57,612 bases of DNA, taken from the NCBI GenBank assembly GCA_017477505.1, contig JAFUVQ010000056.1, positions 1 to 57,612 on the forward strand, given 5' to 3'. The translations under genes were made by a program, and so were the position numbers. This document shows positions 1 to 57,612 of this stretch, in pieces. The DNA is from Eubacterium sp. Lineage in GTDB: Bacteria; Bacillota; Clostridia; Lachnospirales; Lachnospiraceae. Each line of letters starts with the position of its first letter. Position 1 is the first letter of the stretch. Under the pieces are notes generated by a model. The model saw only the letters and a list, made by a program, of their open reading frames with translations, was not told where the DNA came from and searched no databases.

Positions 1-122
1 ATAAATACTTTAAAGAGGTTAATGAATTCCCTGTTGTTTATCACTGGAAGTATCGACTTGAAGAAATCGATCCGAGCGAAGAAGTACAGGTTGATACCTT
101 GCCTCTTAAAAAGTCCAGTTAA
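1..122 (+). CDS. C-terminal end of an unrecognised protein
   Basis: The third frame is open from the window edge to a TAA at 120-122 and encodes the last 39 residues of a protein that ends in LPLKKSS. It contains an acidic stretch (EEIDPSEEVQ) and aromatic residues (VVYHWKYR). No domain is recognisable from so short a piece. It is followed by the promoter region of the Fic gene. The frame assignment rests on uninterrupted coding and protein-like composition; the other two forward frames give less plausible peptides. Confidence 0.5.
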   Translation, partial: KYFKEVNEFPVVYHWKYRLEEIDPSEEVQVDTLPLKKSS

Positions 123-143
123 TTAGTGACGGTTATACTAGGT

Positions 144-211
144 TTCTCCTATCTGTTGACGTTCTCCTAAAATATGATATAATTTAGGAGAATAGAAAGG
201 GCGTAGGAGAA
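144..211. promoter_or_regulatory. Nested operator-like palindromes around the Fic promoter
   Basis: Four copies of one box are seen: TTCTCCTA at 144-151 and 162-169, and its reverse complement TAGGAGAA at 185-192 and 204-211. The inner pair forms a perfect 10-bp inverted repeat (TTCTCCTAAA, 11 bp, TTTAGGAGAA; 162-192) centred on the -10 region. The outer pair is centred within one base of the same point. The last box overlaps the Fic ribosome binding site (AGGAG). The arrangement suggests an autoregulatory operator, perhaps bound by the winged-helix domain of the Fic protein itself; that link is inference. Confidence 0.6.
156..183 (+). promoter_or_regulatory. Promoter of the Fic gene
   Basis: A TTGACG -35 hexamer (156-161) and a perfect TATAAT -10 hexamer (178-183) are separated by 16 bp. 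Transcription would start near 190, about 24 nt before the Fic start codon at 214. The -10 lies inside the spacer and right arm edge of the palindrome at 162-192, so a protein bound there would block RNA polymerase. Confidence 0.75.
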
Positions 212-213
212 CT

Positions 214-1311
214 ATGAGAAAATTCAATTATCAAAAATATAAAGCATACCGCTGGGATAATGAGATACTGAATTATCTTTCACAAATCCATGAGTATAAG
301 GGGAAGCAAGAGCTGTTTCTCAGACAAAAGCCTGTTGAGATGGAAAAACTTGTCGAGGTTGCAAAGGTGCAGTCTATAGAATCATCCAATAGGATAGAGG
401 GTATCGTTACCACGGATACGAGAATCGGACAACTTGCAAAAGAAAAAACCACACCGAAAAATCGTGACGAACGCGAGATAGCTGGATACAGAGATGTTTT
501 AAATACTATCTATGAGAATTATGAGTATGTGCCGGTAAACAGCAGTATCATATTACAGCTTCATCGTGATCTAATGCAATATGCGGAGACAGGAAACGGA
601 GGAAGGTATAAGATTACACAAAACTATCTTAAAGAAACTAAGGCAGATGGCACAGAGATAATCCGCTTTACGCCTGTTGATCCATATGAAACAGAGCCGT
701 GCATAAATGCAATATGTGAGAATATCAATTCGATGATGGAGGATACATCTGTTGACCCGCTTTTGATTATTCCTGTATTTTTACATGATTTTCTCTGTAT
801 CCATCCCTTTAATGATGGGAATGGTAGAATGAGCCGACTCATGACGCTTTTGCTTTTATACAAGTCTGGATATCTTGTAGGGAAATATATCAGTATTGAG
901 AAGCATATAGAGAAAACAAAGGACGCATATTATGATGCACTTGAAGCATCCTCGGCAGGATGGCACGAAGAAGAGGATGATCCCACCATATTTGTTAAAT
1001 ATATGCTTGGAGTTATTCTTGCGTGCTATAGAGAGTTTGAAAGTCGAGTAAATATTATAAGCGATACAACAGTAGTTACTGAAACCGAAAATGGGAAAAA
1101 ACGTGTAACCACAATTAAAAGAAAAGCGTATGATATCGTGAAAGCTTCCGTTGATACCAGGATTGGTAAGTTTACCAAGCGGGAGATTGTTAATATATGT
1201 CCGAGTATAAGTGATAAGTCCGTCGAGGCAGTTCTTAAGAAATTGCTTGACGAGGGATATATTGAAAAACATGGTTCGGGAAAGGGAACCTTTTATGCTA
1301 AAACATTCTAG
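214..1311 (+). CDS. Fic family protein (predicted AMP-transferase) with C-terminal winged helix
   Basis: The 365-residue protein carries the Fic active-site loop HPFNDGNGR at residues 197-205, where the His is the catalytic base and the Asp/Asn-Gly-Arg residues bind metal and nucleotide phosphate. An N-terminal inhibitory-helix motif of the (S/T)xxxE(G/N) type is present as S58 NRI E62 G63, so this is a self-inhibited class II Fic enzyme expected to transfer AMP (or another nucleotide-derived group) to target proteins. The last 90 residues or so look like a winged helix-turn-helix (KREIVNICPSISDKSVEAV followed by a GYIEKHG wing). The start ATG has AGGAG 5 nt upstream. Its promoter is buried in palindromic boxes and a matching palindrome follows the stop codon. 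Targets cannot be told from sequence. Such proteins occur commonly in genomic islands, as here. Confidence 0.9.
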   Translation: MRKFNYQKYKAYRWDNEILNYLSQIHEYKGKQELFLRQKPVEMEKLVEVAKVQSIESSNRIEGIVTTDTRIGQLAKEKTTPKNRDEREIAGYRDVLNTIYENYEYVPVNSSIILQLHRDLMQYAETGNGGRYKITQNYLKETKADGTEIIRFTPVDPYETEPCINAICENINSMMEDTSVDPLLIIPVFLHDFLCIHPFNDGNGRMSRLMTLLLLYKSGYLVGKYISIEKHIEKTKDAYYDALEASSAGWHEEEDDPTIFVKYMLGVILACYREFESRVNIISDTTVVTETENGKKRVTTIKRKAYDIVKASVDTRIGKFTKREIVNICPSISDKSVEAVLKKLLDEGYIEKHGSGKGTFYAKTF

Positions 1312-1338
1312 CTCCTAATATTGCGGACAAATTAGGAG
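1312..1338. promoter_or_regulatory. Downstream copy of the Fic operator palindrome
   Basis: Directly after the Fic stop codon, CTCCTAA (1312-1318) and TTAGGAG (1332-1338) form an inverted repeat spanning exactly 27 bp. The upstream operator has the same CTCCTAA and TTAGGAG arms (164-170 and 184-190), also spanning 27 bp. The shared spacing argues for a binding site rather than chance. Confidence 0.5.
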
Positions 1339-1390
1339 AAAAATGAATTAAGGATATTTTATGCTATAAAGTAGCCGACAGGCAGAAAGG

Positions 1391-1432
1391 AGCGTTTTCA
1401 CTTAAAGGAGTGAACCAAACGCTTCTTTTTTC
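1391..1432 (+). terminator. Rho-independent terminator after the Fic gene
   Basis: AGCGTTTTCACT (1391-1402) pairs with AGTGAACCAAACGCT (1409-1423) around a short loop, with a small bulge, and is followed by TTCTTTTTTCG. This fits an intrinsic terminator for the Fic transcript. Confidence 0.6.
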
Positions 1433-1546
1433 GTGCTTGAAAATGGCATTTTTAAGAATGAAAGCCCGAAATTTGGCTTAAATACGTGGTTTTTGGCTGT
1501 GACAATTATGGGACAGCTTTTAGATTATTTTATAATCAGCAAATAG

Positions 1547-1609
1547 TTTGAGCAAATCATTTGAGCATCAAGCTAGGATTAAGCTGGGGGTTAAAACTGG
1601 GGGTTAAAA
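1547..1609. repeat. Two families of short direct repeats spaced 13 bp
   Basis: TTTGAGCA occurs at 1547-1554 and 1560-1567 (13 bp apart). CTGGGGGTTAAAA is duplicated head to tail at 1584-1596 and 1597-1609 (13-bp unit). They lie in a 420-bp gene-free stretch (1433-1858) between the Fic and ATPase genes. No origin, RNA or gene could be assigned; iteron-like or recombination-related function is only a possibility. Confidence 0.45.
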
Positions 1610-1629
1610 AGTTATATAAGATAATATAC

Positions 1630-1664
1630 GGGCTGGATAATGGCAATATACCATTGCTCAGCCC
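1630..1664. terminator. Hairpin in gene-free stretch, possible terminator
   Basis: GGGCTG (1630-1635) pairs with CAGCCC (1659-1664), with an inner AATGG/CCATT stem. It is followed by ATTTTG, a weak U-rich tail. It could terminate transcription on either strand. Confidence 0.4.
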
Positions 1665-1740
1665 ATTTTGACTGTACTTAATCCTGTTGCTCTTGTCATG
1701 GATTATGTTAGAATAAGGGCATATTATATTTCAGTTAACC

Positions 1741-1838
1741 TGGCTATGAAAAAAGAAAAAACAGATTGACAGCCAAATAAAAAGTGATATTATACAATTA
1801 AAATGGCTGTGAAATCAAAAAAACTTAGTTCACAGCCA
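1741..1838 (+). promoter_or_regulatory. Promoter and operator-like boxes of the ATPase gene
   Basis: TTGACA (1766-1771) and TATTAT (1788-1793), 16 bp apart, form a good promoter for the gene at 1859. Around it lie copies of one box: TGGCTATGAA (1741-1750), CAGCCA within the -35 region (1770-1775), TGGCTGTGAA (1804-1813) and its exact inverse TTCACAGCCA (1829-1838). The last two form a perfect 10-bp inverted repeat just ahead of the ribosome binding site (GGAG, 1846-1849). This suggests repression or autoregulation; the regulator is unknown. Confidence 0.55.
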
Positions 1839-1858
1839 ATTATGCGGAGTCAAATGAT

Positions 1859-3289
1859 ATGGTAGGAAGAAAACAGGAGATTAAGGATCTTAATAGATTA
1901 TATGACAGGAATAAAGCAGAACTGGTAGCTATTTATGGCAGACGTCGTGTAGGAAAGACTTTTTTGGTTGATGAAGTATTCGCAGATAGAATAACTTTTA
2001 GACACGCAGGCTTATCTCCTGAAGGAGAGGAAGGGGTCGGCCTATTAAAAGCACAACTAAATCATTTCTATAATTCGTTAATAATTCAAGGAATGGAAGA
2101 GTGTGAAAAGCCAGATAATTGGCTCGACGCCTTCCTTTTGCTGGAGAAATACCTTCAGAAAAAAGATGATGGATCCAGACAATTGGTTTTCATAGATGAA
2201 TTGCCGTGGCTTGATACACCCAGATCAGGTTTTCTCAGGGCATTTGAAGGTTTTTGGAATAACTGGGGGTGTCACAGAAAGAATCTTATGGTTGTGGTTT
2301 GTGGAAGCGCAAATTCATGGATTCTTGATAATCTTATTAATAATCATGGTGGACTATATAACAGGGTTACCTATCAGATCAAACTGTCCCCGTTTTCTTT
2401 AAGAGAATGCAAGGAATTTTATAACGAGAATCATGTTGCATTATCGGACTATGATATAGTCCAGAGCTATATGATATTAGGCGGAATACCATACTATATG
2501 GGGTACTTTGACCCTGAATTAAGTCTTGCTCAAAATATAGATCGTCTATTTTTTGAAAGAAATTCTGCGCTAAAGGATGAATATGACCGTTTGTTTGAAT
2601 CAGTATTTGTTAATCCTGAAGCAATGAAAACGATATTAGAAGTGTTATCTACACGAAACGCCGGTTACACCAGGAAGGAAATATCTGAAAGAACGGGTTT
2701 TTCCGATGGAGGTGGTTTATCCAGATATTTGAAAGCTTTGGTGACCAGTGATTTTGTCACAAAATATGTTCCGTTTGGGTTTGGAAAGAGAGAGGAGCAT
2801 TATAAACTTATCGATCCATTCTGCCTTTTTTATCTCCATTTTCGAGAAGCAATCGATAGGGGAGATGACGAATATTGGCAGCATAATTTGGCAGCTCAGT
2901 CTGTAGTTGTTTGGCGTGGTTATTCGTTTGAAAATGTATGCTTTAACCATATTACTCAAATAAAAAAGGCGTTGGGCATATCCGGTGTTACAACGTCTGC
3001 ATCGGCATGGTCGAAACGGGAAGATGATGAAGAAGGTGTCCAGATAGACTTATTGCTTTTACGAAATGACAATGTATTAAATATGTGTGAAATAAAATTC
3101 TATGGAGATGATTTCACAGTAACAGGCGACTATTATCGAAAACTTCTCAGAAGGCAAGAGATGCTAATGAAAGAAGTAAATAAAAAGACTGTCGTTCGGA
3201 GCACTTTGATAACAACTTTTGGACTGAAGAAAAACGAATATAGTGGGATATTTACAAACGTAATAACGCTACAAGATTTGTTTTTATGA
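1859..3289 (+). CDS. Archaeal-type ATPase (COG1672-like) with PD-(D/E)XK-like C-terminus
   Basis: The 476-residue protein has a Walker A motif GRRRVGKT at residues 27-34 and a Walker B motif LVFIDELPW near residue 115, typical of the single-domain STAND-related AAA ATPases first noted in archaea. A winged helix-turn-helix follows (ISERTGFSDGGGLSRYLKAL). The C-terminal part matches the DUF234 type, with IDLLLLR followed by CEIKFY, the D...ExK pattern of PD-(D/E)XK nuclease folds. Family members are frequent in genomic islands and their function is unsettled; a role in DNA transactions or defence is often proposed. The start ATG is 9 nt after GGAG; an ATG at 1854 is out of frame. The gene is transcribed alone from a promoter with palindromic boxes. 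Confidence 0.85.
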   Translation: MVGRKQEIKDLNRLYDRNKAELVAIYGRRRVGKTFLVDEVFADRITFRHAGLSPEGEEGVGLLKAQLNHFYNSLIIQGMEECEKPDNWLDAFLLLEKYLQKKDDGSRQLVFIDELPWLDTPRSGFLRAFEGFWNNWGCHRKNLMVVVCGSANSWILDNLINNHGGLYNRVTYQIKLSPFSLRECKEFYNENHVALSDYDIVQSYMILGGIPYYMGYFDPELSLAQNIDRLFFERNSALKDEYDRLFESVFVNPEAMKTILEVLSTRNAGYTRKEISERTGFSDGGGLSRYLKALVTSDFVTKYVPFGFGKREEHYKLIDPFCLFYLHFREAIDRGDDEYWQHNLAAQSVVVWRGYSFENVCFNHITQIKKALGISGVTTSASAWSKREDDEEGVQIDLLLLRNDNVLNMCEIKFYGDDFTVTGDYYRKLLRRQEMLMKEVNKKTVVRSTLITTFGLKKNEYSGIFTNVITLQDLFL

Positions 3290-3374
3290 TGCTTGTTATT
3301 CTGGGATTTTAGCCTGGATGGGGGTCAACCAGAAAAGTATATTCCAGTTTATCTGTCTAAAGGAGAAGATGGAT

Positions 3375-3890
3375 ATGAAGAAAATCCAGTTTAGATATCA
3401 TCCAAATATATATGATGATGACATTCTTGTTCATAAGAGTGGTATATGTCAGTGTTGTGGCAAACAAATAAGCGAGTTTATCGAACATGTTTATTCATCA
3501 GAGGATGTCGATTGCATATGTTTACAATGTGTAAGTGATGGGACTGCAGCCCAAAAGTTTGATGCGGTATTTGTTTCATGGGCAGAATCTGTTAGTGATC
3601 CTAAAAAACGAGATGAACTATTTCATAGAACACCTGGATATCTTGGGTGGCAAGATGAAAATTGGCTTGCGTGTTGTGATGACTTTTGTCAGTATCTTGG
3701 GAGAGTCGGGATTGATGAATTAAATAATCTTGGGATAAAAGACGAAGTGCTACAAGAATATGCTAAGCGTGACGATGCATATTCGCTTGAAGATGTTGAG
3801 GAGTGTTTGTATAAGGATGGCGATATGTCGGGATATTTGTTCAAATGCATTCATTGCAATAAATATCATCTTTGGGTGGATGCAAATTAA
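3375..3890 (+). CDS. CbrC (UPF0167) family protein
   Basis: The 171-residue protein begins KKIQFRYHPN and has paired cysteines CQCC and CLQC near residues 27-57 plus a late CIHC, as in the CbrC family. In Escherichia coli CbrC is linked to colicin E2 tolerance; the biochemical role is not known. Cysteine pairs suggest zinc binding (inference). AGGAG at 3361-3365 favours the ATG at 3375 (9-nt spacing) over the in-frame ATG at 3369. The gene follows the ATPase by about 85 nt and may be co-transcribed with it. Confidence 0.75.
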   Translation: MKKIQFRYHPNIYDDDILVHKSGICQCCGKQISEFIEHVYSSEDVDCICLQCVSDGTAAQKFDAVFVSWAESVSDPKKRDELFHRTPGYLGWQDENWLACCDDFCQYLGRVGIDELNNLGIKDEVLQEYAKRDDAYSLEDVEECLYKDGDMSGYLFKCIHCNKYHLWVDAN

Positions 3891-3944
3891 TTAGAATGAT
3901 AACCAGGATTATATTTAAGTAATAAAGGCTAAGGTGATTTTTAT

Positions 3945-4118
3945 ATGAGCAATACAAGAACATTTATTGATGAAGCACTTGAAATGGTTTCTTCTGGAGA
4001 AGAATTTGTTCAGGCAATGGCGGATATTTACTCACATACTGAAGTCAGAGATATCTTAATGGAATACCCGGACTGGATAGTAAACATTATCACGGTAACC
4101 TTTATGGTAATACTCTGA
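3945..4118 (+). CDS. Small hypothetical protein (57 aa)
   Basis: An ATG at 3945 with AAGGTG 8 nt upstream opens a 57-codon frame ending in TGA (4116-4118). The first 44 residues are polar and helix-like (FIDEALEMVSSGEEFVQAMA); the last 15 turn hydrophobic. The abrupt change at the end suggests a longer protein that has been truncated, possibly at the recombination junction that follows. No family is recognised. Confidence 0.45.
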   Translation: MSNTRTFIDEALEMVSSGEEFVQAMADIYSHTEVRDILMEYPDWIVNIITVTFMVIL

Positions 4119-4158
4119 AGCCGCATAAACAGTAGCTTTCATGGGTTTCAAAAATCGA

Positions 4159-4347
4159 TTTATACCATTTTTATACCTTGATAATACGTCGGGTACATAG
4201 CCAGACAAAAAGAGAATTGGAGAAATATATAGTCATGATAAAAGTACTATTCGTTTGCTGGGGCAACATACTAAAAGTGGTTTGGGAACCCTGATAAATT
4301 GGTGCTTTTATCGATTTTCAGAGGTAGTTTTATACCTCATTTATACC
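4159..4347. repeat. Paired TTTATACC repeats flanking a putative attachment core
   Basis: TTTATACC occurs four times in two pairs, at 4159-4166 and 4170-4177, and at 4329-4336 and 4340-4347. Within both pairs the copies are exactly 11 bp apart. The pairs lie about 80-90 bp either side of the 19-bp repeat at 4248-4266. Two phased arm sites on each side of a core is the layout of a tyrosine-recombinase attachment site, or of a junction between two tandem elements. Function is inferred. Confidence 0.5.
4235..4294 (+). pseudogene. Duplicated 5' end of the LMW-PTP gene (att-like remnant)
   Basis: Twenty codons read MIKVLFVCWGNI and then diverge to a TGA at 4292. The first 12 residues match the start of the intact phosphatase at 12018 (MIRILFVCWGNI), including the catalytic Cys, but the Arg of the CX5R loop is missing, so the fragment is not functional. 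Bases 4248-4266 are identical to 12031-12049. The most likely origin is target-site duplication by site-specific integration into the phosphatase gene. Confidence 0.7.
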
Positions 4348-4364
4348 TTTTGGTTCGAGAAACT

Positions 4365-5450
4365 ATGGATATATCGACCCTAATTGAGCAGAAGCAATAT
4401 GGTGCCAAGTACTATGACGATGGTGTCGAGGGAGATTTGTTTGATATCCTTATGAATAACGGATGTAATTCTGTAAGATTAAGGCTTTGGAATGATCCTT
4501 ATGATGAGGACGGCAATGCTTATGGTGCGGGAACTAATGACATCAATAAGGTAATGGCACTCTCGAAAAGAGCTAAGGCGCATAATATGAGCACTCTGCT
4601 TGACCTTCATTACAGTGATTTCTGGGCTGATCCCGGCAAGCAGAATGTACCTAAAGCGTGGAGGGGATTAGGCGTAGATGAGCTTGAGGAGGCGGTGTAT
4701 AAATACACCGTTAAGGTTATGAAGCGTCTTCATGATGAAGATGCTGCTCCCGGAATGGTGCAAGTTGGCAATGAGGTCACTAACGGATTGTTGTGGCCAA
4801 CAGGCAAGAAGCCTAATTACGACAATATTGCGAGATATATAAGTGCCGGAATAAGAGGTGTAAGAGAAGTAGATAAGGACGTACCGATTATGATTCATCT
4901 CGACAATGGTGGCTTTAATGAAATGTATGTGGATTGGTTCGATAATTATATGACTAGAGGAGAAGATTTTGATATAATTGGATTATCTTATTATCCTTTT
5001 TGGCATGGAAGTTTAGATGAGCTTGAATTCAATATGAACGATATGGCTAAGCGCTACGGCAAGAAGATATGTATCGCCGAAGTATCTATGGGATTTACCA
5101 TGGAAGACTACCGTTCTTACGAGAAGAAGCCGACAGATGAACTGAAAGGTATGGCAACCAGACCTGAACTTGTAGAGAATCTTGATTATCCTATGACTAA
5201 AGAAGGTCAGAGAGACTTCATGATTGATGTTATGACAAGGGTTTCTAAGGTTCCGGGCGGCTTGGGCTTCTATTATTGGGAGCCGGGATGGATTCCTGTT
5301 CCTAATGTCGGATGGGCGACCGAGGCTGCGCTCAAGTATACAGGAGAGAAGGGACCTGGCGGTAACGAATGGGCTAATCAGGCGTTGTTTGATTATGAAG
5401 GCAACGCGCTTCCGGCACTAAAGGCAATAAGAGATTTCACTGTGGATTGA
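4365..5450 (+). CDS. Endo-beta-1,4-galactanase, GH53 family, lacking a signal peptide
   Basis: The product cleaves beta-1,4-galactan or arabinogalactan side chains of pectin. From the ATG at 4365 it has 361 residues and starts at the very beginning of the GH53 barrel (MDISTLIEQ; family members usually read GxDVSxL after a signal peptide). Family signatures include VRLRLWNDPYD, LLDLHYSDFWADPGKQ, acid/base Glu137 in VQVGNEV, IGLSYYPFWHG and nucleophile Glu239 in IAEVSMGF. No signal peptide or clear ribosome binding site precedes it; the open frame can be extended to a TTG at 4299, but that reads through the TTTATACC repeats. The 5' end seems to have been replaced at the recombination junction, leaving a cytoplasmic or poorly expressed enzyme. 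It lies upstream of a sugar-binding GGDEF protein and galE, a sensible galactan-use set. Confidence 0.85.
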   Translation: MDISTLIEQKQYGAKYYDDGVEGDLFDILMNNGCNSVRLRLWNDPYDEDGNAYGAGTNDINKVMALSKRAKAHNMSTLLDLHYSDFWADPGKQNVPKAWRGLGVDELEEAVYKYTVKVMKRLHDEDAAPGMVQVGNEVTNGLLWPTGKKPNYDNIARYISAGIRGVREVDKDVPIMIHLDNGGFNEMYVDWFDNYMTRGEDFDIIGLSYYPFWHGSLDELEFNMNDMAKRYGKKICIAEVSMGFTMEDYRSYEKKPTDELKGMATRPELVENLDYPMTKEGQRDFMIDVMTRVSKVPGGLGFYYWEPGWIPVPNVGWATEAALKYTGEKGPGGNEWANQALFDYEGNALPALKAIRDFTVD

Positions 5451-5476
5451 TTGTTTAGTTATAAGGAAGATTGGTT

Positions 5477-7399
5477 TTGAAGAAGATTGCTATTATTATG
5501 GAGAGTTGGAACAGGTATTTTACATATGCCTGGCCATCGGGGATGCTTAACAGAATAAACGAGCTCGGTGAAGACATCAACCTATATATCTTTAATTGCT
5601 CCGGTAATTGGAATACCAATGACGATTACAATCTTGGAGAGTATAACATTTTTAATCTCCCTGATTTTAAGGATTACGATGGTATCGTATTAGATCTTAA
5701 TAATACCAAGGATTTCAAGGTGAGAGAAGAAGTCATTAACAGAGCAAGAGCTTCTAAGGTGCCGGCAATATCGATTAACTGCTTATATGATGATTTGTAT
5801 TATGTGGGTATCGATAATTATTCGGCTATGAAGAAGATGATTTCTCATGTTTATGAGGAACATAACGCGAGAAGATTTTGGTTTGTTATGGGTCCCGATG
5901 ACAACTATGAGAGTATCGAAAGATCTAAGGCACTTCTTGATTATGTTAAAGATCATGATATAAGTGATGAGGATTATTACATTCATTACGGTGACTTTGA
6001 TTACAAGTCAGGTGTCAGCGCTTTTAGGGAGATATATAATCTTAAGAAGGAATTGCCTGACGCTGTCATTTGCGTTAATGACAATACTGCCGTTGGAGTT
6101 ATAAGAGAAGCGGAGAATATGGGCTTTAACGTTCCGAGAGATTTTATTGTGACCGGATTTGATGACATTGATAAATCAAGACATTACATTCCTCGCATTT
6201 CTACGACGAGTTATGTAAGAGAGGATGTAGGATACAGATGTATAGAGATGTTTCTTGATATCTGGGACGGCAAGGATGTTGAGTTAATCTCCCATACGAA
6301 CTCTGAGCCAATCTTTTGGGAGAGCTGTGGCTGTGAATCAGATGTTGAAGTAAGGTCTAGAGAGACACTTAAGGATAACATGCTCTGGAGTATAGACAGA
6401 GAATACTTTGAGGGCGATGTTTTGGCACTTGACTCAAGACTTGCAGGGTGTAAGAGTATAGAGGAGATGCTTGAGTGTATACCTTTGAGTATTCCGGCTT
6501 TTAAGTGTGATGCGATGTATCTCATTGTTGATAAGAAAGCATCGGCTCTCAATAACTATGAGGTTAACAACTTCGATATCGATACCTTTAATGGATATAG
6601 AGACAGCCTTATGACTACGGGTTATCCCGAAGATATGATAGTGATGTTTTCCTATGGAGATGTTGATACCGAGATTAAGGAAGGCATAAATGGAGTATTT
6701 CCGATGTTTGATATTAAGGAGAGTGGTGTGAACTACCTGTTCCTCCCACTTCACTTTAAGGACAAATGCATCGGATATTTTGTGATTAAGAATGCGGTTT
6801 ATCTCATGAAGCAGCAGTTCCTTTTTGAGATAATGAATTCATTGACTACAGGAATAGAACAGTTATATTCACGAACTATGCTTGCTAAGATGAATTCTGC
6901 ACTTACGATGTTATATAATCATGATTCGTTGACTTCGTTGTACAATAGATTTGGGTATAATCATTACGCTTCAAGATTTTACGAAGAGGCTAAGAGCGAA
7001 GGCAAGATAGTTTCAGTAGTTTACTATGACCTTGATAGGTTGAAGTTTTTAAATGACAACTATGGTCATGATGTTGGAGACCGGGCAATTAAGATAGTTG
7101 CTGATCTTATTACCAGGTTTTCATCGAGGCAATCACTTGGTTTTAGACTCGGAGGTGATGAGTTTTTGCTTCTTGATTATGTTGAGGATGAACAGCATAT
7201 TAAGAGCAATATAGATGATTTTAGAGAAGAACTTTCACGCATAAGCAAGAGAGAGAATATGCCTATTGAGCTTTCAGTGAGCGTTGGATATGTAATTTGC
7301 GATGCAGATTCTGATAAATCTATAGATGTATTTGTCAATATGGCTGACGATAGAATGCGCGAAGATAAAGTATCAAGAAAGATGAACAGACGAGATTAA
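5477..7399 (+). CDS. Sugar-binding-domain diguanylate cyclase (Peripla_BP-GGDEF)
   Basis: The 640-residue protein starts directly with a LacI/periplasmic-binding-protein fold (residues 1-285: KKIAIIMES, ICVNDNTAVGV, VTGFDDIDKSRHYIPRISTT) but has no helix-turn-helix, signal peptide or membrane segment, so it is cytosolic. A middle region (about 290-460) is probably a GAF-like sensor. The end is a GGDEF domain with YYDLDRLKFLNDNYGHDVGD and an intact RLGGDEF, predicted to make cyclic di-GMP. No RxxD inhibitory site sits at the usual place five residues before GGDEF. Start: TTG at 5477, 9 nt after AAGGA; a TTG at 5471 is also in frame. Only 26 nt separate it from the GH53 gene and 19 nt from galE, so it probably senses an internal sugar made during galactan breakdown. 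Confidence 0.8.
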   Translation: MKKIAIIMESWNRYFTYAWPSGMLNRINELGEDINLYIFNCSGNWNTNDDYNLGEYNIFNLPDFKDYDGIVLDLNNTKDFKVREEVINRARASKVPAISINCLYDDLYYVGIDNYSAMKKMISHVYEEHNARRFWFVMGPDDNYESIERSKALLDYVKDHDISDEDYYIHYGDFDYKSGVSAFREIYNLKKELPDAVICVNDNTAVGVIREAENMGFNVPRDFIVTGFDDIDKSRHYIPRISTTSYVREDVGYRCIEMFLDIWDGKDVELISHTNSEPIFWESCGCESDVEVRSRETLKDNMLWSIDREYFEGDVLALDSRLAGCKSIEEMLECIPLSIPAFKCDAMYLIVDKKASALNNYEVNNFDIDTFNGYRDSLMTTGYPEDMIVMFSYGDVDTEIKEGINGVFPMFDIKESGVNYLFLPLHFKDKCIGYFVIKNAVYLMKQQFLFEIMNSLTTGIEQLYSRTMLAKMNSALTMLYNHDSLTSLYNRFGYNHYASRFYEEAKSEGKIVSVVYYDLDRLKFLNDNYGHDVGDRAIKIVADLITRFSSRQSLGFRLGGDEFLLLDYVEDEQHIKSNIDDFREELSRISKRENMPIELSVSVGYVICDADSDKSIDVFVNMADDRMREDKVSRKMNRRD

Positions 7400-7418
7400 T
7401 CTAAGGAGGATTTAAATT

Positions 7419-8435
7419 GTGAAGATTTTGGTTACAGGTGGTGCCGGTTACATTGGAAGTCATACATGTGTTGAGCTTCTTGATGCCGGATATGAAGTTG
7501 TTATTTTAGACAACCTCTATAATTCAAGCAAGAAGGCTGTTGACAGGATAGAAGAGATTACCGGCAAGAAGGTAACATTTTACGAAAATGATATGCTTGA
7601 TAAGGAAGCACTTGAGAAGATATTTAGTGTCGAGAATATCGACGCGGTCATTCATTTTGCAGGACTTAAGGCTGTTGGTGAATCAGTTGCTAAGCCTTTA
7701 GAGTATTATAAGAATAATATAACCGGAACTTTGACTTTGGTTGAAGTTATGAGAGAACATAATTGTAAGAATATTATATTCTCATCTTCTGCAACTGTTT
7801 ATGGTGATCCGGCATTTATACCTATTACCGAGGAGTGCCCTAAGGGAACACCTACTAATCCATACGGATGGACTAAGAGTATGCTTGAGCAGATACTCAC
7901 AGATATTCATACATCTGATAATGAGTGGAATGTTATATTGCTTAGATACTTTAATCCTATCGGAGCCCATAAGAGCGGAATGATAGGAGAGGATCCTAAG
8001 GGAATTCCTAACAACCTGCTTCCATATGTTGCTCAGGTGGCGATAGGTAAGCTCGAATGTGTTGGAGTATTTGGCGATGATTACGATACTCCGGACGGAA
8101 CGGGAGTAAGAGATTACATCCATGTGGTTGATCTTGCGCTTGGTCATGTTAAAGCGCTTGATAAGATTAAGGAGAATCCCGGAGTTAAAGTCTACAATCT
8201 CGGAACCGGCAACGGATACAGCGTGCTCGATGTTATTAAGGCATTTTCTAAGGCGTGCGGACATGATGTTCCATATCAGATTAAGCCTAGAAGACCCGGC
8301 GATATAGCGACCTGCTATTCGGACGCATCCTTGGCTAAGAAGGAGCTTAATTGGGAAGCTAAGTTCGGAATAGAAGAGATGTGTGCCGATTCATGGAACT
8401 GGCAGAGCAAGAATCCTAACGGATATAACGAGTGA
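7419..8435 (+). CDS. galE: UDP-glucose 4-epimerase
   Basis: The 338-residue enzyme interconverts UDP-galactose and UDP-glucose (Leloir pathway). It has the NAD-binding TGGAGYIGSHT at residues 6-16, SSSATVYG, the catalytic YxxxK as PYGWTK, and the family pattern LLRYFNPIGAH. Length is standard. The start is GTG, with a perfect AAGGAGG 9 nt upstream. Downstream of the galactanase and the sugar-responsive cyclase it would process the released galactose. A hairpin terminator follows. Confidence 0.93.
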   Translation: MKILVTGGAGYIGSHTCVELLDAGYEVVILDNLYNSSKKAVDRIEEITGKKVTFYENDMLDKEALEKIFSVENIDAVIHFAGLKAVGESVAKPLEYYKNNITGTLTLVEVMREHNCKNIIFSSSATVYGDPAFIPITEECPKGTPTNPYGWTKSMLEQILTDIHTSDNEWNVILLRYFNPIGAHKSGMIGEDPKGIPNNLLPYVAQVAIGKLECVGVFGDDYDTPDGTGVRDYIHVVDLALGHVKALDKIKENPGVKVYNLGTGNGYSVLDVIKAFSKACGHDVPYQIKPRRPGDIATCYSDASLAKKELNWEAKFGIEEMCADSWNWQSKNPNGYNE

Positions 8436-8448
8436 TACTGATAATAAA

Positions 8449-8478
8449 GCCCGGAAGCATTGCTTCCGGGCTATTATT
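8449..8478 (+). terminator. Terminator after galE
   Basis: GCCCGGAAGC (8449-8458) pairs perfectly with GCTTCCGGGC (8462-8471) around a 3-nt loop and is followed by TATTATT. The first group II intron begins only 12 nt further on. Confidence 0.75.
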
Positions 8479-8930
8479 AGTAGTGCGCCTAGCGGCGCAC
8501 GTTTCTAACGGGTTAAAGTCCCGAATCCGCCCGGTAGTGGGAAGGATATAGCCGAAGGCAAGGGTGTCCATCGTGAGGTGGAATCTGAAGGAAGCCGGAT
8601 GTGAGGAACATACTAACTCACGGGCAAATCTCTGGTCTGACGAACAGAAATCTCATATGAGGTCATGCATGAGGGTAAGGCTGCTGCACAAGTCGAAACC
8701 CCATAACTACACGGAATCATGCATGATAAATGAGGCAGATGGATGGAGAGGAAGAAACGTGTGGTACCTAGGGAGGTCTGTGCGAAATGCTCTGAAAGGA
8801 GTAACCACTGTACAAGGAAACGAGACGGTGCTGAACGCACAGAAGTCAGCAGAGGTCATAGTAGCCGAGAGGCGAAGGACCGAATCAGTAGGAGTCTTAA
8901 GTATGACCGAGAAAGGAGGAATGACCATTT

Positions 8931-10325
8931 ATGGCAGAAAACATTGAAAACAATGGCTGTTCGCAAAGAGATAGTGCGGAACATGAAGGGTATGCGAAAG
9001 CGCGTAGGTCATTCAATCGGATATGGAAAGAAAGAGACAGTGCACAGCCGAAACTTTTGGAAGCGATACTGTATAAAGATAATTTCAACAGAGCGTATAA
9101 GAGAGTTAAGGCCAACAAGGGAGCACCAGGAATAGATGGTATGACCATCGAAGAGGCGCTTTCTTATCTTAAGGAACATCAGCAGGAGCTAACTGACCGC
9201 ATATATCGGGGTAAGTATACTCCATCGCCAGTTAGGCGAGTTGAGATTCCAAAACCAGATGGTGGTGTGCGAAAGCTTGGCATACCAACAGTGATAGACC
9301 GCATACTTCAACAGGCAATAGCGCAACAACTTATGCCAATCTATGAACCGCTATTTGCGGATGGTAGCTACGGCTACCGCCCTAATAGAAGTGCGAAAGA
9401 TGCAATACTAAAGGTGAAAGAATACGCGGAACAAGGCTACACATTCGCTGTAGTGCTTGACTTATCTAAGTATTTCGATACCTTAAACCACGAAATCCTT
9501 ATAAATCTTCTTCGGAAGAATGTAAAGGATGAACGGGTGGTACAACTCATAAAGCGCTATCTGAAAAGTGGAGTAATGGAAAATGGGGTAGTCATCGACA
9601 CGGAGGAAGGCTCGCCACAAGGTGGTAATCTATCACCACTACTTGCGAATATCTACCTCAACGAGTTTGACCAAGAGTTCCTAAAGAGAGGAGTCCCGTG
9701 TGTCAGATACGCGGATGACATTGTGCTTCTTGCTAAAAGCAAAAGAGCATCTGAAAGGCTTTTGGAAAGCAGTACGAGGTATCTCGAAGGAAAGCTAAGA
9801 CTTACCGTTAATAAAGAGAAGAGTCGTACTGTAAGTGTATTTGCAATCCGAAATTTTAAGTTCCTTGGCTTTGCGTTGGGAAGGAACGGAAGTGGCATAT
9901 ATGTCCGAGTTCACCCGAAGTCATGGAAGAAGTTTAAGTCCAAGCTGAAAGACTTATCTTCCCGTAAGTCTGTACAGTCCATTAAGCCAAGCCTTGAGAA
10001 AATCAAGGTGTACGCAAGAGGATGGCTTAACTATTATGGGATTGCCAGCATGAAGAACAACATAGATGACATCAACGGTTGGCTCTATCACAGAATACGC
10101 ATGTGCATTTGGAAACAGTGGAAACTTCCTAAGACAAAGAAGCGAAATCTTATTAGACTGGGGATACCTGAATACTATGCACATATCGCAGCTAATAGCC
10201 GTAGAGGACACTGGTTCTGCTCAAACCTAACAACGGTAAAGCGAGCTATGTCAAAAGAAAGACTGATAAACAGTGGTTTTTACGATTTAGCCACAGCCTA
10301 TCAGTCTGTGCATGTCAACTATTGA
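8931..10325 (+). CDS. ltrA: Group II intron reverse transcriptase/maturase (LtrA-like)
   Basis: The 464-residue protein has the RT core: KVKANKGAPGIDGM, VRRVEIPKPDGGVRKLGIPT, DGSYGYRPNRSAKDAI, LDLSKYFDTLNHEIL, SPQGGNLSPLLANIYL and the catalytic YADD box (RYADDIVLL). A maturase (GIIM) domain follows with KVYARGWLNYYG, ending in RRGHW. It promotes splicing of its host intron and copies the intron RNA into DNA target sites. No C-terminal HNH endonuclease is visible. AAAGGAGG precedes the ATG by 11 nt. It is encoded inside the intron RNA, as usual. Confidence 0.93.
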   Translation: MAENIENNGCSQRDSAEHEGYAKARRSFNRIWKERDSAQPKLLEAILYKDNFNRAYKRVKANKGAPGIDGMTIEEALSYLKEHQQELTDRIYRGKYTPSPVRRVEIPKPDGGVRKLGIPTVIDRILQQAIAQQLMPIYEPLFADGSYGYRPNRSAKDAILKVKEYAEQGYTFAVVLDLSKYFDTLNHEILINLLRKNVKDERVVQLIKRYLKSGVMENGVVIDTEEGSPQGGNLSPLLANIYLNEFDQEFLKRGVPCVRYADDIVLLAKSKRASERLLESSTRYLEGKLRLTVNKEKSRTVSVFAIRNFKFLGFALGRNGSGIYVRVHPKSWKKFKSKLKDLSSRKSVQSIKPSLEKIKVYARGWLNYYGIASMKNNIDDINGWLYHRIRMCIWKQWKLPKTKKRNLIRLGIPEYYAHIAANSRRGHWFCSNLTTVKRAMSKERLINSGFYDLATAYQSVHVNY

Positions 10326-10326
10326 A

Positions 10327-10396
10327 AGCGCCGTATACCGAACGGTACGTACGGTGCTGTGAGAGGACGGCGGCTAGTCACCGCCTCCTACTCGAT
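10327..10396 (+). ncRNA. Group II intron domains V and VI
   Basis: Bases 10327-10358 fold as domain V: AGCGCCGTAT pairs with GTACGGTGCT, with the conserved AGC triad at the start. Domain VI (about 10362-10396) has a GGCGG/CCGCC stem and an unpaired A at 10390 as likely branch point. These are the ribozyme's catalytic core and lariat site. Confidence 0.75.
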
Positions 10397-10397
10397 T

Positions 10398-11390
10398 GAC
10401 GGGCATGCCGTCAGTCTGTGGTGAAAGTCCACAAGGGCGTAGTTGCCGACGAACCCTATAGCGACTCCCAAGGTTTATACTGCGAGGTGTGGGCGCGAAG
10501 AAGGGATAGCGAAATCGTAGCCTGACGAACAGAAACCTGATATTAAGGCGCTTGCGGTGGATAAGCTGGCTAGTGGCAGTGAAGTCCTAAAGGCAACCGT
10601 AACCCGTAGAAGTAAATCAGGCAGGTAGACGAGGAAAGACTGGCAGGCTTATCCCGCGAGGTCTCACAGGCGGTTCCATTAGCCGTAGTAACAACGAACT
10701 GTGAGAAGTCAGCAGAGGCCGTAGTAGGCATGGCTCTGAAATGGGCTTTGCCAAAGGGCTGAACAATGTAACCGTGTAATCAAATGTATGCTCCATGGAA
10801 TACCTGACAGCGAAAAGGGCGAAACGTAAATGAGCAGATACCGCACAACTTAGGGCGAATCCATGGAAACGGAAAGGAGAGAACACACAAAGCAATGTCA
10901 GAACTGTTGGAAAAGATACTGTCCAAAGGCAACATGAACTCCGCCTATAAAAGAGTCTGTGCCAATAAAGGAGCAGGCGGAGTAGACGACGTGACAGTTG
11001 AACAACTCGGAGATTACATCAGAGAAAACTGGAACGGTATCAGGGAACAAATCAGGCACAGAGAGTACAAGCCCCAGCCAGTCAGGAGGGTAGAAATACC
11101 AAAACCACACGGCGGAGTGAGAAAACTCGGAATCCCGACCGTAATGGACAGGGTAATTCAGCAGGGCATCGTGCAAGTGATAAGCCCAATGTGTGAGCCG
11201 CTGTTTTCGGAATGGAGCTACGGTTTCAGACCAAACAGAAGCTGCGAAATGGCAATCAGACAACTACTGATATATCTGAATGAGGGCTATGAGTGGATAG
11301 TGGATATCGACTTAGAGAAATTCTTCGATAACGTACCGCAGGACAGGCTGATGAGCCTTGATCACGACATCATCAATGATGGCGATATGG
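10398..11390 (+). mobile_element. Second group II intron, truncated at both ends
   Basis: Starting right after the first intron, the sequence has typical group II intron domain I-IV features (a GACGG/CCGTC hairpin at 10398-10412, GTGGTGAAAGTCCAC, CTGACGAACAGAAACC) and an RT gene. No GTGCG 5' end is found, and the RT gene breaks off near 11390 with no domain V or VI. It is an inactive relic, different in sequence from the first intron. Confidence 0.65.
10895..11390 (+). pseudogene. Truncated group II intron reverse transcriptase
   Basis: The frame encodes the RT N-terminus: YKRVCANKGAGGVDDV, VRRVEIPKPHGGVRKLGIPT, WSYGFRPNRSCEMAI, IDLEKFFDNVPQDRLMSL and DHDIINDGDME. Intact relatives continue through the YADD active site and maturase domain. 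Here the similarity stops after about 165 residues, near 11390, and the frame runs on as unrelated sequence until 11467. The next part on the DNA is an integrase C-terminus in another frame, so a deletion fused the two genes. Confidence 0.75.
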
Positions 11391-11730
11391 AAATATCGCA
11401 CATGCACTTCATTGGGAGCATTACTTCAAACATATTTTGGAAAAGTATAATTCCATTTATAAAGTAGAGCTTCCGACCATTACACCGCACGTTTGCAGGC
11501 ACACATATTGCACTAAAATGGCAAAAAAAAGAGTATCTCCCAAGGCATTACAGTATCTGATGGGACACGCTGAAATTGGCATAACTCTTGATGTTTACAC
11601 GACTTTGACAGATATAGATGTCGAAGAAGAATTGAGAGAAATAGAAGCCAGAGATGTGGGTGTAGAAACAGGTGATGATTATAAGTCCGATATCATAAAA
11701 TTTGACGATAGGAGACAAAAAGTTGACTAA
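11391..11730 (+). pseudogene. C-terminal remnant of a tyrosine recombinase (integrase)
   Basis: From about 11391 the frame reads IAHALHWEHYFKHILEKYN and then TPHVCRHTYCTKMA, LQYLMGHAEIGITLDVYT and an acidic tail, ending in TAA-type stop at 11730. The HxxR, H and final Tyr nucleophile of the catalytic domain are present, but the N-terminal arm- and core-binding domains and the first catalytic Arg are missing. A stop codon precedes it in this frame. It is the remains of the integrase that probably inserted the island into the phosphatase gene 280 bp downstream. Confidence 0.8.
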
Positions 11731-11796
11731 TATAAACAATATTACTACACAGATTTTAATATCAGATAAAGGGTAAAAAAATATGCTTTTTTATGG

Positions 11797-11802
11797 TATA
11801 AT
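11797..11802 (+). promoter_or_regulatory. Extended -10 promoter ahead of the LMW-PTP remnant
   Basis: TGGTATAAT gives a perfect TATAAT (11797-11802) with an upstream TG. No good -35 is seen at 17 bp. It lies 60 bp before the ATG at 11862 and probably was the original promoter of the phosphatase gene. It may still drive the intact copy at 12018. Confidence 0.5.
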
Positions 11803-11861
11803 ATGCCACGTTAGAGGTTTTGGAAACCCTGTAAACACAAGGAAAATGAGGAAAACAAGGG

Positions 11862-11903
11862 ATGATAAAGATACTGTTCGTATGCCACGGCATTATACTA
11901 TAA
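11862..11903 (+). pseudogene. Second duplicated 5' end of the LMW-PTP gene
   Basis: Fourteen codons read MIKILFVCHGII and end in TAA (11901-11903). The CHG following the strand is the sequence usual for this phosphatase family, whereas the intact copy has CWG. It is therefore perhaps the ancestral 5' end, displaced when an element supplied a new first exon-like segment at 12018. Confidence 0.65.
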
Positions 11904-11953
11904 AGAGCCTTATTTTCCTTATATATCAAGGGCTTGTTCAGAGCAAAACATGG

Positions 11954-11973
11954 TTCTGAACCCATTCTGAACC
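11954..11973. repeat. Paired TTCTGAACC repeats, 11 bp apart
   Basis: TTCTGAACC occurs at 11954-11962 and 11965-11973, exactly one helical turn apart, between the phosphatase remnant and the intact gene. An inverse partial copy (GTTCAGA) is at 11936-11942. The spacing matches the TTTATACC pairs at 4159 and 4329, so these may be arm-binding sites of another integrase. Confidence 0.45.
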
Positions 11974-12017
11974 TTTTAAAATTATCAAGATTCATTTGGA
12001 AAAGGAAAATGTCGAGA

Positions 12018-12518
12018 ATGATTAGGATATTATTCGTTTGCTGGGGCAATATTTGTCGATCACCGATTTGTGAGTTTATCCTTAAAGATATGGTAAAAAA
12101 GAGAGGCCTGGAACAGCAGTTTCATATCGAGTCGCGTGCGACTCATACAGATGAAATCTGGAATGGGCAGGGTAATCCGGTTTATCCTCCGGCGAGGGAG
12201 AAGCTGGCGGAGCATGGGATTTCCTGCAAAGGAAAGAGGGCCATACTTCTGAAAAAGTCGGACTATGATTCTTTTGACTATATAATCGGGATGGATGAGC
12301 TGAATCTAAGGTGGATTCCAAAGATTCTGGGTAAGTCCGCCGGAAATACTCCTGAGGAGAGGAAGGGTGAAAAAATTTCACTTCTGATGGATTACACCGA
12401 CAGACCGAGGATGGTAGCCGATCCGTGGTATACGAGGGATTTCGAGTCTACCTACGTGGATGCAGTCGAAGGTTGTGAGGGATTCCTGAAGTATCTGCGT
12501 GAATCGGGAGTTATTTGA
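12018..12518 (+). CDS. Low-molecular-weight protein tyrosine phosphatase
   Basis: The 166-residue enzyme has the N-terminal active-site loop CWGNICR (Cys8 to Arg14, CX5R) and the late general-acid motif DPWYTRDF, both needed for phosphotyrosine hydrolysis. Length is standard. AAAGGA at 12001-12006 fits the ATG at 12018 (11 nt); an in-frame ATG at 12009 is only 2 nt away from it. The usual family motif is CxGN with His at x; Trp here is a variation. Its first codons overlap the 19-bp repeat shared with 4248-4266, so the gene end was rebuilt by an integration event but stays in frame. It lies 69 nt upstream of hflX. Confidence 0.9.
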   Translation: MIRILFVCWGNICRSPICEFILKDMVKKRGLEQQFHIESRATHTDEIWNGQGNPVYPPAREKLAEHGISCKGKRAILLKKSDYDSFDYIIGMDELNLRWIPKILGKSAGNTPEERKGEKISLLMDYTDRPRMVADPWYTRDFESTYVDAVEGCEGFLKYLRESGVI

Positions 12519-12587
12519 ATATTCGATGTATGAATCGGTTAGCTTTATAATTCCGGATAGTAATATTTTGAAAATGCAGGAAATAAT

Positions 12588-13937
12588 ATGTACGAGAATA
12601 AAGAAGAAATTGAATATGTCATACTCGTGGCGGTAGAGACGGATGATCTGGCAGGGACAGGCAACAGGCTTAATGCAGTGGAGGTTTCTCTGGATGAGCT
12701 GGAGGAACTTGCGGAAACTGCGGGTGCGGTTGTAGTAGGAAGGATGGTTCAGAAACTGCCTCATTTTAATTCGTCAACCTATATCGGCAGCGGCAAGATT
12801 GAAGAACTGGCAGAGCTGATAGCCTCTACCGGAGCTACGGGAATTATAACAGATGATGAGCTTAGTCCGGCGCAGATGAATAATCTTGCGGAGATTCTGA
12901 ATATCAAGGTTATGGACAGAACCATGGTTATTCTGGATATTTTTGCTGCGCATGCAAGAACTGCCGAGGGTAAACTTCAGGTTGAGCTGGCACAGCTGCA
13001 GTACAGACTTTCACGTCTTACCGGTAAAGGTATTTCTATGTCCAGACTTGGCGGCGGCATAGGAACCAGAGGACCGGGCGAGAAGAAGCTTGAACAGGAC
13101 AGGCGTGTGATAAGAAGCCGTGTGGCACAGCTTCGACGTGAACTGGAGGATGTGGTGACCCACAGAGAGTTGACCAGAAAAGGCCGGGAGGCAGGGGACT
13201 TACCTGTTTTCGCAATTGTTGGTTATACAAATGTAGGTAAATCCACTCTGCTTAATACTCTCACCGGAGCGGATATACTTGCTGAGGATAAACTCTTTGC
13301 AACACTGGATACTACGACAAGATTATATGAATACAGTCATGGTAATGGAAATACGGTTGCCGGCCGAATAACCGATATCATTGATAAAACCATCGAAGCC
13401 GCTGCCGGCGGGGGAAAACAGAGGGTTCTCCTCACTGACACCGTAGGTTTTATCAGAAAGCTGCCGCATAATCTCATAGATGCTTTCCGAAGCACACTTG
13501 AGGAGACCTGTCACGCTGATTATATCATTCATGTTGTTGATGCGTCAGGGGCTGACTGGTCGGGCGATATGAAGGTTGTGTATGAAACCCTTGATATGCT
13601 TGGCATTGAGGGCAAGAAGGTTATAACACTTTTCAACAAGATCGATCTTCTGGAAAATGCGGATGACAGGATAGGACTCAGGGATCCGAGGGCGATGAAA
13701 ACGCTGCTCATTTCAGCAAAACAGGATATAGGGCTTGCGGAAATTGGTAACGCCATAGATGATCTGCTCCGTGAGGAGAGGGTATACGTCGAAAAACTGA
13801 TATCATACAAAGATATGTCTTTACTTGCGGAAATCAAGAAGCGGGGCGAACTGCTCGGTGAAGAGTATGCAGGTGAGGGTGTGAAGATTTCAGCCTATGT
13901 ACCGGCGGAGATAGCCGGCAGGCTTGACAAAATATAG
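12588..13937 (+). CDS. hflX: Ribosome-associated GTPase HflX
   Basis: The 449-residue protein has the HflX N-terminal domain (TYIGSGKIEELAEL, ITDDELSPAQMNNL, LDIFAAHARTAEGKLQVELAQLQY), a glycine-rich linker (RLGGGIGTRGPGEKKLE) and a G domain with GYTNVGKST (G1), DTVGFIRKLP (G3) and NKID (G4). HflX binds the 50S subunit and splits stalled or hibernating ribosomes. An insertion between G2 and G3 (residues about 248-280) is longer than usual. The response regulator follows 21 nt later. Confidence 0.95.
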   Translation: MYENKEEIEYVILVAVETDDLAGTGNRLNAVEVSLDELEELAETAGAVVVGRMVQKLPHFNSSTYIGSGKIEELAELIASTGATGIITDDELSPAQMNNLAEILNIKVMDRTMVILDIFAAHARTAEGKLQVELAQLQYRLSRLTGKGISMSRLGGGIGTRGPGEKKLEQDRRVIRSRVAQLRRELEDVVTHRELTRKGREAGDLPVFAIVGYTNVGKSTLLNTLTGADILAEDKLFATLDTTTRLYEYSHGNGNTVAGRITDIIDKTIEAAAGGGKQRVLLTDTVGFIRKLPHNLIDAFRSTLEETCHADYIIHVVDASGADWSGDMKVVYETLDMLGIEGKKVITLFNKIDLLENADDRIGLRDPRAMKTLLISAKQDIGLAEIGNAIDDLLREERVYVEKLISYKDMSLLAEIKKRGELLGEEYAGEGVKISAYVPAEIAGRLDKI

Positions 13938-13958
13938 CAGACTGGCGGGAAGCTTAAA

Positions 13959-14639
13959 ATGTATAAAATATATATAGTTGAAGATGACAGTGGGATAGCC
14001 GACGGTATTGTGGGCTGTCTGTCAAACTGGGGAATGGAAGGTAGAAAAGTATCTGATTTCACGAAGGTTATGGATGAAATCAGAGAATATGAACCGCATC
14101 TCGTGATTCTGGATATTACCTTACCTTACATGGGAGGTTATCACTGGTGCCGTGAAATCCGTAAGGAAAGCTCGGTTCCGATCATTTTTATTTCATCAGC
14201 AACGGACAATATGAATATAATCATGGCTATGAATATGGGGGCTGATGATTTTATCGCGAAGCCTTTTGATCAGAGTGTTCTGATCGCTAAGGTTTCAGCT
14301 TTGCTCAGAAGGGCTTATGATTTTAATAAAAATGAGTCGTCGGAGCTGCACGTCGCAGGCGCAGTGCTGAACACCGACAATAATACGATTTCCTTCAATG
14401 GGTCAGTGGTGGATCTTGCCCGTAATGAGTACCGCATTCTGATTACACTGATTCAGAATAAGAATAAAGTGGTAAGCCGTGAGAAACTTATGGAAGCTTT
14501 GTGGGAGACCGATTCATTTGTGGATGAGAATACCCTCACGGTAAATGTGGGGAGGCTCAGAAAGACTTTGGAAGGAATTGGGCTTTCCGGTCTTATCAAG
14601 ACAAAGTTCGGCGTGGGATACATACTGGAGGATGAATAA
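13959..14639 (+). CDS. OmpR/PhoB-type response regulator (BceR-like)
   Basis: The 226-residue regulator has a receiver domain (VEDDSGIADGI; phospho-acceptor Asp in LVILDITLPYMGG; conserved Lys in IAKPFD) and a winged-helix output domain ending in LIKTKFGVGYILED. It abuts the kinase gene at 14640 and lies upstream of an FtsX-type ABC transporter, the layout of bacitracin/lantibiotic-sensing BceRS-AB modules. It probably activates the transporter genes; candidate 11-bp phased boxes are present at 15671. Confidence 0.9.
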   Translation: MYKIYIVEDDSGIADGIVGCLSNWGMEGRKVSDFTKVMDEIREYEPHLVILDITLPYMGGYHWCREIRKESSVPIIFISSATDNMNIIMAMNMGADDFIAKPFDQSVLIAKVSALLRRAYDFNKNESSELHVAGAVLNTDNNTISFNGSVVDLARNEYRILITLIQNKNKVVSREKLMEALWETDSFVDENTLTVNVGRLRKTLEGIGLSGLIKTKFGVGYILEDE

Positions 14640-15596
14640 ATGCTTCTTAAGTATCTGAAGTACAGATGGAAGGTGCTCAGTCTGATACTGCTTATTACAG
14701 CCGTCTTTTCTTCCTCATACCTGCTTTTTGACATGCCCGGGATAACGGTTTTATATCCGATGATACTGACGCTGGTCATCATTCTTATAGTCGGAATCAT
14801 TGATTTTTTGCTGACTGCAGCTAAGCATAAAAAACTTATGACGGAATCATTTCCTGAAGCTGATGATGTGATAGAAGAGGACTATCAGAGAATCATTGAC
14901 GGGCTGAGGGAAGAGGAAAAAGTGTCACGGGACAAAGTCATGGCAGACTATACTAATATGGTTGAGTACTATACGGTATGGGCACATCAGATCAAAACGC
15001 CCATAGCGTCAATGCGGCTTAATCTTCAGGGAGAGGATTCTGACCGGGCAAGGAAGCTGATTGGCGACCTTAACAGAATTGAAGCGTATGTGGAAATGGT
15101 TCTTACATTTCTCAGACTGGATTCTGACAGCACGGATTACCTGATCAAGGAATATGAGCTGGATGATATACTGAAGACGGCGATAAAAAGATTTAAGACG
15201 GATTTTATTTCGAAAAAGCTTTCATTGGATTACAGAGAGACCGGGTATACCGTACTGACTGATGAAAAATGGCTTTCATTTGTATTAGAACAGGTAATAT
15301 CAAATGCTGTGAAGTACACCGCAGGTGGCAGCATTAAGATATATATGGAAGCTCCCGGGATTCTCAGGATTGAGGACACGGGAATCGGTATTGCTGCAGA
15401 GGATATTCCGAGAATATTTGAAAATGGATATACAGGGTTTAACGGCCGTGAGGATAAGCGCGCCAGCGGAATAGGTCTGTATCTCTGTAAGAGGATATGT
15501 GATAATCTGGGACATGGTATAAAAGCAGAATCAAAACAGGGGGTAGGGACAACAATTATAATCGACCTTACAACCGGGAAACTGAGAGTGGAGTGA
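14640..15596 (+). CDS. Intramembrane-sensing histidine kinase (BceS-like)
   Basis: The 318-residue kinase has two N-terminal membrane helices with almost no external loop (residues about 10-60), so it cannot sense ligands alone and probably takes its signal from the transporter. The H-box is WAHQIKTPIASMRL, followed by N-, G1- and G2-boxes (VISNAVKYT, IEDTGIGI, ASGIGLYLCKRI). The start codon directly follows the stop of the regulator gene. Confidence 0.9.
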   Translation: MLLKYLKYRWKVLSLILLITAVFSSSYLLFDMPGITVLYPMILTLVIILIVGIIDFLLTAAKHKKLMTESFPEADDVIEEDYQRIIDGLREEEKVSRDKVMADYTNMVEYYTVWAHQIKTPIASMRLNLQGEDSDRARKLIGDLNRIEAYVEMVLTFLRLDSDSTDYLIKEYELDDILKTAIKRFKTDFISKKLSLDYRETGYTVLTDEKWLSFVLEQVISNAVKYTAGGSIKIYMEAPGILRIEDTGIGIAAEDIPRIFENGYTGFNGREDKRASGIGLYLCKRICDNLGHGIKAESKQGVGTTIIIDLTTGKLRVE

Positions 15597-15670
15597 TCCG
15601 GTAAGACTGACTATGCAGATGCTTCTTCAGGCCGGAAGGTAACGTACTGTACTAAAATCATCAGGTCAAA

Positions 15671-15698
15671 TGTGACACAAATGTAAGTATTATGTAAG
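15671..15698 (+). promoter_or_regulatory. Three TGT-A boxes phased at 11 bp (candidate regulator site)
   Basis: TGTGAC (15671), TGTAAG (15682) and TGTAAG (15693) start exactly 11 bp apart, on one face of the helix, between the kinase and ABC genes. OmpR-family regulators bind direct repeats with such spacing, so this is a candidate binding site for the regulator at 13959. The -35/-10 elements downstream are not clear. Confidence 0.4.
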
Positions 15699-15730
15699 CA
15701 GATTCAATGGAATGAGTCTGCTTTATTCTT
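15697..15730 (+). terminator. Terminator between kinase and ABC transporter genes
   Basis: AGCAGATTCA (15697-15706) pairs with TGAGTCTGCT (15713-15722), one G-U pair, loop ATGGAA, followed by TTATTCTTTAT. It ends the regulator/kinase transcript or attenuates read-through into the transporter genes. Confidence 0.6.
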
Positions 15731-15804
15731 TATATTTAATCTTGGAAACACCGATGTATATTTTTTAAAAGTGTTTATCTCAGTGAAGGAAAGGACGAGA
15801 TAAT

Positions 15805-16566
15805 ATGAGTTTGCTGGAAGCAAAAAATATCAGAAAGATTTATAAAACACGTTTCGGAGGGGCTGCTGTTGAAGCTCTTAAAAATGTAAGCTTTTCTGTT
15901 GAACAGGGTGAATATGTTGCCATCATGGGGGAGTCGGGAAGCGGCAAGACTACACTTCTCAATATACTTGCGGCACTGGATAAGGCAACTGAAGGAAGAG
16001 TTATTCTGGACGGCACGGATATAGGCACTATCAAAGAGAAGAAGATCGCCGGGTTCCGTCGTGACAATCTGGGGTATGTATTCCAGGATTTCAACCTCCT
16101 GGATACATTTTCACTTGAAGACAATATCTATCTGCCTCTTGTTCTTGCAGGCAGAAAGCCGGATGAGATGAAGGAAAGTCTGGACAGGATACTTGAACCT
16201 CTGGGAATTGAAAAGCTTCTGAAGAAGTATCCTTATGAGGTTTCAGGGGGACAGAAGCAGCGGGCTGCGGTCGCAAGAGCTCTCATTACGAACCCGCGGA
16301 TAATACTGGCTGATGAACCGACAGGTGCCCTTGATTCCAAGTCTTCGGATGAGCTTTTGGGACTTTTCAAGAGAGTTAATCAGATGGGGCAGACTATACT
16401 CATGGTTACACATTCGGTGAAAGCAGCCAGCCATGCATCCAGGGTTCTTTTCATAAAAGACGGAACTGTATTCCATCAGATTTATAAGGGCGATTCCACT
16501 GATCAGCAGATGTACCAGAAGATAAGCGATACGCTTACTCTTCTTGCACAGGGAGGTGATGAATGA
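15805..16566 (+). CDS. ABC transporter ATP-binding protein (BceA/MacB type)
   Basis: The 253-residue ATPase has Walker A GESGSGKTTLL (about 44-54), Q-loop VFQDFNLL, signature SGGQKQR, Walker B IILADEP and the H-loop His in VTHSV. Sequence style is that of the LolD/BceA subgroup that works with FtsX-like permeases. Its stop overlaps the start of the permease gene by 4 nt. Together they probably remove cell-wall-active peptides from their lipid targets; the substrate is not evident from sequence. Confidence 0.92.
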   Translation: MSLLEAKNIRKIYKTRFGGAAVEALKNVSFSVEQGEYVAIMGESGSGKTTLLNILAALDKATEGRVILDGTDIGTIKEKKIAGFRRDNLGYVFQDFNLLDTFSLEDNIYLPLVLAGRKPDEMKESLDRILEPLGIEKLLKKYPYEVSGGQKQRAAVARALITNPRIILADEPTGALDSKSSDELLGLFKRVNQMGQTILMVTHSVKAASHASRVLFIKDGTVFHQIYKGDSTDQQMYQKISDTLTLLAQGGDE

Positions 16567-18596
16567 TGAAGGCTGGATTCTATACGAAAATGGCGTCTGA
16601 CGGCATGCGTAAGAACAGCAGACTTTATGTACCTTTTCTTGTTACCTGTATTCTGATGGCATCCATCTTCTATATCATTCATTTCCTTGGCTGTTCGGGG
16701 GTTATGCAGGGAATGGCAGGCTCCGGAACTGCAACGGATCTGATGAAAATGGGGAGCGTCATTCTGATAATATTCATTACCATATTTCTTTTTTATACTC
16801 AGTCGGCCCTGATCAAGGGAAGGAAAAAGGAATTCGGTATTTACAGTATACTTGGAATGAATAAAAGCAACATTGGAAAGATAATCTTCTTTGAAACTGT
16901 GATCATATGGGGCGTTACTCTTTTCTTTGGGCTGCTGGCGGGCATAGGACTTTCCAAGCTGGCAGAGCTTGGATTTTCAAGGCTGATAGGGGCGCGGAGA
17001 GGCTATTCATTTTCCGTATCGATCAGTTCGGTAGTATCGACAGTGATTGTTTTTACCGTAATATTCTTCTTTATATATCTTAATTCGGTGAGACAGGTGA
17101 GATTCACAAATGCGATAGAACTTGTAAATGCAGAGAAGGCCGGCGAAAAACCGCCGAAAGGCAACCTGTTTGTAGGAGCGTTGGGGCTTATTACCCTCGG
17201 GACAGGGTATTTTATTGCGCTGAGGATTGAGCAGCCGCTTTCCGCACTTTTGTGGTTTTTCATAGCTGTAATTCTCGTTATAATCGGAACGTATCTACTG
17301 CTTATATCCGGTTCTGTAATCCTATGCAGACTTCTTCAGAAAAACAGGAATTATTACTATAAAACGAATCATTTTGTATCTGTCTCATCCATGGCATATC
17401 GTATGAAGAGAAATGGCGCAGGTCTGGCATCCATATGCATTCTGCTTACCATGGTCATGGTAATGATCGCATCGACCTCCGCACTTTACACCGGAGCAGA
17501 GGATGTGCTTAACACGCGTTACCCGAATGAAATCGGTGCATTTGCCTGTAAATACGGATATGACGAAGAACTCATAACGCTGGGCGGGAAGCTGGATAAT
17601 GATATAAAGCAGATAGCAGAATCCCGGGGGGCAGATATTCATAATAATAAGACATTTTTTGAATACTCGATATCAGGCTACATGGAAAACAGCAGAGTTG
17701 AGGTGAGTCTTAATTCCCTCACTGACATGGCATTTATCAATTATGACAAAGTGGCCCAGATCATGTTCATAGATGTAAATGACTATAACAGGGTTTTCGG
17801 ACATGATGAGGAGCTTTCACCGGGTGAGGCATTGGTAGGAACAGCCAAGAAGATAGAAATAGGTGATGTGCTGACCGTTGCAGATGTCAGTTTCAGGATT
17901 AAAAAAAGAATCGACAGTAATATCAGGGAGATAGACCCTTTTGCGGAGGGAGCCGCATCGCCGACTGTATTTGTTATTGTAAATGATATTCAGTCCGTTG
18001 CAAAAAACTATATAGGGTATGAGGACTACAATGGAGAACCTATGCTTGCGTGGTTCTGGAACTGCCGTTTTGATACAGGTCTGGATAATGAGGGGCAGAT
18101 TGCATTGGCTGAAACTCTGGATAACTGTCTTGGGGATGAACTGAAAGGGCTTGGTTTTTCTAATTATTACTGCGACAGTCATGAGCTGGAAAGAGGGGAT
18201 TTTTTCAGCACCTTCGGCGGACTTTTCTTTCTTGGGATAATGCTGAGTATCATTTTTCTGGTATCCTGTGTGATCATTATTTACTATAAGCAGGTATCCG
18301 AAGGTTTCGAGGACCGGGCACGATTTGAGATAATGCAGAAGGTCGGAATGACGAAGGATGAAATCAAGAAAAGCATTAATTCCCAGATGTTAACGGTATT
18401 TATGATACCTATCGTCTTTGCATGTATCCACCTGGCTGTTGTACTTCCGATAGTTAATAAACTCCTGATGCTTTTCGGTCTGTTTGATTTTAAAAGGCTT
18501 CTCATAACTTCCGGGGTGTGTGTGGTACTGTTCGGAATGATTTACGCCGTGGTATATAAGCTGACCTCGAACGCATATTACAAGATTGTTTCGTGA
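16563..18596 (+). CDS. FtsX-like ABC permease (BceB-like)
   Basis: The 677-residue membrane protein has about ten helices: one at the N-terminus, a trio between residues 60 and 180, pairs near 205-260 and 285-310, a large extracellular domain (about 315-550) and three helices at the C-terminus. This is the BceB architecture with a sensory external domain between helices VII and VIII. KKEFGIYSILGMNKSNIGK is the FtsX-type cytoplasmic coupling segment. It overlaps the ATPase gene and ends just before the metK promoter. Confidence 0.88.
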   Translation: MMKAGFYTKMASDGMRKNSRLYVPFLVTCILMASIFYIIHFLGCSGVMQGMAGSGTATDLMKMGSVILIIFITIFLFYTQSALIKGRKKEFGIYSILGMNKSNIGKIIFFETVIIWGVTLFFGLLAGIGLSKLAELGFSRLIGARRGYSFSVSISSVVSTVIVFTVIFFFIYLNSVRQVRFTNAIELVNAEKAGEKPPKGNLFVGALGLITLGTGYFIALRIEQPLSALLWFFIAVILVIIGTYLLLISGSVILCRLLQKNRNYYYKTNHFVSVSSMAYRMKRNGAGLASICILLTMVMVMIASTSALYTGAEDVLNTRYPNEIGAFACKYGYDEELITLGGKLDNDIKQIAESRGADIHNNKTFFEYSISGYMENSRVEVSLNSLTDMAFINYDKVAQIMFIDVNDYNRVFGHDEELSPGEALVGTAKKIEIGDVLTVADVSFRIKKRIDSNIREIDPFAEGAASPTVFVIVNDIQSVAKNYIGYEDYNGEPMLAWFWNCRFDTGLDNEGQIALAETLDNCLGDELKGLGFSNYYCDSHELERGDFFSTFGGLFFLGIMLSIIFLVSCVIIIYYKQVSEGFEDRARFEIMQKVGMTKDEIKKSINSQMLTVFMIPIVFACIHLAVVLPIVNKLLMLFGLFDFKRLLITSGVCVVLFGMIYAVVYKLTSNAYYKIVS

Positions 18597-18609
18597 AATG
18601 CAAAAAATG

Positions 18610-18638
18610 TTGACATAGCCTTATATTTGTTGTACATT
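18610..18638 (+). promoter_or_regulatory. Promoter of the SAM riboswitch-metK operon
   Basis: TTGACA (18610-18615), 17 bp, TACATT (18633-18638). Transcription would begin near 18645, about 15 nt before the aptamer. Confidence 0.7.
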
Positions 18639-18658
18639 TGAATACCTAAAAGAGAATA

Positions 18659-18766
18659 CTCTCTTATTCAGAGTGGTGGAGTCACAAGGGACGATGAAGC
18701 CACGGCAACCCCCAAACGGAAGGTGCCTTCCTGAGCGTAAGTTTTTACTTGCGAGCAATAAGAGGA
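18659..18766 (+). ncRNA. SAM-I (S-box) riboswitch aptamer
   Basis: The P1 helix CTCTTAT (18661-18667) pairs with ATAAGAG (18758-18764). Inside are the conserved S-box segments: CAGAGTGGTGGAG, the kink-turn GATGAAGCCACGGCAACC and an AAGGTGCC/GAGCGTAA region. S-adenosylmethionine binding stabilises P1 and allows the downstream terminator to form. GGATTTG (18764-18770) can instead pair with CAAATCC (18787-18793) as antiterminator, which uses the left arm of the terminator. It therefore turns off metK and the following gene when SAM is abundant. Confidence 0.92.
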
Positions 18767-18787
18767 TTTGTATCATAGCTGATTATC

Positions 18788-18819
18788 AAATCCGATTATT
18801 CATTTAATCGGATTTTTTT
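18788..18819 (+). terminator. Riboswitch-controlled terminator ahead of metK
   Basis: AAATCCGATTA (18788-18798) pairs perfectly with TAATCGGATTT (18805-18815), then TTTT. Its left arm overlaps the antiterminator arm CAAATCC, so the two folds exclude each other. Confidence 0.88.
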
Positions 18820-18866
18820 AGTTTTACGAATCCTAAACTATAGTTGACGAAAGAAAGGATTTAAAC

Positions 18867-20057
18867 ATGGAAAGAAAACTTTTTACATCAGAGTCCGTTA
18901 CTGAAGGACATCCTGATAAAATCTGCGATCAGATATCTGATGCGATTCTTGATGCACTCATCGCAGAAGATCCAAACAGCAGAGTAGCCTGCGAAACTGC
19001 TACAACAACGGGACTTGTTCTGGTTATGGGCGAGATTACAACAAATGCTTATGTTGATATTCAGAAGATAGTCAGAGAAACCGTCCGCGAGATAGGTTAT
19101 GACAGAGCCAAGTACGGATTTGACTGTGATACATGCGGCGTTATCGTTGCTATAGATGAGCAGTCAGCAGATATAGCCATGGGTGTTGATAAGGCACTTG
19201 AGGCAAGAGAGAATACTATGTCCGATGAAGAACTCGAGGCTATAGGCGCCGGTGATCAGGGACTTATGTTCGGATATGCGACACGTGAGACGCCGGAGTT
19301 CATGCCTTATCCTATAGCTCTTGCACAGAAACTTGCCAAGAGACTTACTGATGTAAGAAAGGACGGAACGCTTCCGTATCTCAGACCTGACGGAAAGACA
19401 CAGGTTACCATCGAATATGATGAGAATGGCAATCCGGCAAGAGTTGATACTATCGTAGTTTCAACCCAGCATGGTGAAGAGGTTACACAGGAACAGATTC
19501 ATTCTGATATTAAGAAATATGTTATTGCACCGATCGTTCCTGAAGATATGATCGATGAGGATACAAAGTATCTTATAAATCCTACCGGAAGATTCGTTAT
19601 CGGAGGTCCTCACGGAGATTCAGGGCTTACGGGACGTAAGATAATCGTTGATACCTACGGCGGATATGCACGCCATGGCGGCGGAGCTTTCTCAGGAAAG
19701 GATCCGACAAAGGTTGACCGTTCGGCAGCATACGCAGCAAGATACGTTGCAAAGAATATAGTTGCAGCAGGACTTGCGGATAAATGTGAGATACAGCTTT
19801 CATACGCTATCGGAGTTGCAAGACCTACTTCAATCAATGTAGATACATTTGGCACCGGAAAACTTTCGGATGATAAGCTGGTTGATATCATCAGAGAAAA
19901 CTTCGATCTCAGACCTGCGGGAATCATCAGGATGCTTGATCTTAGACGCCCTATCTATAAGCAGACTGCGGCATACGGACACTTTGGAAGAACAGATATT
20001 GATCTTCCATGGGAGAAAACGGATGTGGCAGAGAAGCTTGCAGGCTATTTGAATTAA
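18867..20057 (+). CDS. metK: S-adenosylmethionine synthetase
   Basis: The 396-residue enzyme makes SAM from methionine and ATP. Signatures include [32 protein letters not shown], and the P-loop-like [20 protein letters not shown]. Length is normal. It is the first gene of a transcript controlled by the SAM-I riboswitch upstream; a carbamoyltransferase follows after 12 nt. Confidence 0.97.
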
Positions 20058-20069
20058 GGAGATTCTATC

Positions 20070-20999
20070 ATGAAAAATATGCTGAATTTTAAAAACTTCA
20101 CTCCGGAAGAGCTGATGGACATACTTACACTGGCTCAGGATATGAAGAAAAATCCTGCGAAATATGCACATTCACTTGAAGGAAAGAAGCTCTATACACT
20201 TTTTGAAAAGACATCAACAAGGACATACCTTTCATTTGCCACCGGAATCACCGAACTCGGCGGACATTATTTCAATCAGCTCTGGGAAGACAGCAACTTC
20301 GTACTCGGTGAGCCTGTTTCCGAAATCAAGTATGTATGCAGAAATGTAGATATTATCATGGCACGACTCGTCAAGAATGAGACAGTTGAGAAATTTGGTA
20401 AAAATGTAACGGTTCCGTTTATCAACGGCTGCGACAATACCTACCATCCATGCCAGATACTTGCCGACATGCTTACCGTGCTCGAAAAATTCGGTACATT
20501 AAATGTAAAATTCATGTATATCGGAGCCAAGAACAACGTATTCAATTCACTTGTGGAATTCTTTGCAAAGATGAAAGCCGGAACACTTTACGGACTTACA
20601 CCGCTTGTAAATGACACAGCCTGCGGACCGGACTTCTACGAAGAAGCAAAGGCAACAGGACATTATGTGGAGCTCGATGACAGCATGACCATGGAAGAGG
20701 CCAGGAAATATGCCGATGAGATGGATGTCATCTATACAGATACATGGGTAGATATGGAATTCTTCAACAATCCTGCATATCAGGAGAAGAAAGAAGAGAC
20801 ACTCCGAAAGATGATGCCATATCAGATAAATGATGAGTTCATGAAAGACAGTAAGGCAATCGTATTCCATGACATGCCAATGCATGTGGGATTCGAAATC
20901 TCACAGAGCGTTGTGGATAAAAACCTTGACCACATACTGGACGAGGCAGAAAACCGCCGCCACGCCGAAAAAGCAGTCATGTACACCCTTTTAAAGTAA
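20070..20999 (+). CDS. Divergent carbamoyltransferase of the ornithine/aspartate family
   Basis: The 309-residue protein has the carbamoyl-phosphate-binding FEKTSTRTYLSF (usual SxRT box) and HPCQILADMLT, so transfer of a carbamoyl group is likely. The parts that define ornithine specificity differ: the usual HCLP motif is HDMP (VFHDMPMHVGFEIS), and the SMG loop after TDxWV is DME (TDTWVDMEFF). True ornithine carbamoyltransferase activity is thus doubtful and the acceptor substrate is open. It lies 12 nt after metK with its own ribosome binding site (AAGGAG), so the SAM riboswitch should control it too. A strong terminator follows. Automatic annotation would probably call it argF. Confidence 0.75.
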   Translation: MKNMLNFKNFTPEELMDILTLAQDMKKNPAKYAHSLEGKKLYTLFEKTSTRTYLSFATGITELGGHYFNQLWEDSNFVLGEPVSEIKYVCRNVDIIMARLVKNETVEKFGKNVTVPFINGCDNTYHPCQILADMLTVLEKFGTLNVKFMYIGAKNNVFNSLVEFFAKMKAGTLYGLTPLVNDTACGPDFYEEAKATGHYVELDDSMTMEEARKYADEMDVIYTDTWVDMEFFNNPAYQEKKEETLRKMMPYQINDEFMKDSKAIVFHDMPMHVGFEISQSVVDKNLDHILDEAENRRHAEKAVMYTLLK

Positions 21000-21013
21000 C
21001 TGTCAGGCCGTGA

Positions 21014-21060
21014 CATAGAAAGAGCCACTAGCTGCTTGCAGCATAGTGGCTTTTTCTATG
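21014..21060. terminator. Long bidirectional terminator hairpin
   Basis: CATAGAAAGAGCCACTA at the left pairs with TAGTGGCTTTTTCTATG at the right with one mismatch, and an inner GCTGC/GCAGC stem extends it. The T run (21051-21055) serves the plus strand; the A run on the left gives U-rich RNA for the minus strand. It separates the metK operon from the convergent AIM24 gene. Confidence 0.8.
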
Positions 21061-21103
21061 TCCAGGCCTGGAACAGGTGCGCCCGGTGTGACGCCAAACG
21101 TGA

Positions 21104-21132
21104 GTCGCAAAGCGACGACGGCCGCGAAGCGG
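21104..21132. repeat. Two small hairpins with three-base RRA loops
   Basis: GTCGC-AAA-GCGAC (21104-21116) and CCGC-GAA-GCGG (21122-21132) are perfect palindromes with AAA and GAA loops. They resemble the units of the large array at 48588-48967 and lie in the GC-rich gap (21061-21166) between convergent genes. No open frame there is convincing. Confidence 0.6.
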
Positions 21133-21166
21133 ACGGTTTGACGTATACGCCCGGGGGCGCCATATC

Positions 21167-22027
21167 CTATCCAAATATACTCGAAACCACGGCGTCGGTC
21201 ACTGTTGACTGTCCTGCAGTTGCGGTAGTCTGCTCAGGTCCGTTTGAAGATACATTTATGGTGCCGGCCATGGTAGGTGCCATAAGGATTCTTCCTGTTC
21301 CGCGGTATACGTTGAGGAAGCCTTCTCCTGAAAGCCCTGAACCGATGAGGGACTTTGTGGACTTCTCAACCGTAAACTGGAGTGAACCTGACCACGCGAT
21401 AGCCATATTTCCATCTATTTTAACTACGTCGTCCTGAAGTACGAACTCGAAAAGCTCCTGTCTTGGAACCGGACTCTCGAGAACAGCCATTCCGTTTCCT
21501 GTAAGGCAGAGGTTGAAGAGGCCTTCGCCGCCGAGGAGGGCGGAAGAAACGTTCTGACGACGTACTACATTTTCCTGAAGACCTGATTCACATGCGAAGA
21601 AGAGACCGTCATCGAGAACCATACCCTGTGGCCCCCACTGACTTACATCTTCCAGGAGGATGTGATTGTAGGTAGGCTCGAGCATGAGGAAGCCCTGTCC
21701 CTGATATAAAGGCTTAACAGCTGACTCACCTGTAACGGCGCCCTTTATGGCTTTGCTGAAGAAACCGCCTACGCCGCCAACATTGGCATTCATCTCTACA
21801 TTTCCCGTGGTCCACTGCATAGCGCCTGCCTGAACCTTGACTGAGTTGCCGTTCAGCTGGCAGAGAACCTGACGTCTCTTGACATTCATTTCTTTCATGA
21901 AATAAGCAGTAGGTGAGCCGCCGGGTGTAACCGAAAGATCATTCTGGTGCTCATACACAAAGAACGGGCCGCCGCTTGCTATACATGTCATGTTGTCATT
22001 GTTAAATACATTGTTTAATGTAACCAT
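21167..22027 (-). CDS. AIM24 family protein (DUF124/TIGR00266-like)
   Basis: The 286-residue protein is rich in beta strands and glycine-hydrophobic patterns: VGGFFSKAIKGAVTGE, PLYQGQGFLMLEP, ALLGGEGLFNLCLTGNG, GLSGEGFLNVYRGTGRILMAP. These are typical of the AIM24 family, a double beta-helix-like fold; its molecular job in bacteria is unknown. The start MVTLNNVF at 22027 has AGGGGG at the right distance. The open frame extends 24 nt further upstream but without a ribosome binding site. It is transcribed away from iorA. Confidence 0.85.
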   Translation of the reverse strand: MVTLNNVFNNDNMTCIASGGPFFVYEHQNDLSVTPGGSPTAYFMKEMNVKRRQVLCQLNGNSVKVQAGAMQWTTGNVEMNANVGGVGGFFSKAIKGAVTGESAVKPLYQGQGFLMLEPTYNHILLEDVSQWGPQGMVLDDGLFFACESGLQENVVRRQNVSSALLGGEGLFNLCLTGNGMAVLESPVPRQELFEFVLQDDVVKIDGNMAIAWSGSLQFTVEKSTKSLIGSGLSGEGFLNVYRGTGRILMAPTMAGTINVSSNGPEQTTATAGQSTVTDAVVSSIFG

Positions 22028-22069
22028 TCTTAACCCCCTTTTCAGTTGCAAAACTACACTACAGATTTG

Positions 22070-22098
22070 ATTCTAAACCATTGCCGGAAATATGGCAA
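22070..22098 (-). promoter_or_regulatory. Promoter of the AIM24 gene
   Basis: On the minus strand TTGCCA (22098-22093) and TAGAAT (22075-22070) are 17 bp apart, about 40 bp before the start codon. The spacer and -35 also hold the palindrome TTGCC/GGCAA. Confidence 0.5.
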
Positions 22099-22157
22099 GG
22101 AAGACTCTCTCTGTTATACGGACAGGAAGAATCATATTATCGATTAGAAAGTTGTTA

Positions 22158-22186
22158 TTGAGAAAATGTCGCAATTAAAGTATACT
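22158..22186 (+). promoter_or_regulatory. Promoter of the ior operon
   Basis: TTGAGA (22158-22163), 17 bp, TATACT (22181-22186), 60 bp before the iorA ATG. Confidence 0.65.
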
Positions 22187-22247
22187 ACTAAGATAAACGT
22201 TTGATTCCGAAACGGCTATATTACATATTAAATGAGGGAGAAATCAC

Positions 22248-23993
22248 ATGAAAGAACTGATGCTCGGCAACAAAGCCGTTGCCAGAGGACTTTATGAAGC
22301 AGGATGCTGTTTCATTTCCAGCTATCCGGGAACTCCGAGTACGGAGATTACAGAGGAAGCTGCCAAGTATGATGAGATATATTGTGAATGGGCTCCGAAT
22401 GAGAAGGTTGCCATGGAAGCAGCATTCGGTGCGAGCCTTGCGGGAAGGAGAAGTTTCTGCGGCATGAAGCATGTAGGTCTTAATGTTGCAGCAGATCCGC
22501 TCTATACCATGTCATATACCGGTGTTAATGCCGGAATTATAATAGGTGTTGCTGATGATCCCGGCATGCATTCATCACAGAATGAGCAGGACTCACGTCA
22601 TCATGCAATCGCTTCGAAGGTTCCTATGATGGAACCATCAGACTCGGCTGAAGCGCTTGAGTTTACAAAGCTTGCGTATGAGCTTTCCGAGGAGTATGAC
22701 ACTCCTATTCTTATGAAGATGTGTACAAGAGTTGCACATTCTCAGTCCATAGTTGAAGTAAGTGACAGAGTTGTTCCTGAGAAGAAGGCATATGAGAAGA
22801 ATATTCCCAAGTATGTTATGATGCCGGGAAATGCTATCCGCCGCCATCCATTTGTCGAAGACAGAATGAGACGTATGGCAGAGTGGGCAGAGACAGCTCC
22901 TATCAACCGTGTGGAAATGGGCGGTACCGAGATCGGTATCATCACTTCTTCAACATCATATCAGTATGTTAAGGAAGTTTTCGGCGATAGTGTTTCAGTG
23001 CTGAAGCTCGGACTGGTTAATCCGCTTCCTGTAAATCTTATAAAGGATTTTGCGGCAAAGGTAGATAAACTCATTGTAGTTGAGGAACTTGATCCGATAA
23101 TCGAGAATCACTGCAGAGCTCTCGGACTTGAAGTTCACGGTAAAGATATGCTTCCTATCGAGGGCGAATTCTCACAGAACCTCATAAAGAAGGCTATAAC
23201 AGGTGAAGAGGCAGGTGGAAAGGCTCTGGATGAAACAATTCCTATGCGTCCTCCTGTAATGTGTGCAGGCTGCCCTCACAGAGGACTGTTCTTCTCACTT
23301 AAGAAGAATAAATGTACAGTTCTCGGTGACATCGGCTGCTATACTCTCGGCGCGGTAGCACCACTTTCATCTATAGATATGACACTCTGCATGGGTGGTT
23401 CGGTAAGTGCCATTCACGGTTTCAATAAAGCCGGTGAGGGTGAAAATGAGAAGAAGACGGTTGCGGTTATCGGCGACTCCACATTTATGCATTCAGGTAT
23501 GACAGGCCTTGCAAATATAGCTTACAACCAGTCGAATTCAACTGTTATAATACTTGATAATTCGATAACCGGTATGACCGGTCATCAGCAGAATCCGACT
23601 ACAGGTTACAATATAAAGGGTGACCCTGCCGGTAAGATTGATCTTGAGGCACTCTGCAGAGCTATGGGCTTTAACCGTGTAAGAGTGGTTGATCCTTATA
23701 ACATCAAGGAATGTGAAGAGGCCGTTAAGGAAGAACTTGCAGCGGACGAGCCGTCAGTTATCATTTCCAGAAGACCTTGTGCACTTCTCAAGTACGTAAA
23801 ACATAAGGCTCCTCTCTGTGTTAATACAGAGAAATGTATCGGATGCAAATCCTGCATGAGGATCGGCTGTCCTGCTATATCCATGAAGGACGGTAAGGCT
23901 CACGTGGATGAGACACTCTGCGTAGGCTGCGGACTCTGCGAACAGCTCTGTCCTGTCGGAGCATTTGAAAGTACTGCTAAGGAGGGCTGCTGA
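22248..23993 (+). CDS. iorA: Indolepyruvate ferredoxin oxidoreductase, alpha subunit
   Basis: The 581-residue subunit catalyses CoA-dependent oxidative decarboxylation of aryl pyruvates (from Trp, Phe, Tyr) with ferredoxin as acceptor. The N-terminal pyrimidine domain (FISSYPGTPSTEITEEA), the thiamine-diphosphate-binding part (GDIGCYTLG, IGDSTFMHSGMTGLANIAYN) and two C-terminal [4Fe-4S] motifs (CIGCKSCMRIGCP, CVGCGLCEQLCP) are present. It forms the functional enzyme with iorB, which starts 1 nt after its stop. Confidence 0.95.
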   Translation: MKELMLGNKAVARGLYEAGCCFISSYPGTPSTEITEEAAKYDEIYCEWAPNEKVAMEAAFGASLAGRRSFCGMKHVGLNVAADPLYTMSYTGVNAGIIIGVADDPGMHSSQNEQDSRHHAIASKVPMMEPSDSAEALEFTKLAYELSEEYDTPILMKMCTRVAHSQSIVEVSDRVVPEKKAYEKNIPKYVMMPGNAIRRHPFVEDRMRRMAEWAETAPINRVEMGGTEIGIITSSTSYQYVKEVFGDSVSVLKLGLVNPLPVNLIKDFAAKVDKLIVVEELDPIIENHCRALGLEVHGKDMLPIEGEFSQNLIKKAITGEEAGGKALDETIPMRPPVMCAGCPHRGLFFSLKKNKCTVLGDIGCYTLGAVAPLSSIDMTLCMGGSVSAIHGFNKAGEGENEKKTVAVIGDSTFMHSGMTGLANIAYNQSNSTVIILDNSITGMTGHQQNPTTGYNIKGDPAGKIDLEALCRAMGFNRVRVVDPYNIKECEEAVKEELAADEPSVIISRRPCALLKYVKHKAPLCVNTEKCIGCKSCMRIGCPAISMKDGKAHVDETLCVGCGLCEQLCPVGAFESTAKEGC

Positions 23994-23994
23994 T

Positions 23995-24567
23995 ATGGAA
24001 ACTAAAAATGTAATGATCGTAGGTGTCGGCGGACAGGGTTCTCTTCTTGCCAGCAAACTCCTCGGAAGACTCCTTCTTGATGAAGGTTATGATGTAAAGG
24101 TTTCGGAAGTGCACGGAATGTCACAGCGTGGCGGAAGTGTAGTGACATATGTAAGATATGGTGACAAGGTTTATTCACCGGTTATAGATAAGGGCGAGGC
24201 TGATTATATAGTTTCATTTGAAGTTCTTGAAGCTGCAAGATGGCTTGAATATCTTAAGCCTTCGGGACAGATTGTAACAAATATCCAGCAGATAGACCCT
24301 ATGCCTGTTATCACAGGTGCTGCAGAGTATCCTTCAGATCTCGTTGCAAAGATGAAGGATGCAGGGGCAAATGTTGATGCTCTTGACTGCCTTTCACTTG
24401 CAGAGGAAGCCGGATCGGCCAAGGCAGTTAATATAGTTCTGATGGGAAGACTTTCACATTATTTCGACATACCTGAGGAGGCATGGCTTGCCGCTATGGA
24501 GAAGATCGTGCCTGCTAAATTCCTTGAAATGAACAAAAAGGCATTTGAACTTGGCAAGAATGCGTAG
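23995..24567 (+). CDS. iorB: Indolepyruvate ferredoxin oxidoreductase, beta subunit
   Basis: The 190-residue gamma/beta-type subunit starts METKNVMIVGVGGQGSLLASKLLG and has SEVHGMSQRGGSVVTYVRYG, both typical of the family. The start at 23995 follows AAGGAGG by 9 nt; a longer in-frame version from 23965 would overlap iorA and lacks a ribosome binding site. Confidence 0.94.
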   Translation: METKNVMIVGVGGQGSLLASKLLGRLLLDEGYDVKVSEVHGMSQRGGSVVTYVRYGDKVYSPVIDKGEADYIVSFEVLEAARWLEYLKPSGQIVTNIQQIDPMPVITGAAEYPSDLVAKMKDAGANVDALDCLSLAEEAGSAKAVNIVLMGRLSHYFDIPEEAWLAAMEKIVPAKFLEMNKKAFELGKNA

Positions 24568-24652
24568 CGATAACGTATGTGCGGACATAGGCATTCATGG
24601 ACAGGTTGAGGTGCGGTAACCGTAGACTGTAGTAGAAAAGGAGAACAAAAAG

Positions 24653-25954
24653 ATGGAGCGTTATTTTCAGCCGGAGATTGAGTGTGCGTCTCGGGAAGAG
24701 CTCACAGAAATTCAGACAAAGAAACTGATTGAACAGGTAAAGCATGTTTGGGAAAATGTGCCTTACTACCGTAAGAAGATGGAGGAGAAGGGTGTTACAC
24801 CGGATGATATCAAGTCGCTGGAAGACCTCTCAAAGCTACCATTTCTTTCAAAAAAGGACTTAAGAGACAGTTATCCTTACGGACTCCTCGGAGTACCTCT
24901 TAAGGACTGCGTACGTATTCATTCGACATCGGGAACGACAGGCAAGAGAGTTGTGGCTTATTATACACAGGGTGACCTGGACCTCTGGAATGACTGCTGT
25001 GCAAGAGCTATAGTTGCAGCAGGCGGAACAAGTGATGATGTATGCCAGATTGCATACGGCTATGGTCTTTTCACAGGTGGTATGGGACTCCATGGCGGAA
25101 GTGAGAAGCTTGGATGTCTTACAATACCTGCTTCTTCGGGAAATACTGACAGACAGATAATGTTCATCAAGGATCTTGGAGCTACCATACTCTGCTGTAC
25201 ACCTTCATATGCCGCTTATCTGGCAGAATCAATGAAGGAGCTCGGTATGACTCCCGACGATATACCGGTTAAGGCGGGTATCTTTGGTGCTGAGGCATGG
25301 AGTGAGGAAATGCGCCATGACATCGAAAAGACCATGGGTATCAAGGCTTATGATATCTTCGGGCTTACAGAACTTTCGGGACCGGGCGTTGCATTTGAAT
25401 GCTCGGAGCAGAAGGGCATGCATATAAATGAGGATCATTTCATCGCTGAAATCATAGATCCTGATACGGGAGAGGTTCTGCCCGACGGTGCAGAGGGTGA
25501 GCTTGTATTTACATCTGTGGACAAGAAAGCATTTCCGCTTCTTCGTTACAGAACAAGAGATATCTGTTCACTTTCCAAGGAGAAATGCTCCTGCGGACGT
25601 ACATTTATACGTATGGCTAAGCCTAAGGGACGTTCTGATGACATGCTCATCATCCGTGGTGTAAATGTATTCCCGTCACAGATTGAAACAGTACTTCTCA
25701 ATCATGGCTATCAGGCTAACTATCAGATCATTGTTGACCGTGTAAACAACACAGATACATTTGATGTTCATGTAGAAATGACTCCTGAGATGTTCACGGA
25801 TAAGGTTTCGGATATTACCAGGATGCAGAATGAACTCGCTGCCGGACTTAAGTCTATGCTCGGTATCAAGGCCAAGGTTACTCTTGTTGCTCCAAAGAGC
25901 ATCACACGTAGTGAGGGCAAGGCAGTCAGAGTCATTGATAATCGTAAGTTCTAG
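24653..25954 (+). CDS. paaK: Phenylacetate-CoA ligase family protein
   Basis: The 433-residue adenylate-forming enzyme has the ATP/AMP motif HSTSGTTGKRVVAYYT, the motif YDIFGLTELSGPG and LLRYRTRDIC, plus the PaaK-type C-terminal domain (RSDDMLIIRGVNVFPSQIE). It activates aryl acetates with CoA, or runs in reverse to conserve energy as ATP from the aryl-acetyl-CoA made by IorAB. The gap to iorB is 85 nt. The ior-paaK-ACT order recurs in anaerobes. Confidence 0.92.
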   Translation: MERYFQPEIECASREELTEIQTKKLIEQVKHVWENVPYYRKKMEEKGVTPDDIKSLEDLSKLPFLSKKDLRDSYPYGLLGVPLKDCVRIHSTSGTTGKRVVAYYTQGDLDLWNDCCARAIVAAGGTSDDVCQIAYGYGLFTGGMGLHGGSEKLGCLTIPASSGNTDRQIMFIKDLGATILCCTPSYAAYLAESMKELGMTPDDIPVKAGIFGAEAWSEEMRHDIEKTMGIKAYDIFGLTELSGPGVAFECSEQKGMHINEDHFIAEIIDPDTGEVLPDGAEGELVFTSVDKKAFPLLRYRTRDICSLSKEKCSCGRTFIRMAKPKGRSDDMLIIRGVNVFPSQIETVLLNHGYQANYQIIVDRVNNTDTFDVHVEMTPEMFTDKVSDITRMQNELAAGLKSMLGIKAKVTLVAPKSITRSEGKAVRVIDNRKF

Positions 25955-26061
25955 TCATCGGTCATCACATACATGGGGAGTGATGACTGAAATGAAATAT
26001 GATTCATCCGGGCTGATCCTCATGTTGACCGGTCCGGATGGGTATTTGGGAGGTATAAGAA

Positions 26062-26496
26062 ATGAGCGTAAAACAGATTTCAATTTTTGTAGAGAATAAG
26101 CCGGGCCGCATGAACGGAATGACTGAGGTTCTGGCTGAGAACAATATCAATATGAGAGCGCTTGCTCTTGCTGAGACAGAGGGATTCGGAATCGTGCGTA
26201 TCATAGTTGATGATGTATATGAAGCAACCACGGTTCTTAAGGATGCAGGCTATATCAACAAGGTTAATTCTGTTGTTGTAGTTGAGATGCCGGATGTACC
26301 GGGCGGCCTGAATAAGGTGCTCAAGGTATTTACCGACGCAAATATCAACCTTGAATATATGTATGCTATAGCCGGTGAGAGAAATATCAATAATGCATAT
26401 CTTGTATTCAGAGTTGATGATCATAAGGCTGCAGAGCATGCGCTTAAAGAGGCAGGCATAAGATACCTCGCTCAGGAAGATCTGGCTAAGCTGTAG
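26062..26496 (+). CDS. ACT domain protein linked to ior/paaK
   Basis: The 144-residue protein consists of two ACT domains (residues about 1-65 VKQISIFVENKPGRMNGMTEVL and 70-140 VVVEMPDVPGGLNKVLKVFTDANINLEYMY). ACT domains bind amino acids; here the neighbours suggest an aromatic or branched amino acid sensor for the oxidoreductase/ligase pathway. GGGAGG precedes the ATG. No catalytic domain is attached. Confidence 0.85.
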   Translation: MSVKQISIFVENKPGRMNGMTEVLAENNINMRALALAETEGFGIVRIIVDDVYEATTVLKDAGYINKVNSVVVVEMPDVPGGLNKVLKVFTDANINLEYMYAIAGERNINNAYLVFRVDDHKAAEHALKEAGIRYLAQEDLAKL

Positions 26497-26506
26497 GCAT
26501 ATTATT

Positions 26507-26989
26507 ATGATGAATAAAAGACAGGTAATATTCGGAATTCTTGCCATAGCCGTAATGGTAATGATATTCGGCTTTTCCGCGAAAAATGCGGATGAGTCCA
26601 CTGAAGAAAGCCTCGAGGTTGGTATGACCATCGGTAAGGTTACAGTTAAGGATTTCAAAAAACTGCCTTATCCCGAACAGGTGCGATTCGCCGAGAAGAT
26701 AGATCATATGGTCCGTAAATCGGCACATTTCCTTGAGTATACTGTGCTGGGGTTTATACTATTCTTTACATTTTACGGTGAAAAGCTGAAGAGAGTAAAA
26801 GCAGGAATTTTTGGCTGGATTACCGGAACACTGTACGCCGTGACTGACGAGATACATCAGATGTTTGTGCCCGGCAGGGCATGTATGTTTACGGATGTAT
26901 GTATCGACAGCGGCGGAGTGCTGACGGGTACACTTCTGTCAGTGCTGATACTCGGCATAATACTTGCAGTACGGCATAGAAAAGTATGA
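26507..26989 (+). CDS. VanZ-like membrane protein
   Basis: The 160-residue protein has an N-terminal helix (VIFGILAIAVMVMIFGF), the VanZ signature KSAHFLEYTVLGFILFF, DEIHQMFVPGRACMFTDVCIDSGGVLTG and two more helices. VanZ relatives are linked to low-level teicoplanin resistance in enterococci, but most have no known role. The start is the tandem ATGATG at 26507/26510 only 10 nt after the ACT gene, suggesting translational coupling. Confidence 0.85.
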   Translation: MMNKRQVIFGILAIAVMVMIFGFSAKNADESTEESLEVGMTIGKVTVKDFKKLPYPEQVRFAEKIDHMVRKSAHFLEYTVLGFILFFTFYGEKLKRVKAGIFGWITGTLYAVTDEIHQMFVPGRACMFTDVCIDSGGVLTGTLLSVLILGIILAVRHRKV

Positions 26990-27018
26990 TATGTGCGGTC
27001 ATGCTGTCACTAGAGATT

Positions 27019-27039
27019 GTAACAGGGATTTTCTGTTAC
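27019..27039 (+). other. Small hairpin preceding the terminator
   Basis: GTAACAG (27019-27025) pairs with CTGTTAC (27033-27039). The right arm and following bases (GTTACGGAAAT) are repeated in the loop of the next hairpin at 27064-27074. Confidence 0.4.
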
Positions 27040-27051
27040 GGAAATAAATAT

Positions 27052-27097
27052 AAAGTCGGATTTTGTTACGGAAATGTAATGAAATCCGGCTTTTTTT
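27052..27097 (+). terminator. Terminator after the ior-vanZ operon
   Basis: AAAGTCGGATTT (27052-27063) pairs with AAATCCGGCTTT (27082-27093), one G-U pair, followed by a T run. Confidence 0.75.
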
Positions 27098-27135
27098 GAG
27101 TCGCTGGTCTTGAAGATTATATTTTAAAAAAAGTA

Positions 27136-27164
27136 TTGACGAACGAATGTTCGAGTGATATAGT
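27136..27164 (+). promoter_or_regulatory. SOS-regulated promoter with LexA box
   Basis: TTGACG (27136-27141) and TATAGT (27159-27164) are 17 bp apart. Between and overlapping them, CGAACGAATGTTCG (27140-27153) is a perfect palindrome matching the Gram-positive LexA (Cheo) box CGAACN4GTTCG. LexA bound here would cover the promoter. The gene it serves is a Y-family polymerase, a classic SOS gene. Confidence 0.88.
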
Positions 27165-27212
27165 AAGAGCATGGAAAACGTACTCCCAAACGTTTCTTAG
27201 TAATCGATCATT

Positions 27213-27270
27213 AGTCAGGTGGGCGCCTATCCCTAATTTTTTCCCAAAGGCCTACCTGGCTGATTTTCGC
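27213..27270 (+). other. Hairpin in the SOS polymerase leader
   Basis: AGTCAGGTGGGC (27213-27224) pairs with GCCTACCTGGCT (27250-27261), 12 bp with G-U pairs, followed by GATTTTCGC. It lies in a 170-nt untranslated leader between the LexA-box promoter and the start at 27342. It may be an attenuator/terminator or the end of a small SOS-induced RNA. Confidence 0.45.
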
Positions 27271-27341
27271 TAGAGAGCAATCTGTGAGGCTATTGCATGC
27301 CGCGTGGCACTTGTACGGAATGGTTCCGGGAGGTTGATGGT

Positions 27342-28688
27342 ATGCTCAGAACTAACGAGAGAAAACATTATAACGGTGAGGAGAAAAGCGGCGGCAGAAG
27401 CTATATATGTATAGACCTGAAGTCTTTTTTTGCATCTGTGGAATGTGTAGAGAGAGGACTCGACCCTATGACTACGAATCTCGTGGTGGCAGATCCTGAC
27501 AGGACTGAGAGGACTATCTGCCTTGCTATTACTCCTGCCATGAAGCGCCTCGGAATCAGAAACCGGTGCAGGGTTTATGAGATCCCGCCGAATGTCAGCT
27601 ATATTATGGCAGAGCCGAGGATGAGTCTCTATATGGATTATTCCACCAGGATTTACAGGATTTATCTTAAATTCATTTCAGCGGAAGATATTCATGTATA
27701 TTCGGTTGATGAGGTTTTTATCGATGTAACTCATTACCTTAAGCTCTATGGTAAAACCGCGAAAGAGCTGGGTAAGACCATGATAGATGAAGTATTTAAA
27801 GAGACCGGTATAACGGCTACCTGCGGAGTGGGGACAAATATGTTCCTTGCCAAGATTGCTATGGATATCATAGCAAAGCGTTCGCCTGACTTTATGGGCG
27901 AACTGGATGAGGAAAGCTACAAAGAACAGCTCTGGGACCACAAGCCTCTTCAGGACTTCTGGATGATTGGACCGGCGACAGTGAGGAGACTCGCCAAATA
28001 CGGTATAACGACAATGAGGGGGATATCCGAGACAGACGAATCATTTCTCTATAAACAGTTCGGTGTGGATGCTGAGCTTCTTATCGATCATGCCTGGGGC
28101 AGGGAGATGACGGAGATGAGGGATGTGAAATCCTATGTACCGAAGGAGAATTCTCTCTCCAGAAGCCAGATACTGCCCTGTGATTACAGCTTTGAGGAGG
28201 GAAAACTTATCCTTAAGGAGATGATGGACCTTCTCTGTCTCGATATGGTGGATAAGAATTTCGTTACAGATTCAATAACCATAGGTATCAATTACTCAAG
28301 AGAATGCATGACGGCAGCGGCTCACGGCAGTGTGCATCTGGATATAAAGACCAGTGCGGATATGGTCATCATACCTGCGGTGACCGGACTTTATGAGGAG
28401 ATAGTGAATCGCCGGCTCCCTATAAGGAGGATAAGCATATCCTGCAACAAAGTCGTGCATGAGCCTTACATGCAGTATGATCTTTTCACTGATGCAGAGA
28501 TTTTGGAGAAGGACAGAAATGTACAGAAGGCGGTTATAGATATCAAGAAGAAATACGGTAAAAATGCCATACTGAAGGGCATGAATTTTGAGGAAAAAGC
28601 AACTACGAAGGAGAGAAACAGACAGATAGGAGGTCATAAGGGCTATGGTGAAGGAAAAACAGTGTATGTCCGGGGAGAAGAGAGCTAA
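27342..28688 (+). CDS. Y-family DNA polymerase (UmuC/DinB-like)
   Basis: The 448-residue translesion polymerase has the palm motifs YICIDLKSFFASVECV and HVYSVDEVFIDV with the metal-binding Asp and Glu, the helix-hairpin-helix region DFWMIGPATVRRLAKYGI and a likely sliding-clamp-binding motif QYDLF near the C-terminus. It would extend DNA past lesions in the SOS response. The start at 27342 follows GGGAGG by 9 nt; the longer frame from 27297 has no such site. It belongs to the branch common in Firmicutes next to YolD, and the YolD gene overlaps its end here. Confidence 0.88.
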   Translation: MLRTNERKHYNGEEKSGGRSYICIDLKSFFASVECVERGLDPMTTNLVVADPDRTERTICLAITPAMKRLGIRNRCRVYEIPPNVSYIMAEPRMSLYMDYSTRIYRIYLKFISAEDIHVYSVDEVFIDVTHYLKLYGKTAKELGKTMIDEVFKETGITATCGVGTNMFLAKIAMDIIAKRSPDFMGELDEESYKEQLWDHKPLQDFWMIGPATVRRLAKYGITTMRGISETDESFLYKQFGVDAELLIDHAWGREMTEMRDVKSYVPKENSLSRSQILPCDYSFEEGKLILKEMMDLLCLDMVDKNFVTDSITIGINYSRECMTAAAHGSVHLDIKTSADMVIIPAVTGLYEEIVNRRLPIRRISISCNKVVHEPYMQYDLFTDAEILEKDRNVQKAVIDIKKKYGKNAILKGMNFEEKATTKERNRQIGGHKGYGEGKTVYVRGEES

Positions 28689-28974
28689 GCAGTTTACTCC
28701 TTTTGCCGCACTTACCGGATTGGATGACAGGACCGCGGCTGCTGCCTTTATGCCGGAGGAAAGGATAGTTCTGGCTCCGGAATCATTGGCAGAGCTGGAC
28801 AGAGCCATATGTGGGCTCTGCAAAGGGGATTATATAAGCGTCAGATATTATAGCAGAGGAAGATACATAGAGCAGGAAGGGTGGGTCCAAAAATACGATA
28901 TTATAAGCAGGACTATTATTTTGGATGAGACAAGGGTACTTCTGGATGATATAGTGGAACTTACGAAGATGTGA
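28645..28974 (+). CDS. YolD-like protein
   Basis: The 109-residue protein has the YolD pattern RAKQFTPFAALTGLDD at the N-terminus and a small beta-rich domain (GDYISVRYYSRGRYIEQEGWVQKYD). The frame overlaps the polymerase gene by 44 nt, with AGGAGG 11 nt before the ATG. YolD genes are found with SOS Y-family polymerases; a role as a UmuD-like accessory factor has been proposed, not proven. Confidence 0.82.
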   Translation: MVKEKQCMSGEKRAKQFTPFAALTGLDDRTAAAAFMPEERIVLAPESLAELDRAICGLCKGDYISVRYYSRGRYIEQEGWVQKYDIISRTIILDETRVLLDDIVELTKM

Positions 28975-29152
28975 GGATCTTTTTGCACTGAGTTAAACGG
29001 CATTGGATAAAATAGTTACGTTTTGATTGCGAAGACAGGAAGAAGAATGTATACTGACTATATGTAGCAATGGGGACAGACGGTAAAGTGGTGTGATGTG
29101 ATGATGTGGTTTTATATCATATCGCCGAACTGGAAAGGAAAAGGTACAACAC

Positions 29153-30805
29153 ATGGTAATTTACAGCGGTAAGGCGGTATTCGGGGGAATAGCCATCGGT
29201 AAGATCAGTCTTTATAAAAAGGGTGAAGCACAGGTTAAGAGAACCAAAGTGGATGATGTTGAAGCCGAAGTGGCAAGATATCATGCGGCAAAGGAAGTTG
29301 CCATAGAACAGCTCGGGGCACTGTACGACAAGGCTGTAAAGGAAGTCGGAGAGGCAAGTGCAGAGATATTTGAAGTGCATCAGATGATGTTGGATGATGA
29401 TGACTATGTTGAGTCAGTTGAGAATATTATCCGTACTCAGGAGGTAAATGCCGAGTTTGCGGTTGCAACAACAGGCGATAATTTTCAGAAGATGTTCTCC
29501 GAGATGGATGATGAATATTTCCGTGGCAGAGCCGCTGATATGAAGGATATATCAGAGCGTGTTGTAAATGTACTTCTCGGAAACGGCGACGGAGGTATCA
29601 AGAGTGATGAACAGGTTATCATAGTTGCGGATGACCTTGCGCCATCAGAGACAGTGCAGATGGATAAGGACAAAATCCTTTCATTTGTAACAGTACATGG
29701 CTCGGCTAATTCGCATACAGCCATTCTGGCTAAGACTATGAATATCCCCGCTATGATAGGTACGGATATTCCGCTTACAGATGATATAGACGGAAAGATG
29801 GCTGTAGTTGACGGCTTTGAGGGGAAGATTTATGTGGATCCGGATGAGGATACCCTTGCAGCCAAGAAGAAGATATATCTCGAAGAACAGGAGAAGAAGG
29901 CGCTCCTTGAGATGCTGAAGGGCAAGGATAATGTTACTCTTGACGGTCAGCATATAAATCTTTATGCAAATATAGGAAATACTAAGGACCTTGCACTGGT
30001 TCTTAAGAATGATGCGGGCGGAATCGGACTTTTCAGATCAGAGTTTATATATCTGGGTTCCGAGGATTATCCGACAGAGGATGAGCAGTTTGCCATCTAT
30101 AAGACAGTAGCGGAGAATATGGCCGGGAAGAAGGTTATCATAAGAACACTTGATATCGGTGCAGATAAGCAGGCGGATTATTTCAAGCTTCCGGCAGAAG
30201 AAAATCCGGCACTCGGACTCCGTGCTATCAGAATATGCCTTACAAGACCGGAGGTATTTAAGACACAACTTCGTGCTATACTTCGTGCAAGTGCTTATGG
30301 TAAGATAGCCATCATGTTCCCTATGATCATTTCCGTTGATGAAGTCAAGGAGATCAAGGATATAGTAAAGGGAGTAGAATCAGAACTCGATGCAGAAGGC
30401 ATCGCTTATGATAAGGATATAGAGCTGGGTATCATGATTGAGACCCCGGCAGCAGTTATGGTTGCTGATGAATTGGCCGAAGAGGTTGATTTCTTCAGCG
30501 TAGGAACAAACGATCTTACACAGTATACGTTAGCCATCGATCGTCAGAATCAGTCTCTGGACAGATTTTATGATTCGCATCATCCGGCTATACTTCGTAT
30601 GCTCAAGATGATAGTGGATGCTGCTCACAGGCATAATGCATGGGCAGGAATCTGTGGCGAGCTCGGATCAGACCTGAGCCTCACCAGAGAATTCCTGGCT
30701 ATGGGCTTTGATGAGCTTTCCGTTTCACCGGGACGCATCCTTCCGCTCAGAAAGATCGTGCTTGAGACAAATGTAAAAGAGTACATCGCAGAGAAGAACA
30801 GCTGA
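29153..30805 (+). CDS. ptsI: Phosphoenolpyruvate-protein phosphotransferase (PTS enzyme I)
   Basis: The 550-residue enzyme takes phosphate from PEP and passes it to HPr. The phosphorylated His lies in VHGSANSHTAILAKTMNIPAM; the PEP-binding barrel has GGIGLFRSEFIYL, IRTLDIGADKQ, FFSVGTNDLTQYTLAIDR and the catalytic Cys in WAGICGELGSD. GGAAAGG precedes the ATG. HPr is not in the window. A terminator follows. Confidence 0.95.
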   Translation: MVIYSGKAVFGGIAIGKISLYKKGEAQVKRTKVDDVEAEVARYHAAKEVAIEQLGALYDKAVKEVGEASAEIFEVHQMMLDDDDYVESVENIIRTQEVNAEFAVATTGDNFQKMFSEMDDEYFRGRAADMKDISERVVNVLLGNGDGGIKSDEQVIIVADDLAPSETVQMDKDKILSFVTVHGSANSHTAILAKTMNIPAMIGTDIPLTDDIDGKMAVVDGFEGKIYVDPDEDTLAAKKKIYLEEQEKKALLEMLKGKDNVTLDGQHINLYANIGNTKDLALVLKNDAGGIGLFRSEFIYLGSEDYPTEDEQFAIYKTVAENMAGKKVIIRTLDIGADKQADYFKLPAEENPALGLRAIRICLTRPEVFKTQLRAILRASAYGKIAIMFPMIISVDEVKEIKDIVKGVESELDAEGIAYDKDIELGIMIETPAAVMVADELAEEVDFFSVGTNDLTQYTLAIDRQNQSLDRFYDSHHPAILRMLKMIVDAAHRHNAWAGICGELGSDLSLTREFLAMGFDELSVSPGRILPLRKIVLETNVKEYIAEKNS

Positions 30806-30834
30806 TGATACTCATGCATTGACCGATTGACCAT

Positions 30835-30861
30835 GGCTGCCACTTATGTGGCAGCCTTTTT
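30835..30861 (+). terminator. Terminator after ptsI
   Basis: GGCTGCCAC (30835-30843) pairs perfectly with GTGGCAGCC (30848-30856), followed by TTTTTA. Confidence 0.85.
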
Positions 30862-30948
30862 ATGCATTGGAAAGATGCTTCGTTAGAGCGTGAGTTCCGT
30901 TTCAAAAGGAACTTGCCTAAAACTCAACCGGCAGAATAGGAAAATGAA

Positions 30949-32355
30949 ATGAAAAACGGCATAATTAAAAACTACATAGGAAACAGCAAATTTTATCGCA
31001 TGGTGCTGGGAGTGGCGATTCCCATAATGATTCAGAACGGCATAACGAATTTTGTCAATCTTCTGGATAATATAATGGTGGGACGTCTCAGTACGGAACA
31101 GATGTCAGGTGTTGCGATAGTTAACCAGCTTATATTTATATACTACCTCTGCATGTTCGGTGGACTGTCCGGGGTGGGTATTTTTACTGCACAGTATTTT
31201 GGCTACAAGGATGAAGAGGGAATACGTCATACCATAAGATACAAAATGTGGCTGGGATTCATCATATCAATTCTGGTGGTTGTGATACTGATGTCCATGG
31301 GTTCGGAGCTTATAAATATCTATCTTCAGGGTACAACCGACAGCGGCGATCCGGTAAAAACTCTGGATTACGGAATGCAGTATCTGGGAGTTATACTCTT
31401 TATGTTCCCTGCGGTTTATATAGGGTTCCTGCTTTCAAGTACCCTCAGAGAGTGTGGAGAGACAGTTCTGCCCATGAAAGCAGGTATTGCGGCGATATTC
31501 GTAAATCTATGTTTCAATTATCTGCTTATCTACGGAAAGTTTGGCTTTCCGCGTCTGGGAGTGCGTGGAGCGGCAGCGGCTACAGTATTATCAAAATATG
31601 TGGAGATGGGAATCATCCTGATATGGTGCATGAAGAATACCAAAAAGCACTCATACTTCCACGGATTGTTCAGAACTATACTCATACCATGGAAGCTTGT
31701 TCTGAAATTCCTGAAGACGGGAATGCCTCTTCTGTTAAATGAGGGGTTGTGGGCGCTGGGCGTCGCTATGCTGGCGCAGGCTTATTCGCTTCGTGGACTT
31801 GATGTCGTTGCAGGACAGAATATAGCTAACACGATCAATAACATTTTTAATATTGTATTCATAGCCCTCGGGGACGCTGTGGCCATAATCATAGGCCAGT
31901 ATCTGGGAGCCGGAAAACTTGAAGAGGCAAAGGATGCTGACAGAAAGATCATAGCTATGGCTGTGGCGAGCAGTGTGGTCATAGGACTTTTGATGTTCTC
32001 AACATCCGGGCTGTTCCCGCGCATATATAACACCAGTGATGCTTCGAAGAAGATAGCTACACTCTTCATAATGGTTCAGGCGATATTCCTTCCCAAAGAT
32101 GCATTTCTTCATACTGCATACTTTACACTCAGATCGGGCGGAAAGACTATCATTACATTTTTCTTTGACAGTGTATTTATGCTGGTTATTTCCGTGCCTG
32201 TAGCATATCTGCTGACACTGTTCACAGGTCTTCATGTTGCAGTTATATTTGCAGCGGTACATGCGGCCGATCTTATCAAGTGCGTCATAGGATATGTGCT
32301 GGTGAAAAAAGGTGTATGGGTGAAAAATATAGTAAAAGAAGAAACGACTGCCTGA
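30949..32355 (+). CDS. MATE family efflux transporter
   Basis: The 468-residue protein has about twelve membrane helices in two similar halves. MATE features include IPIMIQNGITNFVNLLDNIMVG at the N-terminus, NLCFNYLLIYGKFGFPRLGVRGAA, and DAVAIIIGQYLGAG in the second half. It exports drugs or metabolites with Na+ or H+ (family knowledge); the substrate is unknown. Single gene, AGGA upstream. Confidence 0.92.
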   Translation: MKNGIIKNYIGNSKFYRMVLGVAIPIMIQNGITNFVNLLDNIMVGRLSTEQMSGVAIVNQLIFIYYLCMFGGLSGVGIFTAQYFGYKDEEGIRHTIRYKMWLGFIISILVVVILMSMGSELINIYLQGTTDSGDPVKTLDYGMQYLGVILFMFPAVYIGFLLSSTLRECGETVLPMKAGIAAIFVNLCFNYLLIYGKFGFPRLGVRGAAAATVLSKYVEMGIILIWCMKNTKKHSYFHGLFRTILIPWKLVLKFLKTGMPLLLNEGLWALGVAMLAQAYSLRGLDVVAGQNIANTINNIFNIVFIALGDAVAIIIGQYLGAGKLEEAKDADRKIIAMAVASSVVIGLLMFSTSGLFPRIYNTSDASKKIATLFIMVQAIFLPKDAFLHTAYFTLRSGGKTIITFFFDSVFMLVISVPVAYLLTLFTGLHVAVIFAAVHAADLIKCVIGYVLVKKGVWVKNIVKEETTA

Positions 32356-32483
32356 CGGAACTGCAGAAATAAGACCGAAAGAAGCACCATTTCGGACACT
32401 TTATTCTTTATTAAATGTTATTAATGTGATAAAATCTGCAGGAGTATGTGTAAAAAAATGTTCTCTAAGAGGGAGAAGTACAT

Positions 32484-33413
32484 ATGATATATAATAATAT
32501 TCTTGAAGCGGTAGGAAATACTCCGCTCATCAGACTGAATCATCTCACCGGACCCGGAGATGCTGAAGTTTACGTTAAATATGAGGGGATGAATATAGGC
32601 GGCTCCATCAAGACCAGAACAGCGCTTCAGATGATAGAAGCAGCGGAGAAGAACGGAGCTCTTCAACCTGATTCCATAATAGTTGAACCTACCAGCGGCA
32701 ATCAGGGTATAGGACTTGCTCTTGTCGGTGCGGTTAAGGGCTATAAGGTTGTGATCATTATGCCGGATTCCGTGAGTGAGGAGAGAAGACTTCTGATCAG
32801 ACAGTACGGCGCGGAACTCATACTTATACATGATGATGATAATATCGGAGAATGCATGGACAAATGTATAGAGAAGGCAAAAGAGATGAAAGCCGAAGAT
32901 CCTAAGGTCTTCGTTCCGGATCAGTTCTCAAATGAGGAGAATGTCCATGCTCATCTTCTGAATACGGGCAAGGAGATTGTCCGTGATGCCGGTGGCAGGG
33001 TTGACGGTTTCTGTTCGGGAATAGGAACAGGCGGAACCATTACCGGTATAGGAAAAGTGCTTCGTGAGTTTAATCCCGAAACACTTATATGGGCGGCTGA
33101 GCCTGAACATGCAGCTATACTTTCGGGTGGTTCTATCGGGTCACATTTGCAGATGGGTATAGGCGATGGCCTTATCCCGCCGATCCTTGACAGAGAACTT
33201 ATCAGCGGTATAGAGATAGTTACCGATGAGGAAGCTATAGATACTACCAAAGCGCTTGCACTGAAGGAAGGTATACTCTGCGGCATTTCAAGCGGAACAA
33301 ACGTATGCGTTGCCCTAAGAATGGCCAGGAAGCTGGGCAGAGGCAAGAAAGTTGTTACAGTGCTCCCCGATACCGGAGAGAGATATTTCAGTACGGAGCT
33401 CTTTACACACTGA
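32484..33413 (+). CDS. cysK: Cysteine synthase-like PLP enzyme
   Basis: The 309-residue enzyme belongs to the O-acetylserine sulfhydrylase family (fold-type II PLP). The PLP lysine is in GGSIKTRTA (usual GGSVKDR), the substrate/phosphate loop is PTSGNQGIGLA (usual TSGNTG), followed by GTGGTITGIGKVL and ISSGTNVCVALRMA and the C-terminal VLPDTGERYFST. The two loop changes may indicate a modified substrate. O-acetylserine plus sulfide to cysteine is the most likely reaction. GGGAG precedes the ATG. Confidence 0.85.
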   Translation: MIYNNILEAVGNTPLIRLNHLTGPGDAEVYVKYEGMNIGGSIKTRTALQMIEAAEKNGALQPDSIIVEPTSGNQGIGLALVGAVKGYKVVIIMPDSVSEERRLLIRQYGAELILIHDDDNIGECMDKCIEKAKEMKAEDPKVFVPDQFSNEENVHAHLLNTGKEIVRDAGGRVDGFCSGIGTGGTITGIGKVLREFNPETLIWAAEPEHAAILSGGSIGSHLQMGIGDGLIPPILDRELISGIEIVTDEEAIDTTKALALKEGILCGISSGTNVCVALRMARKLGRGKKVVTVLPDTGERYFSTELFTH

Positions 33414-33441
33414 ACAGTCAGAAAAACGGTTCTTGGGAATT

Positions 33442-33499
33442 GGCAGGGATTCGGGTTGGAAGACACTGGTCAAATCCCGTGCCAGGGCTCGCAGGCGAG
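33442..33499 (+). other. Structured leader of proS
   Basis: GGCAGGGATT (33442-33451) pairs with AATCCCGTGCC (33473-33483) with one bulge, and a small CTCG/CGAG hairpin follows (33488-33499). No T-box or terminator consensus is seen. It could be a leader RNA; function unknown. Confidence 0.3.
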
Positions 33500-33547
33500 A
33501 AATGAAATAGAATAAATATTATCAGATAAATTATAAGGAGAATTAAA

Positions 33548-34984
33548 ATGGCAGACGGAAAGAAAAAGGTAGAATCCATTACTTCAATGGAAGAGGATTT
33601 TGCCCAGTGGTATACAGATGTAGTAGTTAAAGCGGATCTTACAGGCTATACAAGCGTTAAAGGCTTCATGGTTCTGAAGCCTGCAGGTTATGCAATCTGG
33701 GAAAATATCCAGTCAGAGCTTGATAAGAGATTCAAGGCAACAGGAGTGGAAAATGTATATCTTCCTATGATGATCCCGGAGAGTCTTCTCGAGAAGGAAA
33801 AGGATCATGTAGAGGGATTTGCACCGGAAGTTGCCTGGGTAACTCACGGCGGACTCACACCTCTTCAGGAGAGAATGTGCGTAAGACCTACATCTGAGAC
33901 GCTTTTCTGTGATTTTTATAAGAAGGACATAGAATCCTACAGAGATCTGCCAAAGGTATATAATCAGTGGTGTTCAGTTGTACGTTGGGAGAAGGAGACA
34001 AGACCATTCCTCCGTTCAAGAGAATTCCTGTGGCAGGAAGGTCATACAGCTCATGCTACAGCTGAGGAAGCAGAAGAAAGAACAATTCAGATGTTAAATG
34101 TTTATGCAACATTCTGTGAAGAGGTTCTTGCAATTCCTGTAGTTAAGGGACAGAAGACAGAAAAAGAAAAGTTTGCAGGTGCGGTTGCCACATATACCAT
34201 AGAAGCACTTATGCATGACGGTAAGGCACTTCAGTCAGGTACAAGCCACAACTTCGGTGACGGTTTTGCAAAGGCATTCGGAGTACAGTATACCGATAAG
34301 GACAATCAGTTAAAGTATGTTCATCAGACATCCTGGGGAATGACTACAAGACTTATCGGCGCCATCATCATGGTTCATGGCGATGATAACGGACTTAAGC
34401 TTCCGCCACTTGTAGCACCTACACAGGTAATGATAGTACCTATACAGCAGAAGAAGGAAGGGGTACTTGAAAAGGCTGAAGAACTCCGTAATCTTCTTTC
34501 AGATGTTGCAAGAGTAAAGGTAGATGCGACAGATAAGTCTCCCGGATTTAAATTTGCGGAATGCGAGATGAGAGGTATACCGCTCAGAATAGAGGTAGGT
34601 CCTCGTGATATTGAGAATAATCAGTGCGTAGTAGTAAGACGTGATACAGGTGAGAAACTCACGGTAAGCATGGATGAGTTAAAGGATAAGGTTGCTGAAC
34701 TTCTTGTAACCATTCAGAAAGACATGCTTGAAGCTGCAAGAGCTCATAGAGATTCACATACATATACTGCTAAGGACTGGGATGAATTTAAGAATATAAT
34801 AGAAAATAAGCCGGGCTTTGTTAAGGCTATGTGGTGCGGTGACAGAGCCTGCGAGGATAAGATAAAGGAAGAGACCGGAGCAACAACCAGATGCATGCCA
34901 TTTGAGCAGGAACACATAGCAGATACCTGCGTATACTGTGGCAGGGAAGCCAAGAAGATGGTTTACTTCGGACGCGCATACTAG
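33548..34984 (+). CDS. proS: Prolyl-tRNA synthetase (short, archaeal/eukaryote-like type)
   Basis: The 478-residue class II synthetase charges tRNA-Pro. Seen are [21 protein letters not shown] (motif 1), [36 protein letters not shown]-type motif 2 segments ([26 protein letters not shown]) and motif 3 ([20 protein letters not shown]). It lacks the bacterial editing insertion and has a C-terminal zinc-like end (CGDRACEDK...CVYCGREA). This type is regular in many Clostridia. The CCA enzyme gene starts 3 nt after the stop. Confidence 0.94.
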
Positions 34985-34987
34985 GAT

Positions 34988-36385
34988 ATGAAGATAAATA
35001 TGCCTCGTGACGTGAGGCTGATAATTGAAAAACTGATAGAGGCAGGCTACGAGGCCTATGCTGTTGGCGGATGTGTCAGGGACAGCCTGATAGGTCGTGA
35101 ACCCCATGACTGGGATATAACGACTTCGGCAACTCCGTATGAGATAAAGGATATCTTTAAGAAGACCATCGATACCGGACTTAAACACGGCACTGTGACT
35201 GTAATGATGAACCATGTCGGCTACGAAGTAACGACCTTCAGGATTGACGGTGAATACTCCGATCACAGGAGACCGGACAGCGTTACATTTACAAGAGAAC
35301 TAAGAGAAGATCTCTTAAGACGTGATTTCACCATCAATGCCATGGCTTACAATGATAAGACCGGTGTGGTAGATCTGTATGGAGGTATGGATGATCTTCG
35401 TGACAAGGTCATACGATGTGTCGGAAATCCGGATGAAAGATTCGATGAGGATGCCCTCAGAATATTCCGTGCTGTAAGATTTTCTGCTCAGCTGGGTTAC
35501 TCGATCGAAGCTGCTACGGCTGATGCTATAAAACGGCATGTGGAAGAACTTCGTATGGTCAGTGCCGAACGTATAGAGACGGAATTTACGAAGCTTATCA
35601 CCTCGGATCATCCGGAAAAGATAGAGGAACTCTATGATTATGGAATTACATCTGTCTTTCTGCCGGAATTTGATGTGCTGATGAGGACGGAACAGGAAAC
35701 ACCGTATCATATTTATGATGTGGGGCATCATACCATAGAGGTTATGAAAAATGTTTCGCCAAGGAAGCATATGAGATATGCGGCTCTTCTTCACGATATA
35801 GGAAAGCCTGCGGCAAAAACAACGGAAGTCCTGGACAGAGAAGTTCATGGAAAGTATTACCATAACGTCGATCATTTTAAAGGACATAATGTGATCGGAG
35901 CCGATATGGTACCGGATATCATGAAACGACTCCGGATGGATAATGATACTATGAAGGCTGTGAGCCGCCTGGTGTATTTCCATGATGTGGGTATAAACGG
36001 TTTTTCAAAAAAGGGCATGAGAAGACTCCTCTCAAAGTTGGGGACGGAGAATTTTGAGGATCTTTATGAGCTTCGAATAGCTGACATGAAGGGACAGAGC
36101 GACTTCAAACTTGAAGAAAGAAAACAGCTCATCAGAGAATTCAGAGAATATTACGAAGAAATCGTGAAGGACCGGGATGCTCTTTCTATAAAAGACCTGA
36201 AGATAGATGGAACCGGGCTTATGAATATGGGAGTTCCAAAGGGGCCGGAAGTGGGAAAGATACTGAACGCACTTCTTGAAAAAGTCCTGGAAAATCCATC
36301 ATTAAATGAGAAGGAAGAACTGGAGAGACTTGCTCTCGAGATGATTAACAGTGGCAAAAGGGAGGTACATGATGTCACAATATGA
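34988..36385 (+). CDS. cca: tRNA nucleotidyltransferase/poly(A) polymerase family (CCA enzyme)
   Basis: The 465-residue enzyme has the class II nucleotidyltransferase head AVGGCVRDSLIGREPHDWDITT (catalytic DWD), the RRDFTINAMAYN motif and nucleotide-recognition helix EDALRIFRAVRFSAQLGY, followed by an HD domain (LLHDIGKPAAKT). It adds or repairs the 3' CCA of tRNAs, fitting the neighbouring proS. The end overlaps the next gene by 14 nt. Confidence 0.92.
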   Translation: MKINMPRDVRLIIEKLIEAGYEAYAVGGCVRDSLIGREPHDWDITTSATPYEIKDIFKKTIDTGLKHGTVTVMMNHVGYEVTTFRIDGEYSDHRRPDSVTFTRELREDLLRRDFTINAMAYNDKTGVVDLYGGMDDLRDKVIRCVGNPDERFDEDALRIFRAVRFSAQLGYSIEAATADAIKRHVEELRMVSAERIETEFTKLITSDHPEKIEELYDYGITSVFLPEFDVLMRTEQETPYHIYDVGHHTIEVMKNVSPRKHMRYAALLHDIGKPAAKTTEVLDREVHGKYYHNVDHFKGHNVIGADMVPDIMKRLRMDNDTMKAVSRLVYFHDVGINGFSKKGMRRLLSKLGTENFEDLYELRIADMKGQSDFKLEERKQLIREFREYYEEIVKDRDALSIKDLKIDGTGLMNMGVPKGPEVGKILNALLEKVLENPSLNEKEELERLALEMINSGKREVHDVTI

Positions 36386-37490
36386 TAATTTAGACGATTT
36401 TATGAAACATGCGGAGCCATTTGACAGTGATTTCGGAAAGCAGCCGGACCCGGCAGGAACAGCAGGGGGAAGTGAATCCGGCAGTTTTGGCGGAAGAGAT
36501 ATGACCGGCGGCGGACTTCGGATGAAGGATGATGGAGAGTCCGGCAGCGGACTTCGAATGAAAGATGACAGCGCTCCATCCGGAGGACTCCGTATGAAGG
36601 AAGATACAGACAGACCGTCAGGCGGACTCAGGATGAAGGCTGATCCCGAAGAGGCGGTTCCGGGCGCTCAGGCACCCGGCGGATATGTTGATATGAGTCA
36701 GTATGGGCAGAGACCTCAGGGACCACAGGGCAGCTACGGCGGACCCGGTCCACAGGGTAATTATCCGGGCGGACCGGCAGGTGGTGGTTACGGCGGTCCG
36801 AACGGACCGGGTGGTTACGGTCCCGGCGGAAATGCTGCGTATGGAGCAGGCGGATACGTATCACCGGGTAAGGACAGCGGAATCGGCAAATACATCGTCG
36901 GAGCAATCATAGTTATAGCACTTATCGCTATAGTCAGCGTTGCCCTTAAGATGTATAAGAACAAATTCATTCCGGGTGAGCTAAGCGGCCATACATATAA
37001 AAATGCTTATTTTGGAATACAGGCAGATGTGCCGAGTGATTGGCAGATTTCAGGCTATAACGGCGATGCAGACAAGGAGAAGAAGGACCTTGCTCTGGGT
37101 AAGACAGTTACAGAGGTTACTGCCAGCAGAGAGACTACGTCCTCTATCAGCATGTTCAACGTTCTGGTTGTAAACGGCAGGATTAACAGAGAGGCTATGG
37201 ATATGTCTGCCATCATGACCAAGTATTCAGCTGAAGTTAAGGCTGAGCTTGAAGGTATGGGATTCTCAGATGTACAGGTTGAACAGACCAAGATGATGGT
37301 AGCCGGAAAGAACTGTGATGCATATAAGGTTTCTGCAAGGATTACAGCCGGTAATGCAAGCATGTCCCTTGTTGTAATGCAGGCATATATGGTAAGAGGC
37401 AAATATGTTGCAGCTATCACCTCCGGCGGACTTACAGAAGCAGATGCCAAGAAGGCACTTGAGCAGATTAAGGCGTACGCAGGAGAGTAA
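36372..37490 (+). CDS. Membrane protein with GLRMK repeats, unknown function
   Basis: The 372-residue protein has an acidic N-terminus, four copies of a (G/S)GLRMK(D/E/A)D-type repeat (residues about 48-95), a Gly/Pro/Tyr-rich tract (about 105-165), one membrane helix (YIVGAIIVIALIAIVSVAL, about 175-195) and an external C-terminal domain of about 175 residues (HTYKNAYFGIQADVPSDWQIS...). The N-terminus should be in the cytosol. The external domain resembles lipid- or stress-related PsbP/Mog1-like domains of Gram-positive surface proteins only in outline; no family can be named. The ATG at 36372 is 6 nt from GGAGG; 36369 is also ATG. It overlaps the cca gene, so expression is probably coupled. 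Confidence 0.8.
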   Translation: MSQYDNLDDFMKHAEPFDSDFGKQPDPAGTAGGSESGSFGGRDMTGGGLRMKDDGESGSGLRMKDDSAPSGGLRMKEDTDRPSGGLRMKADPEEAVPGAQAPGGYVDMSQYGQRPQGPQGSYGGPGPQGNYPGGPAGGGYGGPNGPGGYGPGGNAAYGAGGYVSPGKDSGIGKYIVGAIIVIALIAIVSVALKMYKNKFIPGELSGHTYKNAYFGIQADVPSDWQISGYNGDADKEKKDLALGKTVTEVTASRETTSSISMFNVLVVNGRINREAMDMSAIMTKYSAEVKAELEGMGFSDVQVEQTKMMVAGKNCDAYKVSARITAGNASMSLVVMQAYMVRGKYVAAITSGGLTEADAKKALEQIKAYAGE

Positions 37491-37536
37491 TAGTTCTTCA
37501 GATTCATATTAATGAAATTGAATACACATAATAAAG

Positions 37537-37572
37537 CCCCCCGACAGTGATTAATCTGCCGGGGGGTTGTCA
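37537..37572. terminator. GC-rich terminator between convergent genes
   Basis: CCCCCCGACAG (37537-37547) pairs with CTGCCGGGGGG (37556-37566) with one mismatch, followed by TTGT. On the minus strand it is followed by CTTTATTATG, so it can work for both convergent genes. Confidence 0.7.
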
Positions 37573-37642
37573 TGTCTTATATCCATCGCTTTTAGTTAAG
37601 TCGGGGATAACCTAGATCGATTTCGGGAGGGATAAAGTTCAG

Positions 37643-39802
37643 CTATTGTACTGTAAACACCTTCCCAATATATGGTTTCTGCTCCTGGTATGGAGCCATT
37701 TCCAGAAATGCAATCTCTACAGGATTATTGGAAACAAGTACATACTCGAGATCGATACCTATCGTTTCATTTCTTCCAACTTCCTGCTCCATGACGGCAA
37801 GAGATTCGTCATTTCTGACCATATTGAGACCTGCACCATCCTGGGTTACGATGAATCGCGGCCAGTCAAAATTAAGGTCTGTATCCAGCTGGCAGATATC
37901 CTTGAAGCTTGTAGGATTACCTGTAAGCTGTGTATAGTCGAGGTGAATCTTGATATGCTTTCCATCTTCTTCGTCGCTGAAGGTGGCATCGCCGATAGCA
38001 ATATGCATATCATTTATAACATCACCTTCGGTAGGCTGACCTGCGGTCCATTTCGGATCAGTCACTGGAATCAGATATGAATCCGATTCAGGCTTAAGTG
38101 GCATCTGACTTGGTTCAAAGCTTGTATAGAAGCAGTAAGTAGTCTCAAGTGATTTGCAGTAAGGATCGTCCAGGTCATAGCTCATCCAGAGCGGAGTATT
38201 GGCCAGTGCATGGTGCTCGAACTTGACTGAGATTGTGTCCTCATATTTCCAATCCATATAGAATTCAGCAGCACATCTCGTTTTTCCACCCGGACGCATA
38301 AAGTTGGTAGCATTCCTTGTAAATGGATTCTGGGCTTTATACATTCCGACCGTATAATTCTCTGAATCCCACCAGTTACCGTGATTGCCGAGATATCGCT
38401 CCAGTTCGATGCCGCCCTGGAAAGCATAGAATCTGACTTCGTCATCCGGATAAACTATTCTTTCACCTGAATTATAGAAATCATAGTAGATTCTTATGGC
38501 TTCATAGCCGTCAGGGGTTCTGAAGTATTCAGCACCAACAAGAGAAACTTCATATTTGTATCCCAGATTCTCAGGATCATAATCGCCGATGATCTTAGTC
38601 TGAGGAGTCATTACGGTGCCTTCTTTGCCAAGCTTAGAGTTATCATAAACAGTGGAATTAACGTCATTTGCAGCCTGATAATCCTCGTAGGTGTATACCT
38701 TTTTCTCCTCTTCATCATCCTTCGGAGCATTTTCCTCTTCGTACTTCTTTTCTTCCTCTTCGAGGTACTCGGAATAATTTTCATTCCATTCCTCGAATTC
38801 CTTCATGGATTCCTCGGCTTTCTTTTTATGAGATGCCCTGATGCCGTAAATAGTGGCGGCAATCCCGCCTGCGTTTAACAGCACAGTAGCGAAAAATGTA
38901 ATGAGTGCCGTCACAAGAATCTTTTTCTTGTTTTTCTTCTCCTTGACCTTTTTCTTACCCCTAACCTCTCCTGTTGTAGTGTCTAACTTAGTGACTTCTG
39001 TTTTAGTAGGCTCGATTGGTACAGATTTCTCGGGTTTTGGCTTTTTATCTTTCTTGGCTTTAGCAGTCTTCTTAGTCTCTGCAGGATATACCGTTCCTGC
39101 TGGCTCCGGAAGTTCCTGGATTGTCTCAGCAGGTTTAGCAGGTTCTGTGATTTGTTCAGCTGGCTTAGCGGGTTCTGTGATTTGTTCAGCTGGTTTAGCA
39201 GGTTCAGTTACCGCTGATTCATGCTGATATTGTGACTGGTCATATTGAGTCTGGTTATACTGCGAGTAATCATATCCTTGGTATTGCGACTGGTCGTACT
39301 GAGCCTGTTCATATTGCGACTGATTATACTGCGACGCATCATATTGTGACTGCTCATATGCCTGATATTGCGATTGATCATACCCCTGTTGATACTCAGA
39401 CCGGTCGTATCCCTGATACTGGGATTGATCATACCCCTGTTGATACTCAGATTGGTTGTAACTCTGGTATTGGGATTGATCATTCTGTGACTGGTCATAC
39501 TGCGATTGGTCATACTGCGATTGGTCATACTGCGATTGGTCATACTGCGATTGATCATACTGAGATTGATCATACCCCTGGTACTGCGACTGATTATACT
39601 GAGACGCGTCGTACTGCGACTGGTCGTATCCCTGGTACTGTGACTGATCATACTGAGATGCATCATATTGTGACTGATCATATCCCTGATACTGTGACTG
39701 ATCATACTGAGAAGCATCGTACTGCGACTGATCATACTGCGACGCATCATACCCCTGTCCATCATATTCCGGATTCATATTGTTATCATAATTATTGTCC
39801 AT
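37643..39802 (-). CDS. QSQY-repeat, prion-like membrane protein with DUF5067-like ectodomain
   Basis: The 719-residue protein begins with about 195 residues made almost entirely of (D/N/E/Q)QSQY pentapeptides and QGYD variants, with a Tyr at nearly every fifth position and very few charged or aliphatic residues. Three TEPAKPAEQI repeats and a Lys-rich segment follow, then one membrane helix (ILVTALITFFATVLLNAGGIAATIYGI, in two parts about residues 300-325). A charged coiled stretch (EEEEKKYEEE) and an external domain of about 330 residues with DUF5067/DUF4352-like strands (YEVSLVGAEYFRTPDGYEAIRIYY) complete it. The low-complexity part is predicted cytosolic. Composition resembles self-associating Tyr/Gln prion-like domains. 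AGGAG precedes the ATG. Third gene of a minus-strand operon. Confidence 0.82.
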   Translation of the reverse strand: MDNNYDNNMNPEYDGQGYDASQYDQSQYDASQYDQSQYQGYDQSQYDASQYDQSQYQGYDQSQYDASQYNQSQYQGYDQSQYDQSQYDQSQYDQSQYDQSQYDQSQNDQSQYQSYNQSEYQQGYDQSQYQGYDRSEYQQGYDQSQYQAYEQSQYDASQYNQSQYEQAQYDQSQYQGYDYSQYNQTQYDQSQYQHESAVTEPAKPAEQITEPAKPAEQITEPAKPAETIQELPEPAGTVYPAETKKTAKAKKDKKPKPEKSVPIEPTKTEVTKLDTTTGEVRGKKKVKEKKNKKKILVTALITFFATVLLNAGGIAATIYGIRASHKKKAEESMKEFEEWNENYSEYLEEEEKKYEEENAPKDDEEEKKVYTYEDYQAANDVNSTVYDNSKLGKEGTVMTPQTKIIGDYDPENLGYKYEVSLVGAEYFRTPDGYEAIRIYYDFYNSGERIVYPDDEVRFYAFQGGIELERYLGNHGNWWDSENYTVGMYKAQNPFTRNATNFMRPGGKTRCAAEFYMDWKYEDTISVKFEHHALANTPLWMSYDLDDPYCKSLETTYCFYTSFEPSQMPLKPESDSYLIPVTDPKWTAGQPTEGDVINDMHIAIGDATFSDEEDGKHIKIHLDYTQLTGNPTSFKDICQLDTDLNFDWPRFIVTQDGAGLNMVRNDESLAVMEQEVGRNETIGIDLEYVLVSNNPVEIAFLEMAPYQEQKPYIGKVFTVQ
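39222..39760. repeat. 15-bp minisatellite coding for QSQYD
   Basis: The DNA encoding the Tyr/Gln tail is a degenerate tandem array of 15-bp units such as CATACTGCGATTGGT (plus-strand view), with at least four identical units in a row around 39496-39555. Such arrays change length by slippage or recombination in whole pentapeptides without a frameshift. Confidence 0.85.
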
Positions 39803-39873
39803 ACTCAGTCTCCTTGAAGAATCCTACATTTCAAAAAAAACATTTCTCAGTGAATTTCGCTAAGTAGTATCGA

Positions 39874-41226
39874 CTATTCAACCGAAATCCACATAGCCGG
39901 TCTGAGACCCAGTCCTACCGAATAACTGTACCAGCAGAAAAATGAACCATTTGACGTTATATATACCACATCCGTATGTGGTGCACTGAGTGTTCGAGTA
40001 ATCCAGCTGGATTCGCAGGTCTGACGATCATAATATACATTTCCTGCATAGCGGATAGAATTGGTAATCTTCGCAGTGCGTCCGCTTGCGCCGACGAATC
40101 GAGAAAACGGATATTCATCGTCCGGACGGTAGTCATCCTCATCGCCCATATATTTAACAATCTCATCAGCTGAAAGAACAAAGACCTTATCATCCGTTTC
40201 CGGATCGTCAGTACGGGTCTGCTGTTCCAGTTCATTGTATGGAGCTTCAAGCCCTGACCAGTACTGGCGGAGAAAATCTGCATTCGAAAGATTACTGAGA
40301 TGTGTCATCTGGATTTTAGCACGTTCCTCATCAGTAAAGCAGGTATTGATAAAATCTCCATTTAAAAATGCTCTGAGGCTGCAGTCCTGCCAGTTCATGC
40401 TCGGACTCTGCTCTGCACCGTCAGTATTGTTGAAGCAGTAGGAGTCGAGAACCTTGTCGCTTATAACAAGCATTTTTCCGTTTTCAACTGCGAGGACATC
40501 CCATACTATGGGCTCCATGCCGTCAGTTGTGTCATGATTCTGTTCGTAGGTGCCCATCGCAATCATATCGCCGACCTTGGCTTCATTTATCGGAACAGTC
40601 ATCCCGTATCCGTTCCTGATATTTTCAGCAATCTGCGGGTCGACCATTTCAAATATATAAGTCTTCCTGTCGGCTCCGTCATACCAGAAGGTGTCCTCGT
40701 CGAAACCGTAGGTCCGCTTTTCCTTCTTAAACTTTACACATCCGTTCTCAAGAGTTACATCGCTCGGCGCCTTATCGAAACGATCCATATAGCTTCCGGT
40801 ATTATCTCCGTTAAATGTAAATGAGATGACCCAGCCGTTATCTACCATGTCGTCAAATATATTTATATCGTCTCCGAGTTCCATGCCCTGATCATTTGTA
40901 TATTCTTTGTAATATGTATTCATGGTCTCTGAATATACACCGCCTGTGCTGTATTCCTCGCCGTAGCCCATGAAGATGTATGTGCCGGCAGCAGGGTAGT
41001 TTCCGGAATCTGTATACTCTACACCGCCTTCTCCGCCATCGCCATCATCCAGGAACTCTGAGGCTTCTTCTGTCTTGGCTTCTGTACGGGGCTCCTTTTT
41101 CTTCTTCTCATCTGCCTTTACCATGATGAGGAGAATCAGAAAGCAGGCCAGTACGGTAAAAAGAAAGCCCGAGCCCAGACCGATAATGATACCTATGAGA
41201 ACCTCATGTTTGCCCTTATTATTCAT
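39874..41226 (-). CDS. Membrane-anchored DUF6273-type surface protein
   Basis: The 450-residue protein has one N-terminal membrane helix (IGLGSGFLFTVLACFLILLI), an acidic linker and a C-terminal DUF6273-like domain (about residues 215-450): PIVWDVLAVENGKMLVISDKVLD, CSLRAFLNGDF, FTDEERAKI, DKVFVLSADE and the closing GLRPAMWI. The fold is related to formylglycine-generating/SUMF1-like C-type lectin folds; the role on the surface is unknown. It starts 15 nt after the lipoprotein gene with AGGAGG, and precedes the QSQY protein by 71 nt. Confidence 0.85.
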   Translation of the reverse strand: MNNKGKHEVLIGIIIGLGSGFLFTVLACFLILLIMVKADEKKKKEPRTEAKTEEASEFLDDGDGGEGGVEYTDSGNYPAAGTYIFMGYGEEYSTGGVYSETMNTYYKEYTNDQGMELGDDINIFDDMVDNGWVISFTFNGDNTGSYMDRFDKAPSDVTLENGCVKFKKEKRTYGFDEDTFWYDGADRKTYIFEMVDPQIAENIRNGYGMTVPINEAKVGDMIAMGTYEQNHDTTDGMEPIVWDVLAVENGKMLVISDKVLDSYCFNNTDGAEQSPSMNWQDCSLRAFLNGDFINTCFTDEERAKIQMTHLSNLSNADFLRQYWSGLEAPYNELEQQTRTDDPETDDKVFVLSADEIVKYMGDEDDYRPDDEYPFSRFVGASGRTAKITNSIRYAGNVYYDRQTCESSWITRTLSAPHTDVVYITSNGSFFCWYSYSVGLGLRPAMWISVE

Positions 41227-41241
41227 TCGCTGTCCTCCTGT

Positions 41242-42204
41242 CTATCTGCACTGAAGCCAGAATTCCTTTCCGTTCCATGGATCCTTCAGCAGATATTTAT
41301 GCTCATCGATTTTCTCGTATTTGTAAGGCCTGATGCTGTATCTGCAGTCATCAAAAGGATATGGGGCTTCCTTCTGTCTGTCCTTTCTCGAACACCAGTA
41401 GAAAGTGTCGTCATCCACTGCCCAGTGATAGTAGGTCGTGCCGTAAGGACCATCCTCTTTAATAGTACCGTCAGCTGTAATGTCATACCAAATTCCGGCA
41501 GAACCATTTCCGTCCAGAGTATTCATTTCCCCACCGGCTTCGAGATACTGCCACATTTCCACAAATTCCTGAGGATTGGAAACGTTGTCCGGAAGATTTA
41601 CACAAGGCTCCGGACCTACGTGGTAAGAAGTGCCGGCTGAGTCGTCATCATCGTGGAAACGTTTGATAACGAGCCTGTCCTCGCTGAGAGAGCTTATAAT
41701 GAATCCGCTGAAATCAAGAGAACCTTCGGCACAAAGGATTCTGTAGTCAAATGATTCGTCCGGCTTCTCGTAATCAAATCCGAAGTCTCCGCAGTATCCT
41801 ACATACCATACTCCTTCATAGAATGCGTCATTAAAACCGAGGCTTCCCATGCCAAGCACGGTATGTTTATCAGTAAAATAATAGCCGTAGGTATAGTCCG
41901 CGTCATCGCCGTCTCTGACCCAGAGCTTTCCTGCCAGAAGCTGTTCCATACGTTCCATCTCAGCCTGCTCTCCGGGACCACGCTCAACCTTTGAGAGGTC
42001 GAAATTGGTATTGCCTTTTTTGTCATTATTTACACCGGATGTATCGTCACCATTCGGCTCATTTTCATCCTTAACAGTGACATCTGTGATATCGGTTTTC
42101 TTTTCGGAGGTTTCCTCCTTTTCTTTGCCTTTCATTCCGCAGGCAGTAAGCCCCAGCGTGAGAGAAAGAAGCAGAAGCACAGGTACAAGTAATTTTCTTT
42201 TCAT
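41242..42204 (-). CDS. Lipoprotein, first gene of the surface operon
   Basis: From the ATG at 42204 (AGGAG upstream) the 320-residue protein starts MKRKLLVPVLLLLSLTLGLTACG, a lipoprotein signal with lipobox LTAC; Cys20-22 region becomes the lipidated N-terminus. An acidic Thr/Asp linker follows. The rest has two similar-looking beta domains (LAGKLWVRDGDDADYTYGYYF and YHWAVDDDTFYWCS) of the kind found in lipocalin-like secreted Firmicute proteins. No exact family is recognised. The open frame extends upstream to 42333 but that part has no ribosome binding site. Confidence 0.8.
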   Translation of the reverse strand: MKRKLLVPVLLLLSLTLGLTACGMKGKEKEETSEKKTDITDVTVKDENEPNGDDTSGVNNDKKGNTNFDLSKVERGPGEQAEMERMEQLLAGKLWVRDGDDADYTYGYYFTDKHTVLGMGSLGFNDAFYEGVWYVGYCGDFGFDYEKPDESFDYRILCAEGSLDFSGFIISSLSEDRLVIKRFHDDDDSAGTSYHVGPEPCVNLPDNVSNPQEFVEMWQYLEAGGEMNTLDGNGSAGIWYDITADGTIKEDGPYGTTYYHWAVDDDTFYWCSRKDRQKEAPYPFDDCRYSIRPYKYEKIDEHKYLLKDPWNGKEFWLQCR

Positions 42205-42265
42205 AAGCCGCTCCTGATAAATATTTTTTATTAAAATGTATTTGTGACGAAAAAATCTACTCATA

Positions 42266-42274
42266 ATTATAGCA
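42266..42274 (-). promoter_or_regulatory. Extended -10 promoter of the surface operon
   Basis: On the minus strand TGCTATAAT gives a perfect TATAAT with upstream TG, 62 bp before the lipoprotein start. A weak GTGACT lies 17 bp further up. The gap 42205-42463 is AT-rich and divergent; the pgm promoter lies at its other end. Confidence 0.6.
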
Positions 42275-42405
42275 TATAGCAAAAAACAAGTCACCATTCT
42301 ATACGAAATATGACATATTGCACAATAAATCATTTTTTATTCATTTCAGATACGTTTTATTCATGATTTCAATCTCATAAATATATCGCAAAAAACCATA
42401 GATTG

Positions 42406-42414
42406 TGTTATACT
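42406..42414 (+). promoter_or_regulatory. Promoter of the phosphoglucomutase gene
   Basis: TGTTATACT is an extended -10 element (TATACT 42409-42414), 50 bp before the ATG. The -35 at 17 bp is poor. Confidence 0.5.
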
Positions 42415-42463
42415 AGTGCACAGCGTAATTAAGAATTGAATTCCAGCGGATGAGGAGGTTAGC

Positions 42464-44194
42464 ATGGATTATTTAAAGGTATATGAAGAGTGGATAGAGA
42501 ATCCTTTCTTCGATGATGAAACAAAGCAGGAACTTATCGCCATTAAGGATGATGAGAAGGAGATAAGGGAGAGATTCTCCGTAGAACTTGAATTCGGAAC
42601 AGCAGGACTCCGCGGCGTTATCGGTGCAGGTACAAATCGTATGAATAAGTACGTTGTTGCCCGTGCAACACAGGGACTTGCAAATTATATCATTAAGCAG
42701 GGCGCACAGGATAAGGGTGTTGCGATTGCATATGACTGCCGTAACTTCTCACCGGAATTCGCTGATGTAGCTGCACTTACTCTTGCGGCGAACGGTATTA
42801 AGGCTTATCGTTTTGAGTCCCTCAGACCAACGCCTGAGTTATCATTCGCAGTAAGATATCTCGGATGTACTGCAGGTATAAATGTAACTGCCAGCCACAA
42901 TCCTCCTGAATATAACGGTTACAAGGTTTACTGGGCAGACGGTGCTCAGATAACTCCTCCGAATGATACGGGTATCATGGATGAGGTAAAGGCCCTTAAG
43001 ATTGATGAGTCAAAGACTATGGGGCTTGAAGAAGCAAAGGCTGCAGGACTTTACATTTCCATAGGAAAAGAAGTTGACGATGCTTATATAGCTGAACTTA
43101 AGAAGCAGATCAAGCATCAGGATGCTATAGATAAATACGGCAAGGATATCAAGGTTGTTTATTCACCTCTTCATGGTACGGGTAACATCCCTGCAAGAAG
43201 GATACTTGCCGAGATAGGATTCCCGAACGTATACGTTGTTCCGGAGCAGGAACTTCCGGATGGAAACTTCCCTACGGTTGATTATCCGAATCCTGAAGCA
43301 AAGGAAGCTTTTGCGCTTGCATTAAAGCTGGCTGAGGAGAAGGATGCGGACCTCGTTCTTGCAACCGATCCGGATGCAGACAGACTTGGTGTTTACGTTA
43401 AGGATACCAAGTCAGGTGAATATAAGTGCCTTACCGGAAATATGTCCGGAACTCTTCTCGCTGAGTATGAGATAAGAGAAACCAAAGAAACAACAGGACT
43501 TCCTGATGACGGAGTTTTCATCAAGACCATAGTTTCAACCAATCTCGCAGATCAGATTGCAAACTATTATGGAGTTAAGCTTGTTGAATGTCTTACAGGC
43601 TTTAAGTGGATAGGACGTGTCATCCTTGGTATGGAGGAGAGCGGTAAGGGAAGCTACCTCTTCGGATTTGAAGAGAGTTACGGATGCCTTATAGGAACAC
43701 ATGCAAGAGATAAGGATGCCATCGTTGCTACCATGGCACTCTGCGAGGCGGCTGCTTTCTATAAGTCACAGGGCAAAACACTCTGGGATGCAATGATAGA
43801 TATGTATGAGAAGTACGGCTATATCTACGATGCGATCACAACCATTACCATGAAAGGTCTTGACGGAATCGAGAAGATCAAGCAGGTTATGGCAACTCTC
43901 AGAAATACAACTCTTACAGAGATTGCAGGCTATAAGGTTCTTGCAGTAAGAGATTATGATAAGGATACAATAACAGACCTGGCAACCGGTGAGGTTAAGC
44001 CTACAGGACTTCCAAAGTCAAATGTACTTTATTATGAACTTTCGGATGACGCATGGCTCTGCGCAAGACCTTCGGGAACTGAACCAAAGATCAAGTTCTA
44101 CTATGGAGTTAAGGGCAGCAGTCTTGAGGATGCCGAGAAGCTTTCAAAGGAATTCGCAGAGAAGGTTCAGGAGCTTATCGATAAGTTATCATAA
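42464..44194 (+). CDS. pgm: Phosphoglucomutase/phosphomannomutase (alpha-D-phosphohexomutase)
   Basis: The 576-residue enzyme interconverts hexose 1- and 6-phosphates. The phosphoserine loop is VTASHNPPEYNGYK, the metal-binding loop ATDPDADRLG, the sugar loop FGFEESYGCL and the phosphate-binding loop RPSGTEPKIKFYY. FGTAGLRGVIGAGTNRMN near the N-terminus is typical. AGGAGG precedes the ATG. It links glycogen/UDP-glucose metabolism to glycolysis. Confidence 0.95.
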   Translation: MDYLKVYEEWIENPFFDDETKQELIAIKDDEKEIRERFSVELEFGTAGLRGVIGAGTNRMNKYVVARATQGLANYIIKQGAQDKGVAIAYDCRNFSPEFADVAALTLAANGIKAYRFESLRPTPELSFAVRYLGCTAGINVTASHNPPEYNGYKVYWADGAQITPPNDTGIMDEVKALKIDESKTMGLEEAKAAGLYISIGKEVDDAYIAELKKQIKHQDAIDKYGKDIKVVYSPLHGTGNIPARRILAEIGFPNVYVVPEQELPDGNFPTVDYPNPEAKEAFALALKLAEEKDADLVLATDPDADRLGVYVKDTKSGEYKCLTGNMSGTLLAEYEIRETKETTGLPDDGVFIKTIVSTNLADQIANYYGVKLVECLTGFKWIGRVILGMEESGKGSYLFGFEESYGCLIGTHARDKDAIVATMALCEAAAFYKSQGKTLWDAMIDMYEKYGYIYDAITTITMKGLDGIEKIKQVMATLRNTTLTEIAGYKVLAVRDYDKDTITDLATGEVKPTGLPKSNVLYYELSDDAWLCARPSGTEPKIKFYYGVKGSSLEDAEKLSKEFAEKVQELIDKLS

Positions 44195-44208
44195 GGGGGA
44201 TGCATAAA

Positions 44209-45480
44209 ATGTTTTGTAAACAATGCGGTGCGCAGCTTGAGGATACAGCTGATTTCTGTAGATTCTGCGGCGCAGATATGAGAGAGATAAAAATGAGAAT
44301 GCAGGCAGCGGCTGCACCTGCACCTGCACCGGAACCGCCAAAGTCGATGGCACCTGAAATGCCTGAGCCTATGAATTCCGGAATGCCTGAACCTATGTCA
44401 GGCGCTCAGGGAAATGGAATGATTCAGGATATACCTGATAACCCGTATGCTGAAGAATTAGAACCTGTCACACCGGGTGAAGACGGAACTACAGTACTTA
44501 TGGGTGATGCTTATATACCGGGACATGGTGATGATGAAGCCGACGGCGCATTTATTCCTTCACCGGAATATCTTGGCGAAGAGCTTGGTGATTCAAGTGA
44601 AGCAGGAACAACAGTTCTTACGGGAGCAGAGTTTGTCCCGGGCTATGATGCATCTAAAGACAGTGCATTTCCTGATGCAAAGGCGCCGGTACCGGAACCG
44701 CCTAAGGCTGATGGCTTTGCAGATGTAAATGAAAAGAAACCAAATATGACACCTCCGCCGGTAGTGCCGATCATGGCACCAGGTCCGAATATGGGACCGG
44801 GACCAATGGGCCAGCCGCCGGTTGGTCAGCCACCTAAGGGTGGACCGGGAGCTCCTCCACAGGGCAGACCTCCACAGGGCAGACCGGCACCGGGACCGGG
44901 TTCAGGACCTCTTCCGGGAGTAAATGGAACCTATATGGATGAATCGGGAACGCTGGTTCAGACAGGTGCACTTGCACAGCCGGGCTTCAAGAACGGAACA
45001 GGAGACATACATGAGGTTTCATATCAGGGAGGCAACGGCGATATTGCAGTTCCGCCATACAATGATGTGGCTAATTTCGGCAAGGCTGAACTCAGGACTA
45101 ACAGAAGCCTGCTTAAGTATATTTTCCTGGGAATAGTTACACTTGGAATCTATGATATCTGGGTGCTCTATACTCTGGCAGAGGATCTTAACATTCTTGC
45201 CTACAAGCATGATGGTAAGAGAACTATGAATGTAATGCTTGTAGATGCACTCGCTTCCTGTACTCTCGGTATATCTGTTCTTGTATGGAATCATAAAATG
45301 GCAAAGCGTATCGGAGATGAACTGCAGTTCAGAAATATCGATTACAAGATTAATTCCGGAACTTACTGGCTCTGGGGAGTGCTCGGCTCATTTATTATCG
45401 TAGGGCCGTTTATCTATACACATAAACTCCTTAAAGCTATGAACCTGCTCTGCACGAGTTATAATCTTTACGATAAGTAG
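44209..45480 (+). CDS. Zinc-ribbon, proline-rich, DUF4234 membrane protein
   Basis: The 423-residue protein starts with a zinc ribbon (FCKQCGAQLEDTADFCRFCGADM, in two CxxC pairs), continues with about 280 residues rich in Pro, Gly, Met and acidic residues (repeats such as TTVLxGxxxxPG; PPQGRPPQGRP) and ends in a DUF4234 domain with three or four membrane helices (IFLGIVTLGIYDIWVLYTL, LVDALASCTLGISVLVW, GSFIIVGPFIY). The function is unknown. The ATG at 44209 has AAGGGGG 9 nt upstream; an in-frame ATG at 44200 is too close. It follows pgm by 14 nt. Confidence 0.82.
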   Translation: MFCKQCGAQLEDTADFCRFCGADMREIKMRMQAAAAPAPAPEPPKSMAPEMPEPMNSGMPEPMSGAQGNGMIQDIPDNPYAEELEPVTPGEDGTTVLMGDAYIPGHGDDEADGAFIPSPEYLGEELGDSSEAGTTVLTGAEFVPGYDASKDSAFPDAKAPVPEPPKADGFADVNEKKPNMTPPPVVPIMAPGPNMGPGPMGQPPVGQPPKGGPGAPPQGRPPQGRPAPGPGSGPLPGVNGTYMDESGTLVQTGALAQPGFKNGTGDIHEVSYQGGNGDIAVPPYNDVANFGKAELRTNRSLLKYIFLGIVTLGIYDIWVLYTLAEDLNILAYKHDGKRTMNVMLVDALASCTLGISVLVWNHKMAKRIGDELQFRNIDYKINSGTYWLWGVLGSFIIVGPFIYTHKLLKAMNLLCTSYNLYDK

Positions 45481-45503
45481 AATGCAATATGTTAACTGAA
45501 TGA

Positions 45504-45590
45504 TGGTTGCCCGGTGATCTGATACCGTCGGAAACACCCCAGCATAAATGGGGATCCGGAGAGTATGATCGCCGGGCAATCACTTTTGTC
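45504..45590 (+). other. Long imperfect hairpin: candidate structured RNA or large terminator
   Basis: A 13-bp helix TTGCCCGGTGATC (45507-45519) / GATCGCCGGGCAA (45567-45579), extendable to 16 bp, encloses ATAC/GTAT, TCGGA/TCCGG and CCCCA/TGGGG helices separated by purine-rich internal loops (CGGAAACA, CCGGAGAG). A CTTTTGTC tail follows. It matches no riboswitch class I recognise. It may end the DUF4234 transcript or control the lysozyme gene 45 nt downstream. The remaining gap (45481-45634) holds nothing else. Confidence 0.55.
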
Positions 45591-45634
45591 TCGTAATGAT
45601 GCGGGCAGCAAGCTTTATTTCAGGTCAGTGATTT

Positions 45635-46837
45635 ATGAAAAGAAGAAGATTAGCACGAATATTAATAGGGACCTCAATTCTGGTGGCCGCGTTGATCGTG
45701 GGTATCATTATTTCGGCTGTTGTGGCCGGAAGAAAGAACAGGGAAAATTATATGAATTCCGCCGTTTCCGGTGAGGATATTAACACTGTGACAGCGACAC
45801 CCGATGAAGCAATACCTGCGACTCCGTCAGCTGCGACCCCAGATGCAGAGGCTGATAAATCCGGGGATGATGATTCGGAAACAGTTACCGGGACTGTCAC
45901 GGAGGATGCTGAAACATATAAACAGAAAGAGTATTCTCAGGAGGATGATAAAGCGGCGCCGAGATTCCTTTCATTTACAAATGAGGTCTATCTGAAGACC
46001 GGAGAGGATTTTGACATTCACCGGTATATAGGATACGCAGATGATATCGACAGAGATGTAGAGCTTTCATTTGATGAGTTTGATACAAAAGAAGTCGGAA
46101 GGTATCCTATCAAAGTTACGATAACGGATGATACAGAAAAAAGCACTACCCGTGATATGATAGTAAATGTGGTAAATGAGATTCCATCCGGCGGCGGAGA
46201 TATTAAATTTTATAACTGGGAAGATTTTGCATCGAGATATAAAGCAGATGACAATATGATAGGAATAGATGTTTCCACATTTAATGGTGACATCGATTTT
46301 GAAAAGGTTAAGGAAGCAGGCTGTGAATTCGTAATAATGCGTATCGGAGGATATGATAATGGAACCCTCTATCAGGACGGAAAATTTGCTCAGAATTTTA
46401 AAAATGCGAAAGCAGCGGGGCTTAAGGTTGGAATTTACTGGCATGCGGAAGACAGGAATCCGATCGAGGTAAAGAACAGTGTGGCCTACCTCATGAGTAT
46501 TCTGGACGGAGAAGAGCTGGACTTTCCTATCGCCTATGACTGGGAAGATTATATGAACTTTGAAGAGTATGGCATGAACCTTTATGACTTCGCGGAACTA
46601 CTGCCGGCATTTAACACTGAGATAGAGAAGTATGGTTATGAAGCATCTCTGTATGGAAGCAAGAGTTATCTTCAGGATGTATGGACCATTCCGGAGGGGG
46701 AACCGGTATGGCTTGCTCACTATGTGGGTAATACCGACTACCCGGATTCATATTACATGTGGCAGCTATCCAGTATCGGCAATATCGATGGTGTAAACGG
46801 CTATGTTGATCTGGATGTATATTACGGGGATTCTTAG
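45635..46837 (+). CDS. Membrane-anchored GH25 lysozyme with Ig-like domain
   Basis: The 400-residue protein has a basic start and one membrane helix (ILIGTSILVAALIVGIIISAV), a Thr/Asp/Pro linker (about 35-105), an Ig-like beta domain (about 108-185, VGRYPIKVTITDDTEKSTTRDMIVNVV) and a GH25 muramidase domain with GIDVSTFNGDIDF, FVIMRIGGY and the catalytic-site DWEDY. It should cut beta-1,4 bonds between MurNAc and GlcNAc outside the membrane, for wall remodelling. AGGTC is a weak ribosome binding site. Confidence 0.9.
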   Translation: MKRRRLARILIGTSILVAALIVGIIISAVVAGRKNRENYMNSAVSGEDINTVTATPDEAIPATPSAATPDAEADKSGDDDSETVTGTVTEDAETYKQKEYSQEDDKAAPRFLSFTNEVYLKTGEDFDIHRYIGYADDIDRDVELSFDEFDTKEVGRYPIKVTITDDTEKSTTRDMIVNVVNEIPSGGGDIKFYNWEDFASRYKADDNMIGIDVSTFNGDIDFEKVKEAGCEFVIMRIGGYDNGTLYQDGKFAQNFKNAKAAGLKVGIYWHAEDRNPIEVKNSVAYLMSILDGEELDFPIAYDWEDYMNFEEYGMNLYDFAELLPAFNTEIEKYGYEASLYGSKSYLQDVWTIPEGEPVWLAHYVGNTDYPDSYYMWQLSSIGNIDGVNGYVDLDVYYGDS

Positions 46838-46857
46838 GTCGCTTTTCTTATTTTTTA

Positions 46858-46885
46858 TTGATTTTATGTTCGTTTTATGTATAAT
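46858..46885 (+). promoter_or_regulatory. Promoter of pckA
   Basis: TTGATT (46858-46863), 16 bp, TATAAT (46880-46885). The start point would be close to 46892, giving an 80-nt leader. Confidence 0.65.
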
Positions 46886-46890
46886 GTATG

Positions 46891-46943
46891 TGGTGTTAAA
46901 TACCACTAACACCAAAACCATTGTACTAGAGCCCCAATGGGGC
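46891..46943 (+). promoter_or_regulatory. pckA operator/leader with competing hairpins
   Basis: TGGTGTTA (46891-46898) and TAACACCA (46907-46914) form a perfect inverted repeat at the transcription start. Next, CCATTG (46918-46923) can pair with CAATGG (46935-46940), or GCCCC (46931-46935) with GGGGC (46939-46943); the two folds exclude each other. The first palindrome may be a repressor site; the second suggests control in the RNA. Both are inference. Confidence 0.45.
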
Positions 46944-46974
46944 AGTAAAATATAATAGAAATGAGGTAAATGTA

Positions 46975-48588
46975 ATGGCAACAGTTGATTTAACCAAGTA
47001 TGGCATCACAGGAACTACTGAGATTGTCTACAATCCTTCATATGAAATGCTTTTCGATGAAGAGATGAAACCTGAACTTACAGGTTATGACAAGGGAGTT
47101 AATACAGAGCTTGACGCTGTAAATGTAATGACAGGTATATATACAGGCCGTTCTCCTAAAGATAAGTTCATCGTTATGGATGAAAATTCAAAGGATACAG
47201 TTTGGTGGACATCTGAAGAGTATCCAAACGACAACCATGTAGCTACTCAGGAAGCATGGGCAGCAGTTAAGGAAATCGCACAGAAGGCTCTTTCAAACAA
47301 GAGACTTTTTGTAGTTGATGCATTCTGCGGAGCAAACAAGGATTCACGTATGGCAGTACGTTTCATCGTGGAAGTTGCTTGGCAGGCACATTTCATAAAG
47401 AACATGTTCATCCAGCCAACAGCTGAGGAACTTGAAACATTTGAGCCTGATTTTGTTGTTTACAACGCATCAAAGGCTAAGGTTGAGAACTACAAGGAAC
47501 TCGGTCTTAATTCTGAGACAGCAGTAGTATTCAATATCACAAGCCGTGAGCAGGTTATCATCAATACATGGTACGGCGGAGAGATGAAGAAGGGTATGTT
47601 CTCAATGATGAACTACTACCTCCCACTTAAGGGTATGGCTTCAATGCACTGCTCAGCCAACACAGATATGGAAGGTAAGAACACAGCAATCTTCTTCGGC
47701 CTTTCAGGAACAGGTAAGACGACACTTTCTACAGATCCTAAGCGTCTTCTCATCGGTGATGATGAGCACGGCTGGGATGACAACGGTGTCTTCAACTTCG
47801 AAGGCGGATGCTATGCCAAGGTTATCAACCTTGATAAGGATTCAGAGCCTGATATCTACAATGCTATCAGAAGAGATGCTCTTCTTGAAAATGTAACTGT
47901 AGATGAAGCAGGAAAGATTGATTTCGCTGACAAGAGCGTTACAGAGAATACTCGTGTATCATATCCTATCGAGCATATCGACAAGATAGCTAAGAAAGTA
48001 AACGGAATATCAGCAGGTCCTGACGCTAAGGATGTTATCTTCCTTTCAGCTGATGCATTCGGCGTACTTCCTCCTGTATCAATCCTTACACCAGAGCAGA
48101 CAAAGTATTACTTCCTTTCAGGATTCACAGCTAAGCTTGCAGGTACAGAGCGTGGTATCACAGAGCCTACACCTACATTCTCAGCTTGCTTCGGTCAGGC
48201 ATTCCTTGAGCTTCATCCTACAAAGTATGCAGAAGAGCTTGTTAAGAAGATGGAGAAGGTTGGCGCTAAGGCTTACCTTGTAAATACAGGCTGGAACGGA
48301 ACAGGAAAGCGTATCACAATCAAGGATACCCGTGGAATCATCGATGCAATCCTTAACGGTGACATCAACAAGGCTCCTACAAAGACAATCCCTGTATTTA
48401 ACTTCGAAGTTCCTACAGAACTTCCTGGAGTAGACACAGGAATCCTTGATCCTAGAGATACATATGCAGATGCTTCAGAGTGGGATGCTAAGGCAGCTGA
48501 CCTTGCAGCAAGATTTGTTAAGAACTTCAAGAAGTATGAGACAAATGAGGCAGGTAAGGCGCTTGTAGCAGCAGGTCCTGAGGCTTAG
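46975..48588 (+). CDS. pckA: Phosphoenolpyruvate carboxykinase (ATP)
   Basis: The 537-residue enzyme interconverts oxaloacetate + ATP and PEP + CO2 + ADP. The P-loop [11 protein letters not shown], the metal/substrate motifs [20 protein letters not shown] and [18 protein letters not shown]-type R-S-P-K-D-K near residue 60 and the [10 protein letters not shown] motif are present. In rumen/gut anaerobes it often fixes CO2 in the direction of oxaloacetate. AGAAATGAGG lies upstream. Confidence 0.96.
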
Positions 48589-48967
48589 GCGTGAGGAGGG
48601 GCCCACGAAGTGGGAAGAGCCCTCATGCTCCGAGCGAAGCGAGGATGCGCTACGCGAAGCGGAGCATAGACCTGCGAAGCAGGGATATCATATGTGCGGA
48701 GCACATATGGCACCAAAGGCGTGAGGAGGGGCCCACGAAGTGGGAAGAGCCCTCATGCTCCGAGCAAGGCGTGTATTTGCAAAGCAAATCAACGCTCCGA
48801 ACGAAGTGAGGACGCTCTGCGTGAAACGCAGAAATTCGGCAGAGCCGAATCAACACTGCGAAGCAGTGTTGGCGCAGAAGCGAGGATGCGCTACGCGAAG
48901 CGGAGCATAGACCTGCGAAGCAGGGATATCATATGTGCGGAGCACATATGGCACCAAAGGCGTGAGG
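48588..48967. repeat. Array of perfect hairpins with RRA triloops, in long direct repeats
   Basis: At least eight different perfect palindromes with a three-base loop are packed between pckA and fba: CCCAC-GAA-GTGGG (48602), CGC-GAA-GCG (48653), CCTGC-GAA-GCAGG (48671), CATATGTGC-GGA-GCACATATG (48689), ATTTGC-AAA-GCAAAT (48775), TCTGCGT-GAA-ACGCAGA (48816), ATTCGGC-AGA-GCCGAAT (48834) and AACACTGC-GAA-GCAGTGTT (48852). An outer ATGCTCCG/CGGAGCAT stem (48625-48667) encloses some. Two direct repeats occur: 48 bp at 48588-48635 = 48718-48765, and 91 bp at 48636-48726 = 48877-48967. Stems differ but loops follow purine-purine-A. Short open frames across it are not convincing. Confidence 0.88.
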
Positions 48968-49008
48968 TGCACTAAACAAACAATAATTAAAAAACGGGAG
49001 GACGAAAA

Positions 49009-49872
49009 ATGTTAGTATCAGCAAAAGAAATGCTTGAGAAGGCTGTAGCAGGCCATTATGCAGTTGCACAGTTCAACATTAACAACCTTGAGTGGACAAA
49101 AGAAATCCTGCTTGAGTGTGAAGAGCTTAAGAGCCCTGTTATCCTTGGTGTATCAATGGGTGCAGCCAAGTACATGACAGGTTATAAGACAGTAGTAGCA
49201 ATGGTAAGCGCTATGGTAGATTCACTTGGAATTACAGTACCTGTAGCACTTCACCTTGATCATGGTAATTATGAAGGAGCTAAGGCTTGTATCGAAGCTG
49301 GTTTCTCATCAATCATGTTCGATGGTTCATCACTTCCACTTGAAGAGAATATTGAGAAGACAAAAGAACTTATCGCTATCTGCAATGAGAAGGGAATATC
49401 TCTTGAGGCAGAAGTTGGCGGCATCGGCGGCGAGGAAGACGGCGTTGTATCAACAGGTGAATGTGCTGATCCTGAAGAATGCAAGCAGATTAATGACCTT
49501 GGCGTAACAATGCTCGCATGCGGTATCGGAAATATCCATGGTAAGTATCCTGCAAACTGGGCAGGTCTTCAGTTTAACGTACTTGAGAGCATCAAGGCAG
49601 TTACAGGTGACAGACCACTCGTACTTCACGGTGGTTCAGGTATTCCTGATGAGCAGATCAAGAAAGCTATCGACATGGGCGTTGCAAAGGTAAATGTAAA
49701 TACAGAGCTTCAGCTTGTATTTGCAGATGCAACAAGAAAGTATATCGAGGCTGGCAAGGATCTTGAAGGTAAGGGTTATGACCCACGTAAGCTTCTTGCT
49801 CCGGGTGCTAAGGCTATCAGAGACGAAGTTAAGAACAGAGTAGAAGTATTCGGTTCAGCTAACAAGGCATAA
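49009..49872 (+). CDS. fba: Class II fructose-bisphosphate aldolase
   Basis: The 287-residue zinc enzyme cleaves fructose 1,6-bisphosphate. Seen are AVAQFNINNLEW, the zinc-binding ALHLDHGNYEGAKACIEAGFSSIMFDGS, EAEVGGIGGEEDG, GNIHGKYPANWAGL and LHGGSGIPDEQIKKAI. Length and motifs are standard. GGGAGG precedes the ATG, directly after the hairpin array. Confidence 0.96.
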   Translation: MLVSAKEMLEKAVAGHYAVAQFNINNLEWTKEILLECEELKSPVILGVSMGAAKYMTGYKTVVAMVSAMVDSLGITVPVALHLDHGNYEGAKACIEAGFSSIMFDGSSLPLEENIEKTKELIAICNEKGISLEAEVGGIGGEEDGVVSTGECADPEECKQINDLGVTMLACGIGNIHGKYPANWAGLQFNVLESIKAVTGDRPLVLHGGSGIPDEQIKKAIDMGVAKVNVNTELQLVFADATRKYIEAGKDLEGKGYDPRKLLAPGAKAIRDEVKNRVEVFGSANKA

Positions 49873-49885
49873 TTTATGCTATAAT

Positions 49886-49923
49886 AGCGTGGCATCTTTT
49901 TCGGGTGCCACGCTTTATTTATT
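49886..49923 (+). terminator. Terminator after fba
   Basis: AGCGTGGCA (49886-49894) pairs perfectly with TGCCACGCT (49906-49914), followed by TTATTTATT. A TGCTATAAT sequence just ahead (49877-49885) could also be an extended -10 promoter for the next gene. Confidence 0.8.
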
Positions 49924-51087
49924 ATGAGAAAGGATAATCGGGTGTCAGGAAAAAAGTTCATAAGAAAAAGAATAATAAGCCTGTCTCTGATTATGGCATT
50001 TTTCATATTACAATTCTCTATGGGGATTCAGGCTTATGCCGGTCCGGCAAAGGATAAAAAAGATGCAGATACCCTGGCAGAGGGATACAAGAATACGGCT
50101 GAGGCCTTGATGAAAGAGATTCAGGAAGTGAACAACCGTATCGTTGAGACTTCAGGCAGGATAGAAAGTCTCAGCCTCAGCATCGCCCGGTTGGACAAGG
50201 ATATCGAAGAGGCCGATAAGGAAGTATTTGAGACTGAAGACTCGCTCGTTGCTGAGAGGAATGCTCTTGGGGAAACTCTTCAGCTGATATATGAATCCTC
50301 GGTCGGAGATAATTCTATGGCGATGGTAGTATTCACGGACAATATGGAGGACTATCTGAATCGCGGCGAATACGTGAGAGCTGTCAGTGCATATTCCGAC
50401 AGTAAGATGCAGAGTATACGTCTTCTTCTGAAAGAGAAGATGGCAAAGAGCGAAGAACTTCAGAATCTGAAGGTTGAGAGACAGGCTGAGCTTGAGAAGT
50501 ATGAAAATGTTCAGGGTGAGTTAAATGAGGAGATAAACGAACTCCGGACATTGGTAAAAGATGCCGAGGAAAAAGCGGAAAAAGCCGAGGAACTTTCCAA
50601 CGAGCTTGCAAAGAAGGTCGCGGAACTTGAAGCGTATGAACGCCAGGTGCTGGGAGGCCGCAGTTATACAGGTGACATGAGCGGTGTCAATTTTTCGGGT
50701 AACGGAAGTACATATTATTATGTAGATCCCTATCCATACACAGAAAGTCAGCTCTATCTTCTTGCCGGAATCATACAGTGCGAGGCGGGCGGCTACAGCT
50801 ATCCCGGAATGATAGCCGTAGGAAGCGTTATTATGAATCGCGTCACCAGCCCGAATTTTGCAAATACTCTTGAAGGAGTCATATATGCGAAGAATCAGTT
50901 TGAACCTGCCGGAAACGGAAGGCTTGCAGCTGTTCTTGCGCAGGGACCTGTGGAATCCTGCCATCAGGCGGCAAAGGAAGTACTTGAGGGCAAGAGAAAT
51001 GTTCCGAATTACTACTTCAAGGCAGCCTGGTACGCGGAGGCTCACGGCATTCCCGGAGTTAATATTGGAGGCAATGTTTTCCATTAA
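49924..51087 (+). CDS. Secreted wall hydrolase: coiled coil plus SleB-like domain
   Basis: The 387-residue protein has a signal peptide or anchor (IISLSLIMAFFILQFSMGIQAYAG), a PcsB/NlpC-associated type coiled coil (residues about 48-240) and a C-terminal cell wall hydrolase domain of the SleB/Hydrolase_2 family (LAGIIQCEAGGYSYPGMIAVG, VIMNRVTSPNFANTLEGVIY, NQFEPAGNG). SleB-like enzymes act on the peptidoglycan sugar backbone. The ATG at 49924 is preceded by the fba terminator; a GTG at 49942 (VSGKK) is an alternative. A response regulator follows 24 nt later. Confidence 0.85.
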   Translation: MRKDNRVSGKKFIRKRIISLSLIMAFFILQFSMGIQAYAGPAKDKKDADTLAEGYKNTAEALMKEIQEVNNRIVETSGRIESLSLSIARLDKDIEEADKEVFETEDSLVAERNALGETLQLIYESSVGDNSMAMVVFTDNMEDYLNRGEYVRAVSAYSDSKMQSIRLLLKEKMAKSEELQNLKVERQAELEKYENVQGELNEEINELRTLVKDAEEKAEKAEELSNELAKKVAELEAYERQVLGGRSYTGDMSGVNFSGNGSTYYYVDPYPYTESQLYLLAGIIQCEAGGYSYPGMIAVGSVIMNRVTSPNFANTLEGVIYAKNQFEPAGNGRLAAVLAQGPVESCHQAAKEVLEGKRNVPNYYFKAAWYAEAHGIPGVNIGGNVFH

Positions 51088-51111
51088 TTGCCGAATATAA
51101 AGGAGGTACAC

Positions 51112-51906
51112 ATGATAACTATTTCAGTTGATGATCAGCCGATGGTTTCGGATGAAATCGTAAAGATTATGACGGAGATCAACCCGGATGGAACACATAA
51201 GGGATTCAGTGATATTGATGCTGCGCTGGAATATGCCAGGGAGGCAAAGCCTGAGGTGGCATGGCTTGATATTGAAATGCCCGGAATGTCGGGACTTGAG
51301 CTTTCCATGAAGATTAAGACAGTATCTCCTAAGACGAATATAGTATTCGTAACGGGACATGAGCGATTTGCTTATCAGTCCTTCCAGCTTCATGCCAGCG
51401 GATTTGTTCTTAAGCCGGTTACGAAGGAGGCTTTGGAAAGAGAGCTTCAGAATCTTCGTAATCCTGTTGAGGAAGTAAGTACAGGGAAGATAAGGGTTCA
51501 GTGCTTCGGAAATTTCGAGGTATTTGACAAAGAAGGCCTTCCGCTTAAGTTTAAGAGGAGCAAGAGTAAGGAAATATTCGTTTATCTTATTGACAGAAGA
51601 GGAGCGCTCTGCTCTGTGGGTGAGCTTTGCGGTATCATATTTGAAGACCGTGAGGGCGACAGACAGCTGAAAAAGCAGATGAGAGTATTTCTTGCGAGCC
51701 TCAGGGAAGATCTTGCCAAAGTCGGATCGGAGTCGATTCTGGTAAATGGATGGAATGCCTACGGCGTTGACTGCTCACAGATTGACTGCGACTATCTTAA
51801 GTTCCTTCAGGGCGACAGCGTTGCCATCAATTCATTTATGGGTGAGTATATGATTCAGTATTCATGGTCCGAAATGACCCTCGGGGAACTCATTATGAAG
51901 GATTAA
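51112..51906 (+). CDS. Response regulator with SARP/BTAD-like output domain
   Basis: The 264-residue regulator has an N-terminal receiver (acidic pair DD at 7-8, phospho-acceptor Asp53 in VAWLDIEMPGMSG, Lys in VLKPVTKEAL). The output half begins VQCFGNFEVFDKEGLPLKFKRSKSKEIFVYLIDRRG, the OmpR-type winged helix as found at the start of SARP activators, and continues into a short helical part with LKKQMRVFLASLREDL. AAGGAGG lies 5 nt before the ATG. With the membrane protein and kinase that follow it forms one unit just upstream of type IV secretion genes, so it is their likely activator. Confidence 0.85.
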   Translation: MITISVDDQPMVSDEIVKIMTEINPDGTHKGFSDIDAALEYAREAKPEVAWLDIEMPGMSGLELSMKIKTVSPKTNIVFVTGHERFAYQSFQLHASGFVLKPVTKEALERELQNLRNPVEEVSTGKIRVQCFGNFEVFDKEGLPLKFKRSKSKEIFVYLIDRRGALCSVGELCGIIFEDREGDRQLKKQMRVFLASLREDLAKVGSESILVNGWNAYGVDCSQIDCDYLKFLQGDSVAINSFMGEYMIQYSWSEMTLGELIMKD

Positions 51907-51928
51907 TGAAGATTTAGAAGGATTAAAT

Positions 51929-52621
51929 ATGAAAGATACATCTGTAAGCGTATATCGTATATTTCCATTTGTGGTTTGTATAATGTTCCTGTCGATTGTA
52001 GTCAGTATGCTCTCGTTTATGATAAAGGCTGTATCAGGCACTCCGTTTAGCGTTTATGATTATCAGTTTAATGACAGGCTATATATGCTCTGCTTTCTGT
52101 TTACCTATATTGCTCTTGTAGGGATTATGTCATGCCTTTATCAGATAAGGGATGTAAACCATGAAATGAATGCGGCATATATAACCTCATTTGTTTATAT
52201 TATCACTGAAGCGGTAGTATTTGTTCTTGCCTGGCTGGGAGATGTATTCAGCGAAAATACATTTGTCAGATTATTTGTGTACATATGCAAAATATTTCCG
52301 ACGGCCTGTCTCCTGCTGGTAATTGCCTTCGTTCTTATGGGTATCACCCACCATTATCATGATCAGAGAAAAGATAAACTGTGTGTAAAGACAAGAAATC
52401 TGGTTATTTACTGGATATCTTCATTTGCAACACAGATAGTGATAAACATATTTTTTCACCTGACTACCATCAGGAAGTCAGCACCTATTCTTTTTGCTTT
52501 GTTCAGTATAGGGGTATTCCTTTATAATCTTGTGATCATAGTAATGGTCTACAAACGGATCACCGAATTCAGCATGGAATATTATATATATCAGTATAAT
52601 AAACAGAGGGGGCTGGTATAA
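51929..52621 (+). CDS. Six-helix membrane protein between regulator and kinase
   Basis: The 230-residue protein is almost entirely membrane helices (about six: 10-32, 51-70, 83-103, 110-137, 154-174, 185-206), with short charged loops and a His-rich loop (ITHHYHDQRKDK). No family is recognised. Its stop codon abuts the ATG of the kinase gene. A job as partner or sensor module of the kinase is likely from context; the kinase has a similar membrane half. Confidence 0.75.
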   Translation: MKDTSVSVYRIFPFVVCIMFLSIVVSMLSFMIKAVSGTPFSVYDYQFNDRLYMLCFLFTYIALVGIMSCLYQIRDVNHEMNAAYITSFVYIITEAVVFVLAWLGDVFSENTFVRLFVYICKIFPTACLLLVIAFVLMGITHHYHDQRKDKLCVKTRNLVIYWISSFATQIVINIFFHLTTIRKSAPILFALFSIGVFLYNLVIIVMVYKRITEFSMEYYIYQYNKQRGLV

Positions 52622-53833
52622 ATGGGTGCAGGTGTAGATGTATATGATTTTATCAATCAGACGACGGTGCTGATCTCGATGATTCTCCTTTTGCTGGTTT
52701 TTATAGAAGCTTTTCAGATGAAAACTCACAATCGGAGAATCAGATTCTATATGTCTACCGTGGCAATCTGTCTCGGTGGACTGATGTTTAATATAATCTA
52801 TCAGGAAAAATTCGCTTATGTAATGTATTCTCTGGTAATGCCTACCTTCACGCTTTACTTTATTGAAACAGAGAGAGATGACAATGAGGGCTGGGACGGA
52901 TTATTCTGGATGTCTCTCCAGTTCCTTATATCTATACTGGTTATAGTGCTTGTTACCTACGGTGGCGGATATCTGGCTGAATGTATAGCCTTCCTGACAC
53001 AGTATGTCGTAGTAACCGTAATGCTTCTTATTTCGGCAAAGCAGCTTTCGGCCAGCTTCAGTTTCCTTATAAGCCTGATATTCCCGATAATTGCGGTGTT
53101 TGCGGAAATGATAGATTGGGACGTTAAGGTTCTGGGATTGGGAGTTTCTCTTATGCTCCTCATCGTATTCTTTGGTTATCAGACGGATATGGAGAGAGAA
53201 CTGATGGAGAATCGGGTCGAGCTTTCGGAGAATAAGGTATCTCTTCTTATGGAACAGATACATCCCCATTTTATTTATAATGCACTGCAGCAGATCGCAT
53301 TGCTATCGGATGAGGATCCGACGCAGGTAAAGCCGGCCATACTCAGTTTTTCAAGCTACCTTCGTAAGAACTTTGAGGCTCTTACAAATGAAAAACTTAT
53401 TCCGTTTGAGAAAGAACTGGAGCATGTTGATGCTTATGTGAAGCTTTCCGAGGTTTTACCGTCAAGAAACTTTACCGTAAAGAAAGATTTCAAGGTTACT
53501 GATTTTAATATTCCGGCTCTGACGCTCCAGCCGTTGGTTGAAAATGCCATTTATTACGGAATCGGAATGTCAGAAGAAGGTGACGAGATCAGAATTGAGA
53601 CAAAAGAAGAAAAAGGATACATAGTAATATCTGTATCTGATGACGGTCACGGAAAAAAGACAGAGATTTCCACCCAAAAGAAGCATAAAAGTGTGGGAAC
53701 TGCCAATGTAAAGGCCCGATTAAAGCTTCTTTGTGACGGAGAATTGGAGATAAATAAGTCTTCAAACGGCACTTCTTCAATAATCCGGATGCCGAAAGAC
53801 CGCGTAATTACTGAAAAAAATGAGAAAAAATAA
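52622..53833 (+). CDS. LytS-like sensor histidine kinase
   Basis: The 403-residue kinase has six or so membrane helices (residues 14-188), then the His_kinase domain with QIHPHFIYNALQQIALL (phospho-acceptor His216), and an ATPase domain with LQPLVENAIYYGI and VSDDGHGK. This is the YesM/LytS class, which usually pairs with LytTR or AraC-type regulators. Here the partner at 51112 carries a SARP-like output, an uncommon pairing. Confidence 0.88.
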   Translation: MGAGVDVYDFINQTTVLISMILLLLVFIEAFQMKTHNRRIRFYMSTVAICLGGLMFNIIYQEKFAYVMYSLVMPTFTLYFIETERDDNEGWDGLFWMSLQFLISILVIVLVTYGGGYLAECIAFLTQYVVVTVMLLISAKQLSASFSFLISLIFPIIAVFAEMIDWDVKVLGLGVSLMLLIVFFGYQTDMERELMENRVELSENKVSLLMEQIHPHFIYNALQQIALLSDEDPTQVKPAILSFSSYLRKNFEALTNEKLIPFEKELEHVDAYVKLSEVLPSRNFTVKKDFKVTDFNIPALTLQPLVENAIYYGIGMSEEGDEIRIETKEEKGYIVISVSDDGHGKKTEISTQKKHKSVGTANVKARLKLLCDGELEINKSSNGTSSIIRMPKDRVITEKNEKK

Positions 53834-53868
53834 TATTTTTAAAAATTTTTTTAAAAAAAGTGTATTTG

Positions 53869-53902
53869 TGTTGCACTTTTGTTGCGCCTTGCGTGGTATA
53901 GT
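53869..53902 (+). promoter_or_regulatory. Activator-type promoter of the type IV secretion operon
   Basis: TGTTGCA (53869-53875) and TGTTGCG (53880-53886) are direct repeats exactly 11 bp apart. Ten bp further lies an extended -10, TGGTATAGT (TATAGT 53897-53902). No good -35 exists. SARP activators are known to bind heptameric direct repeats at 11-bp spacing about 8 bp upstream of the -10, so this is a strong candidate target of the regulator at 51112. Confidence 0.6.
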
Positions 53903-53977
53903 TTAACCATAAAAGAAAACGAGCCAAGGGAAGTTGGCAAAAAAAATCAATCTAATTATTCCAAGGAGGATGGGAAA

Positions 53978-54439
53978 ATGAAAAAGGAACTTATTACAAA
54001 GGTAAAGGCACTCGCCGCAAACAAGAAGGTTGTTATGGCAACTCAGATCGTAGCTGCAGCAGTTATCGCGGTTGTAGCAGCACTTACAGTATCAGGCAAT
54101 GTATTTGCATCTAACGGTGCAGACTTCACAGGAGTTACAACTCCTATCGTAGGACTTATCAATTCACTTGTTAATCCACTTCTTCTCTTAGTCGGAGCAG
54201 GTGGAACAATCTTCTGTATACTTCTCGGTGTTAAGTTTGCAACAGCTGAAGAGCCACAGGAGAAGGAGAAGAGAAAGCAGTCACTCAAGACAGCAATCAT
54301 CGGTTTCTTCCTTATATTTATCCTTGTAGTTGCTCTTAAGCTTTCTATCAATCCACTTACAACATGGATGCAGAACTCTACTAAGGGTGCTAATACAACA
54401 ATCCAGATTGATAATACAGAGAGTACAGAGACAAAGTAA
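53978..54439 (+). CDS. Pilin-like type IV secretion protein (VirB2/TrbC or Mbov_0395 type)
   Basis: The 153-residue protein has a signal-like N-terminus (MATQIVAAAVIAVVAALTVSG, cleavage after VFA-S likely) and two hydrophobic segments (about 50-72 and 92-113) joined by a charged loop (EEPQEKEKRKQSLK), the layout of VirB2/TrbC-like pilins. AAGGAGG precedes the ATG at 53978. A position right before the coupling ATPase supports a role as pilus or channel subunit. Confidence 0.75.
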   Translation: MKKELITKVKALAANKKVVMATQIVAAAVIAVVAALTVSGNVFASNGADFTGVTTPIVGLINSLVNPLLLLVGAGGTIFCILLGVKFATAEEPQEKEKRKQSLKTAIIGFFLIFILVVALKLSINPLTTWMQNSTKGANTTIQIDNTESTETK

Positions 54440-54467
54440 TCAGGAAACTGAGAGCATAAGAATGAGA

Positions 54468-54521
54468 GATCGAAAGATCATCAAATATTTGACACCAGGG
54501 AACGGTTTCTCTGGTGTCAAA
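54468..54521 (+). other. Two hairpins between pilin and virD4-like genes
   Basis: GATC-GAAA-GATC (54468-54479) is a small tetraloop hairpin. TTTGACACCAG (54488-54498) pairs perfectly with CTGGTGTCAAA (54511-54521) with a 12-nt loop. No T run follows, so this is more likely an mRNA-stabilising or processing structure than a strong terminator; it could lower transcription into the next gene. Confidence 0.5.
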
Positions 54522-54544
54522 CTATAAAAGGATAGAGCAAAAAA

Positions 54545-54573
54545 TTGATTTAATTGACAATGGGTGTTATAAT
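54545..54573 (+). promoter_or_regulatory. Internal promoter for the virD4-like gene
   Basis: TTGATT (54545-54550), 17 bp, TATAAT (54568-54573), about 50 bp before the ATG at 54624. Confidence 0.65.
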
Positions 54574-54623
54574 ATTCCTTTAGTGAAAGTGTATTTTCTG
54601 ATACGAAAGGAAAGGAGTAAGAC

Positions 54624-56651
54624 ATGCAAACAAAATATAAAGTATTACTCAATCTGCTCGTTGTAGTATTAGTCGCAGGACTCGTTGGATTTTTTGTAAT
54701 GTCCATCGGTGATATATTAACCGCATCATTAAACGGACAAGGGTTCAAGCTCAATTGGCACCTTTTTATAGAATGGAAGACATGGGCTGTTGGCGCAGTA
54801 GCTGCCTTCTTCGTTGTGCTGATATGGCTGCTTTCAGGAAGCAATCTCGACTCACTTCTTATGGAGAAGAGCGGATCATTTCTCGGAAGCAAAAAAGGTA
54901 AGCCTGACGTAGTCAGAGGATCCCTTGAAAACAGCCGTTTTCTTACAGAAAAAGAAAGAGATAAGTATTTCCCGGAGCACGTTTACAGTGCGCTTAAGGA
55001 CGTAAAGAAAGACGGTATACCTGTCAGAGCTGTCCTTGACAAGAAAAACGCACTCCAGGTCAACTTCCTTCCGGGTGCACATTCTCTTATCATTGGTGCT
55101 ACCGGTTCCGGTAAAACCACTACATTTATTAACCCGATGATACAGCTCCTGGGTGCTACGGCAGCAGGAAGCTCGATGATAATGACAGACCCTAAAGGAG
55201 AGCTTTTTGATCTCCACTCGAAGTTTCTTGTATCAAGAGGATATAAAGTGCTACTTCTGGATCTCCGTGATACATATTCATCATCCAGATGGAATCCTTT
55301 GGAGGGAATCTGGGATATGTACCAGGAATTCGTTCAGGCCGGCAAAGGCATTAAGTTCCATAAGGACAATATGAGCGATTATCCTGATCTTAAAAGGATG
55401 GATGGAGATGGAGAACCGGGTGAACCATGGGTAGAGTGGCAGGGTAAAGCATACGCTGACCTCACTCACTGTCAGGACGACGTTTCCGTTACAAGACAGA
55501 GATTCTATGATGAAATGTATGAGGATCTGAACGACCTTATCTCAGTTATCTGTCCTATCGAAAATGAAAAGGATCCCGTTTGGGAGAAGGGTGCCCGTTC
55601 CATTATCATGGCAACCAGCCTTGCAATGCTCGAGGACTCTGAGGATGAACGCCTCGGAATGACAAAAGATAAGTTCAACTTCTTCAATATAAGCAAAGCG
55701 CTTACCAATTCAGAAGAAGAATTCAGGGCTCTTAAGGAGTATTTCGAAGGAAGAAGCAAACTGTCACAGGCTTATACCCTTTCAAGACAGGTTCTTTCGG
55801 CAGCAGATACAACACTTTCATCATATATGTCAATTACATTTGATAAGCTGAATATGTTTAACGACCGTGGACTCTGCGGTCTTACATCAGCAACAGACGT
55901 ACAGGCTGAGAAGTTTGCAGATCAGCCTACGGCACTCTTTATGAAGATACCTGATGAGAAGGATACACGTCACGGACTTGCGGCGGTATTTATTCTCTGT
56001 ATGTACAAGGCTCTTATCAAAGTTGCTTCAGCAAGAGAAGATCTTTCTCTTCCGAGAAATGTATACTTCATACTTGATGAGTTTGGTAACATGCCTAAAA
56101 TCGAGAAGTTTGATAAGATGATCACGGTTGGACGTTCTCGTAAGATCTGGTTCAACATGGTTGTTCAGTCATACTCACAGCTTAACAACGTATACGGTGA
56201 GAAGGTTGCCGATATCGTTAAATCTAACTGTGGTATGAAAATGTTCATAGGTTCCAATGATATCGGAACCTGTGAAGAATTCTCAAAACTTTGTGGTAAT
56301 ATGACGGTACGTACCACATCTACATCTTCAAATGTAGGTTCAAAGGCCGGAGATATGAATATTTCATCTCAAACCCAGGTAAGACCACTTATCTATCCGT
56401 CAGAGCTGCAGATGCTTAATAACAAAGAAAGCACCGGCAACGCAATAATCGTTACATTTGGTAATTATCCGCTCAGGACCAAATATACACCAAGTTATCT
56501 CTGTCCTTACTATAAGATGGGCAGGATGGACATGGACGAACTTAGATCTCATATGTTCAGAGCAGACGAGGTTTATTACGATCTTGATGAAAGAAACGAG
56601 ATCGTACTCGGAAAGTCTGAAGACGGTGATGATGTAGATCAAAGTGCATAA
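54624..56651 (+). CDS. VirD4/TraG-type coupling ATPase of a type IV secretion system
   Basis: The 675-residue ATPase has two N-terminal membrane helices (about 5-30 and 55-71), Walker A GATGSGKTT (158-166), DPKGELFDLHSKFL, Walker B YFILDEFGNMPKIE and the conserved GRSRKIWFNMVVQSYSQL, all typical of coupling proteins that bring DNA or protein substrates to the channel. An insertion after residue 215 (about 215-310) carries an acidic patch. GGAAAGGAG precedes the ATG. No relaxase is seen in the window, so conjugation versus protein export cannot be decided here. Confidence 0.92.
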   Translation: MQTKYKVLLNLLVVVLVAGLVGFFVMSIGDILTASLNGQGFKLNWHLFIEWKTWAVGAVAAFFVVLIWLLSGSNLDSLLMEKSGSFLGSKKGKPDVVRGSLENSRFLTEKERDKYFPEHVYSALKDVKKDGIPVRAVLDKKNALQVNFLPGAHSLIIGATGSGKTTTFINPMIQLLGATAAGSSMIMTDPKGELFDLHSKFLVSRGYKVLLLDLRDTYSSSRWNPLEGIWDMYQEFVQAGKGIKFHKDNMSDYPDLKRMDGDGEPGEPWVEWQGKAYADLTHCQDDVSVTRQRFYDEMYEDLNDLISVICPIENEKDPVWEKGARSIIMATSLAMLEDSEDERLGMTKDKFNFFNISKALTNSEEEFRALKEYFEGRSKLSQAYTLSRQVLSAADTTLSSYMSITFDKLNMFNDRGLCGLTSATDVQAEKFADQPTALFMKIPDEKDTRHGLAAVFILCMYKALIKVASAREDLSLPRNVYFILDEFGNMPKIEKFDKMITVGRSRKIWFNMVVQSYSQLNNVYGEKVADIVKSNCGMKMFIGSNDIGTCEEFSKLCGNMTVRTTSTSSNVGSKAGDMNISSQTQVRPLIYPSELQMLNNKESTGNAIIVTFGNYPLRTKYTPSYLCPYYKMGRMDMDELRSHMFRADEVYYDLDERNEIVLGKSEDGDDVDQSA

Positions 56652-56669
56652 GGAGCGGAAAGAGAGCAG

Positions 56670-57476
56670 ATGAAGAGACAAGAGAGAATGAATAAAAGAA
56701 AAAGATTTACTTTTTCTATGAGGTCAGCCGGGGCTGTCGTCATAGGTTTAATTCTTATACTCATTTTTAGCCTCACATCAGAATCTCTTATATCGGATCA
56801 TTCTATGAAAGAAGTCTTCGCTGAAGGCGAGGATGATGAAGAAGAGAGGGAACTGCCGGATGATGATACGTCCGAAGAATTCACGACTGCGGATGAGACG
56901 GGCTTCCCTGACTATACCGGCGACGTAGACATAGTTACCGGTAATCCTGTCAACAAAGATAAACAGAGACTTGTTGATGGCTCAAAGATTGCTATGCCGG
57001 ACGGATCATTTTATGACACTAAGACCGGACTCTACCTGTATGATATATATGGTGGAACCATTGGATGCAGTGTATGTGATGGAATGATAGTCGGAACAAG
57101 TGTTAACTTCGCAACATCCGGCGAATTCACGGCAGCAGTTTACTGCAATGGACAGAAATTGAAAGGTATCCCGGGAACGGTTTCAACTCCGGGTACATAT
57201 ATAGTTATTTCCTGGGATAACTCCAGTCAGGAACAGGTACTTTCATTCCAGATTGTGGAGAAGATAACAGGCAGAATAACAAAATATATACTTCCGAAAG
57301 GTTTTGCACTTAGAAGTGCAACACTGGAAGGACAGAGCATCAAATCAGGCTATGGAACGGTAGACTTCAGTAAAGAAGGATATTATGAGGTGGCCTACAG
57401 ATGTATAAATGCAGATTTAGATTATTATCTGAATGTTACTATTGATCATACACCCCCAAACGTTATATTTAATTAG
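56670..57476 (+). CDS. Exported protein of the type IV secretion operon, unknown function
   Basis: The 268-residue protein has a basic start, one hydrophobic segment (AGAVVIGLILILIFSLTSES), a strongly acidic linker (EDDEEERELPDDD) and about 180 residues of beta-rich external domain (VDGSKIAMPDGSFYDTKTGLYLYD; GTPGTVSTPGTYIVISW) with two close Cys (GCSVC), ending in DHTPPNVIFN, as in bacterial Ig-like modules. No family is recognised. It follows the coupling ATPase by 18 nt. Confidence 0.75.
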   Translation: MKRQERMNKRKRFTFSMRSAGAVVIGLILILIFSLTSESLISDHSMKEVFAEGEDDEEERELPDDDTSEEFTTADETGFPDYTGDVDIVTGNPVNKDKQRLVDGSKIAMPDGSFYDTKTGLYLYDIYGGTIGCSVCDGMIVGTSVNFATSGEFTAAVYCNGQKLKGIPGTVSTPGTYIVISWDNSSQEQVLSFQIVEKITGRITKYILPKGFALRSATLEGQSIKSGYGTVDFSKEGYYEVAYRCINADLDYYLNVTIDHTPPNVIFN

Positions 57477-57479
57477 GCG

Positions 57480-57520
57480 TTTGCGAAACGCCGCAAGCCG
57501 CATAAATACGGCATTTTTTA
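57480..57520 (+). terminator. Hairpins and terminator after the exported protein gene
   Basis: GGCGTTT/AAACGCC around GCG forms a first hairpin straight after the stop codon; GCCG (57497-57500) with CGGC (57509-57512) followed by ATTTTTTATT forms a short terminator. It could separate this gene from the next one. Confidence 0.5.
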
Positions 57521-57609
57521 TTGCATAAAAAGAAGCAACCCCTCACAAAATATGGTATACTTAGAAGAGACCAATCAACCAAATATCCAACCTGAAAGGA
57601 GTTGCTATA

Positions 57610-57612
57610 TGA
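57610..57612 (+). CDS. Start codon of a further gene
   Basis: AAGGAG (57596-57601) lies 8 nt before an ATG at 57610 that runs off the window. A TATACT -10-like element is at 57554-57559. The product cannot be told; the position suggests another secretion-system gene. Confidence 0.4.
   Translation, partial: 

Follow-up and report, generated by a model that had tools for sequence, protein, structure and literature searches.

The array between pckA and fba in the window (the whole stretch of 57,612 nt from a Eubacterium sp. that was analyzed) is real and consists of copies of a defined element rather than of a loose collection of palindromes. Our best reading is that the element works like REP/BIME or BOX. 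With slightly better than even confidence, we regard it as a non-autonomous small interspersed repeat that is defined by its fold, belongs to one genus of rumen/gut Lachnospiraceae and is presumably spread as a folded strand. The evidence for this reading is a constant order of parts, compensatory change in the stems, dispersal, a relative whose pckA-fba junction is free of the element, nesting and tandem duplication. Such a repeat is defined by fold and loop type, not by sequence, and two insertions reveal possible landing sites. An earlier sequence-only reading of the same DNA had anticipated the kept structure, the loop preference, the dispersal and the duplication, but its further suggestion of a transposase partner did not hold as a general rule.

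At least eight perfect palindromes with RRA triloops, mostly closed by C-G, had been noticed at this locus, and the hairpin search bore this out. Between 48602 and 48950 there are ten perfect hairpins with a three-base loop and a stem of 5-9 bp; their loops are GAA (6), GGA (2), AAA (1) and AGA (1), and the closing pair is C-G in nine and T-A in one. Across 456,617 bases of the same genome, comprising the window and 20 further stretches, five clusters of at least three R-N-A triloop hairpins (stem of at least 4 bp) were found, one of which falls within an ORF; shuffling every stretch once with a first-order Markov model yielded none. The clustering of triloop hairpins exceeds chance.

Two exact direct repeats run through the array: the 91-bp repeat reported before (48636-48726 = 48877-48967) and a second one (48587-48635 = 48717-48765), which is 49 bp rather than 48 bp long. 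They are the two halves of one 130-bp unit, so that the recent duplication suspected within the array is an exact 130-bp tandem repeat. The window contains two perfect units, and the second is interrupted by a whole element of a different subtype, 111 bp long. When 48766-48876 is removed from the second copy, it becomes identical to the first over 140 bp; cuts at 48760-48769 and lengths of 105-119 were tried, and this single combination fits. The insert sits between TCCGAGC and GAAGCGAGGA in H2 of unit B without any duplicated base. What had been described as a set of palindromes differing in stem is instead three elements with a fixed internal order (Table 1). An intrinsic terminator was considered and dropped for lack of a T run after any hairpin when 48587-48967 was read by eye.

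Table 1. Features at the pckA-fba junction, in positions of the window; R1 is a covariance model spanning H2 to the closing stem.
Feature	Coordinates	Strand	Basis
pckA ORF; the array (48587-48967) starts at its stop codon	46975-48588		name from the sequence-only reading
Unit A, complete 130-bp element (H1-H2-closing stem-H3-H4-H5)	48587-48716	+	period of exact tandem repeat; R1 match 48629-48714, 99.4 bits
H1 of unit A, two-part hairpin around CCCACGAAGTGGG, directly after the pckA stop TAG	48592-48625	+	hairpin search
H2 of unit A, TCC-GA-GC-GAA-GC-GA-GGA, triloop hairpin with tandem G.A/A.G	48629-48645	+	GC/GC and AC/GT versions covary
Closing stem, 5' strand TGC, pairs with GCA at 48710-48712	48646-48648	+	alignment covariation
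H3 of unit A	48649-48665	+	alignment covariation, helix 3
H4 of unit A, inner stem CCTGCGAAGCAGG	48666-48688	+	hairpin search and alignment
H5 of unit A, CATATGTGC-GGA-GCACATATG	48689-48709	+	hairpin search and alignment
Closing stem, 3' strand GCA	48710-48712	+	alignment covariation
Unit B, 5' part, same as unit A, ends TCCGAGC in H2 stem	48717-48765	+	repeat comparison
Nested complete 111-bp element of another subtype, AAGGCGTG...TTGGCGCA, just 5' of the GAA triloop of unit B H2	48766-48876	+	R1 match 48796-48876, 80.6 bits
Unit B, 3' part, GAAGCGAGGA..., same as unit A	48877-48957	+	R1 match 48880-48955, 63.3 bits
Start of a further unit, ten bases common with unit A; then unique sequence up to the fba ribosome-binding site	48958-48967	+	repeat comparison
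fba ORF; the array stops before it	49009-49872		name from the sequence-only reading

Across copies, the element keeps the same order: a variable H1, H2 (TCCGARCGNAGYGAGGA) and a 3-bp closing stem (YRC...GYR) that encloses H3, H4 and H5. In an alignment of 44 elements, from which 20 of the 64 rows found had been excluded, 27 of the 32 pairs showed two-sided change. Two-sided cells numbered 284, compared with 85.7 in shuffles and 31-52 in slid controls. With a hand-written structure, 91.8% of the cells were paired versus 72.8% after shuffling; pairing was 26-51% when the partners were slid by 1-3 columns, and the covariation score was 0.485 versus 0.182 for shuffles. These values agree with the earlier proposal that structure rather than sequence is kept, through compensating change. 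The closing stem in this alignment is partly imposed because the seed finder demanded a pairing closing triplet. In 59 distinct rows outside the model seed, whose alignment to the model biases them in its favor, 163 of 176 closing-stem cells were Watson-Crick, 8 were G.T, 2 A.C and 3 other, and the stem occurred as TGC/GCA, CAC/GTG, CGC/GCG, CTC/GAG, AGC/GCT, CAT/ATG and other versions. H2 was found in AC/GT (40), GC/GC (27) and intermediate G.T (3) versions among 70 elements, and a single A.C version was present among the motif matches. The invariance of GA..GA and GNA in H2 at these loci is partly imposed by the retrieval pattern, which fixed both. Both DNA strands and the RNA folded better than shuffles (z = -4.4, -5.2 and -5.2). 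In minimum-energy folds of a single window unit, however, H2 pairs with H3 in place of the drawn H2, closing stem and H3, which counts against our best reading.

The loop preference extends beyond the window. Among 230 C-G-closed triloops (stems of at least 5 bp, 70 element stretches), 185 were GNA and 208 purine-N-A, a total that may include some hairpins counted twice in tandem arrays and leaves out H2, whose stem is too short. C-G-closed GNA triloops are exceptionally stable DNA mini-hairpins.

Model R1 detected 18-19 matches in the genome of the window, the 18 being at 11 places; of 41 genomes examined in the genus, 36 contained the element. Outside the genus, a search with fast filters gave one weak match (31 bits) in 195 other genomes of the order. 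The element is dispersed in its own genome and in the genus and not confined to this locus. Among the matches listed, the full unit occurs in named records that carry a Lachnospiraceae or Eubacterium label. The plasmid search gave no match to the element, and a literature search of limited depth found no description of it.

A wider spread of the H2 motif was considered and set aside. Of 117 stretches, the 80 listed include many H2-only matches from Bacteroidales, Actinobacteria and archaea, among others. By our own estimate, some 30 of the H2-only matches are due to chance, and we therefore used full-unit loci, judged by eye and labelled Lachnospiraceae/Eubacterium, together with the genomes of the genus. 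In some groups the H2 motif recurs without H3-H5 in a longer context that is common within the group, as in loci labelled Woesearchaeota and Nanoarchaeota (L101, L136, L140), in Alphaproteobacteria (L089, L105) and in Bacteroidales (L125).

We compared the pckA-fba junction between species. Measured from the stop codon, the gap is 29 bp (to ATG) in genome G009, 192 bp in G023 and 423 bp in the genome of the window, and these contain no element, one element with a different H1 and three elements, respectively; the sequence of H1 at this site varies between species. This comparison draws on the three of 30 retrieved fba loci in which pckA was shown upstream, the upstream gene of several others not being resolved by the scripts. 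Because a gap of just 29 bp separates pckA and fba in the relative devoid of the array, the array is probably co-transcribed with them.

The atpG-atpD junction could be read in eight of ten retrieved loci (L404-L413), those of G013 and G044 not being resolved; it is near-empty in some species and holds different hairpin sequences in others. Elements are present in the genome of the window and in G023, and an apparent remnant in G009. The gaps of G028 and G043 are 19-21 bp, G022 has one plain hairpin, and G027, G086 and G091 carry other hairpin-rich sequences, of which the tandem repeat of G027 occurs within that genome at this locus only. Short direct repeats are found in the atpG-atpD flanks of G023 and G009 (TTGAC; TGGCCTA). 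They could be target duplications, which counts against a strictly duplication-free mechanism. With respect to the features of DDE-type MITEs, target duplication is absent from the nested insertion in the window, and possible short duplications occur at atpG in these two genomes. In two other loci (L331 and L338, from G032 and G005), arms CGAATTGC/GCAATTCG of 8 and 7 bp surround the whole element and may be either an outer stem or a hairpin insertion.

A second, independent nested element was found in G027, where it lies in an H2 loop (TCCGAACG^AAGTGAGGA, judged against the H2 consensus); the composite was later duplicated, near-identically, with a spacing of 238 bp. Apart from the window locus and the G027 locus, the junction search in 61 genomes returned a single match, in G044, which is due to chance. 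Screening 87 matches for elements in a hairpin tip added no other clean example, so that clean nested insertions number two only; this small number counts against our best reading. A third candidate, on contig C39 of G000 (L031), misfits at one base and was not counted, and a general split-hairpin scan was swamped by shifted duplicates and chance matches.

We propose that the module of about 110-130 bases, made up of H1, H2 and the 3-bp closing stem around H3-H5 and bearing mostly GNA loops on one strand, would enter intergenic gaps as a discrete unit and afterwards duplicate in tandem. A putative trans-acting enzyme may recognize the DNA strand in its folded form, with the stable GNA mini-hairpins, and hairpin tips would be among its targets. 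If such an enzyme is found, it might prove to be a DNA mover guided by structure and distinct from the known Y1/RAYT set. Arrays within operons are probably transcribed as part of the mRNA, where by analogy their stems may alter decay as BIMEs do; an effect on mRNA, if any, would be a side effect or a later use.

The structures might instead belong to a cis-acting RNA element whose hairpins in the operon mRNA set the processing or stability of the neighbours, as the name GA-cis implies; we hold this to be possible but doubtful. The orientation of 66 arrays chosen among the matches listed was scored against ORFs of at least 80 codons and tRNA genes rather than gene-finder calls; the two weakest of the 87 R1 matches were excluded, and some of the sites are orthologous. 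Both neighbours lie on the strand of the array in 32 cases and on the other strand in 13; a further 13 arrays are flanked by divergent genes and 6 by convergent genes, and 2 lack one neighbour. The sense bias of 32:13 (p = 0.007, too small a value because orthologous sites were counted apart) suggests some role or filter at the RNA level and counts against our best reading. Of the sense arrays, 29 have an upstream ORF, and in 9 of these no more than 12 nt separate the start of H1 from the ORF end; this and the different hairpin sequences in the atpG-atpD gap of several species favor an RNA function. Against it stand the 13 arrays antisense to both neighbours, the 13 between divergent genes, the close relative without the element at pckA-fba, and the tRNA genes that adjoin 16 of the 66 arrays in either orientation. 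Since orientation is not tied to transcription (32/13/13/6), we counted it in favor of the interspersed-repeat reading. The tRNA-Arg/tRNA-His spacer holds the element in four genomes (L315, L346, L349 and L353).

The composition of the pairs bears on the same question. G.T and A.C accounted for 18 and 14 of 1319 cells in the seed alignment and for 33 and 17 of 2613 cells in the 87 matches. G.T thus makes up about 1% of the latter, whereas G.U was found in 213 of 2372 pairs (9%) in 110 tRNAs of the same loci, for which the tRNA finder gives no A.C. The low G.T share points away from ordinary RNA-level constraint. G.T nevertheless exceeds A.C by about 2:1 in the 87 matches and by 8 to 2 in the closing stem, which counts against our best reading. 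DNA-level correction of palindromes was also considered. Two-sided versus one-sided changes in close copies were 33:24 at 90% identity or above and 392:159 at 80-90%, and because the tRNA control gave a similar ratio (7:9 and 21:7, respectively), this idea was dropped and the similarity counted against our best reading; the low G.T share remains.

An enzyme-free origin, in which existing copies would give rise to arrays by slipping during replication and by switching template at hairpin tips, is unlikely in our view. It would account for the exact 130-bp tandem duplication in the window, the near-identical 238-bp one in G027, the truncated further units seen by eye at the 3' end of several arrays and the location of the junctions at hairpin tips. 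The nested pieces, however, are whole elements with their usual ends, which is beyond slippage alone, and dispersal to unrelated intergenic sites also argues against it.

The sequence-only reading had further proposed linkage to a Y1/TnpA-REP-like transposase. On this account, a Y1 (HUH) tyrosine transposase with affinity for hairpins in single-stranded DNA would move a REP/RAYT-type element. This is consistent with the nested case without target duplication, with TAG or TAAG around the start of H1 in 25 of 78 rows and with Y1 matches in 45 of the 80 genomes searched. Nevertheless, the flanks (to about 2.5 kb) of 20 Y1 genes, part of those listed, contained no element. Over 49 genomes of the genus, 20 had both, 12 the element only, 10 Y1 only and 7 neither (Fisher p = 1.0), and co-occurrence with long RAYT-like Y1, sorted by frame length, was equally absent (p = 0.76). 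The median copy number of the element was 4 with Y1 and 3.5 without (p = 0.47), and no Y1 match was obtained in G043, a genome scored as 100% complete that carries 21 copies. Arrays in G002, grouped by hand and with the origin placed from 20 samples of 12 kb, showed no preference for the lagging strand (14 leading, 6 lagging, p = 0.12), which weighs against this account and our best reading alike. G002 is the exception to the lack of linkage, as 3 of its 11 Y1 matches lie less than 5 kb from the element (at about 0.5, 2.2 and 3.7 kb), about 0.6 being expected by our own estimate, and the one at 3.7 kb is RAYT-like. One array in this genome (L314, G002:C1:351000-355200) is about 0.5 kb from a Y1 transposase match. 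Because of this neighbourhood we raised our estimate of Y1/RAYT-driven movement from remote to improbable, and as a general rule we rejected it in view of the 20 Y1 flanks without the element, the independence over 49 genomes and G043.

The interspersed-repeat reading invites comparison with known families. REPs are described (PMC3116915, PMC3733652) as palindromes of 20-40 bp, most with GTAG or CGTC tags, and REPINs as inverted doublets. Like the present element, REP/BIME/REPIN sequences are short palindromic extragenic repeats, clustered and often downstream of genes. In contrast, the unit here has 111-130 bp and five hairpins, repeats in direct tandem and, G002 excepted, shows no general link to a RAYT (Y1) gene, which would mark REP/REPIN membership. 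BOX of Streptococcus pneumoniae is described (PMC3049150) as a variable number of boxB modules flanked by boxA and boxC, with TIRs like those of ISSpn2. It is likewise a composite structured repeat with tandem modules in variable number, but whole units repeat in the present case and no IS partner is known; this comparison is one of architecture.

No Rfam family scored above gathering at the array, and sub-threshold matches to TB8Cs4H2, Cyano-1, sR14 and RAGATH-18 were weak and taken for chance. The GA-cis RNA (RF02987) resembles the element in having H1 with a CGAAG tip followed by CCGAGCGAAGCGAGG and GC..TAC, and the window element does show H1 and then a GA-flanked H2 on one strand. The GA-cis model aligned to H1-H2 of the window (48591-48658) with 21.5 bits, below the gathering score of 34.7, and to one other locus (L042) with 16.6 bits; none of ten loci matched above the cut-off, and a search of the window's genome gave no GA-cis match at E 0.1. 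The element differs from GA-cis in adding the closing stem and H3-H5 and in not always being sense to the upstream ORF. Kinship with GA-cis, not membership, is therefore probable.

GA-cis itself exceeded the cut-off in 8 of 61 genomes of the genus, with up to 74 bits, and formed head-to-tail arrays of up to four units spaced about 81-90 bp. All 14 loci (12 distinct places) lie 3' of a same-strand ORF, which speaks for the cis-acting RNA account; the downstream ORF is on the same strand in 10, on the opposite strand in 3 and missing in 1. The unit starts within 3 nt of the upstream ORF end in 4 of the 14 loci, and an SD-like GGGAGG is present in GA-cis units (L239-L253), which often also have a short ATGACGAAGTCA frame. 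In this genus a catalogued RNA family behaves as an interspersed tandem repeat, which puts its assignment in question. More tentatively, and with considerable doubt, the element and GA-cis may both belong to a single superfamily of mobile DNA that is recognized as a single strand folded into several hairpins with GNA mini-hairpin loops, and we would predict for it an integrase acting at hairpin tips without target duplication. If so, GA-cis would have been taken wrongly for a cis-regulatory RNA and would in fact be a mobile repeat.

Elsewhere in the window, group II intron domain matches form two sets (8567-8880 and 10326-10759), each with D1D4-3 and D1D4-1, and an Intron_gpII match lies at 10326-10396; the two sets suggest two introns or a tandem pair. 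A SAM riboswitch is located at 18661-18764 (71.8 bits).
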